DNA of 64,000 bases from Psychromonas ingrahamii 37 (GTDB lineage: Bacteria > Pseudomonadota > Gammaproteobacteria > Enterobacterales > Psychromonadaceae): the NCBI RefSeq assembly GCF_000015285.1, contig NC_008709.1, positions 4,278,001 through 4,342,000 on the forward strand, written 5' to 3'. Shown here piece after piece: positions 1 through 64,000 of the stretch; the stretch's first letter is position 1; each line of letters opens with the position of its first letter. The notes beneath the pieces are model-generated. The model was not told the origin of the DNA and did no database searches. It was given only the letters and a program-made list of their open reading frames with translations. Both the position numbers and the translations under genes were made by a program.

Positions 1-155
1 TTCTCTGCACAGTATTTCTTCAATTTCTGACTTGATAAATTATCTCTGATAATGACGGTGACATTATTAAGCGAGTTTATTTCTTTTAAATTATAATTGT
101 TAATAATATCGTCATCATTACCATGAGAAACAATAGATATATAAATGTGCGCCAA
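1..155 (-). CDS. Family 2 glycosyltransferase, N-terminal fragment (cut by window edge)
   Basis: The reverse strand reads an open frame from a TTG codon at 155 to the window edge, about 51 codons, beginning M-A-H-I-Y-I-S-I-V-S-H-G-N-D-D-D. A short beta strand followed by S-H-G/N-D is typical of the start of GT-A family 2 glycosyltransferases. An in-frame TAA lies two codons upstream of the TTG, so no earlier start is possible, and a GAGG ribosome site lies 9 nt before it. It follows the wzt and rhamnose genes on the same strand, so it most likely adds a sugar to the same polysaccharide. The donor, the acceptor and the remainder of the gene are not visible. Confidence 0.6.
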   Translation of the reverse strand, partial: MAHIYISIVSHGNDDDIINNYNLKEINSLNNVTVIIRDNLSSQKLKKYCAE

Positions 156-197
156 CCCTTAAAACCTCAATAAAATAAATCTGTTAATGAAAATATT

Positions 198-233
198 TAT
201 TAAAGGATTAAATACATATTTAATCCTTTAATA
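198..233 (+). terminator. 17-bp perfect inverted repeat followed by T-run
   Basis: Arms 198-214 and 217-233 are perfectly complementary around a 2-nt centre, and a run of six T follows on the plus strand (234-239). The shape fits an intrinsic terminator read on the plus strand. On the minus strand, where the neighbouring genes lie, the trailing bases are A/T mixed, so its efficiency there is doubtful. The stem is AT-rich with only four G-C pairs. Confidence 0.4.
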
Positions 234-278
234 TTTTTTCGCCAATGAATAAAATCCAGATCTACAACATATAGGGCT

Positions 279-358
279 AGATTTGATGGAGATTCTTCAT
301 TGAGTTTGATTCCTTAACAAAATAATCAAACTCAATTACAACCACTCCATCAGGATCT
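279..358. repeat. Two-tier imperfect inverted repeat (cruciform-like)
   Basis: Inner arms of 13 bp (299-311 and 324-336) surround a 12-nt loop. Outside them, 8-bp arms (284-291 TGATGGAG and 345-352 CTCCATCA) and 4-bp arms (279-282 and 355-358) continue the symmetry with small asymmetric bulges. The result is an 80-nt long hairpin without a U-tract. It may be a small non-autonomous element or an mRNA-stabilising structure; nothing in the sequence decides this. Confidence 0.45.
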
Positions 359-565
359 GTTACGTGACAAGCAAATATAGAAAATCAATTTTCAAATTAA
401 CTGTCACTAACTAGTAGCTATTATAGCAATTACTAATGTCCTACAAAGATGCTGATACTTGTAACCTAACAAAATAAAAAATTCTCCGTACATATCTTCC
501 TAAATTGAAAACAGCACATATAGGAATATTTAATATGGGTTGGTTAAAATCACATCATGCAATTA

Positions 566-3166
566 CTATTTTGCTTGAAGAAATAAATCTTTTTTCTGAT
601 TTAATTTTTCACTACTCTGTTTTATCATTTCACTATAAGTGGAATTATTGAATCCCCATAATGTTGAATGCATCTCTTCTTTATGTCCAACTAAATACTC
701 AGGTGTAGTAATGACTTTGCAACCATTATTTTCTATATATCGATCAATAGTATTAGTCTCTGCATCATGATTTGTATCATTCCAGCCAAGTAGTTTATCA
801 AAAAAAGCATTTGAATAAACATTCAAGACGGTACTAGTCATCTTATCAATATAAATAAATTCTTCCTCTTTATATTCTTGAATTTTATCTACTTTAGTAT
901 TCGAATTGAAGTCAGCAATAAGACCTGAAAACAAATCCCATGAATTATTTTCCAATCCATCCAAATAGTTCTTTATATTTTGATAACGAGATTCAAAATC
1001 TGTTTTAAATTCAACATCATCTTCACATATTGTGATTGTTTCAAAATTTTGCTCTTTAGCTTTACGAATAATAAATTTATAACTTAACCCACACCCAATC
1101 CAGCCAAGATCATGACGAAGTCCCGGAACATATTGAATACCGTACTTATTGTCACAATCAAAACCAACTTTACGTCCTGTGGACTCAGGCAAACCTAAAC
1201 AGACAAAATTCGTATCAAAATGAATATTTTTACTCGCCAATTCGTAAAACTCATCAAATGTAATACAATCTTTAGACAACATGAAACGCATAAAATAGAA
1301 TTCGAACATATCACTTATGCTTTGTAGATAGGAGATATTTTCAGTTACTTTATCTTTAATATTCTCTGTATCGCCAATCCAGTAAGAAATACGAGCTATC
1401 ATGGCTTCTATGTCATCAATATCAACAAAATCTACGCATTGCTTGATATCTTGATGTTGTTCAATATCAGAGCTTGTTTCTGAAATAACTAATTTATTTA
1501 AACTTAAAGATTCATAAATTCGTGTTGTTTCAAGTAATGCATTCTCGTAATAGTGAATATTAACAACTACTTTAGCTTTTGCTATTTCAGAATATAATTC
1601 TTCCCCAAAGAGATCTCTAATTACTTTTACATTGAAATTCCTAGACAACTCCTCTATATATTTTTTCCTACGAGCGTTATTTATATCACCATAAAAAATA
1701 ACATCGTATTGATAGTCCTCATCAATACGACTTTTTAAATCTTTATGATATCCAACAGGCATATAAAACATTTGTTGATAGTGAAGCCCGTTTTCCTGCA
1801 AAAAATTAATGTTATTTTCAGCATAATCGAAAATCGCGTAAGAATTCTCTAAAATAGAAAAATACTCAGGAGTAAACCAACGAGAACTTACTGACTGCTC
1901 TAACTGATAACTAATATATAATTCTGGGAGTTCAGTAAACATCTGAGGGCAAATAACAAAATATAACGTATCTTGATAACCAGATTTTGGTTTTTCAAAA
2001 ATAACTTCACTCTCAAATGAAATTTTAGCTAAACTTGATTCAATTCTTTTTGCCAACGATGTGCAATGAGGTGTTGTTAGTATGTATATTTTTTCATAGT
2101 CACGAATATTAATATGCCTAACAGGAGCATGAATAAATAGACTAGAAGCGCTAATCAATCTTTTAGCGGTTTGCTTGATACCAAATTTTTTCACAAATTG
2201 AATTGCTTTAAGTGCAATCTTAGGATTTTGATAAAACAATTGCGATAATCGAATGACACGGTTAACTTTATTTGAATGATAAGCACGTAACAACAAATGC
2301 TTAAAATTTCGAATGGGTGATGTTAATCGATAAGTGATACTTTTTTTTATCGTTAACAATTCAATTTGAGAATCGTGAAGCTTTGAATTTAATTGTTCTA
2401 ATTCAATTTGAGAATCATGAAGTGTTGAATTTAATTGCTCTAATTCGATTACATGTTTACTCTCTAATGAATTAATTTTATTCTCATATTGTACTTTTTC
2501 TTCAGTTTGTTTTTTTAGAATTTCTAATGTTTCTTCCTGACTATTTTTAATCTCTAATATGTTTTTGGCATTATTTTCAGGATTAATTATAAAGGAATAG
2601 TCACTTCTTGGTTCATATTCACCAGATTTAAAGCCCCAAAAATATAAATCTTTGGTTTTGTCATTAGTAGAAAAACAATATTCATTAAATAAAGAATCAA
2701 AATCATCAAAAATAGCTTTGATATCATCTTCCTCTAAATTTTTATAATAATCGCTCCAACCCTCAAAACTTTGTAGTAATGGAGCATCATCTGGTGTGGT
2801 TCTTTTAGTTCCATGTTCAGGTCGCCCTGTCGTTGCACAAGTGAATAAAAATAAGCCACCAGGTTTCAACATTCGATAAATGTTTTTTATGGTTTTCTCA
2901 TAAAACTGATCATGTTCAAAACATTCTGTCGAAACAATTGTGTCAAATGTTGCATCTGGCATACCAAGCTCATGCCCTGGAGTTATAATATCAACATTCC
3001 GACCTTGTGCCACATCAAGACCTAAATAATTACAACCACTAAAAAAAGCATTATTATTGCCATTAATATCGAGACACCCAATATCAAGCACAAATTTATA
3101 CTCAAAAAATGAAGAAAACTTTAATCTAACTGATTGACAAAACTCTTGCTGTTCTATATGAGACAC
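566..3166 (-). CDS. Three-domain polysaccharide enzyme: SAM methyltransferase, coiled coil, CgeB-like glycosyltransferase, GT25-like domain
   Basis: The 866-residue protein starts at GTG 3166, nine bases after wzt. Residues about 20-165 form a class I SAM methyltransferase: LDIGC motif I at 27-31, then YLGLD, FDTIVSTECFEHD and MLKPGGLF. Residues about 205-275 are Glu/Lys/Gln-rich and predicted coiled coil, including two copies of a 14-residue unit. A basic stretch with SxTYRLTSPIRNFK follows, as seen at coiled-coil/glycosyltransferase junctions. Residues about 355-600 resemble CgeB/GT-B glycosyltransferases (DVIFYGD, then TRIYESLSLNKLVISE). Residues about 640-840 resemble LPS glycosyltransferase family 25 (GCGLSYKFIIRKAKE, then ITICEDDVEF). 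Its position after wzm-wzt suggests a cytoplasmic or membrane-edge role in building, capping or measuring the exported chain. Substrates are unknown. The domain calls rest on motifs read by eye. Confidence 0.75.
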   Translation of the reverse strand: MSHIEQQEFCQSVRLKFSSFFEYKFVLDIGCLDINGNNNAFFSGCNYLGLDVAQGRNVDIITPGHELGMPDATFDTIVSTECFEHDQFYEKTIKNIYRMLKPGGLFLFTCATTGRPEHGTKRTTPDDAPLLQSFEGWSDYYKNLEEDDIKAIFDDFDSLFNEYCFSTNDKTKDLYFWGFKSGEYEPRSDYSFIINPENNAKNILEIKNSQEETLEILKKQTEEKVQYENKINSLESKHVIELEQLNSTLHDSQIELEQLNSKLHDSQIELLTIKKSITYRLTSPIRNFKHLLLRAYHSNKVNRVIRLSQLFYQNPKIALKAIQFVKKFGIKQTAKRLISASSLFIHAPVRHINIRDYEKIYILTTPHCTSLAKRIESSLAKISFESEVIFEKPKSGYQDTLYFVICPQMFTELPELYISYQLEQSVSSRWFTPEYFSILENSYAIFDYAENNINFLQENGLHYQQMFYMPVGYHKDLKSRIDEDYQYDVIFYGDINNARRKKYIEELSRNFNVKVIRDLFGEELYSEIAKAKVVVNIHYYENALLETTRIYESLSLNKLVISETSSDIEQHQDIKQCVDFVDIDDIEAMIARISYWIGDTENIKDKVTENISYLQSISDMFEFYFMRFMLSKDCITFDEFYELASKNIHFDTNFVCLGLPESTGRKVGFDCDNKYGIQYVPGLRHDLGWIGCGLSYKFIIRKAKEQNFETITICEDDVEFKTDFESRYQNIKNYLDGLENNSWDLFSGLIADFNSNTKVDKIQEYKEEEFIYIDKMTSTVLNVYSNAFFDKLLGWNDTNHDAETNTIDRYIENNGCKVITTPEYLVGHKEEMHSTLWGFNNSTYSEMIKQSSEKLNQKKDLFLQAK
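2358..2441. repeat. 42-bp tandem duplication inside the coiled-coil coding region
   Basis: Units 2358-2399 and 2400-2441 are near-identical direct repeats that stay in frame. They encode QLNSTLHDSQIELE and QLNSKLHDSQIELL, 14 residues each, which is exactly two coiled-coil heptads. Confidence 0.85.
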
Positions 3167-3175
3167 AATACCCGC

Positions 3176-4498
3176 CTATTTTACTGTAAATTTGATGTCT
3201 TTCATCGGAATACCTACTAAACCAGTGCTAGCAGACGTGGACATGGATCTGAATACCAACGCATCATTTATCCATTGATGCTGAACATGACTTTCTTGGT
3301 CACCATCCGCGATGGCAACAGATAATGAATAATCACCATTCATCAAGATTGGCATTAGAAAACTAAATTCAACATTTAATACATTATTCGCATCGCACAA
3401 AAAATTATGATTTAATGTAGATATATATGTGTTATCACCAAATATAGGCTGACCAAGCTTATCTTTAACTGTAAAACCAATTATGGGATTTTTTAGCTCA
3501 GATAAAACATCCACAACTAATTTCAATCGTACATCTTCCCCTCCAACAAACCAACTTAACGGATTATTATCCGTATCGGTTATATATACATCTGTAAAAT
3601 TAGCTCCATCATGGCCAAAAGATTTCACATTTAATTCATCAAATTGTATTACTTTTATATCATTTCTAATATTTGTTGAATTAATAAAGTCAAGACGGAA
3701 ATCTTTAAATGCTTTATTTTGTTTCAGTACTTTTTTAGGTTCTTTATCTTTAGACGATATTTTTGATTGATATAGAAAAGCCATATATTGCTCTGAGACA
3801 TCTTTTGCAGAACCAAAGCTTTCCAACTGACCATTTTTCAACCAAACAGCTTTATCGCATAAATTTGTAACTGCCGAGGTATCATGACTAACGAATAATA
3901 GTACTCCAGTTTTTTTAAACTCTCGTAAAAACCGCATACATTTTTGAGTAAATAAAGCATCACCAACAGCTAAAGCTTCATCAATAATAAGCATATCTGC
4001 ATTGACATGGGCGATAACAGCAAAGGCTAAACGAACATACATACCACTTGAGTATGTTTTTACTACTTGATTTATAAATTCACCTATATCTGCAAATTGA
4101 ATAATATTTTCATATTGTTCATCAATTTCATCATTTGACATCCCATATAAAGATGCACATAGATATACATTATCCTTACCAGTAAATTCAGGATTAAATC
4201 CTGCCCCAAGCTCAAGTAAAGCGGCAACCCTTCCGTTGACTTTTATTTCACCAGTAGTGGGTGTCAACGTATCACAAATTATTTGTAATAAAGTAGATTT
4301 ACCAGCACCATTGCGGCCAATAATACCTAAAGACTCTCCACGAGAAACGCTAAATGATATATTTTTTAATGCCCAGAATTCTTTATAGAGTTTTTTACGC
4401 CTTAAGAACATTTGTAATAACCGATGAGAAGGTTTCTTGTACATCTCAAAACATTTACTCACATTATCCACTGATAATATTGTTTCATTACAATACAT
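3176..4498 (-). CDS. wzt: Polysaccharide ABC exporter ATP-binding subunit with C-terminal glycan-binding domain
   Basis: The 440-residue protein is the nucleotide-binding subunit of a Wzm/Wzt exporter that moves lipid-linked O-antigen across the inner membrane. Walker A is GIIGRNGAGKST, the signature is YSSGMYVRLAFA, Walker B is MLIIDEALAVGD, and the switch His is in FVSHD. After residue about 275 comes a beta-rich extension matching the Wzt C-terminal domain. In E. coli O8/O9a that domain binds the modified non-reducing end of the finished chain. The ATG at 4498 overlaps the end of wzm by 11 bases, which indicates translational coupling. The extension implies that the glycan carries a terminal modification, for which the downstream methyltransferase-bearing protein is the obvious candidate (inference). 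Confidence 0.92.
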   Translation of the reverse strand: MYCNETILSVDNVSKCFEMYKKPSHRLLQMFLRRKKLYKEFWALKNISFSVSRGESLGIIGRNGAGKSTLLQIICDTLTPTTGEIKVNGRVAALLELGAGFNPEFTGKDNVYLCASLYGMSNDEIDEQYENIIQFADIGEFINQVVKTYSSGMYVRLAFAVIAHVNADMLIIDEALAVGDALFTQKCMRFLREFKKTGVLLFVSHDTSAVTNLCDKAVWLKNGQLESFGSAKDVSEQYMAFLYQSKISSKDKEPKKVLKQNKAFKDFRLDFINSTNIRNDIKVIQFDELNVKSFGHDGANFTDVYITDTDNNPLSWFVGGEDVRLKLVVDVLSELKNPIIGFTVKDKLGQPIFGDNTYISTLNHNFLCDANNVLNVEFSFLMPILMNGDYSLSVAIADGDQESHVQHQWINDALVFRSMSTSASTGLVGIPMKDIKFTVK

Positions 4499-5303
4499 CG
4501 CTAAAACCTTTTCTCAATTTTTGAAACCACAAAAAACCCAATAAATAAATAAATGCTGAAGAAAAAAAATAGATTGCGTAACCATTTAAAGTTATAGAGT
4601 TATTATAAATGGCAATATCTCTAAACATTTCAATGACATTTGTTATTGGATTTAAGTACATATAAACTTGATATTTTTCTGGTAATGCCGATATAGGATA
4701 AAAAATTGGAGTCAGAAACATCATTGCAGTAACAAGCAATGCCACGAGTTGGTTTGTATCTTTTAAATAAACCCCCGTAGCAGATATAATATATGACAAA
4801 CCACAACATAAAAAACAGAATGGTATAACGATGGCAGGCGTAAAAATCACAGATAATGCAGGTAAACCAATCAACAATGTATAAAATATAAACCAGATTA
4901 TAAATGATAATATAAAGTTAAATAACGCTGATAACGTTATTACCCATGGTAATATTTCAACAGGAAAAATAACTTTTGTGACGTAATTAGAGTGCGAAAC
5001 CAACAATTCAGGCGATCTCGATAATATATCAGAAAAGAAATTAAACAATATCAACCCAGAAAATAGCAACATTGAGAATTGATATTTATCACCTCCAATA
5101 CCCCACTTAGCCTTAAAGACAACACTAAAAATAAAAGTATAAATCGCAAGCATTACTATTGGTGTTAATATGGACCAAAATACACCCAACAGAGAACCTT
5201 GATATCTTTGCAAGATATCACGCCTAGTTAAAGATATAATCAAACGTTTATTTTTATACAGTATTGATATTGATGATATTAAATTTTTATCAACTTTATA
5301 CAT
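4488..5303 (-). CDS. wzm: Polysaccharide ABC exporter permease
   Basis: This is a 271-residue integral membrane protein of the ABC-2 type with about six hydrophobic segments. It begins with a cytoplasmic stretch (residues about 1-35, ending LTRRDILQRYQGSLLGVFWSI) typical of O-antigen and teichoic acid exporters. The conserved region MMFLTPIFYPISALPEKYQ and the following LNPITNVIEMFRDI match the family. It pairs with the ATPase encoded next to it to form the inner-membrane export channel. The ATG at 5303 overlaps the 3' end of rfbC by 8 bases, so it is translated from the rhamnose operon mRNA. Confidence 0.92.
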   Translation of the reverse strand: MYKVDKNLISSISILYKNKRLIISLTRRDILQRYQGSLLGVFWSILTPIVMLAIYTFIFSVVFKAKWGIGGDKYQFSMLLFSGLILFNFFSDILSRSPELLVSHSNYVTKVIFPVEILPWVITLSALFNFILSFIIWFIFYTLLIGLPALSVIFTPAIVIPFCFLCCGLSYIISATGVYLKDTNQLVALLVTAMMFLTPIFYPISALPEKYQVYMYLNPITNVIEMFRDIAIYNNSITLNGYAIYFFSSAFIYLLGFLWFQKLRKGFSDVL

Positions 5304-5853
5304 ATTGCATCCTGCTAATCATTTTTAATAATTTTGCATTTTTATCTTTTTCAGATAATAAAGGCACTTCCTCTTTAATCGGCCACTCAATACCAATATC
5401 AGGATCATTCCACAGGATTGAAACTTCACTGGTTGGGTTATAATAATCCGTACACTTATACACAAACTCAGCTTCATCACTAGTTACCAAGAAACCATGG
5501 GCAAAACCTTCTGGCACCCATAATTGACGCTTATTTTCTTCAGAAAGAGTGACACCAACCCATTGGCCAAATGTTGCTGAACTCTTACGGATATCCACAG
5601 CCACATCAAAAACTTCACCAGAAATCACACGAACTAGTTTACCTTGCGTGTTTTCAGTTTGGTAATGCAAGCCTCTTAAGATCCCTTTCTTCGATTTAGA
5701 ATGATTGTCCTGCACGAATAAAGTTGGTTTACCTGTGACCTCTTTTTCAAATAATTTTTGATTCCATGTTTCCATAAAGAAACCTCGTTCATCACCAAAC
5801 ACGGCTGGTTCAATGATTTTCACATCAGGAATTTTTGTTTCAATAATTTTCAT
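5296..5853 (-). CDS. rfbC: dTDP-4-dehydrorhamnose 3,5-epimerase
   Basis: The 185-residue cupin enzyme performs the third step of dTDP-L-rhamnose synthesis, epimerising C3 and C5 of dTDP-4-keto-6-deoxyglucose. The active-site segment GILRGLHYQ contains the catalytic His, QDNHSKSKKG precedes it, and VPEGFAHGFLV and YKCTDYYNP are family motifs. Length is normal for RmlC. It sits between rfbD (15 bases upstream) and wzm (overlapping) on the same strand. The complete set of four rhamnose enzymes in this operon indicates that rhamnose or a derivative is part of the surface polysaccharide. Confidence 0.95.
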   Translation of the reverse strand: MKIIETKIPDVKIIEPAVFGDERGFFMETWNQKLFEKEVTGKPTLFVQDNHSKSKKGILRGLHYQTENTQGKLVRVISGEVFDVAVDIRKSSATFGQWVGVTLSEENKRQLWVPEGFAHGFLVTSDEAEFVYKCTDYYNPTSEVSILWNDPDIGIEWPIKEEVPLLSEKDKNAKLLKMISRMQYV

Positions 5854-5868
5854 AATAAACTCAATCTG

Positions 5869-6753
5869 TTATATATTTGTATACGCTTTAATATTCTGTA
5901 GCGCAGCCTTCCAATCACTTGCATTAACCCCAAATTTGTCTTTGATTAATGTTGTAGATAATTTTGAATTAGCTGGCCGCTTAGCGGGAGTTGGGTAATC
6001 TGCCGTTGTAATTGAGTTAACAACAGGTGACTGTTTTAGTACCGTTTGTTGAACAGCCTCATCAAAAATAGCTTGAGCAAACTGGCTCCAGCTGACATGA
6101 GGGAAACCAGAATAATGATAAATACCATATTTATCGTTATCACCATTACTGAGCGTTTTTGCAACAGTAACCAATGCCGATGCGATATCACCTGCATAAG
6201 TTGGACCACCAAATTGATCCCCCACAATGCCTAAGGTATCGTGGGTTTTGGCTAGACGCAGCATGATTTTGACAAAGTTATTACCATGCTCACCAAATAC
6301 CCATGCAGTTCGCAGAATAATATGCCGGGAACACGCCTCAATAACGGCTTTCTCACCGGCTAATTTACTTTCACCGTATATTCCCTGTGGTGAGGTTAGA
6401 TCGGCCTCGGTATACATACCCTCTTTATCGCCGGAAAATACATAATCCGTTGAGATATGTAAAATCACTGCATTTACACTTTGTGCAGCTTCTGCTAAAT
6501 ACTTTGCACCATCACGATTAATAGCGTAAGCAAGATCAGACTCATCTTCGGCTCGGTCAACTGCGGTGTATGCGGCAGCATTAATGATGATGGTTGGTTT
6601 AAACTCATTCACTACTGCTTGGACAGCAGATTGATCAGTGATGTCTAAGCCTTTTGAATCTAACGCTAAAAACTGTGCATCAGTATAATTTCTTAACTGT
6701 TCCGTTAGGCAATGACCAACCTGTCCTTTACTTCCGGTTATTAATACGCGCAT
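5869..6753 (-). CDS. rfbD: dTDP-4-dehydrorhamnose reductase
   Basis: This short-chain dehydrogenase/reductase of 294 residues catalyses the last, NAD(P)H-dependent step to dTDP-L-rhamnose. The nucleotide-binding motif GSKGQVGHCL is at the N-terminus, STDYVFSGD follows near residue 105, and the catalytic pair is in YGESKLAGE (Y-x3-K). I place the start at ATG 6753 (MRVLITG). It lies 4 bases after the rfbA stop, has AAGG 8 nt upstream, and gives the usual N-terminus. An upstream in-frame start at 6783 would add ten residues and overlap rfbA. Confidence 0.94.
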   Translation of the reverse strand: MRVLITGSKGQVGHCLTEQLRNYTDAQFLALDSKGLDITDQSAVQAVVNEFKPTIIINAAAYTAVDRAEDESDLAYAINRDGAKYLAEAAQSVNAVILHISTDYVFSGDKEGMYTEADLTSPQGIYGESKLAGEKAVIEACSRHIILRTAWVFGEHGNNFVKIMLRLAKTHDTLGIVGDQFGGPTYAGDIASALVTVAKTLSNGDNDKYGIYHYSGFPHVSWSQFAQAIFDEAVQQTVLKQSPVVNSITTADYPTPAKRPANSKLSTTLIKDKFGVNASDWKAALQNIKAYTNI

Positions 6754-6757
6754 ATCT

Positions 6758-7639
6758 TTATGCCTTCGCTTTTGATTCTTCAATTAAACGTTTTAGGTAT
6801 TGCCCATATTCGTTTTTCATCATAGGATTAGCAAGTGCAAGAACCTGTTCATCACTTAACCAATTATTACGCCACGATATCTCTTCAAGGCAAGCAACCT
6901 TTAATCCTTGAACATTTTCAATAGTCTGCACAAAAGATGAAGCTTCATGCAAGCTTTCATGAGTACCAGTATCAAGCCAGGCAAAACCGCGTCCTAGCAA
7001 TTCAACATTCAAAGAATTATCATCAAGATACATTTGATTAATGCTAGTAATTTCTAGTTCACCTCGGTGAGAAGGCTTTACTTTTTTAGCAAAATCAACA
7101 ACGCGATTGTCATAAAAATATAACCCAGTGACCGCATAGTTAGATTTTGGCTTAGCTGGCTTTTCTTCAATCGAAAGCGCTCTCATATTCTTATCAAAAT
7201 CAATGACACCAAAACGTTCAGGGTCTTTTACCTGATAACCAAAGACTGTTGCTCCTTTTGTTCGACTAGCTGAATTTTTTAAAGTCTGACTAAAGGATTG
7301 TCCATAGAAAATATTGTCTCCCAAAACCAGGCAACAAGAATCCCCATCAATGAATTTTTCACCGATAATAAACGCTTGAGCTAACCCATCTGGACTTGGC
7401 TGAATCGCATATTCAAAATTAACACCAATATCGTTACCATCACCCAATAATCGTTTAAAACTGTCAATATCTTCTGGAGTAGTAATAATCAAAATATCTT
7501 TGATTCCAGCTAACATTAATGTCGATATTGGATAATAAACCATTGGTTTGTCATATACTGGTAATAGTTGCTTTGAAACACCACGAGTAATCGGGTATAA
7601 ACGCGTTCCCGAGCCACCAGCTAAGATAATGCCTTTCAT
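6758..7639 (-). CDS. rfbA: Glucose-1-phosphate thymidylyltransferase
   Basis: The 293-residue nucleotidyltransferase makes dTDP-glucose from glucose-1-phosphate and dTTP, the first step of rhamnose synthesis. The N-terminal signature [20 protein letters not shown] is intact, followed by [17 protein letters not shown] and the metal-site region [10 protein letters not shown]. Length matches RmlA. Its ATG at 7639 overlaps the rfbB stop by 4 bases and its stop is 4 bases before rfbD, so the four genes are tightly coupled. Confidence 0.96.
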
Positions 7640-8718
7640 TTATTCTCCTCACTTGTACTTGCTGTGCCTAGACGCTCAAAATTATATGAACCATCAAGAA
7701 CACGGCTCCACCATTTTTTATTATTTAGGTACCACTCGACTGTTTTACGAAGCCCAGATTCAAATGTTTCTGCAGGCGCCCAGCCAAGCTCACGTTCAAT
7801 TTTTGACGCGTCAATTGCGTAGCGCACATCATGCCCTGGGCGATCTGTTACATAAGTAATAAGATCTTCGTATTTAGTCACATTTGCAGGCTTATTTGCA
7901 ACTAGTTCTTCAAGCAACGAACAGATGGTTGTTACTACTTCAATATTTGCTTTTTCATTATGCCCGCCAATATTGTAAGTCTCACCAATTTCACCTTTAG
8001 TTACAACGGTATAAAGTGCACTAGCATGATCTTCAACATACAGCCAATCACGAATTTGCATGCCATTGCCATAAACTGGCAGGGGTTTTCCATCTAATGC
8101 GTTTAAAATTATCAGCGGTATCAATTTTTCTGGGAAATGGAAAGGACCATAATTATTTGAACAGTTCGTTATTAACGTTGGCAGCCCGTAAGTACGCTGC
8201 CACGCTCGAACTAAATGGTCACTGGATGCTTTTGAAGCTGAATAAGGGCTTGATGGCTCATAAGATGTCGTTTCAGTAAAAAGATCATCAGTGCCTTCCA
8301 GATCACCATAAACTTCATCCGTTGAAATATGATGAAAACGAAATGCTTCTTTACGAGATGCTTTTAGCTGGTTCCAATATTGACGAGACGCTTCGAGCAG
8401 GGTGTAAGTACCTACTATATTCGTCTCGATAAACGCAGCGGGGCCATCAATTGAGCGATCAACGTGGGATTCAGCAGCTAAATGCATCACAGCATCGGGT
8501 TGATGTTTTTTAAATACACCATCTAACTCGGTACGATTACAAATATCGACTTGTTCAAATGAATAACGTTCACTCGCTTCGATTTCAGATAGGGATTCTA
8601 AGTTTCCTGCATAGGTCAATTTATCAACATTGATAACACTATCTTTTGTGTTGCTAATGATATTGCGGATAACCGCTGAGCCAATAAAACCAGCTCCTCC
8701 TGTCACTAAAATTTTCAT
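7636..8718 (-). CDS. rfbB: dTDP-glucose 4,6-dehydratase
   Basis: The 360-residue extended SDR enzyme converts dTDP-glucose to dTDP-4-keto-6-deoxyglucose using tightly bound NAD. It shows [10 protein letters not shown] at the N-terminus, [13 protein letters not shown] near residue 80, [13 protein letters not shown] with the catalytic Asp-Glu pair, and [13 protein letters not shown] with the Tyr/Lys pair. It is the first gene visible after the ops/JUMPstart leader (8873-8905), about 155 bases downstream of it, so it probably opens the RfaH-dependent operon. Confidence 0.96.
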
Positions 8719-9208
8719 TTTATCTTCTTTTAAATAATGGTGAGTTTAATTCTTATGTACGGCTAACCTCAAAACTGATTTTAGTTATAAATAAACCACA
8801 AATAAGTTAACATTAATGCATCTTCTAAACGCGAATTAAATCCTTAAAGTGACTAAGAACAGTCATTTCAAGCACGCTACCGCCCACAGGTTCAACGCTC
8901 CCAAAGGCAAGTTACTTATTGCGAAAAAACACTCAAATCTATCTATTTTGGGTTAATGCATCTATTTACAAGGCACAAATATAAAGCGAAAAACAGCTTT
9001 ATATTTGAAAATAGTGGTTGACGAGCGCGGCGTATTATAAATGAATGAGTTAAAAATGCGATCTTTTGACATAAAAGAACGGGGACAGTCGTTGAAAGAA
9101 TATTACGGATTAAAAACCTTGTTAATGGTGCTAAGGTAACAGATGGATTACAATAGGTTAAAAAACTCGGGGACTGCCTGCTTAATTTAGCCAAAAAAAG
9201 GAACTGTC
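8719..9208. other. Divergent leader/promoter region between the rfb operon and rfaH
   Basis: This region of 490 bases carries no credible gene. It holds the ops/JUMPstart element for the minus-strand operon at 8873-8905, with a small hairpin (8850-8865, TGACT arms) just downstream of it in the direction of transcription. It must also contain the rfaH promoter. I could not choose a confident -35/-10 pair for either direction. Confidence 0.6.
8873..8905 (-). promoter_or_regulatory. ops element within a JUMPstart-like leader (RfaH recruitment site)
   Basis: On the minus strand, 8884 to 8873 reads GGCGGTAGCGTG, the exact 12-base ops sequence that pauses RNA polymerase and loads RfaH. The bases before it (GGGAGCGTTGAACCTGTG) resemble the rest of the 39-bp JUMPstart sequence found ahead of O-antigen and capsule operons. 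It lies about 155 nt upstream of the rfbB start, so it is in the transcribed leader. RfaH recruited here should suppress Rho-dependent termination through the long glycan operon. Confidence 0.9.
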
Positions 9209-9718
9209 ATGAGCCTACAATGGTTTGTTGTATATTGTAAAAGCCGGGAAGAGTTACGTGCGCAAAGGAATTTAGAAAATCAGGGCGTTTATTCTTTTTT
9301 TCCTAAAATATGCAAAGAAAAAATTTTACGCAGTAAAAAAAAGGTTGTAGAGGAGCCTCTATTTCCCAGTTATCTGTTTGTTAATATTTCTAAAAATGAT
9401 GAAAAATTTAGCGCTATTCGCTCGACCCGTGGTATTAATAATTTTGTAAAATTTGGTCTTAGCATTGCAACCATTCCAGATCAGCAGATCAAAAAAATTG
9501 AGCAGTTATGCCACGTTAATAATAAACTCGCAGTTAATAGTGAAGACGTCTATCAAAATGGAGACAAAATAGAAATTTTAAGCGGCCCCTTTAAAGGCTT
9601 AACGGCTATTTTTAATATCGAAGATGGGTTAGAACGTTCGATGTTATTGCTTAAGATTTTAAATCAGGATAATAATATTTCATTCAAAAATTCAGCTCTA
9701 AAAAAAGTGGAAAGCTAA
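9209..9718 (+). CDS. rfaH: Transcription antitermination factor RfaH
   Basis: The 169-residue NusG paralogue starts MSLQWFVVYCKSREELRAQRN, the NGN domain pattern of RfaH, with PLFPSYLFVNI and RSTRGINNFVKFG later in the domain. The C-terminal KOW part contains GDKIEILSGPFKGL. AAAGGA lies 6 nt before the ATG. RfaH binds RNA polymerase paused at ops sites and enhances distal transcription of LPS and capsule operons. Its location head-to-head with an ops-bearing rhamnose/O-antigen operon supports that role. glpG follows 3 bases after its stop, probably on the same transcript. Confidence 0.94.
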   Translation: MSLQWFVVYCKSREELRAQRNLENQGVYSFFPKICKEKILRSKKKVVEEPLFPSYLFVNISKNDEKFSAIRSTRGINNFVKFGLSIATIPDQQIKKIEQLCHVNNKLAVNSEDVYQNGDKIEILSGPFKGLTAIFNIEDGLERSMLLLKILNQDNNISFKNSALKKVES

Positions 9719-9721
9719 CCT

Positions 9722-10564
9722 ATGTTTTTACTGCATCAATTTCAAAACGAACGTGCTGCACAAGCATTTTCTGATTATTTAAGTGCTATTGGTATTAAAA
9801 ACAACCTTCATCATGACGACTTTAGCTATCAATTATTGATTGAACAAAAAGAGCAGCAGACGCAGGCTGAAATTGAGCTGGATCTGTTTTTACAGCATCC
9901 CAATGATCCTAAATATATGTCGGCAAGCTGGCAAACCGGTGAGGTAAGCAGTGAAAATAACTATTTCGCTTTTGCTGACTCGAATTTAGTCAGCAATTTT
10001 ATCCATCATGCGGGGTTAGTGACTCATAGTATTTTTGCTGTCTGTTTAGTTATTTACCTGCTGATAGCATCTGGGGTGTTTCAACCAATCCCTTCTGTAT
10101 TGTCTTTTTTTAGTCAGCAACCCTTTGATTATTTACAGAGTTGGCGTTTTATTACCCCAGCGTTATTACATTTCAGCGCACTGCACATTATTTTTAATTT
10201 ACTGTGGTGGTGGCAATTAGCCGGTCTTGTTGAAAAACAGCAGGGTAAAATGCACTTGCTGGTGCTTTTCCTGTTTTCAGGAATCGCTGCTAATCTGGCG
10301 CAATATTTTTTAGTCAGCCCTTATTTTGGCGGATTAAGCGGTGTTGTTTATGGGTTAGTGGGTTATTGCTGGTTATTTGGCAAGCTCAATAAAAGCAGTC
10401 AAGTAATGTTGCCCGATGCTTATTTTGTCTTTTTACTCGCCTGGCTGGTTTTAGGTTTTGTGGATCTGTTACCGGTAAATATTGCTAACTATGCGCATCT
10501 GGTGGGGTTATTAGCGGGTTTATTAATGGCGGTTCTGACCAGTAAACTAAGGTTACATGTTTAA
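9722..10564 (+). CDS. glpG: Rhomboid intramembrane serine protease GlpG
   Basis: The 280-residue protein has a soluble N-terminal domain (residues about 1-90) and six hydrophobic segments. The rhomboid catalytic Ser is in FGGLSGVVYGLVGY and the catalytic His in NIANYAHLVGLLAG. The N-terminal HFSALHIIFNLLWWW segment matches the conserved H/N-containing helix of GlpG. It cleaves membrane proteins within the bilayer; natural substrates in bacteria are poorly known. It is 3 bases downstream of rfaH and probably co-transcribed. The ATG at 9722 is the only start giving the normal N-terminal domain. Confidence 0.92.
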   Translation: MFLLHQFQNERAAQAFSDYLSAIGIKNNLHHDDFSYQLLIEQKEQQTQAEIELDLFLQHPNDPKYMSASWQTGEVSSENNYFAFADSNLVSNFIHHAGLVTHSIFAVCLVIYLLIASGVFQPIPSVLSFFSQQPFDYLQSWRFITPALLHFSALHIIFNLLWWWQLAGLVEKQQGKMHLLVLFLFSGIAANLAQYFLVSPYFGGLSGVVYGLVGYCWLFGKLNKSSQVMLPDAYFVFLLAWLVLGFVDLLPVNIANYAHLVGLLAGLLMAVLTSKLRLHV

Positions 10565-10573
10565 CCTACGGGG

Positions 10574-10697
10574 CTACCACAGAGGTCGCAGAGGCGCTAC
10601 GCGCTACACAGAGGAATGACTAAAATAGTGGTTACTAAGTTTTTTGGGGTTTCCTTCTTAACTCGGTGCTCTCGGTGTCCTCGGTGTCCTCGGTGGT
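10574..10697. repeat. 9-bp phased repeat pair (CACAGAGG / CTCGGTG type)
   Basis: Just after the glpG stop there is a degenerate stretch of ACCACAGAG-like 9-mers (about 10574-10612). At 10662-10697 there are four tandem 9-mers of the form CTCGGTGnn. The second block is roughly the reverse complement of the first, so the two can form an imperfect long hairpin. Related CACAGAGG and CCTCTGTG...CTCGGTGG pieces occur at about 22822 and 23098-23115. The gap contains no gene. Confidence 0.7.
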
Positions 10698-10854
10698 GCA
10701 TCTTTCGGTATAAGCAACTGCAGAGCAATAACGCAGGGTAAGGTTATCAGTGTCATATATGTTGGCATTCAGAAACAACAGTGACCTTTGCCACCACTTA
10801 TGGTTATAATCCTATATCACTAACTATCTTGTTATAGAAAGGCTTTAATCGTTA

Positions 10855-11415
10855 ATGGATATTACTATCACTCCTCTGGCATCTTCAACTCTTTGGTCAG
10901 CCGATATAACACCCACAACCTGCTCAGAAAATCTGCTTGATTGGCTTTTAGATCAGAACTCTTTAACGCGTAAGCTACAAGCTTTATCAGCAGACTTTAA
11001 GGTAAAGGTCAGGCAGCAAGTGACTTTAAGCCACAGTAAAGATTTACTTTCTCCCTATTTTTCTGAAGAAAATAAGGTCTTAGTGCGTGAAGTACTTTTA
11101 GTTTGTGATAATAAACCGGTGGTATTTGCTCAAACTGAAATCCCGTTTAGTACCTTAACTGATCAGCAGGCAAAACTGGCGGAAATTGGCACAGATTCAT
11201 TAGGCACATTTTTATTTCAAGATCCGAGCATGAGACGCGATAAAATTGAAGTTGCACAGTTCCCGGTGTATTCTGCTGTGCATCAACTGTGCATTGATCT
11301 TAATCAAGAGGTTGATTTCCCCCTGTGGGGAAGACGTTCTCTTTTTTATGTTAATAACAAACCGTTATTGGTCAGTGAAGTCTTTTTACCTGCTTCAGGC
11401 ATCTATTTACCATGA
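10855..11415 (+). CDS. ubiC: Chorismate--pyruvate lyase
   Basis: The 186-residue enzyme cleaves chorismate to 4-hydroxybenzoate and pyruvate, the committed step of ubiquinone synthesis. The sequence fits UbiC in length and in segments such as [12 protein letters not shown] near the N-terminus, [18 protein letters not shown] in the middle and [23 protein letters not shown] near the end. Its stop overlaps the ubiA start (ATGA), the conserved ubiCA arrangement. Confidence 0.94.
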
Positions 11416-12275
11416 ATTTTTTTTGCAAAGAAAAACGCCAGGCCTACGTAGAATTAATGCGTATTAACAAACCCATTGGCACCCTTTTATTACTCTGGCC
11501 AACCCTCTGGGCATTGTGGATAGCCGCTCAGGGATTTCCTGATCTGGGTGTGTTAATCGTATTTTCAGCTGGTGTTTTTTTAATGCGCAGCGCAGGGTGT
11601 GTGATTAATGATTTTGCAGATCGTAACATTGATGGTTTTGTCGAGCGTACCAAACACCGCCCATTACCCTCCGGTCGCGCCACCAGCACAGAAGCGATTA
11701 TTCTTTTTTTCATACTTGCCATCGTTTCTTTCTTATTGGTGCTGACCCAAAACAGTTTAACCATTCAGTTGTCCTTTGCGGGTTTACTACTGGCCTTTGC
11801 CTACCCTTTTATGAAGCGTTTTACGCAGTTACCGCAACTTGTATTAGGTCTCGCTTTTAGTTGGTCTATCCCCATGGCATTTGCGGCACAGGCGAACGCA
11901 TTACCTGCTGTGGTTTGGATTATCTTTGCGGTTAATATTATTTGGACTATCGCTTACGATACCCTTTATGCCATGGTGGACAGGGAAGATGATCTTAAAA
12001 TAGGCGTGAAATCCACTGCTATTTTATTTGCCAGCAATGACAAGATAATTATTGCTTTATTACAACTGACTAGCCTGATTTTATTAAGCCTATTAGGCTG
12101 GTTGGAAGATTTAAATTGGATCTACTTTATTGCCCTGCTGGTAGTTGGCGGTTTATTTTTAAGGCAACAACTGCAGATAAAAAACCGCGAAAAAACTGCT
12201 TGTTTTAAAGCTTTTCTAGACAATAATTATGTTGGATTCGTTATTTTTGCTGGCTTGTTTTTGGGTTATTTATAG
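11412..12275 (+). CDS. ubiA: 4-hydroxybenzoate polyprenyltransferase
   Basis: The 287-residue integral membrane prenyltransferase attaches the isoprenoid tail to 4-hydroxybenzoate. The first Asp-rich motif is [24 protein letters not shown] and the second is [12 protein letters not shown], both binding Mg-diphosphate. Eight or nine hydrophobic segments are visible. The start overlaps the ubiC stop by 4 bases, so the substrate-producing and substrate-using enzymes are translationally coupled. A bidirectional terminator follows at 12394-12430. Confidence 0.96.
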
Positions 12276-12339
12276 TTTCTGGATTATCTATAATAGATCA
12301 ACAGCAGAATCGCGCCTTTAGGCAGGCTAAATAATAAGC

Positions 12340-12363
12340 GCCGAGCCTGAAGGCTCAGTTCCG
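12340..12363 (-). repeat. Dispersed hairpin element, copy A
   Basis: Read on the minus strand: CGGAACTGAGCCTTCAGGCT followed by CGGC. This is one of five copies in the window (others at 15531, 22853, 22936 and 23042). The core GAGCCTGAAGGCTC is self-complementary. Confidence 0.75.
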
Positions 12364-12393
12364 TGATATTAGCAGAGGTTTATGGGATAGGAT

Positions 12394-12430
12394 AAAAAAT
12401 GGAGCCTAAATAAAAGGCTCCATTTTTTTT
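12394..12430. terminator. Bidirectional intrinsic terminator between ubiA and the ComEA-like gene
   Basis: Arms 12394-12407 and 12415-12428 pair perfectly around a 7-nt loop (AAATAAA), with the GC core GGAGCCT/AGGCTCC flanked by A- and T-runs. Both strands end in a T-run, so it can serve ubiCA (plus) and the convergent 12451 gene (minus). Confidence 0.9.
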
Positions 12431-12450
12431 ATTGATTTTTTTATTGATTA

Positions 12451-12765
12451 TTAAAGCGTAAAAAAAGGTTGGATTTTTTTCAGTGTCGCGTCGCCAATCC
12501 CTCTTACTTTCACTAACTCGTTTAGATCAGCAAAATCACCGTTCATTGTTCTGTAGTCGATAATGGCCTGTGCTTTTTTTTCACCGATACCTTTGACGAT
12601 CGTAAGTTGCTGGCTCGTTGCTTGGTTGATATTTATTTTTTCAACAACTTGGGATGTCATTTGTATGCTTTGCTCAACTTTCTCCGCAGCCCAAACTTGC
12701 TGACTAAAAGGCAGAAAAAGCAGTGCAAAAATAGCTAATAAACGGTAGGTTAGTTTGTATTTCAT
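12451..12765 (-). CDS. ComEA-like helix-hairpin-helix DNA-binding protein, exported
   Basis: The 104-residue protein has an N-terminal signal peptide (YRLLAIFALLFLPFSQQVWA, residues about 6-27) and a C-terminal ComEA repeat. That repeat has two helix-hairpin-helix motifs: ININQATSQQLTIVKGIGEKKA and ADLNELVKVRGIGDATLKKI. Such small periplasmic proteins bind incoming DNA during natural transformation in Vibrio and related bacteria. No pilus or other competence gene lies nearby, so the function rests on the family alone. It stands alone between two terminators or gaps. The ATG at 12765 has AAGGA within 8 nt. Confidence 0.85.
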   Translation of the reverse strand: MKYKLTYRLLAIFALLFLPFSQQVWAAEKVEQSIQMTSQVVEKININQATSQQLTIVKGIGEKKAQAIIDYRTMNGDFADLNELVKVRGIGDATLKKIQPFFTL

Positions 12766-12993
12766 AAAAATCCTTTTTTGTGGTTTAGGTAACCAATAAC
12801 ACTAGACTATTATTTTTCCTTATTTTTATTTTTTATGATGTTAACTTTAGTCATTTTACTTTTTAGATTTGTTGTTCGCGATAATAACCCTATTAATAAC
12901 AACCTATTAAAATTTTTGAAAGTATTTAACAGGTTGAAAAAAACAGTTGAAGCACCAATATTTAAGCAAACAATGTGACTGAAGCTTAACTAA

Positions 12994-14445
12994 TTAACAG
13001 CCGGGTCCGCATTCCATACATTCATTAAGCATTTCCGAGCCAAGTCTCAGTTTAGCATTCAAATCGCGTAGTGCGGTACGCACCCCCTCTTCGATTACCG
13101 GATGATAAAAAGGCATATCCAGCATCTGGGAAATAGTCATTCTGTTCTGATGCGCCCAGGCTAACAGATGTGCCAGATGTTCAGCCTGCGGGCCAATCAT
13201 TTCTGCACCTAAAAAACGCCCGGTACCATGCGCACCATAAATATTTAATAAACCTTGGTTTTTAAGGATCACACGGCTACGCCCCTGACTTTCAAAAGAA
13301 ACACTTCCCGTTTCAAAACAGTCGCAGCCGGTGTATTTCTCAGTGACTTGTTGATGGGTTAAGCCCACCATTGCCAGCTGAGGTTCGGTAAATACCGCAG
13401 CAATCGATGAGCGGCGTAATCCCACGCGAATATTGGGATAAACAGCGGCGTTACTGCCTGCTATTTTACCTTGATCTGCCGCTTCATGAAGCAGCGGGAG
13501 TTGGTTGCTGGCGTCCCCTGCAATAAAAATAGAGGGTACCGATGTCTGCATAGTAAAGCGATCGGCAATCGGCACACCACGTCCATCTTTTTCAATCTCA
13601 ATATTTTCAAGCCCCAGGTTATCTACATTGGCACGGCGCCCCGTTGCTGCTAAAACATATTCAACTTCAGTGACCTGCTCGATACCCTGTTTATCTAAGT
13701 AGGTGATTTCAACATTTTCACCTTTGCGCACCATATTTTTAACATTGGCATCAGCATCTAAATAGAATTCATCAGAAAATGTTTTTTGGGCATAAGCCAT
13801 TACCTGTGGATCGGTAAACGGGCCTACCTGGCCGCCCATGCCAAACATTAGAACTTCAACACCGAGACGATGTAATGATTGACCCAGCTCCAAACCAATC
13901 ACACCAGGACCAAAAACAGCGATTGATTTTGGTAAATCAGTCCAATTAAACAGATCATCATTAATAATTAACTTGTCGCCAAGTTCATTCCAAACGCCAG
14001 GATAACTTGGACGGGAGCCCGTTGCTATAACCATTCTATCGGCTGTTACAATGGTATGATCGCCAATTTGCAGCTCCGTTGTGCTGATAAATTTAGCGTT
14101 ACCTATTACTTTATCCGGCGCGGGCAGGCTATCAACCGCTTCAACAACAAAACTCACAAAACGATCCCGCTCATCACGGATCCGCTGCATTACTTTTTTG
14201 CCGTCAACTCGTATTTTTCCATCAATAAAAACACCAAAGGGTTCGGTATGCGAAGCACTATGCGCCGCTTCTGCCGCGGCAATTAACAATTTACTGGGCA
14301 TACAACCAACACGCGCACAGGTGGTACCAAATTGTGCGCCTTCGATTAATATGACTGAATCGGTTTTTTCTTTAGCAGACCGGTATGCAGCAAGTCCCGC
14401 TGTACCACCACCAATAACTGCAACTTCTACTTTTAACTTTTTCAT
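12994..14445 (-). CDS. Dihydrolipoamide dehydrogenase-like pyridine nucleotide-disulfide oxidoreductase
   Basis: The 483-residue class I flavoprotein has the FAD motif GGGTAGLAAYRSA, the redox-active disulfide in CARVGCMPSK (C-x4-C), the NAD(P) motif GPGVIGLELGQSLHRLG, the second FAD motif SIFIAGDA, and a C-terminal HPVIEE with the catalytic His. It reduces a disulfide or lipoyl substrate using NAD(H). It is not next to pyruvate or 2-oxoglutarate dehydrogenase genes, so it is probably the stand-alone Lpd-like paralogue common in marine gammaproteobacteria rather than the E3 subunit. An unusual feature is the Cys-rich end NECMECGPGC, beyond the normal E3 terminus. The prx-grx gene upstream on the same strand is separated by a terminator. 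Confidence 0.82.
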   Translation of the reverse strand: MKKLKVEVAVIGGGTAGLAAYRSAKEKTDSVILIEGAQFGTTCARVGCMPSKLLIAAAEAAHSASHTEPFGVFIDGKIRVDGKKVMQRIRDERDRFVSFVVEAVDSLPAPDKVIGNAKFISTTELQIGDHTIVTADRMVIATGSRPSYPGVWNELGDKLIINDDLFNWTDLPKSIAVFGPGVIGLELGQSLHRLGVEVLMFGMGGQVGPFTDPQVMAYAQKTFSDEFYLDADANVKNMVRKGENVEITYLDKQGIEQVTEVEYVLAATGRRANVDNLGLENIEIEKDGRGVPIADRFTMQTSVPSIFIAGDASNQLPLLHEAADQGKIAGSNAAVYPNIRVGLRRSSIAAVFTEPQLAMVGLTHQQVTEKYTGCDCFETGSVSFESQGRSRVILKNQGLLNIYGAHGTGRFLGAEMIGPQAEHLAHLLAWAHQNRMTISQMLDMPFYHPVIEEGVRTALRDLNAKLRLGSEMLNECMECGPGC

Positions 14446-14490
14446 AAAACTCCTAGCTTAAATTGATTACACAATCTGGTGAAATTTTGG

Positions 14491-14531
14491 TAAAAAAAAA
14501 GCGCAGCTTCCTGTTGAAAGTGCGCTTTTTA
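14491..14531 (-). terminator. Intrinsic terminator after the Prx-Grx gene
   Basis: Arms 14496-14505 and 14521-14530 (AAAAAGCGCA/TGCGCTTTTT) surround a 15-nt loop that can extend with CTT/AAG pairing. On the minus strand it is followed by a T-run (14492-14500). It separates the hybrid peroxiredoxin from the flavoprotein gene downstream. Confidence 0.85.
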
Positions 14532-14563
14532 TATGAGCTTAAATGCGGCTCTTTAAAGAGGTA

Positions 14564-15295
14564 TTAACCTTTAACGTAAGCGATTACCGCTTCGCTATCA
14601 CCAATGTGTTTACCATCAACGAATAGCTGCGGGAAAGTTGATTCTCCGCTTACCGCTCGAAGGCTGACACTGGTTGCATCTTTACCTAAAACGATCTCTT
14701 CAAAAGCGATATTGTTATCTTTTAGTGCAGCTTTTGCTGTTGCACAGAAAGGACAACCTGGTTTAGTAAATAAGGTTACCGCAGCAGGTGCTTTTGCTTT
14801 AGGATTGATGTAATTAAGCATAGTATCCGCATCAGAAACTTCAAATGGGTCGCCAGGCTGATTAGGTTCGATAAACATTTTTTCAATCACGCCATCTTTT
14901 ACAAGCATACTGTAACGCCAGCTGCGTTTACCAAAACCTAGGTCGCTTTTATCTACCAGCATACCCATACCTTCAGCAAATGTACCGTTACCATCTGGTA
15001 CAACAGTAATATTTTCAGCTTCCTGATCAGCAATCCAAGAATTCATTACAAAAGTATCATTAACGCTTGAACATATAATTTCATCAACGCCATTTTCTTT
15101 AAATACGCCAGCTAATTCGTTGTAGCGCGGCAGATGCATTGAAGAACAGGTTGGCGTAAACGCACCTGGTAAAGCAAATACAACGACTGTTTTACCAGCG
15201 AATAATTCGTCAGTAGAAACATTTACCCATTGATCGCCTTGACGAGTTGGGAAAGTAACATTCGGTATTTTTTGACCTTCGATATTATCTAACAT
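14564..15295 (-). CDS. Hybrid peroxiredoxin-glutaredoxin (Prx5/Grx fusion)
   Basis: The 243-residue protein fuses a Prx5-type peroxiredoxin (residues about 1-160) with a glutaredoxin (about 170-243). The peroxidatic Cys is in [16 protein letters not shown] and the glutaredoxin active site is GCPFCATAK. Such hybrids, known from Haemophilus and Vibrio, reduce peroxides with glutathione without a separate glutaredoxin. AAAAGGAG lies about 6 nt before the ATG. A near-consensus OxyR site (15454-15490) abuts a promoter (15425-15453) about 130-160 bases upstream, and oxyR itself is at 50573, so peroxide induction is expected. The leader contains a perfect 24-bp tandem duplication. Confidence 0.94.
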
Positions 15296-15317
15296 GTGTA
15301 ACTCCTTTTTTTATATT

Positions 15318-15365
15318 CGTTTATTAATATTACATAGTTTGCGTTTATTAATATTACATAGTTTG
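15318..15365. repeat. Perfect 24-bp tandem duplication in the Prx-Grx leader
   Basis: Units 15318-15341 and 15342-15365 are identical. On the minus strand each contains TATGTAATAT, which resembles an extended -10 box. The array ends 22 bases before the Prx-Grx start codon. Confidence 0.9.
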
Positions 15366-15424
15366 AAGAAATTTCAAACAAGTTAGCAAAGTTTGTGTTT
15401 GCTTAACCCTGTTTTGATGAGACT

Positions 15425-15453
15425 ATTATGAACAAAAACCATGAATAGGTAAA
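15425..15453 (-). promoter_or_regulatory. Candidate OxyR-activated promoter of the Prx-Grx gene
   Basis: On the minus strand, TTTACC (15453-15448) and CATAAT (15430-15425) are separated by exactly 17 bases. The -35 is poor, as is usual for OxyR-activated promoters, and it directly abuts the OxyR motif ending at 15454. The leader would be about 120 nt. Confidence 0.55.
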
Positions 15454-15490
15454 ATCGTTTATAATTATAGATGCAATAGCTAAAAGCTAT
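15454..15490 (-). promoter_or_regulatory. OxyR-binding motif upstream of the Prx-Grx gene
   Basis: The minus strand reads ATAG-N7-CTAT-N7-ATAA-N7-CGAT from 15490 to 15454. The OxyR consensus is four tetranucleotides ATAG/CTAT/ATAG/CTAT each separated by 7 bases; here 14 of 16 bases match. The minor T and A positions inside the first and third spacers also fit (cTtttAg and tTataAa). Part of it also forms a 10-bp hairpin (15472-15494). Confidence 0.75.
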
Positions 15491-15530
15491 TGCAATATTT
15501 TCCTACCAAAAGAGAGGAAATACTCATATT

Positions 15531-15600
15531 GCCGGAACTGGGCCTTTAGGCTGGGCACTTGTTATTTTTATGCTCGAAGGCTTAAAGGTGAGATTCCAAA
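15531..15600 (+). repeat. Dispersed hairpin element, copy B (extended form)
   Basis: It begins CCGGAACTGGGCCTTTAGGC and continues through GCTCGAAGGCTTAAAGG to a GATTCCAAAA end. The extension past the core matches copy C at 22853-22919, so the full element is about 70 bp. It lies between rep (minus, ending 15654) and the Prx-Grx control region. Confidence 0.7.
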
Positions 15601-15653
15601 ACCGCTAACCGCCACTTTCGAATAGTCGCCGGCACTATCCCGAAAGACAGAGC

Positions 15654-17663
15654 TTAATCGAATAGAGCACGCAAACTGGCAATCCCTTTGTCCGCCAGCT
15701 GCTTTTTCTGCTGATCTGTTTTTTTCGATGGCCCACTTTCCCAATCTAAATCATCCTGCGGTAATTCAAATAAAAAACGGCTTGGTGTGGGTTTAATGGT
15801 TTCTCCATATTGAGTCCGCTCTTTGGCTAGAGTGAAAGTTAACTCTTTTTTTGCCCGGGTTATTCCTACATAAGTCAGGCGTCTTTCTTCTTCAACATTG
15901 TCTTCCTCAATACTGATTTGATGCGGCAAAATCCCCTCCTCCATGCCAATCATATACACATAGGGAAACTCCAGGCCTTTGGATGCATGCAGGGTCATTA
16001 ACTGCACCTGATCTAACTCCTCCTCAGCTTCATTACGCGACAGCATATCGCGCAGTGTTAAACGGGCAACAACCTGCTCCAGAGTCATTTCCTCATCAAG
16101 ATCATCCCCTTTAAGCATTTCCGTAACCCATTTAAATAATGTCGACACATTTTTCATGCCCATTTCAGCGGCTTTAGGGCTGGGGCTGCTTTCATATAAC
16201 CAGTCTTCATAACCGATATCACGAATTAAATCACGGACAACATCAATCGCCGGATCACGTTTAAGGCGGTCATTAAGATCCACCAACCAGCGCGTGAAAG
16301 CCCGCAGTGACTGTAACCCTTTACCAGTTAACGTCTGCTCTAAACCCATTTCAAAACTGCAGGTAAACAAACGACTGTGGCGCATATTGGCGTAACTGCC
16401 CAATTTTTCCAGAGAGGTCGGGCCAATACCGCGGCGCGGTGTATTCACAATACGCAAAAAAGCATTATCATCTTCATGATTCACCAATAATTTAAGGTAA
16501 GCCATAATGTCTTTCACTTCACTGCGCGCAAAAAAAGAGGTTCCCCCGCTAATACGATAGGGAATGCGGTTTGCCATCATGACCTTTTCTAATAAACGGC
16601 TTTGATGATTGCCCCGATAGAGCACCGCATAATCTTTAAAGGAGCACCCATTCATAAACTTATGTCCAGAAAGCTCCATCACCACCCGCTCCGCCTCATG
16701 TTGTTCATTATTTGCGAACAGGACTTTTAAGGCATCACCATAGCCTAATTCACTGAATAAACGTTTTTCAAATTCATGCGGGTTATTGGCAATTAAGACA
16801 TTAGCTGATTTTAATACACGCTGACTGGAGCGATAATTCTGCTCGAGTTTTACCACTTTTAACTGCGGAAAATCTTTTTGTAACAGCAGTAAATTTTCCG
16901 GACGAGCACCACGCCATGAATAGATAGACTGGTCATCATCACCCACTACGGTAAAGCGAGCACGCTCTCCCACTAAGGCTTTAATTAATTCATACTGGCT
17001 GGTATTAGTATCCTGATATTCATCCACCAGCAGATAGCGAATTCTTTTCTGCCAGCGTAAACGCACTTCTTCTTTGTGCGTTAACAACAGCGTAGGCAAG
17101 ACGATCAAATCGTCAAAATCCAAGGCGTTATAGGCTTTTAACTGGCGCTGATAAAGGTCATAACAATGGGCAAATATGACCTCCCGTTCACCTTTCGCCT
17201 GCTTTATCGCCTGCGGGGGTAATACTAAGGCATTTTTCCAATTGGAAATTTGCGACATTAAGGCTTTAAGCAAATCCTTATCTTCTTTTAGCTGCTTTTC
17301 AGTGAGCTCCTTTAATAATGCCAGAGTATCCTGACCATCGAACAAGGTAAAACCGGTTTTCATGCCCAGCGTTTTTACTTCACGTTTGATAATATCCAAG
17401 CCTAATGAGTGAAAGGTTGAGACGATTAAACCGCGCGCCTCTTTACGACCCAGCGTTTGACTAACCCGCTCTTTCATCTCGCGAGCCGCTTTATTGGTAA
17501 AGGTCACTGCGGCAATATTTTTGGCCAGATAATCACAATTTTGGATCAGGTGAGCAATTTTATTGGTGATCACACGCGTTTTACCGCTACCCGCGCCCGC
17601 TAAAACAAGGCAGGGGCCTGAGATCATTTTAACGGCGGCATCTTGTCCGGGATTAAGCTTCAT
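15654..17663 (-). CDS. rep: ATP-dependent DNA helicase Rep
   Basis: The 669-residue superfamily 1A 3'-5' helicase opens with [20 protein letters not shown], continues to the Walker A loop [19 protein letters not shown], and has [28 protein letters not shown] (Walker B), [13 protein letters not shown], and the C-terminal motifs [16 protein letters not shown] and [18 protein letters not shown]. It removes proteins ahead of replication forks and restarts replication. I place the start at ATG 17663 with AGGA 6 nt upstream; an earlier in-frame TTG at 17681 would add six residues and is less likely. It appears monocistronic. Confidence 0.96.
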
Positions 17664-17829
17664 GGTTTTTCCTACCTGCAAAATAACTGGGGTAAACGGC
17701 TGCTGATTTTACGTCAGTTTGAGTTGAATACCAATCAACAATATAGTTTCTGATCCTCTTCATCAGTGCCCGCGTATAGACAAAGCTACAACCCGCTGAG
17801 TCATATCAGAATTTAATGTAATTTAAATA

Positions 17830-17857
17830 TTGCTTAATGTCACAAATAAACGATAAT
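17830..17857 (+). promoter_or_regulatory. Promoter of the TetR-RND efflux operon
   Basis: TTGCTT (17830-17835) and GATAAT (17852-17857) are separated by 16 bases, 26 bases before the regulator ATG. The -10 overlaps the palindromic operator at 17855-17868. Confidence 0.6.
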
Positions 17858-17868
17858 GAACGTTCATT
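17855..17868. promoter_or_regulatory. Palindromic operator AATGAACGTTCATT
   Basis: A perfect 14-bp palindrome overlaps the -10 box and the expected transcription start ahead of a TetR-type regulator. Position and symmetry fit autorepression of the efflux operon by that regulator. A further CATTAT directly after it partly extends the right arm. Confidence 0.7.
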
Positions 17869-17883
17869 CATTATTGGTGTATT

Positions 17884-18459
17884 ATGAGCGATAAACGCAA
17901 AAAAATCTTAAACGCTGCTGAAATTTTACTGGCTGAACGCGGTTTCTACGGACTTTCGATGAAAGCGCTGGCGGATTCTGCCGGTGTTGCGGCGGGCACT
18001 ATCTATCGTTATTTTGAAAATAAAGAGGATATGATTAATCAGCTGCATCAACATGTTAAAGAAGAGATCGCGGCCGTTAGCTTCAAAGGGCTGCATAAAG
18101 GGCTCAGTGAAAAAGAAAAATATGCATTGTGCTGGCGTAATACTTATCAGTCGGTATTAACCAACCCGAACCGCTTAATTGCCGTGTCTATGTTATTTCT
18201 TAGACCCTGTGTAAAAGGGCAAGAGATGCTCTCCTGTAACGATGCTCTCTTTGCTCCGCTATTTAATATTTATGAGCAGGGTATTCGTGAGCATATATTC
18301 CATGACTTCCCTGTGCAGGCTTTAATTTCATTAAGCTTTGAATCGTCCATTAATCTGGCAAAAAAAGTGATGAATCACAGTATTGATCAACCTGACGAAC
18401 AACTTATTACGCAAATAATAGACGCCTCCTGGCAGGCAATTTTAAAACCCACAACTTAA
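17884..18459 (+). CDS. TetR-family repressor of the adjacent RND pump
   Basis: The 191-residue protein has an N-terminal TetR helix-turn-helix (residues about 5-50: ILNAAEILLAERGF, then MKALADSAGVAAGTIYRYFE, then NKEDMI) and a variable all-helical ligand domain. It is 21 bases upstream of the membrane-fusion gene on the same strand. A palindrome on the operon promoter suggests that it represses itself and the pump until a ligand binds. The ligand is unknown. The start ATG at 17884 has only a weak ribosome site (GGTG). Confidence 0.9.
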   Translation: MSDKRKKILNAAEILLAERGFYGLSMKALADSAGVAAGTIYRYFENKEDMINQLHQHVKEEIAAVSFKGLHKGLSEKEKYALCWRNTYQSVLTNPNRLIAVSMLFLRPCVKGQEMLSCNDALFAPLFNIYEQGIREHIFHDFPVQALISLSFESSINLAKKVMNHSIDQPDEQLITQIIDASWQAILKPTT

Positions 18460-18480
18460 TTATTTTTTAAAGGTATTAAT

Positions 18481-19602
18481 ATGAAAAAATGGATCGCATC
18501 AGCCATCATCTTAGCCCTGCTTGTTTTCGGCTCCGTGATTGGCTTTAATATGTTTAAAGCCATGAAAACTAAAGAGTATCTGGCTAACCGTCCGATTCCG
18601 GAATTTCCAGTTACCAGCACCACGGTTACATTGGAAGACTGGACTCCACATCTGCGCGCCATTGGTTTTATTGAGCCTATTCAAGGGGTTAATATTGCTA
18701 ATGAAGTGACAGGTAAAGTGGTTAAGATAGAATTTGAGTCTGGTCAGAAACTGCAAGCGAATGACCCCCTTGTATACCTTGATTCGGCAGTTGAAGAGGC
18801 TAATTTAAGAGCCGCTCAAGGGCGCCTATCAGCCGTTCAGCGTAATTATACGCGGGTTAACTCGTTATTTTCCAAAGGATCGGTTTCCCAGGGACAGGTC
18901 GATGATGCAGAAGCTGACCTATTAGCCCTACAGGGACAAATAGAAAGTTATCAGGCAACCATTAGCCGCCGTATTATTCGTGCCCCCTTTGATGGTATTA
19001 CCGGCCTGCGTAATGTATTTATTGGTGATTATTTAAGTGCGGGTACCGATCTAGTGCGTTTAGAAGATGTCAGTAAAATGCGCCTCCGTTTTACTGTGCC
19101 GCAAAATGATCTGAATAAAATTTATATCGGTCAGCCCATGGATATTTTTGTTGATGCTGAGCCGGAAATTGCTTTTACCGGTACCATTTCTGCTATCGAA
19201 CCTGCGGTAAACTATCAAAGCGGCCTGATTCAAGTGCAGGCAGAGATACCCAATACGGCGCAACAATTACGCTCGGGTATGTTTGCCAAGGCCAATATTA
19301 TTTTACCTACCGTGCCAAAACAAATTGTTATTCCGGAAACCGCTATTAATTATACCCTTTACGGTAAAACCGTTTATCTGATCACCGAGCAGCAGGATAA
19401 ATCGGGTAAAAGCTTTTTGCAGGCAGACCAACGCATAGTCAAACTCGGTAAAAGTAAAGATGGTTCAATCCGTATACTCGATGGTATTAAAAAGGGTGAT
19501 CTAGTAGTAACAAGTGGCCAGGTACGATTAAGTAATACGGCACGTGTGACTATCATAGAATCAGACATTTTAAATATACCTGCTGAAATTCCGGCACTAT
19601 AG
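18481..19602 (+). CDS. RND efflux periplasmic adaptor (membrane fusion protein)
   Basis: The 373-residue protein has an N-terminal membrane anchor (residues about 5-25, IASAIILALLVFGSVIGFNMF), a split lipoyl domain (GKVVKIEFESGQKLQANDPLVYLD and RRIIRAPFDGITGLRNVFIGDYLSAG), a coiled-coil hairpin between these (about 100-155) and a beta-barrel domain. It bridges the inner-membrane pump and an outer-membrane channel. The sequence resembles the MexH/VmeI-type subgroup of adaptors. No outer-membrane factor gene follows, so the pump probably borrows TolC. AAAGG lies 8-9 nt before the ATG. Confidence 0.93.
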   Translation: MKKWIASAIILALLVFGSVIGFNMFKAMKTKEYLANRPIPEFPVTSTTVTLEDWTPHLRAIGFIEPIQGVNIANEVTGKVVKIEFESGQKLQANDPLVYLDSAVEEANLRAAQGRLSAVQRNYTRVNSLFSKGSVSQGQVDDAEADLLALQGQIESYQATISRRIIRAPFDGITGLRNVFIGDYLSAGTDLVRLEDVSKMRLRFTVPQNDLNKIYIGQPMDIFVDAEPEIAFTGTISAIEPAVNYQSGLIQVQAEIPNTAQQLRSGMFAKANIILPTVPKQIVIPETAINYTLYGKTVYLITEQQDKSGKSFLQADQRIVKLGKSKDGSIRILDGIKKGDLVVTSGQVRLSNTARVTIIESDILNIPAEIPAL

Positions 19603-19607
19603 GGGCT

Positions 19608-22600
19608 ATGATGAAATTTACTGATATTTTTATTCGCCGTCCAGTACTGGCAATTTCGATCAGCTTGTTACTTGTTTTGTTAGGTCTGCAAGCCTTAAAT
19701 AAAATGCAGGTGCGTGAATACCCAACCATGACCAATACGGTCGTCAATGTTTCAACCAGTTATTATGGTGCAAATGCCGACCTTATTCAGGGGTTTATTA
19801 CCCAACCTATTGAGCAGGCGATTGCACAAGCCAATAATATTGATTTTATCACCTCGCAAAGTTATATGGGTAATTCAAAGATTTCAGTGTTTATGAACTT
19901 AAATACTGACCCCAGTGGCGCGGTAGCTGATATTCTTGCTAAGGTCAATAGTGTGCGCTCGCAGTTACCAAGCGAAGCGGAAGATCCAAGTATTGATATG
20001 AGCACTGGCTCAAGCACATCGGTTATCTACATCTCGTTTTCCAGTGAGCAGCTTAACTCAAGTGAAATCACAGATTACCTTGAACGTATTATTAAACCGC
20101 AGTTATTTAGTATCAATGGGGTCGCAAAAGTTAACCTCTATGGCGGCACAAAATTTGCGCTACGTATCTGGTTGGATCCTGAACGCATGGCAGGTTTTGG
20201 TTTAACAACAGCGGATGTTGTACAAATACTGCAGGCTAATAATATTCAATCGGCAGCAGGACAAACGAACAGTTATTACACTCTGCTTAACAGTAATGTA
20301 GGAACCCAGGTAGAAACCGGTGCTGAACTGGAAAACTTAGTTATTGCCACCAGTGGTGATGGTAAGGTCATTCGTCTGCAGGATATTGCCCGAGTATCTT
20401 TAGAAAAAAGCCACGATGTCTACCGTGCTATGGCCAATGGTGAAGATGCTGTAGTGGTGGCAATTGATGCAGCACCCACTGCCAACCCCCTTGATATTAC
20501 CGCCGGGGTCCGAGATATGCTACCGGCTCTGGCGAAAAACAACCCCAGTTCAATCAACATGAAGGTGTTATACGACTCAACTATCGCCATTGAAGAATCT
20601 ATCTCTGAAGTGATTAAAACCATTGCTGAAGCGGGTTTTATCGTATTACTGGTGATGATTCTGTTTTTAGGTTCATGGCGAGCTGTTATTATTCCTATTA
20701 TTACTATCCCACTGTCTTTAATTGGTGTGGTGGTCGTGATGCAGCTGTTTGGTTTTACCCTTAATTTAATGACCCTGCTCGCCATGGTATTAGCGATAGG
20801 ACTAGTAGTTGATGACGCTATTGTAGTAGTGGAAAATATTGACCGTCATATCAAAGCGGGAGAAGATCCGTTTCGGGCCGCGATTCTCGGCACACGTGAA
20901 ATTGCAGTGCCAGTTATCTCCATGACTATTACGCTGGCAGCGGTATATGCCCCGATCGCGCTGATGGGAGGTATAACCGGTTCACTGTTCACTGAGTTTG
21001 CATTAACCCTGGCGGGGGCGGTATTTGTCTCTGGTATTGTGGCACTGACTTTATCACCTATGATGTGCAGTAAATTGCTTAAAAACAACCAAAAGCCAAA
21101 CCGTTTTGAGCGTAATGTAGAGTCAGTTTTATCCTCTATCACTAGGGGTTATGGGCGTTTATTGGATAAACTAATGACCCGACGTCCTGCGGTTATTCTG
21201 TATGCCTGTCTGGTGTTTATCTCTTTGCCTTTTTTGTTTAACTCTATTCCTTCTGAACTTGCGCCAAAAGAAGATAAAGGTGCATTAATGGTAATGGCAA
21301 AAGCGCCTGCCAATGCCAACCTTGATTACATCGAAAACAGCATGCGTATTATCACCGGCGAATTAGCTAAACAGCCCGAAGTAACAAGCAGTTTAGCGAT
21401 GTCCGGTATTCCTAATTCCAATCAGGCATTTGGTATTGCGATAATGAAACCTTGGAGTCAAAGAGATAAAAGTCCTAAAGAGCTTTCTGCCTCTTTAATG
21501 CCGAAGTTTAACAGCGTAGCGGCGGTTGCAACAACCGCATTCCAAATGCCGGAATTACCCGGCTCATCGGGTGGATTACCGGTGCAGTTTGTGATCACCA
21601 CGGGCAATCAATTTGAAAGCTTAGTCAGTATTGCAAGCGATGTACTGGCAGCAACGCAGGCAAGTTCTAACTTTGTTTATTCAACCTTAGATTTGGCCTT
21701 TGATTCAGCGACAATGAACATCCAAATTGACCGTGATAAAGCCGGTGCTTATGGTGTCACCATGAAGGATATTGGTTTTACATTAGGCACATTATTAAGT
21801 GATGGTTATTTAAACCGCATTGATCTTAACGGTCGCAGTTACGAAGTGATTGCACAGGTAGAACGGAAATATCGTTTATCACCGCAAAAATTGGGTAACT
21901 TTTATGTGCGGGCAAAAAATGGGGATATGATCCCGCTCAGCAGCCTGATTACTATTGATGTGACCGCTGAACCGCGTTCTTTAGCGCACTTTAACCAGCT
22001 TAATAGTGCCACCGTTGGCGCAGTATTATCCCCGGGCGTTGCTATGGGTGATGCGATTGATTTCTTTGAAGGCATTGCAGAGACCAAATTACCTCAGGGT
22101 TACAGCCATGATTATCTTGGTGAAGCGCGTCAATTTGTGACTGAAGGCAGTGCCTTATACATGACCTTTGTTCTGGCGATATTGATTATTTTCTTGGTAC
22201 TTGCCAGTCAATTTGAAAGTATACGTGATCCTCTGGTTATCTTATTGACCGTACCTCTTGCTATTAGTGGCGCATTAGTGGCGCTTGCCTGGGGAGCTGC
22301 AACCATGAACATTTATACCCAGGTTGGTTTGATAACACTAGTGGGGTTAATTACTAAACACGGTATTTTGATTGCCGAAGTGGCCAAAGAAGAGCAGTTA
22401 CATCACGGCTTAAATCGTATTGATGCTGTTAAAAAAGCCGCGACGGTGCGTTTGCGTCCAATATTAATGACCACAGCGGCGATGGTAGCGGGTTTAATAC
22501 CTTTACTCTTTGCAACGGGTGCCGGTGCGGTCAGCCGTTTTGGTATAGGTATTGTTATTGTAGCGGGCTTATCCATTGGTACTTTATTTACCCTGTTTAT

Positions 22601-22697
22601 TTTACCTGTTATTTACTCTTTTATCGCCAGCAAGCATCAACCCCGTCAAGAGTTTGATGAAACGCTTGAACATAAAGTGAAAGACCATGAGCACTAG
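19608..22697 (+). CDS. RND multidrug efflux pump, inner-membrane subunit
   Basis: The 1029-residue HAE1-type RND transporter is a twelve-helix proton-driven drug exporter with two large periplasmic loops. The proton-relay residues are visible: Asp-Asp in AIGLVVDDAIVVVENIDRH (TM4) and Lys in LVGLITKHGILIAEVAKEE (TM10). The N-terminus FTDIFIRRPVLAISISLLLV is typical. The start 19608 (ATGATGAAA) is 5 bases after the adaptor stop; the second ATG at 19611 is equally possible. Similarity is to MexI/VmeK-like pumps rather than AcrB. Substrates cannot be read from the sequence. Confidence 0.94.
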   Translation: MMKFTDIFIRRPVLAISISLLLVLLGLQALNKMQVREYPTMTNTVVNVSTSYYGANADLIQGFITQPIEQAIAQANNIDFITSQSYMGNSKISVFMNLNTDPSGAVADILAKVNSVRSQLPSEAEDPSIDMSTGSSTSVIYISFSSEQLNSSEITDYLERIIKPQLFSINGVAKVNLYGGTKFALRIWLDPERMAGFGLTTADVVQILQANNIQSAAGQTNSYYTLLNSNVGTQVETGAELENLVIATSGDGKVIRLQDIARVSLEKSHDVYRAMANGEDAVVVAIDAAPTANPLDITAGVRDMLPALAKNNPSSINMKVLYDSTIAIEESISEVIKTIAEAGFIVLLVMILFLGSWRAVIIPIITIPLSLIGVVVVMQLFGFTLNLMTLLAMVLAIGLVVDDAIVVVENIDRHIKAGEDPFRAAILGTREIAVPVISMTITLAAVYAPIALMGGITGSLFTEFALTLAGAVFVSGIVALTLSPMMCSKLLKNNQKPNRFERNVESVLSSITRGYGRLLDKLMTRRPAVILYACLVFISLPFLFNSIPSELAPKEDKGALMVMAKAPANANLDYIENSMRIITGELAKQPEVTSSLAMSGIPNSNQAFGIAIMKPWSQRDKSPKELSASLMPKFNSVAAVATTAFQMPELPGSSGGLPVQFVITTGNQFESLVSIASDVLAATQASSNFVYSTLDLAFDSATMNIQIDRDKAGAYGVTMKDIGFTLGTLLSDGYLNRIDLNGRSYEVIAQVERKYRLSPQKLGNFYVRAKNGDMIPLSSLITIDVTAEPRSLAHFNQLNSATVGAVLSPGVAMGDAIDFFEGIAETKLPQGYSHDYLGEARQFVTEGSALYMTFVLAILIIFLVLASQFESIRDPLVILLTVPLAISGALVALAWGAATMNIYTQVGLITLVGLITKHGILIAEVAKEEQLHHGLNRIDAVKKAATVRLRPILMTTAAMVAGLIPLLFATGAGAVSRFGIGIVIVAGLSIGTLFTLFILPVIYSFIASKHQPRQEFDETLEHKVKDHEH

Positions 22698-22753
22698 GCT
22701 ATAAAGTTATAAAGCCATAAAGCCATAAAGCCATAAAGCTATAAAGCTATAAA
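22698..22753. repeat. Seven tandem 8-bp units directly after the pump stop codon
   Basis: Units are GCTATAAA, GTTATAAA, GCCATAAA x3, GCTATAAA x2, starting at the first base after the TAG stop and ending 18 bases before the terminator arm at 22771. The consensus is GCYATAAA. Confidence 0.9.
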
Positions 22754-22770
22754 GCCAGATTGGCATTAAT

Positions 22771-22807
22771 AAAAAGGCCTGACATTTACTGTCAGGCCTT
22801 TTTTTTA
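22771..22807 (+). terminator. Intrinsic terminator of the RND operon
   Basis: Arms 22771-22783 and 22791-22803 (AAAAAGGCCTGAC/GTCAGGCCTTTTT) surround a 7-nt loop, followed by T-runs on the plus strand. The same 13-bp arms occur again in the terminator at 23126-23165. Confidence 0.92.
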
Positions 22808-22852
22808 TTTTATAAAAGTCACCACAGAGGAAAGAATAAGATATTACTCTCT

Positions 22853-22919
22853 AAACTGGTCCTTCAGGCTCGGCTTATTGTTTTTGTGCTGAAAGCTTGA
22901 AGGCGGGATGCCAAAAAGC
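22853..22919 (+). repeat. Dispersed hairpin element, copy C (extended form)
   Basis: The core AAACTGGTCCTTCAGGCTCGGC is followed by TTATTGTTTTTGTGCTGAAAG and CTTGAAGGCGGGATGCC. It matches copy B at 15531-15600 over about 65 bases. Confidence 0.7.
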
Positions 22920-22935
22920 AAGGTCTGAACACACT

Positions 22936-22961
22936 CCCGGAACTGGGCCTTTAGGCTTGGC
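22936..22961 (+). repeat. Dispersed hairpin element, copy D
   Basis: Core CCCGGAACTGGGCCTTTAGG followed by CTTGGC; the copy continues into CTTGTTG like copies B and C but then diverges. Confidence 0.7.
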
Positions 22962-23041
22962 TTGTTGCTTTGAAAGCAGCATATTGGTAATTGTTAGCAG
23001 GATGTTTTTACAAAACATTGCCCGGGTTCACTGCACACACT

Positions 23042-23067
23042 CCCAGAACTGGGCCTTCAGGCTCGGC
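23042..23067 (+). repeat. Dispersed hairpin element, copy E
   Basis: Core CCCAGAACTGGGCCTTCAGG followed by CTCGGC. It is the third copy within 220 bases and is followed by a CCTCTGTGCCTCGGTGG piece (about 23098-23115) related to the 9-bp repeats after glpG. Confidence 0.7.
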
Positions 23068-23125
23068 TGTCGGTGTTGTTTTCCCTCAGTGTGTGAATCC
23101 TCTGTGCCTCGGTGGTAAAAAGCTT

Positions 23126-23165
23126 AAAAAAAGGCCTGACATTTTTCTTGTCAGGCCTTTTTTAT
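23126..23165. terminator. Bidirectional terminator downstream of galE, sharing arms with the RND terminator
   Basis: Arms 23128-23140 and 23150-23162 are the same 13 bases as in the 22771 terminator, with a 9-nt loop and A/T-runs on both sides. It can end galE transcription (minus strand) and backs up the RND terminator (plus strand). Confidence 0.88.
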
Positions 23166-23243
23166 TTTATTGGATTTGAAATTGATAGCTGCTGCGTGAT
23201 TGATAAGTTTATTCAACTCTCAGGATGTATTTTGTCCATTCCA

Positions 23244-23267
23244 CCTTCAAGCCATCAAGCCTTCTAG
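23244..23267. repeat. Three 8-bp units downstream of galE
   Basis: CCTTCAAG, CCATCAAG and CCTTCTAG lie in phase between the galE stop (23304, minus strand) and its terminator. They resemble the octamers downstream of putP at 40221-40260. Confidence 0.6.
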
Positions 23268-23303
23268 CACTGTGCATTGAGGGCTCTGCGCAACCTTAGT
23301 TTG

Positions 23304-24326
23304 CTATTCTTGACTGCCATAACCCTTAGGGTTTTGTGACTGCCAACGCCAACTGTCCTCGGACATCTCTTTTAATGTTCGGCTCGCTTTCCAGTTTAGC
23401 TCGCGGTTGGCTTTGGAAGTATCTGCCCAGCATTCGGCAATGTCACCCGGTCGACGCGCACAGACAGTATAAGGAACTTCTTTGCCACTCGCTTTAGCAA
23501 AGGCATCAACCATCTCTAATACACTGCTGCCTTGGCCTGTACCCAGATTATAGATATGCAGACCGGGTTTAAGTCCGACCGCTTTAAGGGCGGCAACATG
23601 TCCGTCGGCCAAGTCCATTACATGGATATAATCACGTACACCGGTACCGTCGGGGGTATTATAATCATTACCAAATACAGATAATTTTTCGCGTCTTCCT
23701 ACCGCAACCTGAGCAATAAAAGGCATTAGATTATTCGGAATACCCTGTGGATCCTCGCCGATAGTACCGGAAATATGGGCGCCAACGGGATTGAAATAAC
23801 GTAATAATGTGATACTTAATTCCGGCTGTGCCGCTTGTAAATCCCGCAAACACTCTTCAACAATATATTTACTGCGACCATAGGGATTAGTGGTTGCACC
23901 CGTTGGTGTCGATTCAGTAATAGGCATTTTCAGCGGGGAGCCGTAGACCGTGGCCGATGAGCTGAATAACAGGCTTTTTACCCCTGCATTTTTCATAACT
24001 TCTGCGAGCAGTAGGGAGCCGTGCACATTGTTATCATAATATTCCAGGGGCTTTGCAACGGATTCGCCAACGGATTTTAAACCGGCAAAGTGAATCACAG
24101 CGGCAATTTCATGCTCTGCAAATATTTTTTCTAAAATATGACGATCGCGCACATCACCCTGATAAAAAACCGGTGTAGCGCCAGTTAAATGATGGATTCT
24201 TGATAATACGATTTCACTGCTGTTGGATAAATTGTCCAGAATAATGGGTGTCATGCCCGCAGCCATCAGTTGAATACAAGTATGGCTCCCGATATAACCC
24301 ATTCCACCCGTAATAAGAATTTTCAT
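23304..24326 (-). CDS. galE: UDP-glucose 4-epimerase
   Basis: The 340-residue extended SDR interconverts UDP-glucose and UDP-galactose with bound NAD. The NAD motif GGMGYIGSHTCIQL starts the protein, SSSATVYGSP carries the catalytic Ser/Thr, and YGRSKYIVEE carries the Tyr/Lys pair. It supplies UDP-galactose for glycan synthesis and galactose breakdown. No gal genes adjoin it and it appears monocistronic. AAGGGAG lies just before the ATG. Confidence 0.95.
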   Translation of the reverse strand: MKILITGGMGYIGSHTCIQLMAAGMTPIILDNLSNSSEIVLSRIHHLTGATPVFYQGDVRDRHILEKIFAEHEIAAVIHFAGLKSVGESVAKPLEYYDNNVHGSLLLAEVMKNAGVKSLLFSSSATVYGSPLKMPITESTPTGATTNPYGRSKYIVEECLRDLQAAQPELSITLLRYFNPVGAHISGTIGEDPQGIPNNLMPFIAQVAVGRREKLSVFGNDYNTPDGTGVRDYIHVMDLADGHVAALKAVGLKPGLHIYNLGTGQGSSVLEMVDAFAKASGKEVPYTVCARRPGDIAECWADTSKANRELNWKASRTLKEMSEDSWRWQSQNPKGYGSQE

Positions 24327-24403
24327 TTTTAACTCCCTTAATATTGATATAATGATCTTAGCAGCAAAAAATAGAGACTATCGGTGATTAAGATAGATCT
24401 ATT

Positions 24404-24447
24404 AAAAAAAACCGCAGTCTATTGGCAATAGAATGCGGTTTTTTTGC
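24404..24447 (-). terminator. Intrinsic terminator of rph-pyrE
   Basis: AAAAAACCGCA (to 24415) pairs with TGCGGTTTTTTT (from 24434), with an inner CTATTGGCAATAG hairpin forming the loop. On the minus strand it is followed by a T-run. It lies 20 bases after the pyrE stop. Confidence 0.9.
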
Positions 24448-24466
24448 TTTTCCGGCAGAGATAAAA

Positions 24467-25108
24467 TCAAATGCCGTATTGTTCCCGATAGGTGTTAACC
24501 GCAGCAAGATCCTTCTGCATTTCAGGCTTTGCTTCCAGATAAGTAATTAAGTCACTAAGCTTAACAATAGAAATAACTTTAGCACCGTAGTCGCGCTCTA
24601 CTTCCTGAATAGCAGACAGTTCAGCGCGGCCCTTTTCCTGTCGATCCAATGCAATTAAAACACCCGCTAATTGGGCATGATGCGCTTGGATAATATCCAT
24701 TGACTCACGAATTGCAGTGCCTGCGGTGATCACATCATCAACCAGCATTATTTTACCCTGCAGCTTTGATCCGACTAAACTCCCCCCTTCGCCGTGGGTT
24801 TTAGCTTCTTTGCGGTTAAAGCAGTAGGGGATATCTAAATCGTAATCGTTAGACAATGCAACCGCTGTTGTGGTTGCAATAGGAATACCTTTATAGGCAG
24901 GACCAAAAAGCAAGTCATACTCAATGCCTGAGTCCATTAAAGCGGCCGCATAAAAGCGCCCTAAACGGGCTAAATCACGTCCACTATTAAACAACCCGGC
25001 ATTAAAAAAATAAGGGCTGGTACGGCCCGATTTCAGGGTAAACTGGCCAAACTTTAAAACCTGTTTTTCTAAGGCAAATTCAATAAATTCTTTTTGATAA
25101 TCTTTCAT
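24467..25108 (-). CDS. pyrE: Orotate phosphoribosyltransferase
   Basis: The 213-residue enzyme joins orotate and PRPP to give orotidine 5'-phosphate in pyrimidine synthesis. The PRPP-binding motif [16 protein letters not shown] is near residue 120, and [17 protein letters not shown] and [13 protein letters not shown] (flexible loop) match the family exactly. Length is normal. It is 5 bases downstream of rph, the conserved rph-pyrE operon of gammaproteobacteria. Pyrimidine attenuation is known for this operon in E. coli, but no attenuator is visible in the 5-base gap here. Confidence 0.96.
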
Positions 25109-25113
25109 TTTTT

Positions 25114-25833
25114 TTATTCCGCGTTGAGTGCTTTTTTCTGTTCCACAACAAGAGCTTCAATTCCGCCCTTGGCAAGACTTAACATGCTAAGCAGCTGTTC
25201 ATGACTAAATGCGCCATCTTCAGCTGTTGCTTGAATCTCAATTAAACCACCGCTTTCGGTCATCACCACATTCGTGTCTGTTTCCGCGTTGGAATCTTCC
25301 GCATAATCTAAATCACATACCGGTGTGCCTTGGTAGATACCGACAGAAACCGCAGCAATCATCTGCTTCAGCGGACTTTTTTTCAGTTTACCCTTCTTTA
25401 CCATCCAATTAAGTGCGTCAGCTAAGGCAATACAGCCGCCTGTAATGGCAGCGGTGCGGGTGCCACCATCGGCTTGAATCACATCACAATCAACGGTGAT
25501 CATATTTTCACCCAGCGCATTGAGATCAACAGCGGCGCGCAGTGAACGTGCAATAAGGCGCTGGATTTCAAGCGTCCGTCCGCCCTGCTTGCCTTTTGCG
25601 GCTTCACGCATATTACGGATATGTGTCGCACGCGGCAACATAGCGTATTCAGCGGTCACCCAACCTTTGCCTTTACCTTTTAAAAAACGCGGCACAGAAC
25701 CGGAAACAGAGGCATTACAAAGTACTTTAGTATTACCCATTTCAATTAATACCGAGCCTTCAGCATAGTCAGTATAATGACGGGTTATTTTGATTTCGCG
25801 GTTTTGTTCGGGAGTACGGTTACTAGGGCGCAT
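25114..25833 (-). CDS. rph: Ribonuclease PH
   Basis: The 239-residue phosphorolytic 3'-5' exoribonuclease trims tRNA 3' ends. It begins [20 protein letters not shown], and shows [29 protein letters not shown]-like text ([18 protein letters not shown]) and [20 protein letters not shown], all characteristic. It is full length, unlike the truncated rph of E. coli K-12. It is the first gene of the rph-pyrE pair. Confidence 0.96.
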
Positions 25834-25896
25834 AAATTAATAAGCCTTCTTTAAAAATGAAGGTTTATTATAAGAGTAAAGTTAATACAGGTCACG

Positions 25897-25944
25897 TTAT
25901 ACCCACATTACTTAAAGCTGCAGCTTCAGGTAATGTGGGTATAA
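25897..25944. repeat. 48-nt palindromic intergenic element
   Basis: Arms 25897-25911 and 25930-25944 (TTATACCCACATTAC and its complement) are perfectly paired over 15 bp. The central 18 bases contain a second palindrome, AAGCTGCAGCTT. No T-run follows, so it is not a classical terminator. It lies between the protease stop and the rph start on the minus strand. Confidence 0.8.
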
Positions 25945-25961
25945 GAGCGAAATTGAGATGA

Positions 25962-28838
25962 TTAATGCTTCGGTAAACTGTCTATATTTGTAATTTTAAC
26001 TTCATTGTGAAGCTGTAAAATAGCTTCTTTTAAAAATTTTGTCCCTTGAACTTGGATAACCACCGGCTGAGAATTTTCACCCTTTACCAAAACAGTTTGG
26101 AAAAAGGCTTTAACATCGGTTAAGGAGACTGCCGATAAACTGTCAATATAAGCTTGCTCAGTATCTATTTCCGGTTTCAGACTTAACCATTGATGACTCA
26201 AATAAGAAAACTCATCGCTAAGCGAAGTAGGTTGCGCTAAATAATTGGCAATCTGTGCTTTTTTAATGACGGCAAACTCTTTTTTGCTGGTTTTATCTAA
26301 CTGCTTATTAAAATTTTCCAGGAAAACAGCAAAACGTTGATATAACTTAGCGTTGCTGAGCGTCGGGCTTTGGGTGAAAAGTCCAAAGGCAGCATAATCA
26401 TCAACAGGAAAACTTGCGCTAAAAGGAGAGTAACTTAACTGTTCCTCTGTCCGAATTTGATTATAAAATGCCGGCTTTAGCAATTGATTTAATAACTCCG
26501 CCGTGGCTAACGCGGCATCCCCTTTAAGGTCAGAAAGATAAATAGTCGCTAAGGCATCATCATCCATCTTTGAACTGATTTGATAGTTTAATGCCCCTTC
26601 ATTTAAGTCCGCCTGTAAACGTTTAATAGTATAAAAAGGCTGCTGCTCAATAGTCACAATACTGGCTAATGCACTGTCTAAATCGACAACTTGCTCACGA
26701 CTTAAATTGCCTAAGGCTAACAGCCGTAAAGACGATTGCGATAATATTTTTTCAATAAATTGATTAATATCTAATAAATTAATCCCGTCAATTTCAGCCA
26801 GCAGAGCCGCATCGGACCATGCCGGTTGACGCACTAATTGTCGGAAACCCTCAAAGGCAAAATCCAACGGTTTCATTGCCACTTTATTATTTAACTGCCG
26901 CTGCACTTCCTGCTTGGCAAGGTTAAGTGTTTGCTCACTAAATTGTGCGTTTTTAATCTCGTTTAATACGGTCAGTAATAATTTATCCTGTTTATCACTG
27001 TACCCTGAGGTGCTGATTAACAACCCGTTTGAATGACTTAAAGCAAAGTTCAAACCAGCTTCACCGGCAACAAAATGCAGCGCTGCAAATTGTTTGCTGA
27101 ACATTTCCAGCAATAGGCTCATGGTTATCCGGGATTCAGGATTTTGATCGCTAATGTCACTGTTTAAATGCAGCTTCATACTGGCTTTGGGTTCCTTAAA
27201 ATAAGCACTTTGCTTAAACCAAACAGAATGCCCCTCTTTATTAACCAGCTGCTGCGCTTTCGCTGAATACTGCCTATCCACTAAGTTGAAATTTTCAGGT
27301 AACCACGGATTACCCGCGGGCAGGGTTAATTTAATGTTCTGTGCTTGTCTCAACCAAGTTTGCTGGTTTTTTTGACTGATAATATCGCGCGTATATTTTC
27401 CCTGGTAATAAGGGATCTGCGTTCCCCCTTCCAGATCTGGAATCATTTTAAAAATACGGCTGTTTTCTGGTGTTAAATAGGTTAATAATTGGGATATAAA
27501 TTTTGCATTAAAACCATCTAAACGGTAAGGGTGAAACAGAAGATCTTTATACGGGTAGTTCTGCATATTAGCGGACAAACCCATCACATAGCTAAAACCG
27601 GAATTTTTGGTTAAAAACTTAAAATCTCTGTCTAAGCCGCTTTTTTGTTCGCGATACTGCAGTTGACTAATACCCTGTTTTTTAATTAACTCAATATAAG
27701 CAAATAAACTGGCTAAAATCTTATCCTGCTCCTTTAAGCCTGCATTGGTCATTACAAACTGCATTGAAAATTGTGAATAGTTTTCACTAAAAGAGCCATA
27801 AAAACCCGCCATCACAGATTCTACTAAGCCTGCTTTTTGCAGCTGATTAGATAATCCGCCCTCATGATCTGAGCCTAATAAGCGGCTGATATAACCACCA
27901 GGTTGGTACATATATTCATCTTGGACGCTCGGTATTAAAAAATTAACCTGCAATAATTTAATATTGGCCGTGGGTTTTATTGCAACACTGATAGCTAACT
28001 CTTTTGCAGTTAACATTGGGCTCACAATCACCGGTTTAGTGGCTTTTTTATTGGGAATCTGGCTAAGATATAACTCTGCCATTTGCTGTAAATCAACAAT
28101 TGAGCGCGGACTGGTTAATGCCACCTTCATTAAATTAGCCGAATAATAGGTCTCAAAAAAATTGACCAATTCATCCTGTAATTTACTGCCAGGTTTATCT
28201 TTTAAGGTGGTTAAATTACCTGTACTAAAACGCGCTGTAGGGTGATCCGGATTTAAAGTATAATGCTGCAGCGCGTAAAATTTACGCATATCGTTATCAA
28301 AATAGGTTTTATGCTCAGCGTAGACAGTATTTCTTTCTTTGTCCGCATAACGCTTATCCAGCAATGGGGCGCGCATCACGTCCCCTAATCTGTCTAACGC
28401 TTCAGCAAAGTGGCTATCATTGACTTCAAACCCATAGACAGTACTCTCCTGAGCAGTATAGGCATTAGTATAACCACCATGTTGAGTCATAAATTTACTA
28501 TATTCGTTAATGGTTGGGTAACGCTCTGAGCCTAAAAATAACATATGCTCCAGATAATGGGCGAGACCCAGTTGCTGATCAGGATTATTCATACTGCCAA
28601 TCGGCAAAGATAACGATGCGGCACTGTTTTCTAAATCCGGATCGGATACCAGCAGAACTTCCAGCTGATTCGCCAAACGGATCACCTGATATTCACGTGA
28701 ATCATTTGGGCTTTGTATTATTGCTGTTTCGAGTATTTCAAGTGAAGAGGCAGCCTGCTTTGAATCAGCGCTTACCAGCGAAGAAAAACTCAATGTGAAA
28801 CAAAAAACGAAAACGGTTAGTCGATGACTATATGACAT
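25962..28838 (-). CDS. ptrA: Pitrilysin-like M16 zinc metalloprotease, periplasmic
   Basis: The 958-residue insulinase-family protease has a signal peptide (residues about 1-24, VFVFCFTLSFSSLVSA). The inverted zinc motif is GLAHYLEHMLFLGSERYP (H-x2-E-H, residues about 94-98). The downstream Glu is expected in the RNTVYAEHKTYF segment. Three more M16 domains follow, including a middle domain and the C-terminal RTEEQLSYSPFSASF-type segment. Length matches protease III (PtrA). It should degrade small peptides in the periplasm. It stands alone rather than between recB and recC as in E. coli, so the symbol is by family similarity. Confidence 0.85.
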   Translation of the reverse strand: MSYSHRLTVFVFCFTLSFSSLVSADSKQAASSLEILETAIIQSPNDSREYQVIRLANQLEVLLVSDPDLENSAASLSLPIGSMNNPDQQLGLAHYLEHMLFLGSERYPTINEYSKFMTQHGGYTNAYTAQESTVYGFEVNDSHFAEALDRLGDVMRAPLLDKRYADKERNTVYAEHKTYFDNDMRKFYALQHYTLNPDHPTARFSTGNLTTLKDKPGSKLQDELVNFFETYYSANLMKVALTSPRSIVDLQQMAELYLSQIPNKKATKPVIVSPMLTAKELAISVAIKPTANIKLLQVNFLIPSVQDEYMYQPGGYISRLLGSDHEGGLSNQLQKAGLVESVMAGFYGSFSENYSQFSMQFVMTNAGLKEQDKILASLFAYIELIKKQGISQLQYREQKSGLDRDFKFLTKNSGFSYVMGLSANMQNYPYKDLLFHPYRLDGFNAKFISQLLTYLTPENSRIFKMIPDLEGGTQIPYYQGKYTRDIISQKNQQTWLRQAQNIKLTLPAGNPWLPENFNLVDRQYSAKAQQLVNKEGHSVWFKQSAYFKEPKASMKLHLNSDISDQNPESRITMSLLLEMFSKQFAALHFVAGEAGLNFALSHSNGLLISTSGYSDKQDKLLLTVLNEIKNAQFSEQTLNLAKQEVQRQLNNKVAMKPLDFAFEGFRQLVRQPAWSDAALLAEIDGINLLDINQFIEKILSQSSLRLLALGNLSREQVVDLDSALASIVTIEQQPFYTIKRLQADLNEGALNYQISSKMDDDALATIYLSDLKGDAALATAELLNQLLKPAFYNQIRTEEQLSYSPFSASFPVDDYAAFGLFTQSPTLSNAKLYQRFAVFLENFNKQLDKTSKKEFAVIKKAQIANYLAQPTSLSDEFSYLSHQWLSLKPEIDTEQAYIDSLSAVSLTDVKAFFQTVLVKGENSQPVVIQVQGTKFLKEAILQLHNEVKITNIDSLPKH

Positions 28839-29004
28839 TATTTATTCTCTTCAATATGATAAATTACAAAAAAAACGGAAACTACGCAGACCAAATCAGG
28901 GGAGCTGCTATAAGACAATCCACTATGCAATAAGTTTAACTGAAAAGAAAGTTCTCTCGGGTTAAAGAAAAATGTTCAAAAAAATCCAGAAAAATAAATA
29001 GGGA

Positions 29005-29442
29005 CTAAATCTGCAGCCAAAAGGTTACTGGGCCATCGTTAGTTGAACTGACCTGCATATCAGCAGCAAACTCTCCCGTTTCAACCTTAATACCCATCTC
29101 TGAACAGTTTTTATTAAACAGTTTGTAAAGGCGTTTGGCCTCGATCGGCTCCGCGCCCTTTGAAAAACCTGGACGATTGCCCTTATTCGTTTGTGCCGCC
29201 AGAGTAAATTGTGAAATAACTAAAATTTTCCCTCCTGCTTGCTGCACATTAAGATTCATTTTATCGTCGCCGTCGGCAAATATTCGATAAGCGAGTACCC
29301 GTTGTGCCAGACGTTTGCATTTAGCTTCATCATCCTCTTTTTCAACGCCTAATAAAACCAGTAACCCAGGCCCTATTTGACCAATATTTTCTCCGGCAAC
29401 GGTAACTCTGGCGTCACTAACACGCTGTATAAGGGCTATCAT
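29005..29442 (-). CDS. dtd: D-aminoacyl-tRNA deacylase
   Basis: The 145-residue DTD-fold protein hydrolyses D-amino acids (and glycine) from mischarged tRNAs. It begins [15 protein letters not shown] and contains the two active-site motifs [21 protein letters not shown] and [11 protein letters not shown] with the cross-subunit Gly-cis-Pro. Its ATG overlaps the yihY stop by 4 bases, so translation is coupled; yihY-dtd neighbours are common in gammaproteobacteria. Confidence 0.96.
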
Positions 29443-30320
29443 ATGTCCGCTCCCAAATATTCTTTAGTCACATTGTTGTCTTCCTGCTGCTTTAAAAACT
29501 CTTCTAATGTCGCAGTGACTTCAGCACCGATTAAAACAATTAACCAACTGTAATAGATCCACACAAAGAGAATTGGGATCACTGCCAGCGCACCGTATAT
29601 TATCTGCTGCGAGGGGAAATTAGTAATATATAAGCGGAAAAGATCGGTGCCGAAGAAAAACAGAATAGCCGCAATCAAACCACCTATTAATGCATAACGA
29701 AAACTGACTCGCTGATGAGGCACAAGCGTATAAACACCGGCAAAGGTTAACCAGGTTAAAATAAAAGGCATTAAGCTCAATAGTCGTTGGCCAAATGACA
29801 GAGAGCCATGTTCTTGAAAAACACTAAAAAGGTAAGAGCTTAATGCCAGACTCGCGCCGATAATCACCGGACCCAAGCTTAAAATAGTCCAATAAATAGT
29901 AAAGGACTGGATTCGGGAACGTTTATTAGTGCAACGCCAGATGCGGTTAATGGTTTGATCTATCGTAGATATCAATAATAATGCAATCGCTATCAATGAG
30001 CCAATCCCCATCATGCTCATTTTTTTAGTATTTTCAATAAAGCCGCTGATATGCTCCTGAATCGTATCTCCAGATGTGGGCAGCAGATTGTTATAAATAA
30101 GATCTTCTAACATTCCCTTCAGATCAGAAAAAACTGGAAAAGCCGCTAACATATAGAAAATAACGGCCAGTAAGGGCACGATAGATAATAAAGTCACATA
30201 GGCCAGATGCCCCGCCGGCACCTTAATATTATCCTGTTCACTCCGCCGCCATACAAAGAGCAAGTATTGGTAGGTAACTTTAACTTTGTCCATCACAATT
30301 TTTCTACCAAATTTCATCAC
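29439..30320 (-). CDS. yihY: YihY/BrkB-family inner membrane protein
   Basis: The 293-residue membrane protein has six hydrophobic helices and the family features [40 protein letters not shown] and [29 protein letters not shown]. The family was once misnamed ribonuclease BN; its true function is unknown. AGGA precedes both GTG 30320 and ATG 30317, and either may be the start. It overlaps dtd. Confidence 0.9.
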
Positions 30321-30383
30321 TATTATCCTTAGAGTCTTACACCTTACTACCTACTGCTGACGACTGACCGCTAATGACTGATA

Positions 30384-30404
30384 GCTGTTAGCTGTTAGCT
30401 GTTA
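30384..30404. repeat. Tandem heptamers GCTGTTA x3
   Basis: Three perfect GCTGTTA units follow degenerate heptads (ACTGACC, GCTAATG, ACTGATA from 30363) in the same 7-base phase. They lie between yihY and the typA terminator. They are related in sequence to the heptads after ntrC and oxyR. Confidence 0.75.
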
Positions 30405-30434
30405 GCCTTACCCATTTAACCCTAAATCATAAAT

Positions 30435-30467
30435 AAAAAAAAGGTCTTACCGAAGTAAGACCTTTTA
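30435..30467 (-). terminator. Intrinsic terminator of typA with UUCG tetraloop
   Basis: Arms 30439-30450 and 30455-30466 pair perfectly. On the minus strand the loop is C(TTCG)G, the stable UUCG tetraloop, and eight T follow. It ends typA, whose stop is at 30488. Confidence 0.92.
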
Positions 30468-30487
30468 TCTGTATTGCTTTTAGTTAT

Positions 30488-32311
30488 CTAGCCTTTAGTA
30501 GGGCGCGATGCACGTTTACGTTCGTTCTCTGAAAGTAGTTTCTTACGGATACGAATGCTTTTTGGTGTTACTTCAACTAATTCATCCACATCAATAAACT
30601 CAAGCGCTTGTTCAAGCGTTAAAATAATTTCAGGTGAAAGTGTTTGTGCTTCATCTGTACCAGAAGAACGAACGTTAGTTAATGATTTACCACGTACACA
30701 GTTAACTGTTAAATCGTTAGCACGGTTATGAATACCAATGATTTGACCTTCGTATACTTCTGTAGCATGTCCTAGGAATAGACGACCACGATCTTGTAAG
30801 AAGAACAGAGAGTAAGTAACCGCTTTACCTGTTTGATTACAAATTAAAACACCATTTTGGCGTTGACCAATAGTGCCACCTTTATGGGGACCGTAGTGAT
30901 CAAATGAATGGTAAAGTAAACCAGAACCCGACGTTAATGTCATGAATTCAGTTTGGAAACCGATTAAACCACGGCTTGGAATAACAAAGTCTAAACGTAC
31001 ACGACCTTTTCCGTCTGGCATCATGTTAGTCAATTCAGCTTTACGAACGCCCAACTGCTCCATAACCGAACCTTGACTTTGTTCTTCAACGTCAACGGTT
31101 AATGTTTCATAGGGTTCTTGCAATTGACCGTCTACAAGACGCTCGATAACTTCAGGGCGAGATACCGCAAGTTCGTAACCTTCACGACGCATGTTCTCAA
31201 TTAGAATACCTAAATGCAGTTCACCACGACCAGATACTTTGAATTTATCCGGATCAGCGGTTTCTTCAACCTTAAGCGCTACGTTATGTACTAGCTCTTT
31301 GTGTAAACGGTCTAAAATATTACGTGAAGTAACAAATTTACCTTCTTTACCACAGAAAGGTGAATTGTTTACCTGGAAGGTCATCGTTACCGTTGGTTCA
31401 TCAACAGTTAATGGAGGCAGAGCTTCAACATTGTTTTGCGCACAAACAGTATCGGAAATCTTAAGTTCACCCAGGCCACTGATTGCAACAATATCACCGG
31501 CTTCAGCCACTTCCACATCGTTACGTTCAAGTCCTAAATAACCTAATACCTGACCCACTTTAGCGTTACGTTTTTTACCATCAGCGCCAATAACTGTCAC
31601 TTGCTGGTTAACTTTAACACTACCGCGTGTAATACGGCCCACTCCGATAACACCTACATAAGAGTTGTGATCAAGTTGAGAGATTTGCATTTGGAAGTCA
31701 CCATCACGATCTGCATCCGGTGCTTCAACACTGTCAACAATAGTTTGGAATAAAGGTTCCATAGTATCGCTTTCAGTTTCCATATCTTTACTTGCCCAAC
31801 CGTTTATCGCTGATGCATAAACAATTTGGAAATCTAACTGTTCGTCAGTTGCACCAAGATTATCAAACAGGTCGAATACTTGATCGATAACCCATTCAGG
31901 ACGTGCGCCTGCTTTATCTACTTTATTGACAACAACTATTGGTTTAAGACCGTGTGCAAATGCTTTTTGAGTTACAAAACGCGTTTGTGGCATCGGACCG
32001 TCAACCGCATCTACGATTAGACAAACACTGTCTACCATAGATAAAATACGCTCTACTTCACCACCGAAATCGGCGTGTCCAGGTGTATCTACGATATTGA
32101 TATGGTAATCATTCCACACAATCGCAGTGTTTTTTGCAAGGATAGTAATACCACGTTCTTTCTCTAAATCATTCGAGTCCATAACGCGCTCTTCAGCACC
32201 ACCGCGTGAATCTAGCGTTCCAGATTGCTCTAGTAATTTATCAACAAGGGTGGTTTTACCATGGTCAACGTGAGCAATAATGGCAATATTTCTTAATTTT
32301 TCTAACAACAT
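30488..32311 (-). CDS. typA: Ribosome-associated translational GTPase TypA/BipA
   Basis: The 607-residue elongation-factor-like GTPase has G1 AHVDHGKTT, the G2 region [10 protein letters not shown]3 [12 protein letters not shown] and G4 VVNKVD, then EF-G domains and the BipA-specific C-terminal domain containing [15 protein letters not shown]. It acts in ribosome assembly and stress or cold adaptation. I set the start at ATG 32311 ([19 protein letters not shown]) with GAGG 7 nt upstream. The longer frame to 32368 would add 19 hydrophobic residues encoded partly by a tandem repeat and is unlikely. Confidence 0.96.
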
Positions 32312-32323
32312 GACGAGCCTCAA

Positions 32324-32359
32324 AAGTAACAATTTATGAAAAAGTAACAATGTATGAAA
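32324..32359. repeat. 18-bp tandem duplication ahead of typA
   Basis: Units 32324-32341 and 32342-32359 (AAGTAACAATNTATGAAA) differ at one base. They lie in the 5' leader of typA, 13 bases before its start codon. Confidence 0.85.
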
Positions 32360-32532
32360 AAATACCAATTAGGTAAAGTCAGCGAAATTTTACACTGTAT
32401 TTACTTAATTGGTATTATTAGCGCACATTGTAACCATTATTCGAAAAATAGAAAGTTTTAACTCGGTCACAATTTATGAAACCGTCCTGTATGATAGCTT
32501 TTCTTATCATTTACAACCAACGAGAGCAGTAA

Positions 32533-32549
32533 CGCACCAAGCTGGAGCA
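32533..32549. promoter_or_regulatory. NtrC-binding site 1 upstream of glnA
   Basis: CGCACCA-AGC-TGGAGCA matches the NtrC palindrome TGCACCA-N3-TGGTGCA at 12 of 14 positions. It is centred about 119 bases before the predicted sigma-54 start, an enhancer position. Confidence 0.75.
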
Positions 32550-32553
32550 GGGG

Positions 32554-32570
32554 CGCACCATAATAGAGCA
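32554..32570. promoter_or_regulatory. NtrC-binding site 2 upstream of glnA
   Basis: CGCACCA-TAA-TAGAGCA matches the same consensus at 11 of 14 positions. Its centre is 21 bases (two helical turns) from site 1, on the same DNA face, as needed for cooperative NtrC binding. Confidence 0.68.
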
Positions 32571-32633
32571 TTTATTAGGCGATATTTTACTCGTCAAAAA
32601 AAAAAGCTCAGATATAATGGATAGCAGTCAGGT

Positions 32634-32649
32634 CGGCACAATTTTAGCC
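32634..32649 (+). promoter_or_regulatory. Sigma-54 promoter of glnA
   Basis: CGGCAC-AATTT-TAGCC carries the invariant GG (32635-32636) and GC (32647-32648) with exactly 10 bases between them. The expected start is near 32660, about 55 bases before the glnA ATG. A TATAAT at 32613-32618 could be part of a second, sigma-70 promoter, but no good -35 is visible. Confidence 0.72.
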
Positions 32650-32714
32650 GTTTGAGTAATTAAATAAATTTGTTATGGTTGTCCACCACTTAAATGTCAA
32701 TTGAGGTTCTAAAC

Positions 32715-34133
32715 ATGTCTACAAAAACAGTACAAGATGTTCTTGATTTTATTAAAGAGCAAGAGGTAAAATTCGTAGATTTACGCTTTACCGATACACA
32801 CGGTAAAGAGCAACACGTCTCTATTCCGCATCACCAAGCAAACGAAGACTTTTTCGAAGACGGTAAAATGTTTGATGGCTCTTCAATTGCAGGATGGAAA
32901 GGCATTCAAGATTCGGACATGGTATTAATGCCGGATCCAACCACTGCTGTTCTTGACCCCTTTACGGATGATGCAACGCTTAACCTGCGTTGTGATGTGT
33001 TAGAGCCTAAAACAATGCTTGGTTACGATCGTGACCCGCGATCTGTTGCTAAACGCGCCGAAGCATACCTGCGTTCAACGGGCATTGCTGACACTATTTT
33101 ATTTGGTCCAGAGCCCGAGTTTTTCCTATTTGACGATGTTAAATACGGTAATACTATGCAAGGTGCATTCTTTTCCATTGATGCTAAAGAAGCGGCGTGG
33201 AACTCAGGTACCTCCTATGAAGAAGGCAATACAGGCCACCGTCCTGGTATCAAAGGTGGTTATTTCCCTGTCGCCCCCGTAGATTCCGCACAAAACATCC
33301 GTAGTGCTATGTGTCTTATCATGGAAGAGATGGGCCTTATTGTTGAAGCACATCATCATGAAGTCGCAACTGCCGGCCAAAATGAAATCGCTTGTCGTTT
33401 TAATACTATGGTTAAAAAAGCCGATGAACTACAAATTTACAAATACGTAGTACATAACGTTGCTCATGCCTACGGTCAAACCGCAACCTTCATGCCTAAA
33501 CCGCTTGTTGGTGATAACGGCTCAGGTAATCACTGTCACCAGTCCCTAGGCAAAGACGGTGTTAACCTGTTCTCCGGCGACCAGTACGGCGGGCTTTCTC
33601 AGCTAGCGCTTTATTATATTGGTGGCCTTATCAAACATGCTAAAGCACTTAATGCCTTTACTAACGCGTCAACTAACTCATATAAACGTCTAGTGCCACA
33701 TTTTGAAGCACCGGTTATGTTAGCGTACTCTGCCGGTAATCGCAGCGCATCTATCCGTATTCCAATCGTACCGTCACCAAAAGCGGCACGTGTTGAACTA
33801 CGTTTCCCGGACCCAACGATGAACCCTTATTTAGGTTTTTCTGCGATGCTAATGGCGGGTCTTGACGGTATTAAAAACAAGATCCACCCTGGCGAGCCTC
33901 TTGATAAAGATTTATACGATCTGCCTAAAGAAGAAGCGGATGCAATACCACAAGTTGCTGTTTCTTTTGAAGAAGCACTTGCTGAACTCGATGCTGACCG
34001 TGACTTTTTAACCGCAGGAGATGTTTTCTCGAATGACTCGATTGATGCCTACATCGCCCTTAAAACAGCTGAATGTGAAGCTGTTTCTCGTGCAACGCAT
34101 CCAAAAGAGTTCGAATTATACTACAGCGTATAA
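32715..34133 (+). CDS. glnA: Glutamine synthetase, type I
   Basis: The 472-residue GSI makes glutamine from glutamate, ammonia and ATP. It begins [20 protein letters not shown] and shows the [12 protein letters not shown] metal site, [45 protein letters not shown]-like text ([15 protein letters not shown]) and NRSASIRIP. The adenylylation Tyr is in [13 protein letters not shown] choose ATG 32715 (GAGG 9 nt upstream) because it gives the family N-terminus; ATG-like starts seven codons earlier add residues absent from the family. Two NtrC sites and a sigma-54 promoter precede it and a terminator follows. Confidence 0.97.
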
Positions 34134-34206
34134 GCAAAGAACTTAGTTAGGTTATGAACACCTGCTCACACTAATTCCGCTTAATTAACGGAATTGTCAT
34201 CAGCTC

Positions 34207-34240
34207 AAAGGATCAACTAGTTTGATCCTTTTATTTTTAT
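34207..34240 (+). terminator. Intrinsic terminator of glnA
   Basis: Arms 34207-34216 and 34222-34231 (AAAGGATCAA/TTGATCCTTT) with a 5-nt loop are followed by TTATTTTTATTTTTATTTTT. A smaller AATTCCG/CGGAATT hairpin lies just upstream at 34173-34195. Confidence 0.88.
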
Positions 34241-34354
34241 TTTTATTTTTATTTAAGTAATCACTGCAAATCCAATAACCCGATACCCCTTCCATAAGAA
34301 AAACGATTTCCTCAAAAAAACACTCTTTTTTCTACTGCAGAAAAAATAAAATAC

Positions 34355-34370
34355 TGGCACAATTATTGCT
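34355..34370 (+). promoter_or_regulatory. Consensus sigma-54 promoter of glnN
   Basis: TGGCAC-AATTA-TTGCT is a full match to the sigma-54 consensus TGGCAC-N5-TTGCW, with GG and GC correctly spaced. The expected start is near 34382, about 73 bases before the glnN ATG. I see no clear NtrC palindrome in the 220 bases upstream; the glnA enhancers are about 1.8 kb away. Confidence 0.88.
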
Positions 34371-34454
34371 TAATATCTTTCTATTATCTTTTAAATTTAA
34401 AAATAACCAAGCTGATCCCATCCAGCCTCTATTTTATAAGTCAAGGAGCCCCAC

Positions 34455-36629
34455 ATGAGTGGAAACCAAAATCGCCTTAAAGCAATTGAGAAAATTACTA
34501 ATCGTGCACCCAATATGGTCGACAAACCTGAGCCATTAAGTAAAATTTGGGCAGAAGACGTTTTTAATCTTCATAAAATGGAAGAAGCATTACCAAAAAA
34601 TGCTTTTAAAGCGATTAAAAAAACGGTTCAAACTGGCTGTGCTTTAGAGCCGGCAACGGCTGATGTTGTTGCTGCAGCGATGAAGGATTGGGCGCTTAGT
34701 AAAGGCGTTAAATTCTACTCACATATCTTTTACCCTATGACTAACATTACCGCAGAAAAGCATGATGGTTTTATTATTACCAATTCTGATGGTGGTGCAA
34801 TTACTGAATTTACCGGTAGCCTGTTAATCAAAGGGGAGCCAGATGGTTCCTCTTTCCCTAACGGTAGCTTGCGTATGACTAATGCTGCCCGTGGTTATAC
34901 CGCTTGGGATCCGACCAGCCCTGCCTACGTTATGCATACGGCTAATGGCTCGACTTTAATGATCCCAAGTGTGTTTATGTCCTGGACGGGTGAAGCATTA
35001 GATAAAAAAATTCCACTACTACGCTCAATTTCAGCAATGGACGAAGCCGGGCAAAAAGTACTTAAATTAATGGGTGAGACTGATACCGCACCACTTAATT
35101 CAAGCTGCGGCGCTGAGCAAGAGTACTTCCTCGTTGATGAAAACTTTGCCAATGCACGCCCCGATTTGTTACTTGCAGGCAGAACCTTATTCGGTGCTCC
35201 TCCCGCTAAAGGTCAACAATTTGATGATCACTACTTTGGTGCAATCCCTGAACGCGTTCAAGTGTTTATGCAGGATTTTGAAAACAAACTTTACAAGTTA
35301 GGTATCCCGGCTAAAACTCACCACAACGAAGTGGCTCCGGGTCAATTTGAAATTGCACCTTATTATGAAGCGGCTAATGTCGCCGCCGATCATCAGCAAC
35401 TTTTGATGACGGTGATGAAGAGCACTGCAAAAGAGCATGGCTTTCTATGTTTATTACATGAAAAACCCTTTGCTGGTATTAATGGCTCGGGTAAACATGT
35501 TAACTGGTCGGTGGGCAACAGCACCCAGGGTAACCTGCTAGATCCAGGCAGCACACCACATGATAATCTTAATTTCTTACTTTTCTGCGGTGCCGTTATT
35601 CGCGGTGTGCATAAATATGGCCCGTTATTACGCGCTGTTATTGCATCAGCTTCTAACGACCACCGGCTTGGTGCTAACGAAGCACCACCGGCTATTCTTT
35701 CTGTTTATTTAGGCGAGCAGTTAGAAGGGCTATTTAATGACATTAAAAATGGCAAGCTGTTAACTTGTGCTGATGCCGGTTTAATGGATTCTGGTTTATC
35801 GCAAATCCTGCACTTTGAACGAGATCCGGGTGACCGTAACAGAACCTCTCCCTTTGCATTTACAGGTAACCGTTTTGAGTTCCGCGCTGTTGGCTCATCA
35901 CAATCAGTATCTGGTCCATTGGTTGCTATGAATACAATGCTTGCTGATTCATTAAACTGGATTGCTGAAAAGTTAGAAGTGGCTTTAGCAGAATCTGAGA
36001 ACCAAAATATTGCCGTTATATCTGTATTAAAAGAACTAATGGAACTGCATGGCAATATTGTATTTGGTGGTGACGGTTACTCGAAAGAATGGCACACAAT
36101 GGCGGTTGAAGAGCGTGGTTTACAAAATATTCCAACAACAGCCGATGCCTTACCTGCATTTCGTGAAGAGTCAATCGTTAAACTTTTTGAAAGCACTGGG
36201 GTATTCTCACCCATTGAATTAGAAAGCCGCTATCAAGTTTATGCTGAGCAATACATTCTTTCGATTGAGGTAGAAGCTAAATTAGTGATTGATATGGCAA
36301 CGACCACTATTTATCCTGCTGCTATGAGTTACTTATCACAGCTTGGTCTAACGACTTCGACAATGATTGGACTCGATATCGCGCTTGATACTTCGCTCAC
36401 ATCTGAAATCGCAGTTGAGACCAATGCGCTTATGACAGCTGTCACTAAACTTAAACAAGCAGTCGCAACACATGACTTTGTCGATGTAGAGGCGCATATG
36501 CATTTCTGTGCTGATGTTATTCGTGGCTTAATGGATCAAACACGCGAGCACGCTGATGCGCTTGAAACACTTGTTGCCGATGAATTATGGCCGTTGCCTA
36601 AGTATCAGGAAATGTTATTTATCAAATAA
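34455..36629 (+). CDS. glnN: Glutamine synthetase, type III
   Basis: The 724-residue protein is a GSIII, the long and divergent glutamine synthetase class first known from Bacteroides and cyanobacteria. Visible family features are FYPMTNITAEKHDGFI, FSGEELIKGEPDGSSFPNG-like text (TGSLLIKGEPDGSSFPNGS), CGAEQEYFLVDE (metal site), HHNEVAPGQFEIAP, GINGSGKHVNWS and RDPGDRNRTSPFAFTGNRFEFR. AAGGAG lies 7 nt before the ATG. It is separated from glnA by a terminator and has its own sigma-54 promoter, so it is expected to be induced on nitrogen limitation. GSIII lacks the adenylylation site of GSI, so activity would be controlled mainly by expression. Confidence 0.93.
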   Translation: MSGNQNRLKAIEKITNRAPNMVDKPEPLSKIWAEDVFNLHKMEEALPKNAFKAIKKTVQTGCALEPATADVVAAAMKDWALSKGVKFYSHIFYPMTNITAEKHDGFIITNSDGGAITEFTGSLLIKGEPDGSSFPNGSLRMTNAARGYTAWDPTSPAYVMHTANGSTLMIPSVFMSWTGEALDKKIPLLRSISAMDEAGQKVLKLMGETDTAPLNSSCGAEQEYFLVDENFANARPDLLLAGRTLFGAPPAKGQQFDDHYFGAIPERVQVFMQDFENKLYKLGIPAKTHHNEVAPGQFEIAPYYEAANVAADHQQLLMTVMKSTAKEHGFLCLLHEKPFAGINGSGKHVNWSVGNSTQGNLLDPGSTPHDNLNFLLFCGAVIRGVHKYGPLLRAVIASASNDHRLGANEAPPAILSVYLGEQLEGLFNDIKNGKLLTCADAGLMDSGLSQILHFERDPGDRNRTSPFAFTGNRFEFRAVGSSQSVSGPLVAMNTMLADSLNWIAEKLEVALAESENQNIAVISVLKELMELHGNIVFGGDGYSKEWHTMAVEERGLQNIPTTADALPAFREESIVKLFESTGVFSPIELESRYQVYAEQYILSIEVEAKLVIDMATTTIYPAAMSYLSQLGLTTSTMIGLDIALDTSLTSEIAVETNALMTAVTKLKQAVATHDFVDVEAHMHFCADVIRGLMDQTREHADALETLVADELWPLPKYQEMLFIK

Positions 36630-36670
36630 TATTTTATTTAGGATTAGTAGGCTCATAAATAAACACTAAT

Positions 36671-36713
36671 AAAAAGGCTCACTTTTTATGTATAAAAAAT
36701 GAGCCCTTTTATT
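36671..36713 (+). terminator. Intrinsic terminator of glnN
   Basis: GGCTCA (36676-36681) pairs with TGAGCC (36700-36705), with an inner TTTTTAT/ATAAAAA extension and one internal mismatch, followed by CTTTTATTTT. Confidence 0.85.
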
Positions 36714-36811
36714 TTGAGTGATATAACTTGCAGTAATAATAGTTTTTTATTGCCTAACAGAAACCGCTAACCCACAATGAAGATTATATTTTAATATGGC
36801 GGTATCTATGT

Positions 36812-37357
36812 ATGAATTTCTCTTTAGTAAGTTCGGTATCTGTCATCTGTCTTTGTGTCGTTTTTTCATCACTGACAGTGGCAAAAACAAAAATATATTA
36901 CTGGCTTGATGAGAACGGCCAACGCCATTATTCCGATACTGCGGAACTTGGCACAACAGAAATAAATGTTGTTAATCAAAATGTCATCACATCGGATAAT
37001 ATACGGTCAGCAACAACGCCAGAAAAAACTGCAGCCGTCAAAGAAGAACCCAAAATTATCTATCAGGCCAATATTATTTCTCCTGAAAATGACAGTCCAC
37101 TGCGCAGTAATGATGGTTCAATTAATATTCAGGTTAAAATAACCCCTGAAAGCAAAGCCACACAGAAACTACAACTCTTTTTAGACGGTAAAGCACTGGG
37201 TAATCCGCAAATGTCATCAACAATACGGGTGGAAAACATTGATAGAGGCACCCATCAGATACAAGTTCAATTATCAGATGAAAGTGGCAAGGTTCTTGCG
37301 AGAACACAGGTAGTTACCGTGCATTTACAACGGGTATCCAGCATATCCGCTCCATAA
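36812..37357 (+). CDS. DUF4124 domain protein with C-terminal Ig-like segment, exported
   Basis: The 181-residue protein has a signal peptide (residues about 1-24, SSVSVICLCVVFSSLTVA), then the DUF4124 motif KIYYWLDENGQRHYSDTAE. A low-complexity linker follows, and a C-terminal beta-sandwich-like part (about 95-175) contains ISPENDSPLRSNDGSINIQV and LDGKALG. Proteins of this kind often precede ntrB in marine gammaproteobacteria, where their role is unknown. It is 10 bases upstream of ntrB on the same strand and probably shares its transcript. GGCGG lies about 9 nt before the ATG. Confidence 0.85.
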   Translation: MNFSLVSSVSVICLCVVFSSLTVAKTKIYYWLDENGQRHYSDTAELGTTEINVVNQNVITSDNIRSATTPEKTAAVKEEPKIIYQANIISPENDSPLRSNDGSINIQVKITPESKATQKLQLFLDGKALGNPQMSSTIRVENIDRGTHQIQVQLSDESGKVLARTQVVTVHLQRVSSISAP

Positions 37358-37367
37358 TAAGGCTTAA

Positions 37368-38438
37368 ATGTTAAATAATCATTCAAACTCACTTGCAGTT
37401 GCCATACTTGAAGAAGCGAATACTGCCTTTGTTATTATTAACGCAAAATTAAAACTGATCTATGCAAATCCAGCGAGTGAGGTTTTATTGTCACAAAGCA
37501 AACAACGTCTTTACCAGCAAAGTTTGCAGCAACTGGCAAATCATTATCACTTTGATCCCACCTATATTGAAGCTGTTTTTACCAAACAAAATGCGTTCAC
37601 TGACAGTGAAACGACCTTAATGGTTGATGGTCATCCTCTTTTAATGGCATTAAGTGCCACCTATTTAGAGTTTGAAAATCAGAATTATGTGATCATTGAG
37701 ATGCACTGTATTGGACAGCAGCGTAAAATAAGCCAATTTCATTATCAAGATCATCAACAAAAAGTCGCAAAAGAACTTGTTCGCGGACTTGCTCATGAAA
37801 TAAAAAATCCACTCGGAGGCCTACGCGGTGCGGCACAATTATTAGAAAGTGAACTGGCAGATCCTGAACTTAAAGAGTTTACCCAAATAATTATTGAACA
37901 AGCGGATCGTCTAAGCGCATTAGTTAATCGTTTATTAGGCCCGCAAACCTTGGGAGAGCGCTCCTATCATAATTTACATTCTGTGCTTGAAAAAGTGCGG
38001 AAATTAGTCTGTTTGGGGCTTCCTGAGCATATCCACATCAAAATTGATTATGATCCGAGCATTCCAGATTTTGAAATGCAGCCGGATCAACTGCAGCAAG
38101 CATTCTTAAATATTCTTCAAAATGCAGTGCAATCACTGAGTACTCAGCCGGAGAAAAACTTAGAAATAATTATCAAAACGCGTACTGCCCACCAAGTTAT
38201 TATTCATGGTGTATTACAACGCTTAGCGGCTGAAATTTCAATTATTGATAATGGCCCAGGTGTCCCTGAGCATTTAAAAGATACCTTATTTTACCCTATG
38301 GTAACGGGTCGCTGTGATGGTACGGGATTGGGGCTATCTATTGCTCAGGAGCTTATTAACCAAGAGAGAGGACGTATCGAATGCGACAGTATGGAAGGTC
38401 ATACTGAGTTTCTTATCTATCTGCCTTTAACAATTTAA
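37368..38438 (+). CDS. ntrB: Nitrogen regulation sensor kinase/phosphatase NtrB
   Basis: The 356-residue cytoplasmic histidine kinase has an N-terminal PAS domain (residues about 12-120), the H-box in VRGLAHEIKNPLGGLRGAA with the phosphorylated His near 144, an N-box region AFLNILQNAVQSL, and the G-boxes IIDNGPGVPEHL and GTGLGLSIAQELI. It phosphorylates or dephosphorylates NtrC according to PII status. It is followed by ntrC after 36-54 bases. No membrane segment is present, as expected. Confidence 0.95.
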   Translation: MLNNHSNSLAVAILEEANTAFVIINAKLKLIYANPASEVLLSQSKQRLYQQSLQQLANHYHFDPTYIEAVFTKQNAFTDSETTLMVDGHPLLMALSATYLEFENQNYVIIEMHCIGQQRKISQFHYQDHQQKVAKELVRGLAHEIKNPLGGLRGAAQLLESELADPELKEFTQIIIEQADRLSALVNRLLGPQTLGERSYHNLHSVLEKVRKLVCLGLPEHIHIKIDYDPSIPDFEMQPDQLQQAFLNILQNAVQSLSTQPEKNLEIIIKTRTAHQVIIHGVLQRLAAEISIIDNGPGVPEHLKDTLFYPMVTGRCDGTGLGLSIAQELINQERGRIECDSMEGHTEFLIYLPLTI

Positions 38439-38492
38439 TAAAACATAAAATCAATACTCCCCTATTTAACACTTATGAAAAGGAAAAAACAG

Positions 38493-39893
38493 ATGCCTTC
38501 AGCTTGGATTGTGGATGATGACCACGCTATTCGTTGGGTTTTAGAACGTACTCTAAAAGCTGAAAAGATTGACTATGCCAGTTTCCCCGATGGGGAATGT
38601 TTATGGCAACAGTTACAAATAGAGCAGCCTGAGGTCATTATTTCCGACATACGGATGCCGGGTATAGATGGACTTGCTTTAATGGAACGTATTCATGGAC
38701 GCTTTCCATTAATTCCAATTATTATAATGACCGCACACAGTGATTTAGACAGTGCAGTTAATGCCTACCAAAGTGGCGCCTTTGATTACCTACCAAAACC
38801 CTTTGATATTCATGAAGCCACGGCTTTAATTCAACGCGCAATTAACCATAGCATTGAATTAAAAAACAAAAAAAAGGTCCCGGAATTACTTATTGCTACA
38901 CCGGAAATTATTGGTGAAGCACCGGCAATGCAGGAGGTGTTCCGCATTATTGGGCGTTTATCTCATTCAAGTATGAGTGTATTAATCAATGGTCAATCCG
39001 GTACCGGTAAAGAGTTGGTTGCGAAGGCTTTACATAAACACAGCCCACGCAAAGATAAGACCTTTATCGCCCTGAATATGGCCGCTATTCCCAAAGAGTT
39101 GATCGAAGCTGAACTCTTTGGTCATGAAAAAGGGGCGTTTACCGGTGCGGCTGCAAATCGTCAAGGCCGGTTTGAGCAAGCTAATGGCGGGACTCTTTTT
39201 TTAGATGAAATTGGTGATATGCCATTAGATGTGCAAACCCGTTTATTACGAGTGCTCGCGGATGGTAAATTTTACCGGGTGGGCGGCCATCAAGGGATCG
39301 AAGTCGATGTGCGCATTATTGCAGCTACTCACCAAAATTTAGAAAAAAGTGTGCAATCAGGTAGTTTCCGGGAAGATCTTTTCCACCGTTTAAATGTCAT
39401 TCGTATCCAACTCCCCGCTTTAAAAGAGCGTTGTGAAGATATTAGTTTATTGGCACAACATTTTTTAAATAATATTGGCAAAGAGTTAAATGTCAAAAGC
39501 AAGCAATTTACAAAGGAGACAAAAGAGTATTTAACGCAACTGCCTTGGCCGGGAAACGTACGTCAACTGGAAAACGTTTGCCGCTGGGTGACGGTAATGA
39601 CCAGCGGGCAGGAAGTCCATATTTACGATTTACCACCGGAATTAACCGCCCAAGAAACACAAGCTACTGATGATGAAAATCCGCATTGGCAGAAACAGTT
39701 ACGCGAATGGACCTTAGCTGAATTAAAACAGGGCAAAGAGAATATACTTGCCAATGCCCTGCCGGAATTCGAAAAAATAATGTTGCAGGCTGCATTGCAG
39801 TACACTCAAGGCAAACGACAGGAAGCCGCAACACTGCTTGGTTGGGGTAGAAATACGCTGACCCGTAAATTAAAAGAGTTTGATATCTCCTAA
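38493..39893 (+). CDS. ntrC: Nitrogen regulator NtrC, sigma-54 activator
   Basis: The 466-residue response regulator has a receiver domain (phosphorylated Asp in [13 protein letters not shown]), an AAA+ domain with Walker [16 protein letters not shown], the sigma-54 contact loop [15 protein letters not shown] and Walker [14 protein letters not shown], and a C-terminal Fis-type HTH ([22 protein letters not shown]). ATG 38493 has AGGA 8-9 nt upstream and gives the normal N-terminus; ATG 38475 would add six basic residues. It should activate the sigma-54 promoters of glnA and glnN in this window. Confidence 0.96.
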
Positions 39894-40169
39894 AGCTGTC
39901 GGTTATCAGCTGTCGGCTAACGGCTGCGAGCCTTCGATCTGAAAGCTGAAAGCTGAAAGCTGAAAGCTGAAAGCTGAAAGCTGAAAGCTGAAAGCTGAAA
40001 GCTGAAAGCTGAAAGCTGAAAGCTGAAAGCTGAAAGCTGAAAGCTGAAAGCTGAAAGCTGAAAGCTGAAAGCTGAAAGCTGAAAGCTGAAAGCTGAAAGC
40101 TGAAAGCTGAAAGCTGAAAGCTGAAAGCTGAAAGCTGAAAGCTGAAAGCTGAAAGCTGAAAGCTGAAAG
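39894..40169. repeat. Heptamer tandem array: 33 perfect CTGAAAG copies plus degenerate heptads
   Basis: Immediately after the ntrC stop, six degenerate heptads (AGCTGTC, GGTTATC, AGCTGTC, GGCTAAC, GGCTGCG, AGCCTTC) lead, in the same phase, into 33 uninterrupted CTGAAAG units from 39939 to 40169 (231 bases). The array ends 5 bases before the bidirectional terminator. In the minus-strand frame it is open (repeat LSAFSFQ), because 7 is not divisible by 3 and the unit contains no stop in any phase on that strand; this is not a gene. Confidence 0.97.
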
Positions 40170-40174
40170 CAAAA

Positions 40175-40210
40175 AAAAGGCTGTAACTTTATACAAAGTT
40201 ACAGCCTTTT
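40175..40210. terminator. Bidirectional terminator between ntrC and putP
   Basis: Arms of 16 bp (40175-40190 and 40195-40210) with loop ATAC and A/T-runs outside. It can terminate ntrC (plus) and putP (minus). Confidence 0.92.
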
Positions 40211-40220
40211 ATCTTTTAGA

Positions 40221-40260
40221 GCTTCAAGCCTCCAGACCTTCCAGCCTTCAGACCTTAGAG
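40221..40260. repeat. Five 8-bp units downstream of putP
   Basis: GCTTCAAG, CCTCCAGA, CCTTCCAG, CCTTCAGA and CCTTAGAG follow one another in phase between the terminator and the putP stop at 40272 (minus strand). Confidence 0.7.
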
Positions 40261-40271
40261 CTGTCTGCTTC

Positions 40272-41768
40272 TTATTTAAATGTTTTTAAGTTTCTTTCAA
40301 ATTCTTCAAACTTATCTGTTACCGCTTTTTCCGGCGGAGCAGTGACTAAACTGGTGATAACAATTGCCGCAGAAGCAAAAATTATTCCCGGTACAATCTC
40401 ATACACTTCAAAAATACCACCTGTTAACTGCTTCCAGACAACAATAGTGATACCACCGACAAGAAGACCTGCTAAAGCACCCTTTCCGTTCATTCGTTTC
40501 CAGTATATGCTTAATATTAATACCGGACCAAATGCAGCACCGAAACCAGCCCAGGCATAGGAAACTAAGCTAAGTACCGAACTATCAGGATCCATTGCGA
40601 AATACAAGGCTAATAGTGCTAATAGAATTACACCGATACGTCCAACCATCAACACTTCTTTTGACGAAGCTTGAGGGCGGAGAAGTTGCTTGTAAAAGTC
40701 TTCTGCTAATGCTGAAGAGGAGACTAATAACTGCGAATCAGCGGTGCTCATAATAGCGGCAAGAATAGCGGCTAACAAAATACCGGCAGGGATCGGATGA
40801 AAGACAGCATTAACTAACACCATAAAGATCTTTTCGCCATCAGCGACTTGCATGCCCACCTGATTTTGCACAAAGACCAGACCAACAATACCCACCATAA
40901 CCGAACCAAAGATAGAGATAATAGTCCAGCTCACCGCGATACGGCGTGCTTTAGTTAAATCTTTATTTGTGCGTGTTGCTAGAAAACGCGCAAGAATATG
41001 CGGTTGGCCAAAATAACCCAGACCCCAGGCGACTAATGAGATAATCGCAATCCAGGATAACGGCTCACCATCCATACCATTCCATAGGGTAAGTAGTTCC
41101 GGATTAATATTTTCTAGATTAGTGCTTAGCTGATCGAATCCGCCCTGCATTGCGACGATAGGTACAATCACTAGTGCTGCTGACATTAATAAGCCCTGCA
41201 CTAAATCTGTCCATGAGACGGCCAAAAACCCGCCAAATAGAGTATAAGAAACAATACAGATAGCACCGATAATTACTGCATAGATATAATCTAGACCAAA
41301 GACAGTTTCAAATAATTTACCACCGGCAACCAAACCTGAGCTGGTATAAAAGAGGAAGAACATCAGGATGAAAAAAGCGGAAAGGGTTTGCAGCAATTTC
41401 GTTTTGTCATTGAAACGACGGGCAATAAATTCCGGCAAAGTTAATGCATCATCGGCCGTAATACTATAAGTACGCAGACGTTTTGCAGTGATCAGCCAGT
41501 TAGCCCAGCTACCAATTAACAGTCCACCAGCGAGCCATAAAGACTCCATGCCCGCTGCATAAGCGTAACCAGGCAAACCCAGTAATAACCAGCCACTCAT
41601 ATCCGAAGCACCGGCAGATAATGCTGCAGGCCATGGACCTAATGTACGTCCGCCTAAAAAATAATCCGACGTATCGCTGGTGCGTTTATATGCGTAATAA
41701 CCGATGAGTAACATCACCACCAGATACACTAGAAATGTCGATACTATGGCAAAAGTGTTGTCAGCCAT
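40272..41768 (-). CDS. putP: Sodium/proline symporter
   Basis: The 498-residue SSF-family transporter has about 13 hydrophobic helices. It carries the conserved N-terminal region SDYFLGGRTLGPWPAALSAGASDMSGWLLLGLPGYAY, whose Asp and Ser/Gly residues form the sodium and proline sites. It imports proline with Na+ as a nutrient or osmolyte. No putA or betaine gene lies nearby. The start has GGGAG within 8 nt. Proline uptake fits a marine lifestyle and nitrogen scavenging beside the ntr genes, though no regulatory site was recognised. Confidence 0.95.
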   Translation of the reverse strand: MADNTFAIVSTFLVYLVVMLLIGYYAYKRTSDTSDYFLGGRTLGPWPAALSAGASDMSGWLLLGLPGYAYAAGMESLWLAGGLLIGSWANWLITAKRLRTYSITADDALTLPEFIARRFNDKTKLLQTLSAFFILMFFLFYTSSGLVAGGKLFETVFGLDYIYAVIIGAICIVSYTLFGGFLAVSWTDLVQGLLMSAALVIVPIVAMQGGFDQLSTNLENINPELLTLWNGMDGEPLSWIAIISLVAWGLGYFGQPHILARFLATRTNKDLTKARRIAVSWTIISIFGSVMVGIVGLVFVQNQVGMQVADGEKIFMVLVNAVFHPIPAGILLAAILAAIMSTADSQLLVSSSALAEDFYKQLLRPQASSKEVLMVGRIGVILLALLALYFAMDPDSSVLSLVSYAWAGFGAAFGPVLILSIYWKRMNGKGALAGLLVGGITIVVWKQLTGGIFEVYEIVPGIIFASAAIVITSLVTAPPEKAVTDKFEEFERNLKTFK

Positions 41769-41861
41769 GAAACTCCCATTAATATTAAAGTTAAAGTTAA
41801 AAAATAAACTGCACTATAACAAGATAAAATATTTTATTCTTTAAATTTTTTACATAACAAA

Positions 41862-41937
41862 CAATAGGTTACTTTATGAACAACCGGTTGTTTTATAAGC
41901 AACAAGTCATTTTATAAACAATGGGTTATTTTATAAA
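41862..41937. repeat. Four imperfect 19-bp tandem repeats after the AsmA-like gene
   Basis: Units start at 41862, 41881, 41900 and 41919, with pattern CAAnnnGTYnTTTTATAAR. The array ends 7 bases before the stop codon of the minus-strand gene at 41945, so it is the first part of its 3' flank. Confidence 0.85.
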
Positions 41938-41944
41938 CAGCTTT

Positions 41945-43243
41945 TTATTCCGCTAATAGTTTTTTTATCAGCAAAGCACCGTCATCATCTTGCGACAGTT
42001 TGCCTGAAATTTCAAACTGCTCAATATTGCTTTCCATCCACCGTAAATAATCAAACTGCACAGCAAAGGATCCGGCTTGTTTTTTTTCTTCAGCTAAACC
42101 TTGCAGCTGTTTATTCTGTAGTAAAACGAAATCGGTCACTGCTGCATTTAAATTATTTATCACTAAAGGAATTGTCGAATTATCACTGCGGATATTGACA
42201 TTTTTGACAATAAGCTCCTTTAATAGAAGGTTGGTAATCGGAAATAGCAGTTTATTTTTTTTAACCGCGCCAGAATCCTTAAACACAGCGGGGATAACGA
42301 CATTCATATTTTTAATGGCCAACTTTTGCACCGTTAACTGTTGAACTGATAGAAAAGGTGAAGATAACGGCTTTATTAAAAATAAGGCCTCTGCTTGAAG
42401 TTGTAACTGCCCGGAGAATATTTGGCTGGTTAACTTTGTTATGCTGGCTTTATTATTATTAAGCTCAGCGACAAGCTCTGTATTTTGCAGTGCAACCTCC
42501 TCCGGCCCGAAAGCGAGATTGAGTGACCCTGCTTTAAAACTGAGATTCGCTTGTAAATTTTTTAAATTAAAAGACGCAGTCAATTGAAGATTTTTAACAG
42601 TAAGTGTTTTACTGGCTGTAGGCTGTGCAGTAAACTCTCTTGCCAGCAGCTTTAAGTTACCAGAAAAAGGCATTTTTACGAGCTTGTGATCGGCTATAAT
42701 CTGCAGATTATCTGACGTAAAATCAGCACCATCAAGCACCACTCTTTGCCCTGCGTGAGTAAATTCTATCTTTAAATCGTTAACCGAAAATCTGCTGATA
42801 GTCAGCCGCTGCCAGGCTAGTTTTTTCTGGATTTGTACCTCCGCCGTTTGCTGAACACTGTTGCTATTCTCCACAATTTTAACATCGGCAGTATTAATAA
42901 AAGCAGCAGTATCACCTGAAATGCGCACTCCGGTTAATTGTACTTCGCCAAGTTTTAACTGCCTTTGCCAGAGATTAAGCTTAGTGAGGTTAACCTTCAC
43001 TTTATCGACATAAAATACTTGCCGGTTAGCGATTGTCAAAGACAGGCCAGAAAGTGAAACTGAGTAATCAGAAAATAGGTGACTATCAACTGACTCAAAA
43101 TTAACCTGATAGCCGCTTAACTGTTCTATCTGTTTGCTGATAAACCCCCGATGCGCATTGATATCAAAAAAACGGATAAAAAGGAGTAATAAAAAACCTA
43201 ATAAACCCAGTATAAAAGCGCCAGTGACAAAACAACGTTTCAT
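41945..43243 (-). CDS. AsmA-like envelope protein
   Basis: The 432-residue protein has an N-terminal membrane anchor (residues about 6-25, VTGAFILGLLGFLLLLFIRF), then the AsmA signature region (RGFISKQIEQLSGYQVNFESVDSH and LSGLSLTIANRQVFYVDKVKV) and long beta-rich repeats. AsmA-like proteins of this type span the periplasm and are linked to phospholipid transport between membranes. It is shorter than E. coli AsmA (about 617). It stands alone. GAAGGAGA precedes the ATG. Confidence 0.72.
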   Translation of the reverse strand: MKRCFVTGAFILGLLGFLLLLFIRFFDINAHRGFISKQIEQLSGYQVNFESVDSHLFSDYSVSLSGLSLTIANRQVFYVDKVKVNLTKLNLWQRQLKLGEVQLTGVRISGDTAAFINTADVKIVENSNSVQQTAEVQIQKKLAWQRLTISRFSVNDLKIEFTHAGQRVVLDGADFTSDNLQIIADHKLVKMPFSGNLKLLAREFTAQPTASKTLTVKNLQLTASFNLKNLQANLSFKAGSLNLAFGPEEVALQNTELVAELNNNKASITKLTSQIFSGQLQLQAEALFLIKPLSSPFLSVQQLTVQKLAIKNMNVVIPAVFKDSGAVKKNKLLFPITNLLLKELIVKNVNIRSDNSTIPLVINNLNAAVTDFVLLQNKQLQGLAEEKKQAGSFAVQFDYLRWMESNIEQFEISGKLSQDDDGALLIKKLLAE

Positions 43244-43315
43244 CTCCTTCTCCTAACGACATATTGCAGCAAGTACTTTTTTTTACCCGCTAATTTTTCA
43301 AGACTGCCGCTATGG

Positions 43316-45388
43316 CTAGGCATGAACATAACGATCCTTATCCCCTAACCAACGCTGGATAAGTTCTGGAATTAACTCAGGGAAAGAATGCATCAGCTGA
43401 AAGGCCAATTGCTGCGCTTGCGGTAATAAACTTTGATCGCGCAGCAAATCAGCTATTTTAAATTCAGCAACGCCCGTCTGTCTGGTGCCTAACACTTCAC
43501 CAGGACCGCGAATAGCCAGATCCTGTTCGGCAATATAAAAACCATCATTGCTTTCACGCAACACCTGCAAACGTCTTTGGGCGGTTTTCGACAGTGGATT
43601 TTTATATAGCAAAACACAATGGCTGGCCACTTCACCTCGTCCTACTCGACCACGCAACTGGTGCAATTGCGCCAGTCCAAGTCGTTCCGGATTTTCAATA
43701 ATCATCAGGCTGGCATTAGGCACATCCACACCCACCTCAATGACTGTTGTTGCAACTAATAAATCCAGCTGCCCCTCTTTAAAAGCGTCCATAACAGACT
43801 GCTTTTCGTTAGCCTTCATACGTCCGTGAACAAGGCCGATACGAAGATCTGGAAGCGCCAACTGCATCTCATTAGCGGTATTTTCTGCTGTCTGGCATTC
43901 CAATACTTCCGATTCTTCAATCAAAGTGCATACCCAATAGGCCTGCCGCCCCTCATTTTTACATGCCTGGTAAACCCGCTGAATAACCTCGTCACGACGC
44001 TTATCAACCAGTGCAACGGTTTTAATGGCCGTTCTTCCCGGTGGCAGTTCATCAATGACCGAGACATTAAGATCCGCATAAGCTGTCATCGCCAGCGTTC
44101 TTGGTATAGGGGTTGCCGTCATGGTTAACTGATGCGGAGCAAAATCACCTGAGCGCCCTTTTTCACGTAATGCTAAACGCTGGTGTACGCCAAAGCGATG
44201 CTGCTCGTCCACAATAATAAGAGCCAAATTATTAAACTGGACACTTTCCTGAAACAGCGCATGCGTCCCTACCACCATCTTCGATAAACCCAAGCTGATA
44301 TTTTCTAACTGAGAACGCTTTTCTTTGACGCGCATTTTTCCAGAAAGCATACCGACAGACACATCAAGTGCGGCAAACCATTTTTGAAAATTAAGCAGAT
44401 GCTGCTCTGCTAAAAGTTCAGTGGGGGCCATTAATGCCACCTGATAACCTGCCTCAATAACACTTAATGCCGCGATCGCTGCCACTAAGGTTTTCCCGGA
44501 TCCGACATCCCCCTGCACCAAACGCATCATCGGTATTGTTTGCTTTAGATCCTGTTGAATCTCCCAGTTCACTCTATGTTGTGCATTAGTGAGAGAAAAA
44601 GGCAGACTTTGTAATAACCTATCCTGCAGTAAACCGCTTTCTTTGACCGCAATGGCTTGATGTTGCTGTGCATTTACCCGTAAAGACAGCATACTGATTT
44701 GTTGTGCTGATAATTCTTCAATAATTAAACGTTGCTGCGCAGGGTGGGTTTTGTTTTCTAATTGTTCGATGCTGGCATCGGGTGGCGGGCGATGTATATA
44801 AAAAAGTGCATCTGATAAACTGATCGGGTGAGCCAGCAGATGAGTTGGCAATAATTCATCAATCTGATGTTGCTCTAGGTGAAGTAACGCTTGCTCGGTT
44901 AAACTACGCAGACTGTTTTGTTTTAAACCTTCTGTTGACGGGTAGATCGGCGTTAACGTCTCCTCAACATGGCTTTGCTGCATTGCATTAAGCAGGCGGT
45001 AATCGGGATGAGTAACTTCAAACCCGTGGTAACCGCGACGAAACTCACCAAAACATTTGATTAATGCCCCTTTTACAAAGCTATTTTGCTGTGCTGTATT
45101 AAAATGGAAGAAGTTAAGGGTTACGCTACCACTGCCGTCGCTTATTTTACATTTTAGAATGCGTCTCTTGCCGGACTGTAGATCGCAGCTTAATACTTTG
45201 CCCTGCACACTGACCTGCATACTGTCTTTTAAATCTGCGATGGCATAAATTCGGGTTCTATCTTGATAATGCAAAGGCAGATGAAAGAGCAAATCAGCAA
45301 CACTGTGCAGACCAATCTTAGCCAGCCTTTGCGAGGCTTTAATGCCGACCCCTTTAAGCGCCGTTAAGGGCATTTTATCTAATTTCAT
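43316..45388 (-). CDS. recG: ATP-dependent DNA helicase RecG
   Basis: The 690-residue superfamily 2 helicase reverses stalled forks and processes Holliday junctions. It has the N-terminal wedge/OB domain (LYHYQDRTR-like LHYQDRTRIYAIADL), Walker A LVQGDVGSGKTLVAAIA, MAPTELLAEQH, IIVDEQHRFGV, TMTATPIPRTLA, LVHGRMKANEKQ and LHQLRGRVGRGE. I use ATG 45388 (MKLDKMPLTALKGVG) with GGGG about 6 nt upstream. The longer frame to 45433 adds 15 residues not in the family. Confidence 0.96.
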   Translation of the reverse strand: MKLDKMPLTALKGVGIKASQRLAKIGLHSVADLLFHLPLHYQDRTRIYAIADLKDSMQVSVQGKVLSCDLQSGKRRILKCKISDGSGSVTLNFFHFNTAQQNSFVKGALIKCFGEFRRGYHGFEVTHPDYRLLNAMQQSHVEETLTPIYPSTEGLKQNSLRSLTEQALLHLEQHQIDELLPTHLLAHPISLSDALFYIHRPPPDASIEQLENKTHPAQQRLIIEELSAQQISMLSLRVNAQQHQAIAVKESGLLQDRLLQSLPFSLTNAQHRVNWEIQQDLKQTIPMMRLVQGDVGSGKTLVAAIAALSVIEAGYQVALMAPTELLAEQHLLNFQKWFAALDVSVGMLSGKMRVKEKRSQLENISLGLSKMVVGTHALFQESVQFNNLALIIVDEQHRFGVHQRLALREKGRSGDFAPHQLTMTATPIPRTLAMTAYADLNVSVIDELPPGRTAIKTVALVDKRRDEVIQRVYQACKNEGRQAYWVCTLIEESEVLECQTAENTANEMQLALPDLRIGLVHGRMKANEKQSVMDAFKEGQLDLLVATTVIEVGVDVPNASLMIIENPERLGLAQLHQLRGRVGRGEVASHCVLLYKNPLSKTAQRRLQVLRESNDGFYIAEQDLAIRGPGEVLGTRQTGVAEFKIADLLRDQSLLPQAQQLAFQLMHSFPELIPELIQRWLGDKDRYVHA

Positions 45389-45493
45389 TTTAAACCCCAA
45401 ACAGTTAAACTCGACAATAATTAGAACTTGCATCTATTATGCTTTAAGTTGCACTAATTAGTTCTTTTAGCATAATTTATCAAGGAAATGGCT

Positions 45494-46351
45494 ATGTATC
45501 TATTATTTTTAGTTTTTGTTTTGTTATTTAGCGCGGCCACACGGGCAGAAGAATCTGCCGTTGATCAGCGTATCGAGCAGGAGAACAAACTCCAGAAGGA
45601 CCGCTTTTCTATTATCCCCTATAAACCCAATTACCTTTTGCCTTTTACTTTTAATAATAATATTCAATCTTACGATGCTGATAAGGGTGTTGCCGCATCG
45701 GACCGATTACAACCCGTTGAGATAAAATTTCAACTTAGTTTTAAAACACCTGTCTTAGTGGATATTGCCGACTTACCCCTCACGCTTTATTTTGGTTATA
45801 CCCAAGTCTCTTTCTGGCAGGCTTATAATAGCGGTAATTCATCCCCGTTTCGCGAAACTAATTATGAACCGGAGATGTTTCTACGGTGGGTACATGACAC
45901 AAAACTAGGAGGAGATTGGCATTTTAAATTAGCAACACTGAACTTAGCCCATCAATCCAATGGGAAAACAGAGCCGGGATCCCGCAGCTGGAATCGTATC
46001 GAAAGCAATATTGTCTTGGAAAATGGGAATATCACTCTGGCGTTTAATCCCTGGTTTCGTTTACCAGAAGATGCAAAAAATGATAATAATCCAGATTTAT
46101 TGGATTATTATGGCCACGGAAAAATTTATGCTCTTTATCAAATAAATAAGCATAACTTTTCAATTACCAGCCGCAATAATATTGAAAGTGGCTTTAGCAA
46201 AGGGTCACTGGAGCTCAATTGGAGTGTCCCTCTTCACGGTAGTATTCGCGGTTATTTTCAGGTTTTCTCAGGCTATGGCAACAGCCTGATAGAGTATAAT
46301 CAATATACCAATACAGTAGGGTTAGGTATCTCATTAACCGACTGGTTATAG
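45494..46351 (+). CDS. pldA: Outer membrane phospholipase A
   Basis: The 285-residue OMPLA has a signal peptide (residues about 1-19, LLFLVFVLLFSAATRA) and then a 12-stranded barrel. The catalytic region LAHQSNGKTEPGSRSWNRI contains the His, Ser and Asn of the triad. YFGYTQVSFWQAYN, SSPFRETNYEPE and the terminal GLGISLTDWL are conserved. It hydrolyses phospholipids that reach the outer leaflet. The second ATG at 45494 is 7-8 nt from AAGGA and is preferred over 45488, which touches that site. The last codons of the gene belong to the 109-bp tandem repeat that follows. Confidence 0.95.
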   Translation: MYLLFLVFVLLFSAATRAEESAVDQRIEQENKLQKDRFSIIPYKPNYLLPFTFNNNIQSYDADKGVAASDRLQPVEIKFQLSFKTPVLVDIADLPLTLYFGYTQVSFWQAYNSGNSSPFRETNYEPEMFLRWVHDTKLGGDWHFKLATLNLAHQSNGKTEPGSRSWNRIESNIVLENGNITLAFNPWFRLPEDAKNDNNPDLLDYYGHGKIYALYQINKHNFSITSRNNIESGFSKGSLELNWSVPLHGSIRGYFQVFSGYGNSLIEYNQYTNTVGLGISLTDWL

Positions 46352-46745
46352 GCCACTGAGCGTATTACACTAACTTCCTGAACAAACAGCAGACGTTTCT
46401 ATATCCTAGATATACGACGTTACAATAGGGGTAGGCATCTCATTGACTGACTGGTTATAAGCCACTGAGCGTATTGCACTGACTTCATGAACAAACAGCA
46501 GACGTTTCTATATTCTAAATATACAACGTCACAATAGGGTTAGGCATCTCATTAACCGAGTGGATATAAGTCACTTAGCTGATTAAGTATATCCGCACTG
46601 AGTTTATGAATAAATAACGTATGCTTGCCATCATCGATATCTGCGCCGTTACGATAAGAGCATCCCATCGATTGGTTATACGTCACCTAGCTGATTAACC
46701 ATTTCCGCACTAACTTCCTGAATAAACAGCAGACGCTTTCTCTCT
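46328..46745. repeat. About four tandem units of 109-116 bp at the pldA/GTPase convergent junction
   Basis: Unit starts are 46328 (in pldA), 46437, 46546 and 46662 (running into the minus-strand GTPase). Units 1 and 2 are both 109 bases and about 90 percent identical; unit 3 is 116 bases and more diverged. Each unit begins with the last coding bases of pldA (ATCTCATTAACCGACTGGTT) and contains a copy of the GTPase C-terminal coding region on the minus strand. In unit 3 this reads LFIHKLSADILNQLSDL against LLFIQEVSAEMVNQLGDV in the gene. Confidence 0.88.
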
Positions 46746-48070
46746 TCTAAATCTGCGTCATTTTCATTCAGTGATGACCAGTCGGGATGGTTGCGCGATT
46801 TACGTAACCATTTAGACCAGTTTTTTGGCAATTCATTTTTTTGCTTATCCTGGCTCACTTGATAATCAATTTTATCAACACTCGCATGACCTCGACGCTG
46901 CAACAGTGTCAGCAGTTTGATCTGCCTTAACCACAATACCTGCAACGTAGTTTCATTTAAGCAGATATAACGGCAGCCTTTGATTTTGGCTTGTATCTCA
47001 TCATAATAACGTTGCTTCACACCCCATAACACACCTGCGACTCCGCCAGCAACAGTACCAAATCCGAAGGTCATACCGGCAGCACCTAAATCAATCGCGA
47101 CTCCCACACCCGCCCCTTTCGCTATATTACCCGCCAGCTTGATCCCAAACTCCTGCAGGTTATCTGCTGAAAAAAGATCCAACTGCCAGCCATCTTGTTC
47201 AACGGGTAATTCGCTCTTTTCTACATCCCCTTTACGAAATTGATAAAGCTTTAACAATCGTCGAGCACATTTGCTTTCAGCATTGCGCACAGCTTGTTTA
47301 AGCTTAATGGTTGCCTGTTCAATTTCCTGCTCTGTATTGACTGCTTTGTAACGCACACAAGCAGAGTCAATAAACAGGTTAGCGACAATCACACTTGCTG
47401 CATTAAAACGTTCAGACCACTGAATACGGCGCTGATTTATAAACGCCTGCAACAGCGCTTCTTTATCCGTCAGCAAAGTTTGCATTTTCTGGTAAATTTT
47501 AATTTCATCGGAAAATTTAAAGTGAACATTATCAAAACTCACAAAAGCATGAAAGTTTAAACGTGCCAGTTGCTTTTTCCACTGTTCAAGATTTGTCGCG
47601 CCGGCCTCTGTAAAATTAAGTACCGGAATAACAGGTTTCGCCGCATAGCTTAGAATCTGTAATTCATCCCGATATTTACCTAAAATAGGCTCGCGTAAAT
47701 CAACCACGTAAAAAATAAGATCGTTACTTAACAAGGTGCGCAGTACTTTCGCTTCCTGCTCAAGTTCAGGGTATTCAGACTGCCTAGCAAGAAAGTGGTG
47801 CAGGCGCTCAATCCCATCGACGGACTGGTCAGTAAAATAACCGCTTAAAATATGATGCAGGCGCATCGAGTCTTCCAGTCCGGGCGTATCAAACAAGGCG
47901 AGGCTATTAGTATCATCTATTAATAATGCTCCGCCTTCAATATGCCGAGTGGTGCCAGCTTGATCGGCCACTTCGCCAAACTCCGGATCACGTAATAAAG
48001 TACGCATTAAGGAGGTTTTTCCAGCATTTGCATGGCCTACTACCGCCACCGACAAACCTTTTTTATTCAT
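46676..48070 (-). CDS. DUF3482-family GTPase
   Basis: The 464-residue protein has an N-terminal Era/TrmE-like GTPase domain: G1 GHANAGKTS, G2 Thr in QAGTTRHIEGG, G3 LFDTPGLED, and an N-[FY]-T-E segment LNFTEAG in place of the usual NKxD. The rest matches DUF3482, including a Gly/Ala-rich hydrophobic stretch (KGAGVGVAIDLGAAGMTFGFGTVAGGVAGVLWG-type, about residues 310-345) likely to touch membrane. The ATG at 48070 overlaps the DUF2868 gene by 8 bases. The pair recalls YcjX/YcjF-like GTPase-membrane partners. Function is unknown. Its last codons take part in the tandem repeat. Confidence 0.85.
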   Translation of the reverse strand: MNKKGLSVAVVGHANAGKTSLMRTLLRDPEFGEVADQAGTTRHIEGGALLIDDTNSLALFDTPGLEDSMRLHHILSGYFTDQSVDGIERLHHFLARQSEYPELEQEAKVLRTLLSNDLIFYVVDLREPILGKYRDELQILSYAAKPVIPVLNFTEAGATNLEQWKKQLARLNFHAFVSFDNVHFKFSDEIKIYQKMQTLLTDKEALLQAFINQRRIQWSERFNAASVIVANLFIDSACVRYKAVNTEQEIEQATIKLKQAVRNAESKCARRLLKLYQFRKGDVEKSELPVEQDGWQLDLFSADNLQEFGIKLAGNIAKGAGVGVAIDLGAAGMTFGFGTVAGGVAGVLWGVKQRYYDEIQAKIKGCRYICLNETTLQVLWLRQIKLLTLLQRRGHASVDKIDYQVSQDKQKNELPKNWSKWLRKSRNHPDWSSLNENDADLEERKRLLFIQEVSAEMVNQLGDV

Positions 48071-49493
48071 CTAACCCTCCGGTTTGGAACTGAATAATAT
48101 TCTCTAATGGGATATTAGCTTGTGCTGCAAGCTGATACCAATCACTGCGCCGCTTGCTTATATGGGATGAGACCATCAGGCCTTCATCTATCAGTAATAA
48201 GTAAAACGATGTTGAGGTTAAATGAGTTAATGATTTAATAAAGGTCAATAAACCACGATCCGGTAGGCGCGCCAGAGTGACGTATAATACGACCGCTTTT
48301 TGCTGAATGGTTTTAATCTCATTTAATAAGTGCTGCTGAGCTTGAAAATCACAAACATTTTTTAATAGCGCCAACTGCTCAGGAGAAGAGTGCTTAACGT
48401 GTTTCTGGCATTCAATAAATTGTCTTTCCGATAGCTCGACTGCCACCGGATAAAAACAGGATGGCAGTTCATGACATGGAGTTTGCAAGTGCGGGGGGTG
48501 AGCGGCTTCAATTTGAGATAAATCAGGATCTTTAATACCCAGCGATGTGACATTAGGTTTTAACTGTTGCCGTAATTGCACGTAATAAGGGCCACTTAAG
48601 GTTAAATGGAATCGCTCTTTGTTTTTAGTCAATAAAAAGCGCATCAATAACAACAACAAGAAGCGCGGCAATATACCGTAAATTAATAAGCTGCTGATTA
48701 ATAGACTAGACCAAACCAGACGGCTGTTTTGCGCATCAGCAAGTACATTAACCGCCCCTAAATGGCTTTGCTGTATCAGCTGTGTGTTAGGCACTGTCAC
48801 TCCCAATAGATTGGGAATATAAGCGAGCACTTCCGTTAACCACTGAAAGCTTTGCGCCGACAAGATACTGGTCTCCCAAATAAAGTCGACCTGATGGGTC
48901 GCCAGCATAATAACCAGCATGATGGTTGCACCAAAAAAATAACTTAACCACAACAGATGAGTGACATAAGATAACTGATAACGTCCTAAATCACCGGACA
49001 AAATAATTTTAAAATAACATTTAAATAGCGGCCAAAAATATGGATGCAGTGTTGCTTGCGGATTAAAACGTTTTTCAGCGGTTTTGAATAAAAAAAGACT
49101 AAAATGAGCCAGCCAGCCAGCGCTTAATAGATTGCTTTGTAAAAACAGGAATAACCAGATACACAATGCGAGCAGATTGGGAATAAAAAACAGTCCAAAC
49201 GCCCAAAAAAAGTTTATCTGCGTACCCTGCTCACTAAAAAGTTGCCCTACGCTGCCTGCTCCCAGCACTAATAAAAGCACAGATAACAAAGCAAACAGGT
49301 TATTAGTTAAGGCCTTAAAATGGGTAAAGAGCGTGGAGATTTGCAGCGCCTGATCCAGCTGTTTTGCACGATCCAGCAGCAGCAGCTCAAAGCTTGCCTC
49401 AGCCTTGTTTAAAATGGGCGCGGATAAAGCGGGGTAATCACTTTCAACAGTGCGTACACCTTCAGCTAATAAACGTTGCTGAAATAGACTCAA
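48063..49493 (-). CDS. DUF2868-family membrane protein
   Basis: The 476-residue protein has an N-terminal cytoplasmic part containing EGVRTVESDYPALSAPIL, then four or more hydrophobic helices between about residues 60 and 300 (LFALLSVLLLVLGAGSVG, FGLFFIPNLLALCIWLFLFL, LWLSYFFGATIMLVIML, LLISSLLIYGILPRF) and a soluble C-terminal domain (about 330-476). This layout fits DUF2868, which is regularly found just upstream of a DUF3482 GTPase. I infer that the GTPase works at the membrane through this partner. No biochemical role is established that I know of. Confidence 0.82.
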   Translation of the reverse strand: MSLFQQRLLAEGVRTVESDYPALSAPILNKAEASFELLLLDRAKQLDQALQISTLFTHFKALTNNLFALLSVLLLVLGAGSVGQLFSEQGTQINFFWAFGLFFIPNLLALCIWLFLFLQSNLLSAGWLAHFSLFLFKTAEKRFNPQATLHPYFWPLFKCYFKIILSGDLGRYQLSYVTHLLWLSYFFGATIMLVIMLATHQVDFIWETSILSAQSFQWLTEVLAYIPNLLGVTVPNTQLIQQSHLGAVNVLADAQNSRLVWSSLLISSLLIYGILPRFLLLLLMRFLLTKNKERFHLTLSGPYYVQLRQQLKPNVTSLGIKDPDLSQIEAAHPPHLQTPCHELPSCFYPVAVELSERQFIECQKHVKHSSPEQLALLKNVCDFQAQQHLLNEIKTIQQKAVVLYVTLARLPDRGLLTFIKSLTHLTSTSFYLLLIDEGLMVSSHISKRRSDWYQLAAQANIPLENIIQFQTGGLDE

Positions 49494-49510
49494 TGAAACT
49501 TCTCCCGAAC

Positions 49511-50215
49511 TTATTTAGTTTTCAGACTCTTTACAGATGAACGAACCGCCAGCCACCAATCATCAGAAGCATCAATTTGCCCCTTATCATCCAGAGGAGG
49601 ATAAGGGAGATTTCTCTCTTTGCACAATTGAGTGAAAATAGGATGCCCGCCTTCAAATAAAATGCGATGCGCTTCCTCCTCGGGTAAACGGCATTCCCCA
49701 TTATACATACCGGCCAGTTCACGCTGGCGTTGTGCTTCATACAATATAAGCGCAGAGGCAACCGATACATTTAATGACTGGCACATCCCAACCATTGGAA
49801 TAATCACATCCTGATCTGCTAATGCCAGGGCTTCAGGACTAATGCCATGCTTTTCCTGGCCCATTAAAATGGCTGTAGGTTTGGTATAATCCACCTCGCG
49901 AAAGTCAATCGCACTATCGGAGAGATTAGTCGCAATAATCTGCATGCCCTGAGCACGTAATGCTTTTACCGCATCCTCTAGGGTTTCATGTGAATGCAGA
50001 TTGACCCAATTCTGACTGCCCGTTGCCGTATTGCCTGAAATCTGTGTTGTTTTATTTTCCCAAGTGGCATGCACATCACTCACGCCGACAGCGTCCGCAG
50101 TACGCACAATAGCCGCTAAGTTATGCGCTTTATGCACTTGCTCCAAAAATACGGTCAGATCCGGTTGGCGATAATTTAACATGTTCGTAATACGGGCAAG
50201 ACGTTCGGGTGACAT
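49511..50215 (-). CDS. trmH: tRNA (guanosine-18-2'-O)-methyltransferase
   Basis: The 234-residue SPOUT methyltransferase modifies G18 in the tRNA D-loop. It begins MSPERLARITNMLNYRQPDL and shows EQVHKAHNLAAIVRTADAVGV, AILMGQEKHGIS and the knot motif MVGMCQSLNVSVASALILYEA. ATG 50215 gives the family N-terminus, with GAGA about 7 nt upstream; an upstream TTG at 50227 is unlikely. It is 18 bases before the DUF2868 gene on the same strand and may share a transcript. Confidence 0.95.
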   Translation of the reverse strand: MSPERLARITNMLNYRQPDLTVFLEQVHKAHNLAAIVRTADAVGVSDVHATWENKTTQISGNTATGSQNWVNLHSHETLEDAVKALRAQGMQIIATNLSDSAIDFREVDYTKPTAILMGQEKHGISPEALALADQDVIIPMVGMCQSLNVSVASALILYEAQRQRELAGMYNGECRLPEEEAHRILFEGGHPIFTQLCKERNLPYPPLDDKGQIDASDDWWLAVRSSVKSLKTK

Positions 50216-50572
50216 AATCGTTCTCAAAAATAAGGGGTTATATTTAGAAGGCTATTATACATGATATTAGCAGGACACAAAGACAGTCAAACAGCGCATC
50301 TTAGATAAACGACGCCTCCAACCTGTATCAATATTTGTAAATAGTGATATTAAGTAGATTTTAGCGTCTTCGCTTTGTTGATCTTAACAGGAAAAAATAA
50401 TGATAAGAGACCGAATAAGTATTTCCCTTCTGATCATTCCCATATACAAAAAGAATAAGTACAAGAAACGCCACTGAAACTTTTCCGGGGTGCACTTTAT
50501 TGCCCGTTTTCTGGTACAGTTCAATAATAATGTCAGCATATCGTTAAGATTTTAACGAAGAAGGTTTTTACC
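50216..50572. other. Divergent control region trmH / oxyR
   Basis: A gene-free gap of 357 bases. Apart from a candidate oxyR promoter at 50500-50528 I see no hairpin, repeat or clear four-box OxyR motif. Confidence 0.5.
50500..50528 (+). promoter_or_regulatory. Candidate promoter of oxyR
   Basis: TTGCCC (50500-50505) and AATAAT (50523-50528) are separated by 17 bases, 45 bases before the oxyR ATG. Confidence 0.45.
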
Positions 50573-51478
50573 ATGAATTTTAGGGATTTAGAGTACTTAA
50601 TAGCACTTGAAGAATTAAAACATTTTCGCAAAGCTGCTGAAAAATGCTTTGTAAGTCAACCGACGCTGAGCGGTCAAATACGTAAACTAGAAGATGAACT
50701 GGGTATACAATTAATGGAACGCTCTCCCCGCAAAGTCCTTTTCACTCCTGCCGGATTGGATATTGTCGCTAAAGCTAAAACCATTTTATTAGAAGTAAAA
50801 TCATTAAAAGAGATAGCTAAAAGTTACAACGAACCGATGCAGGGCACATTACATATCGGGCTTATTCCAACTGTAGCCCCTTATCTGTTACCTTTGATAG
50901 TTGCAGTAATAAAAGCGAATTTTCCCGATTTATCTCTATATCTCTATGAAAAGCAAACTAATCTGTTATTAAAACAGCTTGAGGAGGGAGAACTCGATTG
51001 CCTGATTCTGGCACTGTTACCCGGCATGGAATCCTTTACTCAATATCACCTCTATCAAGAGCCCTTGGAACTGGCTATCACAGACGTGCACCCATGGGCA
51101 AAGCAACCGGAAATAGAGCTTAACGGGCTTCGTGGTGAACATGTTTTAATGCTGGAAGATGGACATTGCTTAAGGGATCAAACCAAGGGATTTTGTTTTG
51201 CAGCGGGCGCCTTAGAAGATGGCAGTTTTCAAGCGACCAGTCTAGAGACGCTGCGCCATATGATAAGTGCTGAAAACGGCATGACGTTATTACCACAATT
51301 GGCCATTCCTGTTAATCGGCACGAGGGAGGGATCCAATACATCCCTTTCAAAAATCCAAAGCCCACCCGTGAAATAAGTTTATTATGCCGCAAAAATAGT
51401 GTTCGCAAGATCTGTTTTGAGCAATTAGCAAAACTAATCAGCACAACAGTACAGGCTAAATTAAAGGAATATGGGTAA
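50573..51478 (+). CDS. oxyR: Peroxide-sensing LysR-type regulator OxyR
   Basis: The 301-residue protein has a LysR HTH (residues about 1-60: HFRKAAEKCFVSQPTLSGQIRK). Its sensing segment LEDGHCLRDQTKGFCF carries the two redox Cys equivalent to C199 and C208 of E. coli OxyR with the same 8-residue spacing. Oxidation forms a disulfide and activates defence genes. GAAGG lies about 8-9 nt before the ATG. In this window the Prx-Grx gene carries a matching site. It is convergent with rplQ across a shared terminator. Confidence 0.96.
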   Translation: MNFRDLEYLIALEELKHFRKAAEKCFVSQPTLSGQIRKLEDELGIQLMERSPRKVLFTPAGLDIVAKAKTILLEVKSLKEIAKSYNEPMQGTLHIGLIPTVAPYLLPLIVAVIKANFPDLSLYLYEKQTNLLLKQLEEGELDCLILALLPGMESFTQYHLYQEPLELAITDVHPWAKQPEIELNGLRGEHVLMLEDGHCLRDQTKGFCFAAGALEDGSFQATSLETLRHMISAENGMTLLPQLAIPVNRHEGGIQYIPFKNPKPTREISLLCRKNSVRKICFEQLAKLISTTVQAKLKEYG

Positions 51479-51486
51479 CAGGGGAC

Positions 51487-51521
51487 GGCTATCAGCTATA
51501 GGCTGACGGCTGTAGGCTGAA
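51487..51521. repeat. Five heptads after oxyR
   Basis: GGCTATC, AGCTATA, GGCTGAC, GGCTGTA and GGCTGAA follow in 7-base phase, starting 9 bases after the oxyR stop and ending 10 bases before the terminator arm. They are of the same type as the heptads leading the array after ntrC. Confidence 0.78.
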
Positions 51522-51531
51522 TTTCAGATAC

Positions 51532-51561
51532 AAAAAAGCCGAACAATTGTTCGGCTTTTTT
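51532..51561. terminator. Bidirectional terminator between oxyR and rplQ
   Basis: A perfect 30-base palindrome with core AAGCCGAACAATTGTTCGGCTT and A- and T-runs at each end; it can end both oxyR (plus) and the alpha operon (minus). Confidence 0.93.
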
Positions 51562-51582
51562 AATGTCACTTTAAACTAAGAT

Positions 51583-51963
51583 TTACTCTTCGTCTTCAGC
51601 AACTACTGGGCGGTCTACTAAAGTGATGTAAGCCATAGGAGCTTTGTCACCAGTACGGAAGCCACATTTAATGATGCTAGTGTAACCACCTGGGCGTGTC
51701 GCGTAACGCGGACCCAATTCATTAAATAATTTTGCAACTGTTGCATCATCACGAAGACGAGCAAATGCTAAACGACGATTAGCAACGCTATCGGTTTTAG
51801 CAAGTGTAATTAATGGTTCAATTACACGACGCAATTCTTTTGCTTTAGGCACAGTCGTTTTAATAACTTCGTGCATAGCAATAGAGATTGCCATATTACG
51901 AAACATAGCCTGACGGTGGCTACTGTTTCGGTTAAGTTGACGTCCACTTTGACGATGGCGCAT
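51583..51963 (-). CDS. rplQ: 50S ribosomal protein L17
   Basis: The 126-residue protein starts [20 protein letters not shown], the L17 signature, and has the usual length (E. coli 127). It binds 23S rRNA near the tunnel exit. It is the last gene of the alpha operon, 36 bases after rpoA, and is followed by a shared terminator. The acidic tail VVAEDEE is short. Confidence 0.97.
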
Positions 51964-51999
51964 AACCTAATCCTTATTTTTCATGATTCGGATGACTGA

Positions 52000-52986
52000 T
52001 TAATCTTCGCTGAGGCTTGCTGGTGGCCAATTTTCCAGGCGCATACCCAGAGAAAGTCCACGTGATGCAAGAACATCTTTGATTTCAGTAAGTGACTTCT
52101 TACCTAAATTAGGCGTTTTAAGAAGCTCTACTTCTGTTCTTTGTACCAAGTCACCGATATAGTGAATCGTTTCTGCTTTCAAACAGTTAGCAGAACGAAC
52201 AGTTAATTCTAGATCATCTACTGGGCGTAAGAGAATAGGATCAAACTCAGGTTTTTCTTCCTTAGCGACTGGCTCACTGACTTTACGTAAATCAACGAAT
52301 GCGTCTAATTGTTCAGCCAAAATAGTGGCTGCACGACGAATCGCTTCTTCCGGATCAAGTGTCCCATCGGTTTCCATATCGATAACAAGTTTGTCTAAAT
52401 CGGTACGCTGTTCAACACGAGCAGATTCAACACTATAAGCGATACGCTCAACAGGGCTGAAAGTCGCGTCTACTAGTAAACGACCAATTGGACGCTCATC
52501 TTCTTCAGTATGAATACGTGATGAAGCTGGAACATAACCGCGACCTGATTCAATTTTAATACGCATGCTGATTTCAGCATTGCCTGTTAAATGACAGATC
52601 ACATGTTCTGGGTTGACTATCTCTACATCACTACCATGAGTGATGTCACCTGCAGTTACAGGACCGGCCCCAGATTTAGTTAGGCTGACTAGAACATTGT
52701 CTTTACCTTCAAGTTTAACCGCTAGACCTTTAAGGTTAAGAAGTATCTCAAGGATATCTTCCTGCACGCCCTCTTTAGTGCTGTACTCATGTTGTACACC
52801 ATCAATTTCGACTTCTGTTACCGCTGTGCCGGGCATAGAGGATAACAGAATACGACGTAGCGCATTACCTAAAGTATGACCAAAACCGCGTTCTAACGGT
52901 CCTAAAGTCACTTTTGCTCTAGTTGCATTTATTTGTTCGATACCAACTAAATTTGGTTTTAGAAATTCAATTACAGAACCCTGCAT
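52000..52986 (-). CDS. rpoA: RNA polymerase alpha subunit
   Basis: The 328-residue protein has the assembly domain (residues about 1-235, with [23 protein letters not shown]-type text) and the C-terminal DNA- and activator-binding domain (about 250-328). The latter contains the helix-hairpin-helix region [19 protein letters not shown] used for UP-element contact. Length is within one residue of E. coli. It is 26 bases after rpsD in the alpha operon. Confidence 0.98.
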
Positions 52987-53011
52987 TTGTGCCCTCTCTT
53001 ATCGGTTAACT

Positions 53012-53632
53012 TTACTTAGAGTAAAGTTCAATGATTAACTGTTCGTTAATCTCAGCAGATAAATCTGAACGTTCAGGTTGACGAGTAAATATGCCTTCCA
53101 TCTTCGTTGCATCAACAGAAACCCAAGTTGGGACTTCACGTTGACCGGCGATTTCAAGTGCTGCGCCAATGCGTGATTGCTTTTTAGCTTTTTCACGAAT
53201 TGCGATAACATCACTTGCTTTAACGTTAAAAGAAGGAATATTTACAACTTTACCGTTGACCAATACAGCTTTATGGCTGACTAGTTGACGAGACTCGGCG
53301 CGTGTTGCACCAAAACCCATACGATAAACAACATTGTCTAAACGACCTTCAAGTAATTGAAGCAGGTTTTCACCCGTATTGCCTTGTAAACGTGCAGATT
53401 CTTTGTAGTAGTTACGGAATTGCTTTTCAAGCACACCGTACATACGACGTACTTTTTGTTTTTCGCGTAATTGCAAACCGTAATCCGACAGACGCGGTTT
53501 ACGTGCACCGTGAACACCGGGTGCATTATCGATTTTACACTTAGATTCAATCGCACGGACGCCAGATTTTAAGAAAAGATCTGTTCCTTCGCGACGGCTA
53601 AGCTTTAGCTTAGGACCTAAATATCTTGCCAT
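53012..53632 (-). CDS. rpsD: 30S ribosomal protein S4
   Basis: The 206-residue protein starts [20 protein letters not shown] and carries the S4 RNA-binding domain (about 95-155, [27 protein letters not shown]). It nucleates 30S assembly and in gammaproteobacteria represses its own operon by binding the leader ahead of rpsM; a conserved leader is present here at 54424-54490. Confidence 0.98.
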
Positions 53633-53665
53633 TGTTCTTTCTCCAGTTACCTTTAAACGTCGTAA

Positions 53666-54055
53666 TTATACGCGGCGTTTTTTAGGCGGACGACAACCAT
53701 TGTGTGGGATCGGTGTAACATCAGTAATGTTAGTTACACGGAAGCCCGCCGCATTTAGTGCGCGAATCGAAGATTCACGACCAGGTCCGGGTCCATTTAC
53801 AAAAACTTCTACGTTTTTAAGACCATACTCTTTAGCCGCTTCAGCAGCACGTTCAGCAGCAATCTGTGCAGCGAACGGAGTAGATTTACGAGAACCACGG
53901 AAACCAGAACCACCGGCAGTTGCCCAAGAAAGCGCATTACCTTGACGGTCTGTAATAGTTACGATTGTGTTGTTGAAAGAAGCATGGATATGAGCCATAC
54001 CATCAGCAACTTGCTTTTTAACGCGCTTGCGAGCACGAGTTGGAGTTTTAGCCAT
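53666..54055 (-). CDS. rpsK: 30S ribosomal protein S11
   Basis: The 129-residue protein contains [22 protein letters not shown] and the conserved C-terminal [20 protein letters not shown]-type text followed by [13 protein letters not shown]. It lies on the 30S platform near the E site. It sits between rpsM (11 bases) and rpsD (33 bases). Confidence 0.98.
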
Positions 54056-54066
54056 TATCTCTCACC

Positions 54067-54423
54067 CTATTTCTTGATTGCTTTGCGCGGACCTTTACGA
54101 GTACGAGCATTCGTTTTAGAACGCTGTCCACGTACAGGCAAGCTGCGACGATGACGAAGTCCACGGTAACAGCCAAGGTCCATTAGACGCTTGATGTTCA
54201 TAGATACTTCACGACGTAAATCACCTTCAACGGTGAACGTAGCTACTTCTGTACGAAGCGCTTCGATTTGTGTCTCATCCAGATCTTTAAGCTTTGTTGA
54301 TTCAGCAATACCAGACGCTGCACAGATTATCTGTGAGCGAGTTTTACCGATACCAAAAATTGCAGTTAATGCAATCACAGCATGCTTATGATCAGGAACG
54401 TTAATGCCAGCGATACGGGCCAC
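54067..54423 (-). CDS. rpsM: 30S ribosomal protein S13
   Basis: The 118-residue protein starts at GTG 54423 with AAGGAG 6 nt upstream and reads [20 protein letters not shown], the S13 N-terminus. A longer frame upstream of GTG is just the leader. It contacts the P-site tRNA and 50S bridge; the end [20 protein letters not shown] is typical. It is the first gene of the alpha operon. Confidence 0.97.
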
Positions 54424-54490
54424 TATGCACTCCTTAAAAGTTAACGATTCATTTGTGAAAAGCCCGGTAGGATACTCGACAAATGATAAT
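54424..54490 (-). promoter_or_regulatory. Alpha-operon S4-responsive leader (Alpha_RBS type)
   Basis: On the minus strand the leader contains GAGTATCCTACCGGGCTTTT upstream and AAGGAGTGCATAGTG at the start codon. From memory of the E. coli leader, the GAGTATCCT...CGGGCTTTTCA and GGAGTGCATAGTG blocks are shared. That leader folds into the pseudoknot bound by S4, and GTG initiation of rpsM is part of the mechanism. Confidence 0.7.
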
Positions 54491-54504
54491 TTAGCAAACA
54501 AAAC

Positions 54505-54535
54505 AAAGCTTAGGCAACATAGTCACCTAAGCTTT
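54505..54535 (-). terminator. Hairpin at the spc/alpha operon boundary
   Basis: Arms 54505-54514 and 54526-54535 (AAAGCTTAGG/CCTAAGCTTT) with an 11-nt loop, followed on the minus strand by GTTTTGTTTGC. The interrupted T-run suggests a partial terminator between rpmJ and rpsM. Confidence 0.6.
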
Positions 54536-54553
54536 TGATATCCAAAATCTGTT

Positions 54554-54667
54554 TTAGCCTTGGCGCTGTTTATGCTTTGGCTCTACACAGATAACACGCA
54601 CCACACCGTGGCGCTTGATAACTTTGCAGTTACGACAGATTTTTTTAACGGATGCACGAACTTTCAT
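54554..54667 (-). CDS. rpmJ: 50S ribosomal protein L36
   Basis: A 37-residue protein reading [20 protein letters not shown] then [17 protein letters not shown]. Cys11, Cys14, Cys27 and a His near 32 form the zinc site, so this is the zinc-binding (C+) form. It lies 37 bases after the secY stop and is the last gene of the spc operon, its standard position. Confidence 0.96.
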
Positions 54668-54704
54668 TGCAACACTCCGTAGTTAGTATAACTTGAGAAT
54701 CGGT

Positions 54705-56033
54705 TTATTTACCGTAATCCTTCAAGTTAGCTTTTTTCAAGACAGAGTCATATTGATTGGACATCAAATGAGTCTGAACCTGTGCCATAAAGTCCATGAT
54801 AACAACCACAATAATTAATAACGAAGTACCACCGAAGTAGAACTGAGTATTCATTGCTACCATCATAAACTCGGGAATCAAACAGATAAAGGTAATATAT
54901 AACGCACCAGCTAGTGTTAAACGGGTCATTACTTTATCAATGTAACGCGATGTTTGTTCTCCGGGACGTATACCTGGAATAAAGGCACCGCTTTTCTTCA
55001 AATTATCTGCTGTTTCACGTGGATTAAACGTCAATGCAGTATAAAAGAAGCAAAAGAAGATAATAGCGGCTGCATATAACATCATATGCAACGGTTGCCC
55101 TGGCTGTAAGGCCAATGAAACATCCGTTAACCAACCTAAACCTTCAGTCTGACCGAACCACTGCGCGATTGTACCTGGGAATAAAATAACACTTGAAGCA
55201 AAAATTGCAGGAATAACACCAGCCATATTTAATTTTAATGGCAGATGCGTACTTTGAGCAGCAAAAACTTTTCGCCCCTGTTGACGTTTAGCGTAGTTAA
55301 CAACGATTCGTCGTTGACCACGTTCAATAAACACAACAAATGCGGTTGTCGCAAAAACGATAACAATTAATGCTAATAACACTAGAAGGTGAATCTCACC
55401 TTGTCGTGCTTGCTCTACTGTTTGCCCAATTGCTTGAGGCAGACCAGCAATAATACCTACAAAGATAATGATAGAAATACCATTACCAATACCACGTTCT
55501 GTTATTTGTTCACCTAACCACATAAGGAACATAGTTCCTGTCACTAGACTCACAACTGCCGTGATGTAAAAGCTCGGGCCTGCATTTTCAACAAGTCCGG
55601 GCATCATCGATGGCAAACCAGTCGCAATACCAATCGCTTGGAATGTACCTAATACCAAAGTACCGTAACGCGTGTATTGATTTATCTTACGACGACCTGA
55701 TTCACCCTCTTTTTTTAGCTCAGCTAAAGGAGGATGAACAACGGTCATCAATTGGATAATAATAGAAGCCGAAATATACGGCATAATACCCAATGCGAAG
55801 ATAGATGCACGCGCAAGCGCACCACCAGAGAACATGTTAAACATCTCTATGATAGTGCCCTTTTGCTGTTGGAACAGATCAGCCAGGACAGCGGCGTCAA
55901 TACCAGGAATTGGAACAAAAGAACCTGCACGGAACACTAAAATAGCACCCAAAACAAACAAAAGTCGTGTTTTAAGCTCACTCAATTTACTGCCCTGTGC
56001 CGCTTTAGGATCTAATCCTGGTTTCTTAGCCAT
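54705..56033 (-). CDS. secY: Protein translocase channel subunit SecY
   Basis: The 442-residue protein has ten transmembrane helices. It starts [20 protein letters not shown] and contains the plug region [20 protein letters not shown] and the C5 cytoplasmic loop [20 protein letters not shown] with its essential Arg. It forms the channel for secreted and membrane proteins with SecE/SecG. It follows rplO by 6 bases in the spc operon. Confidence 0.98.
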
Positions 56034-56039
56034 TGCCTA

Positions 56040-56474
56040 TTATTCCTCGATTTTTCCGCCTGCAGCTTCAATTGCAGCACGAGCACCTTTAGTAACACGA
56101 AGGCCTTGTACTGTAACTGAACGAGAGATCTCACCAGAAAGAACTACTTTTGCAAACTTAACAGTGTTTACAAGTAGACCAGCCTGTTTCAACGTTTCTA
56201 TAGTTACTACATCACCATCAACTTTAGCGATTTCGTTCAGACGAACTTCTCCGCTAACAAGAGATTTACGTGATGTGAAACCAAATTTTGGTAAACGCTG
56301 TTTCAAAGGCATTTGACCGCCTTCAAAACCTGGACGTATAGAACCGCCTGAACGAGACTTTTGACCCTTGTGACCACGGCCAGCAGTTTTTCCAAGTCCA
56401 GAGCCGATACCACGACCTACACGTTTAGCAGCGTGTTTAGCGCCTGCTGCTGGAGATAGAGTATTTAATTTCAT
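56040..56474 (-). CDS. rplO: 50S ribosomal protein L15
   Basis: The 144-residue protein starts [20 protein letters not shown], has the Gly/Arg-rich extension [20 protein letters not shown], and ends in a compact domain ([18 protein letters not shown]). It is a late 50S assembly protein and lies 3 bases after rpmD. Confidence 0.98.
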
Positions 56475-56476
56475 AA

Positions 56477-56653
56477 TTACCCCTCAACCTTAACCATATA
56501 ATGAACTTTATTAACCATACCACGTACTGCTGGAGTATCTTCCAGCTCGACAGTATGATTGATGCGACGCAGGCCTAAACCTGTGATTGTTGCACGGTGC
56601 TTTGGTAAACGGCCAATTGCACTTTTAACTTGAGTTACTTTAATAGTAGCCAT
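56477..56653 (-). CDS. rpmD: 50S ribosomal protein L30
   Basis: A 58-residue protein reading [20 protein letters not shown] then [20 protein letters not shown], the L30 fold. It lies between rpsE (6 bases) and rplO (2 bases), its standard position in the spc operon. AATTAAGC precedes the ATG with a weak ribosome site, consistent with coupling to rpsE. Confidence 0.97.
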
Positions 56654-56659
56654 GCTTAA

Positions 56660-57163
56660 TTACCCCAGTAATTCATTAACACTTAGGCCACGCTTAGCTG
56701 CAATCTGCTCTGGAGAATTCATGTTCTCTAGGGCATCAAGCGTTGCGCGAACAACGTTAATTGGGTTAGTTGAGCCGTAAGCTTTAGATAGTACGTTTTG
56801 TACACCTACAACTTCTAATACGGCACGCATTGCACCACCTGCGATAATACCAGTACCTTCAGAGGCTGGTTGCATATATACCTTAGAACCTGAATGACGG
56901 CCCTTGATAGGATGCTGCAGAGTGTTACCTTTTAATTGGACATCGCGGATATTGCGACGTGCTTTTTCCATAGCTTTTTGAATAGCTGCAGGAACTTCAC
57001 GTGCTTTACCATAACCGAAACCAACACGACCATTACCATCACCAACAACAGTTAGTGCTGTGAAGCTAAAGATGCGACCACCTTTAACTACTTTTGCAAC
57101 ACGGTTTACTGCGATTAGCTTTTCGTTCAGGTCACCGGTTTGAGATTCTACTTTTGCCATCAT
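56660..57163 (-). CDS. rpsE: 30S ribosomal protein S5
   Basis: The 167-residue protein has the S5 double-stranded RNA-binding domain ([21 protein letters not shown]-type text) and the [20 protein letters not shown] segment. It affects translational accuracy. Two adjacent ATG codons (57163 and 57160) are possible starts; AGGG fits both. It is 8 bases after rplR. Confidence 0.97.
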
Positions 57164-57171
57164 CTTTTCCC

Positions 57172-57522
57172 TTAGAACTGGAGTCCAGCTTCACGAGCTG
57201 CTTCAGCTAGTGCTGCTACACGACCGTGGTATTGGAAACCGCTACGGTCAAAAGAAATTTTAGAAATTCCTTTTTCTACCGCACGTTCTGCAACTAATTT
57301 ACCAATTAGTTGAGCAGCTTCTTTATTACCACCGTTACTGATTTGTGCACGCACTTCTTTTTCTAATGTAGAAGCGCTTGCTACGACTTGTGCGTCCGCT
57401 GTAATTACCTGCGCGTAAGTATGGCGAGGTGTACGGTTAATCACAAGACGAGTTGCACCAAGCTCTTGTAACTTCTTACGTGTGCGAGTAGCACGACGTA
57501 GACGAGATGCTTTCTTATCCAT
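57172..57522 (-). CDS. rplR: 50S ribosomal protein L18
   Basis: The 116-residue protein starts [20 protein letters not shown] and shows [16 protein letters not shown] and [20 protein letters not shown]. It binds 5S rRNA with L5 and L25. It lies 9 bases after rplF. Confidence 0.97.
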
Positions 57523-57531
57523 AATTCTACC

Positions 57532-58065
57532 TTACTTTTTCTTCGCTTCTTTACGACGCACGATTTCATTAGCGTAACGAACACCTTTACCTTTGTAAGG
57601 CTCTGGTGGACGGAATGCACGAATCTTCGCAGCTGCTTGACCAACAACTTGTTTATCAGCACCTTCAAGGATAATTTCTGTTTGGCTTTTAGCCACTGCA
57701 GTAATACCTTCAGGTAGTTGATAAGCAACCGGGTGAGAGAAACCTAATGTTAGATTTACTATTGTTCCGGCAACTTGCGCACGGTAACCAACGCCTTGAA
57801 GAAGAAGTGTCTTCTTAAAGCCTTCAGTTACACCTAAAACCATGTTATTAACGTTAGCACGAGCAGTACCTGCTTGTGCCCAACCGTCTTTAAAACCTTC
57901 TGCTGGTGCGAATCTAATCACACCCTCTTCAAGCTTAATAACAACAGCATCATTAAGAAGACAAACTAATTCGCCTTTGTTGCCTTTAACAGCAACGTTT
58001 TGACCATTTACTACAACTTCAACGCCAGAAGGTACAGTAATCGGTGCCTTAGCTATACGAGACAT
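57532..58065 (-). CDS. rplF: 50S ribosomal protein L6
   Basis: The 177-residue protein starts [20 protein letters not shown] and ends with the conserved [20 protein letters not shown] region. It lies near the factor-binding centre of the 50S subunit. It is 11 bases after rpsH. Confidence 0.98.
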
Positions 58066-58076
58066 AAACTACTTCC

Positions 58077-58469
58077 TTATGATACGTAACAGATGATCTC
58101 ACCACCAATGCTTGCTTTACGCGCAGCACGGTCGGTCATAACACCATGTGAAGTTGAAATAATGGCGATACCTAAACCAGCCATAACTTTTGGTAGATCA
58201 TTTGCACCTTTATAGATACGCAGACCTGGACGGCTAACTCGTTTAATAGTATCGATAACTTTTTTGCCTTCAAAGTACTTTAAAGTAACTTCTAATTCAG
58301 GCTTTGTGTCACCAGCAACAACGAACTCTGTAACGTAACCTTCTGCTTTAAGCACAGCTGCAATTGCAACTTTTTGCTTAGAAGAAGGCATCTTTACAGA
58401 CACTTTGCTTGCTGCTTGACCGTTACGAATACGCGTAAGCATATCCGAAATAGGATCTTGCATGCTCAT
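58077..58469 (-). CDS. rpsH: 30S ribosomal protein S8
   Basis: The 130-residue protein starts [20 protein letters not shown] and has the C-terminal RNA-binding motif [21 protein letters not shown]8 binds 16S rRNA and, in E. coli, represses the spc operon at the rplE start. It is 25 bases after rpsN. Confidence 0.98.
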
Positions 58470-58494
58470 AACTTTCTACTCCGTGATTGATTGA

Positions 58495-58800
58495 TTACCA
58501 GCTGGCTTTCTTAAGGCCAGGGATTTCTCCACGCATCATATGCTCACGAACCTTGATACGGCTCATGCCAAATTTACGAAGAAAACCATGTGGACGACCA
58601 GTAACGCTACAACGATTACGTTTGCGTACTGGGCTTGAATCACGAGGTAGCGTTTGAAGCTTTAACATTGCACTCCAACGGTCTTCATCAGTTGCATTTA
58701 CATCGTTAATAGTTGTTTTTAAAGTTGCGCGCTGTTCTGCAAACTTAACAACTAGCTTCGCACGTTTTACTTCACGCGCTTTCATTGATTGTTTAGCCAT
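58495..58800 (-). CDS. rpsN: 30S ribosomal protein S14
   Basis: The 101-residue protein is the long, zinc-free (C-) form: only one Cys occurs, in [20 protein letters not shown]. It lies in the 30S head. It is 11 bases after rplE. Confidence 0.98.
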
Positions 58801-58811
58801 TGCTTATCACC

Positions 58812-59351
58812 TTACTTACGGAATGGGAAGTTAAAGGCAGACAGCAATGCTCGCCCTTCTTCATCAGTCTTAGCTGAAGTAGTAATTGTGATATCTAAAC
58901 CACGTACTTTATCAACTTTATCGTAATCGATTTCAGGGAAAATGATTTGCTCACGTACACCCATACTGTAGTTACCACGACCATCGAATGACTTAGCATT
59001 CAGGCCACGGAAATCACGTACACGTGGAATAGCGATTGTTACCAAACGCTCAAAAAATTCCCACATACGTGATCCACGTAGAGTTACTTTACAACCAATC
59101 GGGTAGCCTTCACGAATTTTGAAGCCAGCCACAGAGCGGCGTGCTTTAGTAATTAGTGGCTTTTGACCTGAGATAGCTGCCATATCTGACGCTGCGTTCT
59201 CTAGGACTTTTTTATCAGCCAGTGCTTCACCAACACCCATGTTCAGGGTGATTTTCTCTATTCGAGGGACTTGCATGACAGACGTATAGCCGAATTGCGT
59301 TTGCAAATCAGACACCACGTTGTCTTTATAGAAATCATGCAGTTTCGCCAT
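58812..59351 (-). CDS. rplE: 50S ribosomal protein L5
   Basis: The 179-residue protein starts [20 protein letters not shown] and has [20 protein letters not shown] and the 5S rRNA-binding and P-tRNA-contact regions. The first coding bases ATGGCGAAACTGCATGATT match E. coli as I remember them; this is where S8 binds to repress the spc operon there, so the same control is plausible (inference). Confidence 0.98.
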
Positions 59352-59363
59352 CGTAAACTCCAG

Positions 59364-59678
59364 TTACTTCACAAGTTCATTATTAGATTTGAAAAAACGC
59401 ACTTTTTTGCCGTCTTCAAGTCTAAATCCAACACGATCCGCTTTACCCGTTGCCGAGTTAAGGATCGCAACATTTGATATTTGCATTGGTGCTGACTGTT
59501 CAATAATACCACCAGCTACATCCGCTTGCGGATTTGGCTTTTGGTGTTTCTTAACAGTGTTTACACCTTCAATAATTATTTTACCGTTAGATAAAACTGT
59601 TTTAATTGTTCCAGTTTTACCTTTATCTTTTCCAGTAATCACAATTACTTGATCATCACGTTTAATTTTAACTGCCAT
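59364..59678 (-). CDS. rplX: 50S ribosomal protein L24
   Basis: The 104-residue protein has the KOW motif [20 protein letters not shown] near the N-terminus and [20 protein letters not shown]. The start is ATG 59678 (MAVKIKRDD) with AAGGA 7 nt upstream; a longer frame to 59717 runs back into the rplN end. It initiates 50S assembly. Confidence 0.97.
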
Positions 59679-59688
59679 TTTCGGTTCC

Positions 59689-60057
59689 TTACAGTACTTC
59701 TGGCGCCAGTGAAACAATCTTCATAAATTTTTCATTACGAAGTTCACGAGTTACAGGGCCAAAGATACGTGTGCCGATAGGCTGGTTATTTGCGTTCAAC
59801 ATAACCGCTGCATTACGATCAAATCGAATGACAGCACCATCGGGACGACGTACACCTTTTCTGGTACGCACAACCACAGCCGAATGAACATCACCTTTTT
59901 TAACTTTACCACGAGGAATTGCTTCCTTCACAGTAACTTTGATGATATCACCTATTGCTGCATAACGGCGGTGCGAGCCACCAAGGACCTTAATACACAT
60001 TACGCGTCGGGCGCCTGAGTTATCGGCGACATCCAGCACACTTTGCATTTGGATCAT
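59689..60057 (-). CDS. rplN: 50S ribosomal protein L14
   Basis: The 122-residue protein starts [20 protein letters not shown] and includes [20 protein letters not shown]. It forms intersubunit bridges with 16S rRNA. It is the first gene of the spc operon; an apparent promoter and the S10-operon terminator lie in the 158-base gap before it. Confidence 0.98.
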
Positions 60058-60125
60058 TACAGTGCTCCGCTATTTTACTATGATTACTCATTAAGAGTTG
60101 TTTACCCGCTTTTTCAGGGTGAGGC

Positions 60126-60131
60126 ATAATA
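60126..60131 (-). promoter_or_regulatory. -10 box of the spc operon promoter
   Basis: On the minus strand TATTAT is followed by GCCTCACCCTG. From memory, the E. coli spc promoter has TTATAATGCCGCGCCCTC at the same place, so the block looks homologous. The -35 is not clear. Confidence 0.6.
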
Positions 60132-60156
60132 CCACAACTTTATGAGAAAGATAGTC

Positions 60157-60190
60157 TAAAAAAACGGCACCTTTATAAAAGATGCCGTTT
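60157..60190 (-). terminator. Intrinsic terminator between the S10 and spc operons
   Basis: Arms 60162-60169 and 60183-60190 (AAACGGCA/TGCCGTTT) with a 13-nt A/T-rich loop, followed by a T-run on the minus strand (60158-60164). It lies 26 bases after the rpsQ stop. Confidence 0.88.
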
Positions 60191-60215
60191 ATACATATAT
60201 AAATAAGGTTTAATA

Positions 60216-60467
60216 TTAAACTTTATTTACGATTTCTACCAATGTCCAAGACTTAGTCTTAGAAAGTGGACGGCATTCACTGATTAAAACAGTGTCACCT
60301 TCACTACATTGATTAGTTTCATCATGCACATGTAGCTTAGTCGTACGTCTCATGAACTTACCGTATAACGGGTGTTTCACTTTACGTTCGATAGCAACAA
60401 CGATAGATTTATCCATCTTTGCACTGATCACTTTTCCTTGAAGAGTACGAGTTCTAGATTCGCTCAT
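60216..60467 (-). CDS. rpsQ: 30S ribosomal protein S17
   Basis: The 83-residue OB-fold protein contains [20 protein letters not shown] and [19 protein letters not shown]. It is an early 16S rRNA binder. It is the last gene of the S10 operon; its ATG shares one base with the rpmC stop, so translation is coupled. Confidence 0.98.
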
Positions 60468-60658
60468 TACGCACCTGCCTTCTGATTTAATACTGTCTTA
60501 ACACGGGCGATGTCACGGCGTACTTGTTTAACCAAGTGTGCCTGTGCTAACTGATCTGTGTTTAACTTCATACGTAAGTCAAATTGCTCACGTAATAGTC
60601 TTAGAAGTTCAGCATTAAGCTCTTCAACGCTTTTTTCTTTAAGTTCGTTAGCTTTCAT
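60467..60658 (-). CDS. rpmC: 50S ribosomal protein L29
   Basis: The 63-residue two-helix protein starts [20 protein letters not shown] and includes [20 protein letters not shown]. It sits at the tunnel exit next to L23. It overlaps rplP and rpsQ by one base each. Confidence 0.98.
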
Positions 60659-61068
60659 TACATCACCTTACGAGTTACGAAAGTGGTTGCCAAAGGAAGT
60701 TTAGCTGCTGCTAGAGCAAATGCTTCGCGAGCTAATTTCTCAGGAACACCTTCCATTTCATAAAGGACTTTACCCGGTTGAGTTTGAGCAACATAGTACT
60801 CAACATTACCTTTACCTTTACCTTGACGAACTTCTAACGGTTTGCCGGTAATGGGTTTATCAGGAAATACTCGGATCCAGATTTTACCTTGACGTTTGAC
60901 GTGACGAGTCATAGCACGACGTGCTGCTTCGATTTGACGAGCAGTAATTCGACCACGACCAACAGCTTTTAGTCCAAATTCGCCAAAGCTTACTTCCGTA
61001 CCTTTCGAAAGACCACGGTTGCGGCCCTTGAACATTTTACGGAACTTCATACGTTTTGGTTGCATCAT
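60658..61068 (-). CDS. rplP: 50S ribosomal protein L16
   Basis: The 136-residue protein contains [20 protein letters not shown] and [20 protein letters not shown]-type text. The conserved Arg near residue 82, hydroxylated in E. coli, is within [13 protein letters not shown]. Two ATG codons (61068 and 61065) are adjacent; either may be used. It binds near the A-site tRNA elbow. Confidence 0.97.
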
Positions 61069-61079
61069 TAGCGTATCTC

Positions 61080-61772
61080 CTACTTACCGCGGCTTTTGCG
61101 CTTTGGTTTAGATGGCTGTTGCTCTTCTACTTGCAGTGGTAAACCACCGAGAACTTCACCTTTGAAAATCCAAACCTTAACACCAATAATACCGTAAACA
61201 GTATGCGCTTCTGAAGTTGAGTAATCGATATCAGCACGAAGAGTATGTAGAGGTACACGACCTTCACGATACCATTCAGAGCGTGCGATTTCTGCACCAC
61301 CTAAACGACCACCAACTTGAACTTTAATGCCTTTAGCGCCAAGACGCATAGCATTTTGTACTGCACGCTTCATTGCACGACGGAACATTACACGACGTTC
61401 TAACTGAGAAGAGATTGAATCTGCTACTAGTTTTGCGTCAAGTTCAGGTTTACGAACCTCTGAAATGTTGATTTGAGCAGGAACGCCGGCCATTTTAGCA
61501 ATAGCTGTGCGTAGCTTCTCAACATCTTCACCTTTTTTACCAATTACAACACCTGGACGTGCAGTGTGAATAGTCACACGAACACTTTTAGCTGGGCGTT
61601 CAATTGTAATCTTAGACAAAGAAGCATTTTTCAGTTTCTCTGTTAAGAATTTTCGGATTTCAAAGTCACTAAATAAGTTAGCTGCGAAATCTTTCTTGCC
61701 TGCATACCAAGTAGAGCTAAATGCTTTAGTGATACCTAGGCGAATACCGTTAGGATGAACTTTCTGTCCCAT
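61080..61772 (-). CDS. rpsC: 30S ribosomal protein S3
   Basis: The 230-residue protein starts [20 protein letters not shown] and has the KH domain with [20 protein letters not shown]. With S4 and S5 it forms the mRNA entry site and helicase. It lies 3 bases after rplV and 11 before rplP. Confidence 0.98.
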
Positions 61773-61775
61773 TGT

Positions 61776-62111
61776 TTAACCCCTGTCTGATACCACGACT
61801 GTGATATGGCAAGAACGCTTCATTATGCGATCGGCACGGCCTTTCGCACGCGGCATGATGCGCTTCATTGTTGGACCTTCGTCAACACAAATTTTTGTGA
61901 TAACTAGTTCATCAATATCAGCGCCTTCATTATGCTCGGCGTTTGCAATTGCAGAATCTACAACTTTTTTAATTAATACAGCGGCTTTCTTAGGGCTGTA
62001 TGATAAAAGTTCTAGTGCTTTTTCTACTGGAAGACCACGTACTTGATCTGCCACCAGGCGCGCTTTCTGAGCCGAAGAACGAGCATATAGATGTTTAGCT
62101 AAAGCTTCCAT
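61776..62111 (-). CDS. rplV: 50S ribosomal protein L22
   Basis: The 111-residue protein starts [20 protein letters not shown] and has the beta-hairpin region [20 protein letters not shown] that lines the exit tunnel. It is 8 bases after rpsS. Confidence 0.98.
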
Positions 62112-62119
62112 AATATCTC

Positions 62120-62398
62120 CTATTTCTTCTTCGTTTTCTTATCCGAGGTGTGGCCTCGGTAAGTACGCGTTGGTGCAAATTCACCCAGTTTTTGACCAAC
62201 CATTTCGTCAGTTACAAATACTGGTACGTGTTGACGCCCGTTATGGACAGCGATGGTCAAACCAATCATATCTGGAATGATCATTGAACGGCGAGACCAA
62301 GTCTTAATCGGCTTCTTCTCTCCGCTTTCCATCGCTTTCTCTACCTTCTTCAGCAAGTGCAGGTCAATGAAGGGACCTTTCTTGAGAGAACGTGGCAT
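62120..62398 (-). CDS. rpsS: 30S ribosomal protein S19
   Basis: The 92-residue protein starts [20 protein letters not shown] and has [20 protein letters not shown] at the end. It contacts S13 in the 30S head. It is 14 bases after rplB. Confidence 0.98.
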
Positions 62399-62412
62399 GG
62401 CGATACCTCTGC

Positions 62413-63240
62413 TTATTTCTTATTACGACGACGAACAATGTACTGATCAGTACCTTTGTTCTTACGAGTTTTGTAGCCTTTAGTTGGCATACCCCAAGGC
62501 GAAACAGGGTGACGACCACCACTTGATTTACCTTCACCACCACCATGTGGGTGATCTACTGGGTTCATTACAACACCACGAACGGTAGGACGAACACCAC
62601 GCCAACGCGTAGCACCTGCTTTACCTAATTGGCGTAGCATATGTTCTGCATTACCAACTTCACCGATTGTCGCACGACACTCAGTAGGGATCTTACGCAT
62701 TTCACCACTACGTAAACGTAGAGTTACATAAGCACCATCACGAGCTACAATTTGGCTGTATGCGCCAGCTGAACGAGCAATTTGAGCTCCTTTAGCAGGT
62801 TTCATCTCAACCGCGTGTACAGTTGTACCCACAGGGATATTACGCATCGGTAAGCAGTTGCCTACTTTGATTGATGCATCTTCACCAGATATGATTTGAT
62901 CACCAGCAACCAAGCCCTTTGGAGCAAGGATATAGCGACGTTCACCATCAGAGTAAAGTACTAGTGCAATATTTGCGCTACGGTTTGGATCATATTCCAA
63001 ACGCTCTACTTTTGCCGGGATACCATCTTTATTACGTTTAAAATCAACAATACGGTAGTGTTGTTTATGACCACCACCGATGTGACGAACCGTAATACGA
63101 CCACCATTATTACGACCACCAGATTTAGATTTAGACTCTAAAAGTGCCGCGAATGGTTTACCTTTATGCAGATCGTTGTTTACCACTTTTACTAAGTGGC
63201 GACGACCTGGAGAGGTAGGCTTACATTTTACAATAGCCAT
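62413..63240 (-). CDS. rplB: 50S ribosomal protein L2
   Basis: The 275-residue protein starts [20 protein letters not shown] and ends with the conserved [20 protein letters not shown] region containing the His near the peptidyl-transferase centre. It is 11 bases after rplW. Confidence 0.98.
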
Positions 63241-63251
63241 CTATAATTCCT

Positions 63252-63551
63252 CTATTCAGCGCCAGCGAAATCGATGTCTGCACCTTCAACTAGGCTAACG
63301 TATGCTTTTTTCCAGTCGCTACGGCGACCGACACGTTGACCTGTACGCTTGGTTTTACCCTTTACGTTCAGTGTGCGAACACCAGTAACTTCGACTTCAA
63401 ACAGTTTCTGAACTGCCGCTTTGATCTCTGCTTTAGTTGCAGTACCTGCAACCTTGAATACCATAGTATTATGGTTCTCAGCAGATAAAGTTCCCTTTTC
63501 AGAGATATGCGGGGCTAGTATAACTTGCAGTAAACGTGCTTCACTGATCAT
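63252..63551 (-). CDS. rplW: 50S ribosomal protein L23
   Basis: The 99-residue protein has [20 protein letters not shown] and [20 protein letters not shown]. It sits at the tunnel exit and docks trigger factor and SRP. Its ATG overlaps the rplD stop by 4 bases. Confidence 0.98.
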
Positions 63552-64000
63552 GTTAGGCTCTCCTCAATCTTTTTCACTGCAGCTGCAGTTACTAAAACTT
63601 TATCAAATGCGATTAGGCTTACTGGATCAATACCTTGAACATCACGAACATCTACTTTGTAAAGGTTACGCGCTGCTAAGAATAGATTTTCATCTAATTC
63701 TTCAGTAATGATTAGAACATCTTTCAGATCCAGTTCTTTTAATTTAGCTTTTAGCTCTTGAGTTTTCGGAGCTTCAACACTAAATTTTTCTACAACGATT
63801 AGACGATCCTGACGAACTAACTCAGAAAGGATACTTTTCACTGCGCCACGATACATTTTTTTGTTTACTTTTTGGCTGTGGTCCTGAGGACGTGCAGCAA
63901 AAGTAACACCACCACCAACCCAGATAGGGCTGCGGATTGTACCAGAACGAGCGCGACCAGTCCCCTTTTGACGCCATGGTTTTTTACCACCACCACTAAC
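63548..64000 (-). CDS. rplD: 50S ribosomal protein L4, C-terminal part (cut by window edge)
   Basis: An open frame of 150 residues runs in from the window end. The distal part reads [20 protein letters not shown], the tunnel-lining loop of L4, then [20 protein letters not shown] and [17 protein letters not shown]. The start and about the first 50 residues lie outside. In E. coli L4 represses the S10 operon through its leader, which is also outside the window. Confidence 0.96.

Follow-up and report, generated by a model that had tools for sequence, protein, structure and literature searches.

In Psychromonas ingrahamii 37, the gene of an 866-aa fusion protein adjoins wzt and combines, in this order, a methyltransferase (MT), a coiled coil, a GT-B glycosyltransferase and a GT25-type glycosyltransferase, which raises the question whether one polypeptide extends, measures and caps a glycan chain. 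The original prediction held that capping, measuring and sugar transfer are united in this chain and coupled to the C-terminal domain of Wzt (Wzt-C). In this study, we analyzed the window, i.e., the whole stretch of 64,000 nucleotides containing these genes, and compared it with other genomes and with known systems. The prediction is kept as the best reading, with partial support from sequence comparisons and structure models: the fusion probably unites, in one polypeptide, the polymerase and the terminator of an ABC-transporter-dependent surface polysaccharide, presumably O-antigen (a polymerase-terminator).

Organization of the locus

The MT - coiled coil - GT-B - GT25 fusion beside a wzt gene with a Wzt_C domain was confirmed. 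On the minus strand, the fusion gene (566..3166) lies next to wzt (3176..4498), which encodes the ABC transporter ATPase with a C-terminal glycan-binding domain; this extension, already seen in the original prediction, was assigned as Wzt_C (residues 292-429, 3212..3625; PF14524, 128 bits). The same strand carries wzm for the ABC-2 permease (4488..5303; PF01061, 87.7 bits) and rmlC, rmlD, rmlA and rmlB for dTDP-L-rhamnose synthesis (5296..8718; NCBIfam TIGR01221, TIGR01214, TIGR01207 and TIGR01181, all above cut-off). In the operon leader, GGCGGTAGCGT (8874..8884, minus strand) is the sole match in 64 kb to what we take to be the ops consensus, with 0.21 matches expected from shuffles. The rfaH gene (9209..9718, plus strand; TIGR01955, 160.4 bits at a cut-off of 144.5) is divergent from the operon, and the locus also has its own phosphoglycosyltransferase fusion.

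Elsewhere on the chromosome, three Wzy_C matches above cut-off, one of which may be a ligase, and two Wzz matches were detected. These would suit a reading in which the main O-antigen is made by Wzy-type genes elsewhere and the fusion makes and caps a short or non-O-antigen glycan. Against it stand wzm, wzt, the phosphoglycosyltransferase fusion and the ops/RfaH signs of the locus, and we consider it unlikely; it would be compatible with the polymerase-terminator mechanism. A separate WbdD-like capping gene outside the window, the alternative named in the original prediction, was not clearly found in the genome: the best match of E. coli O8 WbdD was a 243-aa frame with an E value of 3e-4, and the MT profile had one match, the window's own.

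Domains of the fusion protein

The N-terminal class I SAM methyltransferase domain (residues 1-185, 2612..3166) was assigned by HMM and predicted fold. In the AF2 model, about 12 residues separate it from a single long helix (residues 197-281, 2324..2578), the putative coiled-coil ruler; a heptad pattern lies at residues 235-283 according to the home-made heptad scorer on which our coiled-coil calls rest. The motif SITYRLTSPIR and a basic stretch (residues 276-345, 2132..2341) form a putative membrane-proximal element. They are followed by a GT-B (GT4/CgeB-like) module (residues 355-635, 1262..2104) and a GT-A module of GT25 type with an EDD motif (residues 652-839, 650..1213), all encoded on the minus strand. 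The GT25 module scored above the cut-off of profile PF01755 and matched a GT-A fold, and the predicted structure of the GT-B module matched a GT-B/GT4 fold. PF13524 (Glyco_trans_1_2), which we take from the original prediction to be 'CgeB-like', gave 19.4 bits on this module, below its cut-off of 25; among relatives, L004 (26.7) and L049 (32.4) passed, L005 (17.5) failed and L006 was not listed. Hence, the proposed domain order is borne out by HMM and fold, the GT-B module by fold only. The fold assignments rest on the matches listed, with the GT-B rows in one listing and the MT and GT25 rows in another.

Textbook MT motif I is a glycine-rich loop, from which the motif of the fusion, DIGCLDINGNN, departs. 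This and the GT-B score under cut-off could mean that at least one module is an inactive relic and that the fusion is a glycosyltransferase scaffold. We regard this as very unlikely, since the motif is common to its MT family (consensus LDIGSLDINGNN in alignment A4), and the window protein and its three first relatives do not vary in the EDD motif or in many residues of the GT-B module.

Comparison with known systems

The original prediction knew of no described system with such a layout. This is contradicted by Klebsiella pneumoniae O7 ORF6 (PMC11231755) and WsaE of Geobacillus stearothermophilus (PMC2943079), as far as these sources were covered. According to the passages on O7 ORF6, it is an MT-kinase-CBM-coiled coil-GT2-GT2 protein of a wzm-wzt cluster whose N-terminal part terminates the chain (PMC11231755). 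The fusion shares with it the N-terminal MT, the central coiled coil, two C-terminal glycosyltransferases and a cluster with wzm-wzt and rml genes. Unlike ORF6, it has only the roughly 12 residues between MT and coiled coil where ORF6 carries kinase and CBM, and by Pfam and fold its modules are GT-B and GT25 instead of two GT2. WsaE is described in the passages covered (PMC2943079, PMC3898925) as an MT with two rhamnosyltransferase domains from a wzm-wzt cluster, no coiled coil being mentioned there, and homologues were noted in the LPS cluster of Xanthomonas oryzae. Thus, the MT, the two glycosyltransferase domains in one chain and the wzm-wzt cluster are common to both, and the WsaE system has a terminal O-methyl cap; by description, WsaE differs in making an S-layer glycan and in its rhamnosyltransferase domains.

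No kinase family was found in the fusion protein by Pfam search. This had been put forward as novel, but E. coli O8 WbdD, which methylates a hydroxyl, is already described as kinase-less in the part of PMC3482155 covered. Like WbdD of E. coli O8 and O9/O9a, the fusion has an MT, a predicted coiled coil extending beyond it, a gene adjoining wzt and a partner Wzt with the Wzt_C domain. Unlike WbdD, which has no glycosyltransferase modules and recruits its polymerase as a separate protein, the fusion has the putative polymerase part joined on; a basic amphipathic segment (residues 276-297) and a motif resembling the SRSWRxT of WbdD are present. By phmmer, no similarity between the two MT domains was detectable. 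WbbB of K. pneumoniae O12 also unites polymerization, ruler and termination in one polypeptide, which is putative for the fusion, but ends the chain with Kdo via a glycosyltransferase module and not by methylation, according to the passages covered (PMC11231755). The passages of PMC4483657 covered deal with wzt and WbbB and mention neither a methyltransferase nor a coiled coil. Judged by titles and abstract starts in the open-licence PMC literature, nothing was recognised on MT-coiled coil-GT-B-GT25 proteins or tandem repeats in such rulers. The polymerase-terminator design is therefore known from few systems, and the combination of parts in the fusion looks new; as far as searched, so is the GT-B+GT25 pair in this role, by which the design would be extended to a kinase-less pair of this kind.

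Wzt-C type and possible recognition of methylated ends

The solved structure nearest to the window Wzt-C is that of Aquifex aeolicus (8dku, 8dky; 36 bits), followed by O9a (16 bits); the Kdo-type Wzt-C of R. terrigena was not among the solved-structure matches at E 1. According to the part of PMC9445017 covered, Aquifex Wzt-C binds 3-O-methyl-mannose, with Trp362 stacking on the methyl group. At 27% identity, the window Wzt-C keeps Asn313, Ala348 and Trp362 and has Ser for Thr346, whereas His350, Ile299, Leu300 and the trap-loop residues are not kept. A Trp is aligned at position 362 in the window, L005, L006, L049 and O8, and not in O9, L004 and L050. Trp362 on its own was dropped as an indicator of a methyl cap, because the pocket differs at other residues and a Trp occupies a neighboring position in L050.

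Co-occurrence of MT-first genes with this Wzt-C type

Wzt-C domains of the window type (at least 100 bits) were present in 12 of 349 other genomes, the window's own excluded. Directly after wzt, a gene starting with an MT domain (MT-first gene) was found in 10 of the 11 loci of the same class that were readable and had a similar Wzt-C, not counting the window, in line with the predicted co-occurrence; six of these ten genes carry glycosyltransferase domains behind the MT, and the modules varied. As far as searched, this arrangement is new. In L178 (Wzt-C above 100 bits), no same-strand MT adjoins wzt, and the opposite strand has an MT-like frame. For ten lower-scoring Wzt-C loci, a same-strand MT stood at +1 in four of nine scanned. 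The linkage control consisted of 55 other same-strand frames from the 10 loci (none from L170), omitting wzm, wzt, the +1 gene and any frame that exceeded 1300 aa or was truncated at an end. Among the first 25 of 87 Pfam families matched by these frames, each with at least 2 of the 55 as members, there was no Methyltransf family; one 249-aa frame in L175 weakly matched an MT query by phmmer. The order wzm-wzt-MT-first corresponds to the E. coli O8 and O9 loci (L137, L136), whose genes are annotated 'class I SAM-dependent methyltransferase' and were taken as WbdD by place, in O9 also by length (708 aa).

The MT class requires five changes on the Wzt-C tree, against a mean of 7.8 in shuffles (2 of 200 with as few), and six on the tree of the ATPase part, against 7.9 (12 of 200). 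The trees have 13 rows, among which L173 and L174 are near-copies, and their inner branches are mostly weak. For these sequences, it is only suggestive that MT class tracks the Wzt-C tree. L167, whose Wzt-C is nearest to that of the window (52%), is paired with an MT from a different family. At the GT-B+GT25 locus L050, Wzt-C belongs to the R. terrigena (Kdo) type (70 bits). As weak negatives, no MT was found in L050 (eight genes by Pfam, the rest by phmmer with six MT queries), in L023, whose Wzt has no C domain (four genes by Pfam, plus phmmer), and in L051 (phmmer). In this small sample, an MT-first gene right after wzt accompanies one Wzt-C type, which together with the kept methyl-stacking Trp fits recognition of a methylated chain end. 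If true, the Wzt-C sequence could predict cap chemistry.

Spread of the fusion and its modules

The fusion as a genus trait was rejected, because only its own genome among 60 matched the whole fusion (E up to 1e-5). The profile of the GT-B+GT25 pair matched 3 of 369 genomes of the class, two at full length (own and G401), and 13 of 398 of the phylum, the own at full length and the other 12 over half or less. In the order of G796 (Ottowia), 7 of 399 genomes matched, nearly in full in G796, G1016, G996 and G1149 and in part in three, and in the order of G401 one of three, G401 itself. In two relatives, the pair follows an MT that belongs to a different family, which is likewise new as far as searched. 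Viral contigs gave 45 pattern matches and no relative of the pair.

The MT profile found 427 stretches in viral contigs, 357 of them relatives (80 kept, of which 22 rows entered the AF2 alignment), so the MT family is not specific to capping. Such a widespread family, the two Wzz genes of the genome and a coiled coil with SWR-type motif in the MT-less glycosyltransferase L004 (1119 aa) would agree with an MT decorating internal or repeat-unit sugars, a coiled coil that only oligomerises the protein and tethers it at the membrane, and chain length set otherwise. We hold this to be rather improbable, because 10 of the 11 readable loci with this Wzt-C type have an MT-first gene following wzt and the window Wzt-C keeps the methyl-stacking Trp.

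Proposed mechanism and the tandem array in the putative ruler

For a polymerase-terminator, we propose that a lipid-linked chain, with rhamnose as a likely component, is elongated by the two C-terminal modules, GT-B and GT25, which would be kept at the membrane by the basic amphipathic stretch that follows the coiled coil. With about 85 residues, or 12-13 nm at a rise of 1.5 A per residue in a fully helical state, the coiled coil would hold the MT at a distance, so that only sufficiently long chains reach it. Growth would be halted by O-methylation at the non-reducing end, Wzt-C would bind the capped end, and Wzm/Wzt would export the chain.

The basic stretch (276-345) contains 14 K/R and no D/E. 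Its segment 276-297 has a hydrophobic moment of 0.50 (29 of 1000 shuffles as high), and the two segments that come next did not stand out from shuffles (as high in 148 and 841 of 1000). The SITYRLTSPIR motif resembles SRSWRITQPLR of O8 WbdD, and the proline-free stretch ahead of it comprises 79 residues in the fusion and 88 in O8 WbdD, by a crude measure that yields only 35 for O9 WbdD. Compared with the coiled-coil region of O8 WbdD, that of the fusion scored 67, above all of 300 shuffles (mean 33.5); this partly reflects mere coiled-coil make-up, because shuffling also destroys the heptad pattern. It was weakly like the region of L005 (14 of 300 shuffles as high) and no better than shuffles against L006 (183 of 300). 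Since they also occur in MT-less L004, coiled coil and SWR motif are no proof of a ruler.

Within the helix, a 42-bp tandem array of 14 codons or two heptads (2358..2450, minus strand) was detected by TRF with 2.2 copies, 90% matches and a score of 151; in the register used, there are 7 mismatches over 42 bases between two units. As far as searched, such an array inside a putative ruler is new, and arrays occur in two other genes, too. TRF scores above 100, a cut-off chosen after the data were seen, were obtained for 3 of 18 terminator genes, including the window (2 of 17 excluding it) and the O8 and O9 WbdD rows without such arrays, and for 1 of 78 other same-strand frames (one-sided Fisher p 0.02). 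It is conceivable, if doubtful, that these genes form a family of 'plug-in' methyl-capped polymerases, with varied MTs, glycosyltransferase modules and coiled-coil lengths reshuffled about a single Wzt-C type and with rulers that grow by in-gene tandem duplication, so that chain length would change by repeat expansion and contraction like a variable-number repeat. If true, natural coiled-coil lengths and repeat arrays would allow the ruler model to be tested on existing variation and would supply parts for polysaccharides of set length. The array units comprise 14 codons in the window fusion, 7 in L171 and 39 in L172.

Comparison with known systems

The fusion (866 residues; window 566-3166, minus strand), in which a class I SAM methyltransferase (MT) domain is followed by a coiled coil and by GT-B and GT25 glycosyltransferase (GT) modules, had been put forward as a possible new architecture. 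It does not form a new category: the kind present here is the known polymerase-terminator of ABC-dependent glycans, of which the fusion is a real variant that probably works. MT and GT modules are already joined in one chain in Klebsiella pneumoniae O7 ORF6 (PMC11231755) and WsaE (PMC2943079), K. pneumoniae O12 WbbB already combines polymerisation, measuring and termination (PMC11231755), and Escherichia coli O8 WbdD also lacks a kinase (PMC3482155). As stated in PMC11231755, C-terminal GT modules are present in a part of the ORF6 orthologues, and other orthologues stop after the coiled coil. In the open-licence literature searched, we found neither a GT-B+GT25 pair as part of a polymerase-terminator, nor an MT swap on one GT pair, nor repeat arrays in a ruler, i.e. 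a coiled coil setting chain length.

Operon and genome setting

The fusion adjoins a wzt gene with a Wzt_C domain, and wzm and rmlC, D, A and B are located upstream in the operon. Its leader contains an ops-type site (GGCGGTAGCGT, window 8874-8884, minus strand), beside which rfaH (window 9209-9718, plus strand) is oriented divergently. Thus, the RfaH antiterminator gene adjoins an operon which is probably under its control. Three genes follow 3′ of the fusion, mostly beyond the window: one encodes a GT2-like protein of 256 aa, for which Pfam gave matches under the cut-off and NCBIfam gave none, one an epimerase-phosphoglycosyltransferase fusion of 508 aa, and one a UDP-GlcNAc dehydratase-like protein of 635 aa. 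The gene set resembles a complete ABC-transporter O-polysaccharide locus in which GT capacity besides the fusion is small, and therefore the fusion's two GTs are the natural polymerase candidates. The genome has one Wzt_C gene; Wzy_C and Wzz genes are present elsewhere in it.

Co-occurrence of Wzt-C and MT-first genes

The joint Wzt-C profile of the window, L006 and L049 was searched in 350 genomes of the class, by gene content probably Gammaproteobacteria, and gave matches in 23, 13 of them with at least 100 bits, including the window's own. Since one of the 12 other loci ends at a contig edge (L169) and another has no same-strand next gene with an MT (L178), the gene after wzt starts with an MT domain in 10 of 11 readable loci (L167, L168, L170-L177), which are not all independent because L173 and L174 share one genus. 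No Methyltransf family was among the 25 most frequent families in the control of 55 other same-strand frames. The MT-first genes are divided equally between Methyltransf_24 and Methyltransf_11/23-type domains (five each). Six carry GT domains behind the MT, namely RgpF-WbsX (L167), two GT2 (L168, L177), GT4-like (L172) or GT2 and GT4-like modules (L173, L174), while three stop after the coiled coil or motif (L171, L175, L176) and that of L170 is truncated at the edge of its contig. A predicted heptad segment of at least 40, called by a home-made scorer, follows the MT in nine of the ten (exception L176), and the motif pattern is present in seven. For the ten weaker Wzt-C matches, a same-strand MT gene was detected at +1 in four of nine scanned loci (L182-L185). 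An MT-like gene was found at +2 by phmmer in L186 and L187, the MT is on the opposite strand in L179, no MT was found at +1 in L180 and L181, and L188, whose +1 gene was left out of the scan, has an MT-like frame upstream. The families WsaF_N and WsaF_C matched 2 of the 55 control frames of L167-L177; these are relatives of WsaE's partner beside MT-first terminators.

Wzt-C type and cap pocket

The Wzt-C domains of the window, L006 (Ottowia MAG) and L049 (from G1016) are mutually 45-49% identical, and their joint profile matches Wzt-C of Aquifex (49 bits) and O9a (23 bits), with no match to that of R. terrigena at E 1. The L050 domain (from G996) is of the R. terrigena (Kdo-cap) type (70 bits), and that of L004 (Nitrosospira) matches Aquifex weakly (20 bits). 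According to PMC9445017, the Aquifex cap is 3-O-methyl and Trp362 of Wzt-C covers the methyl. This residue is aligned in the window, L005 (Cardiobacteriaceae MAG), L006, L049 and O8, and not in O9 (methyl-phosphate), L004 or L050. Other residues of the pocket differ.

Putative ruler region

Proline-free stretches of 79 and 88 residues precede the SWR-type motif in the window (SITYRLTSPIR) and in the kinase-less O8 WbdD (SRSWRITQPLR), respectively; they comprise 108 residues in L005 and 245 in L006. The similarity of the window's ruler region exceeded 300 of 300 shuffles for O8, 299 of 300 for O9 and 286 of 300 for L005, and did not exceed shuffles for L006 (183 of 300 as high). Residues 276-345 of the fusion contain 14 K/R and no D/E, and the hydrophobic moment is raised in 276-297 only, of three segments tested. 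Tandem arrays were located in the coiled-coil region in all three cases: a 42-bp array within the window's predicted helix, 21 bp × 4.6 copies in L171, and 117 bp × 4.2 copies (96% match) in the MT-GT terminator of L172 (L172:5652-6138), which is a recent expansion inside the putative ruler. The heptad frame is kept by the 42- and 21-bp units and not by 117 bp (39 codons). The fusion is good material for tests of the ruler model.

Relatives of the GT-B+GT25 module

A full or nearly full GT-B+GT25 module was found in eight loci, namely the window, L004, L005, L006, L023 (from G401), L049, L050 and L051 (from G1149), and is fused behind MT and coiled coil in three of them (window, L005, L006). 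Gene order in L006 is wzm-wzt(Wzt_C)-fusion. In L005, the wzm tail is directly followed by a Wzt_C tail (L005:1-690), which scores 31.3 bits against a cut-off of 30.4, and then by the fusion; the ATPase part of wzt is missing at the contig edge, either by deletion or by an assembly fault. The MT is encoded by a separate gene in L004. It was absent among the genes examined in L023 and L050, and phmmer, the sole method used there, gave none in L051. In L050 (L050:3366-10741), wzt is followed by a gene resembling CDP-glycerol transferases, whose match falls just short of the cut-off, and by a WbsX gene. A gene for an MT_23 - GT2 - coiled tail protein (L049:10810-12546) precedes the separate GT-B+GT25 gene in L049, showing the same kinds of modules in another order. 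The window's MT belongs to Methyltransf_11/23, whereas those of L005 and L006 belong to Methyltransf_24; therefore, one GT pair stands behind MTs of two families. The window's MT family is also frequent in viral contigs (IMG/VR), where 357 stretches, 80 of which were kept (L055-L134), encode relatives with up to 57% identity.
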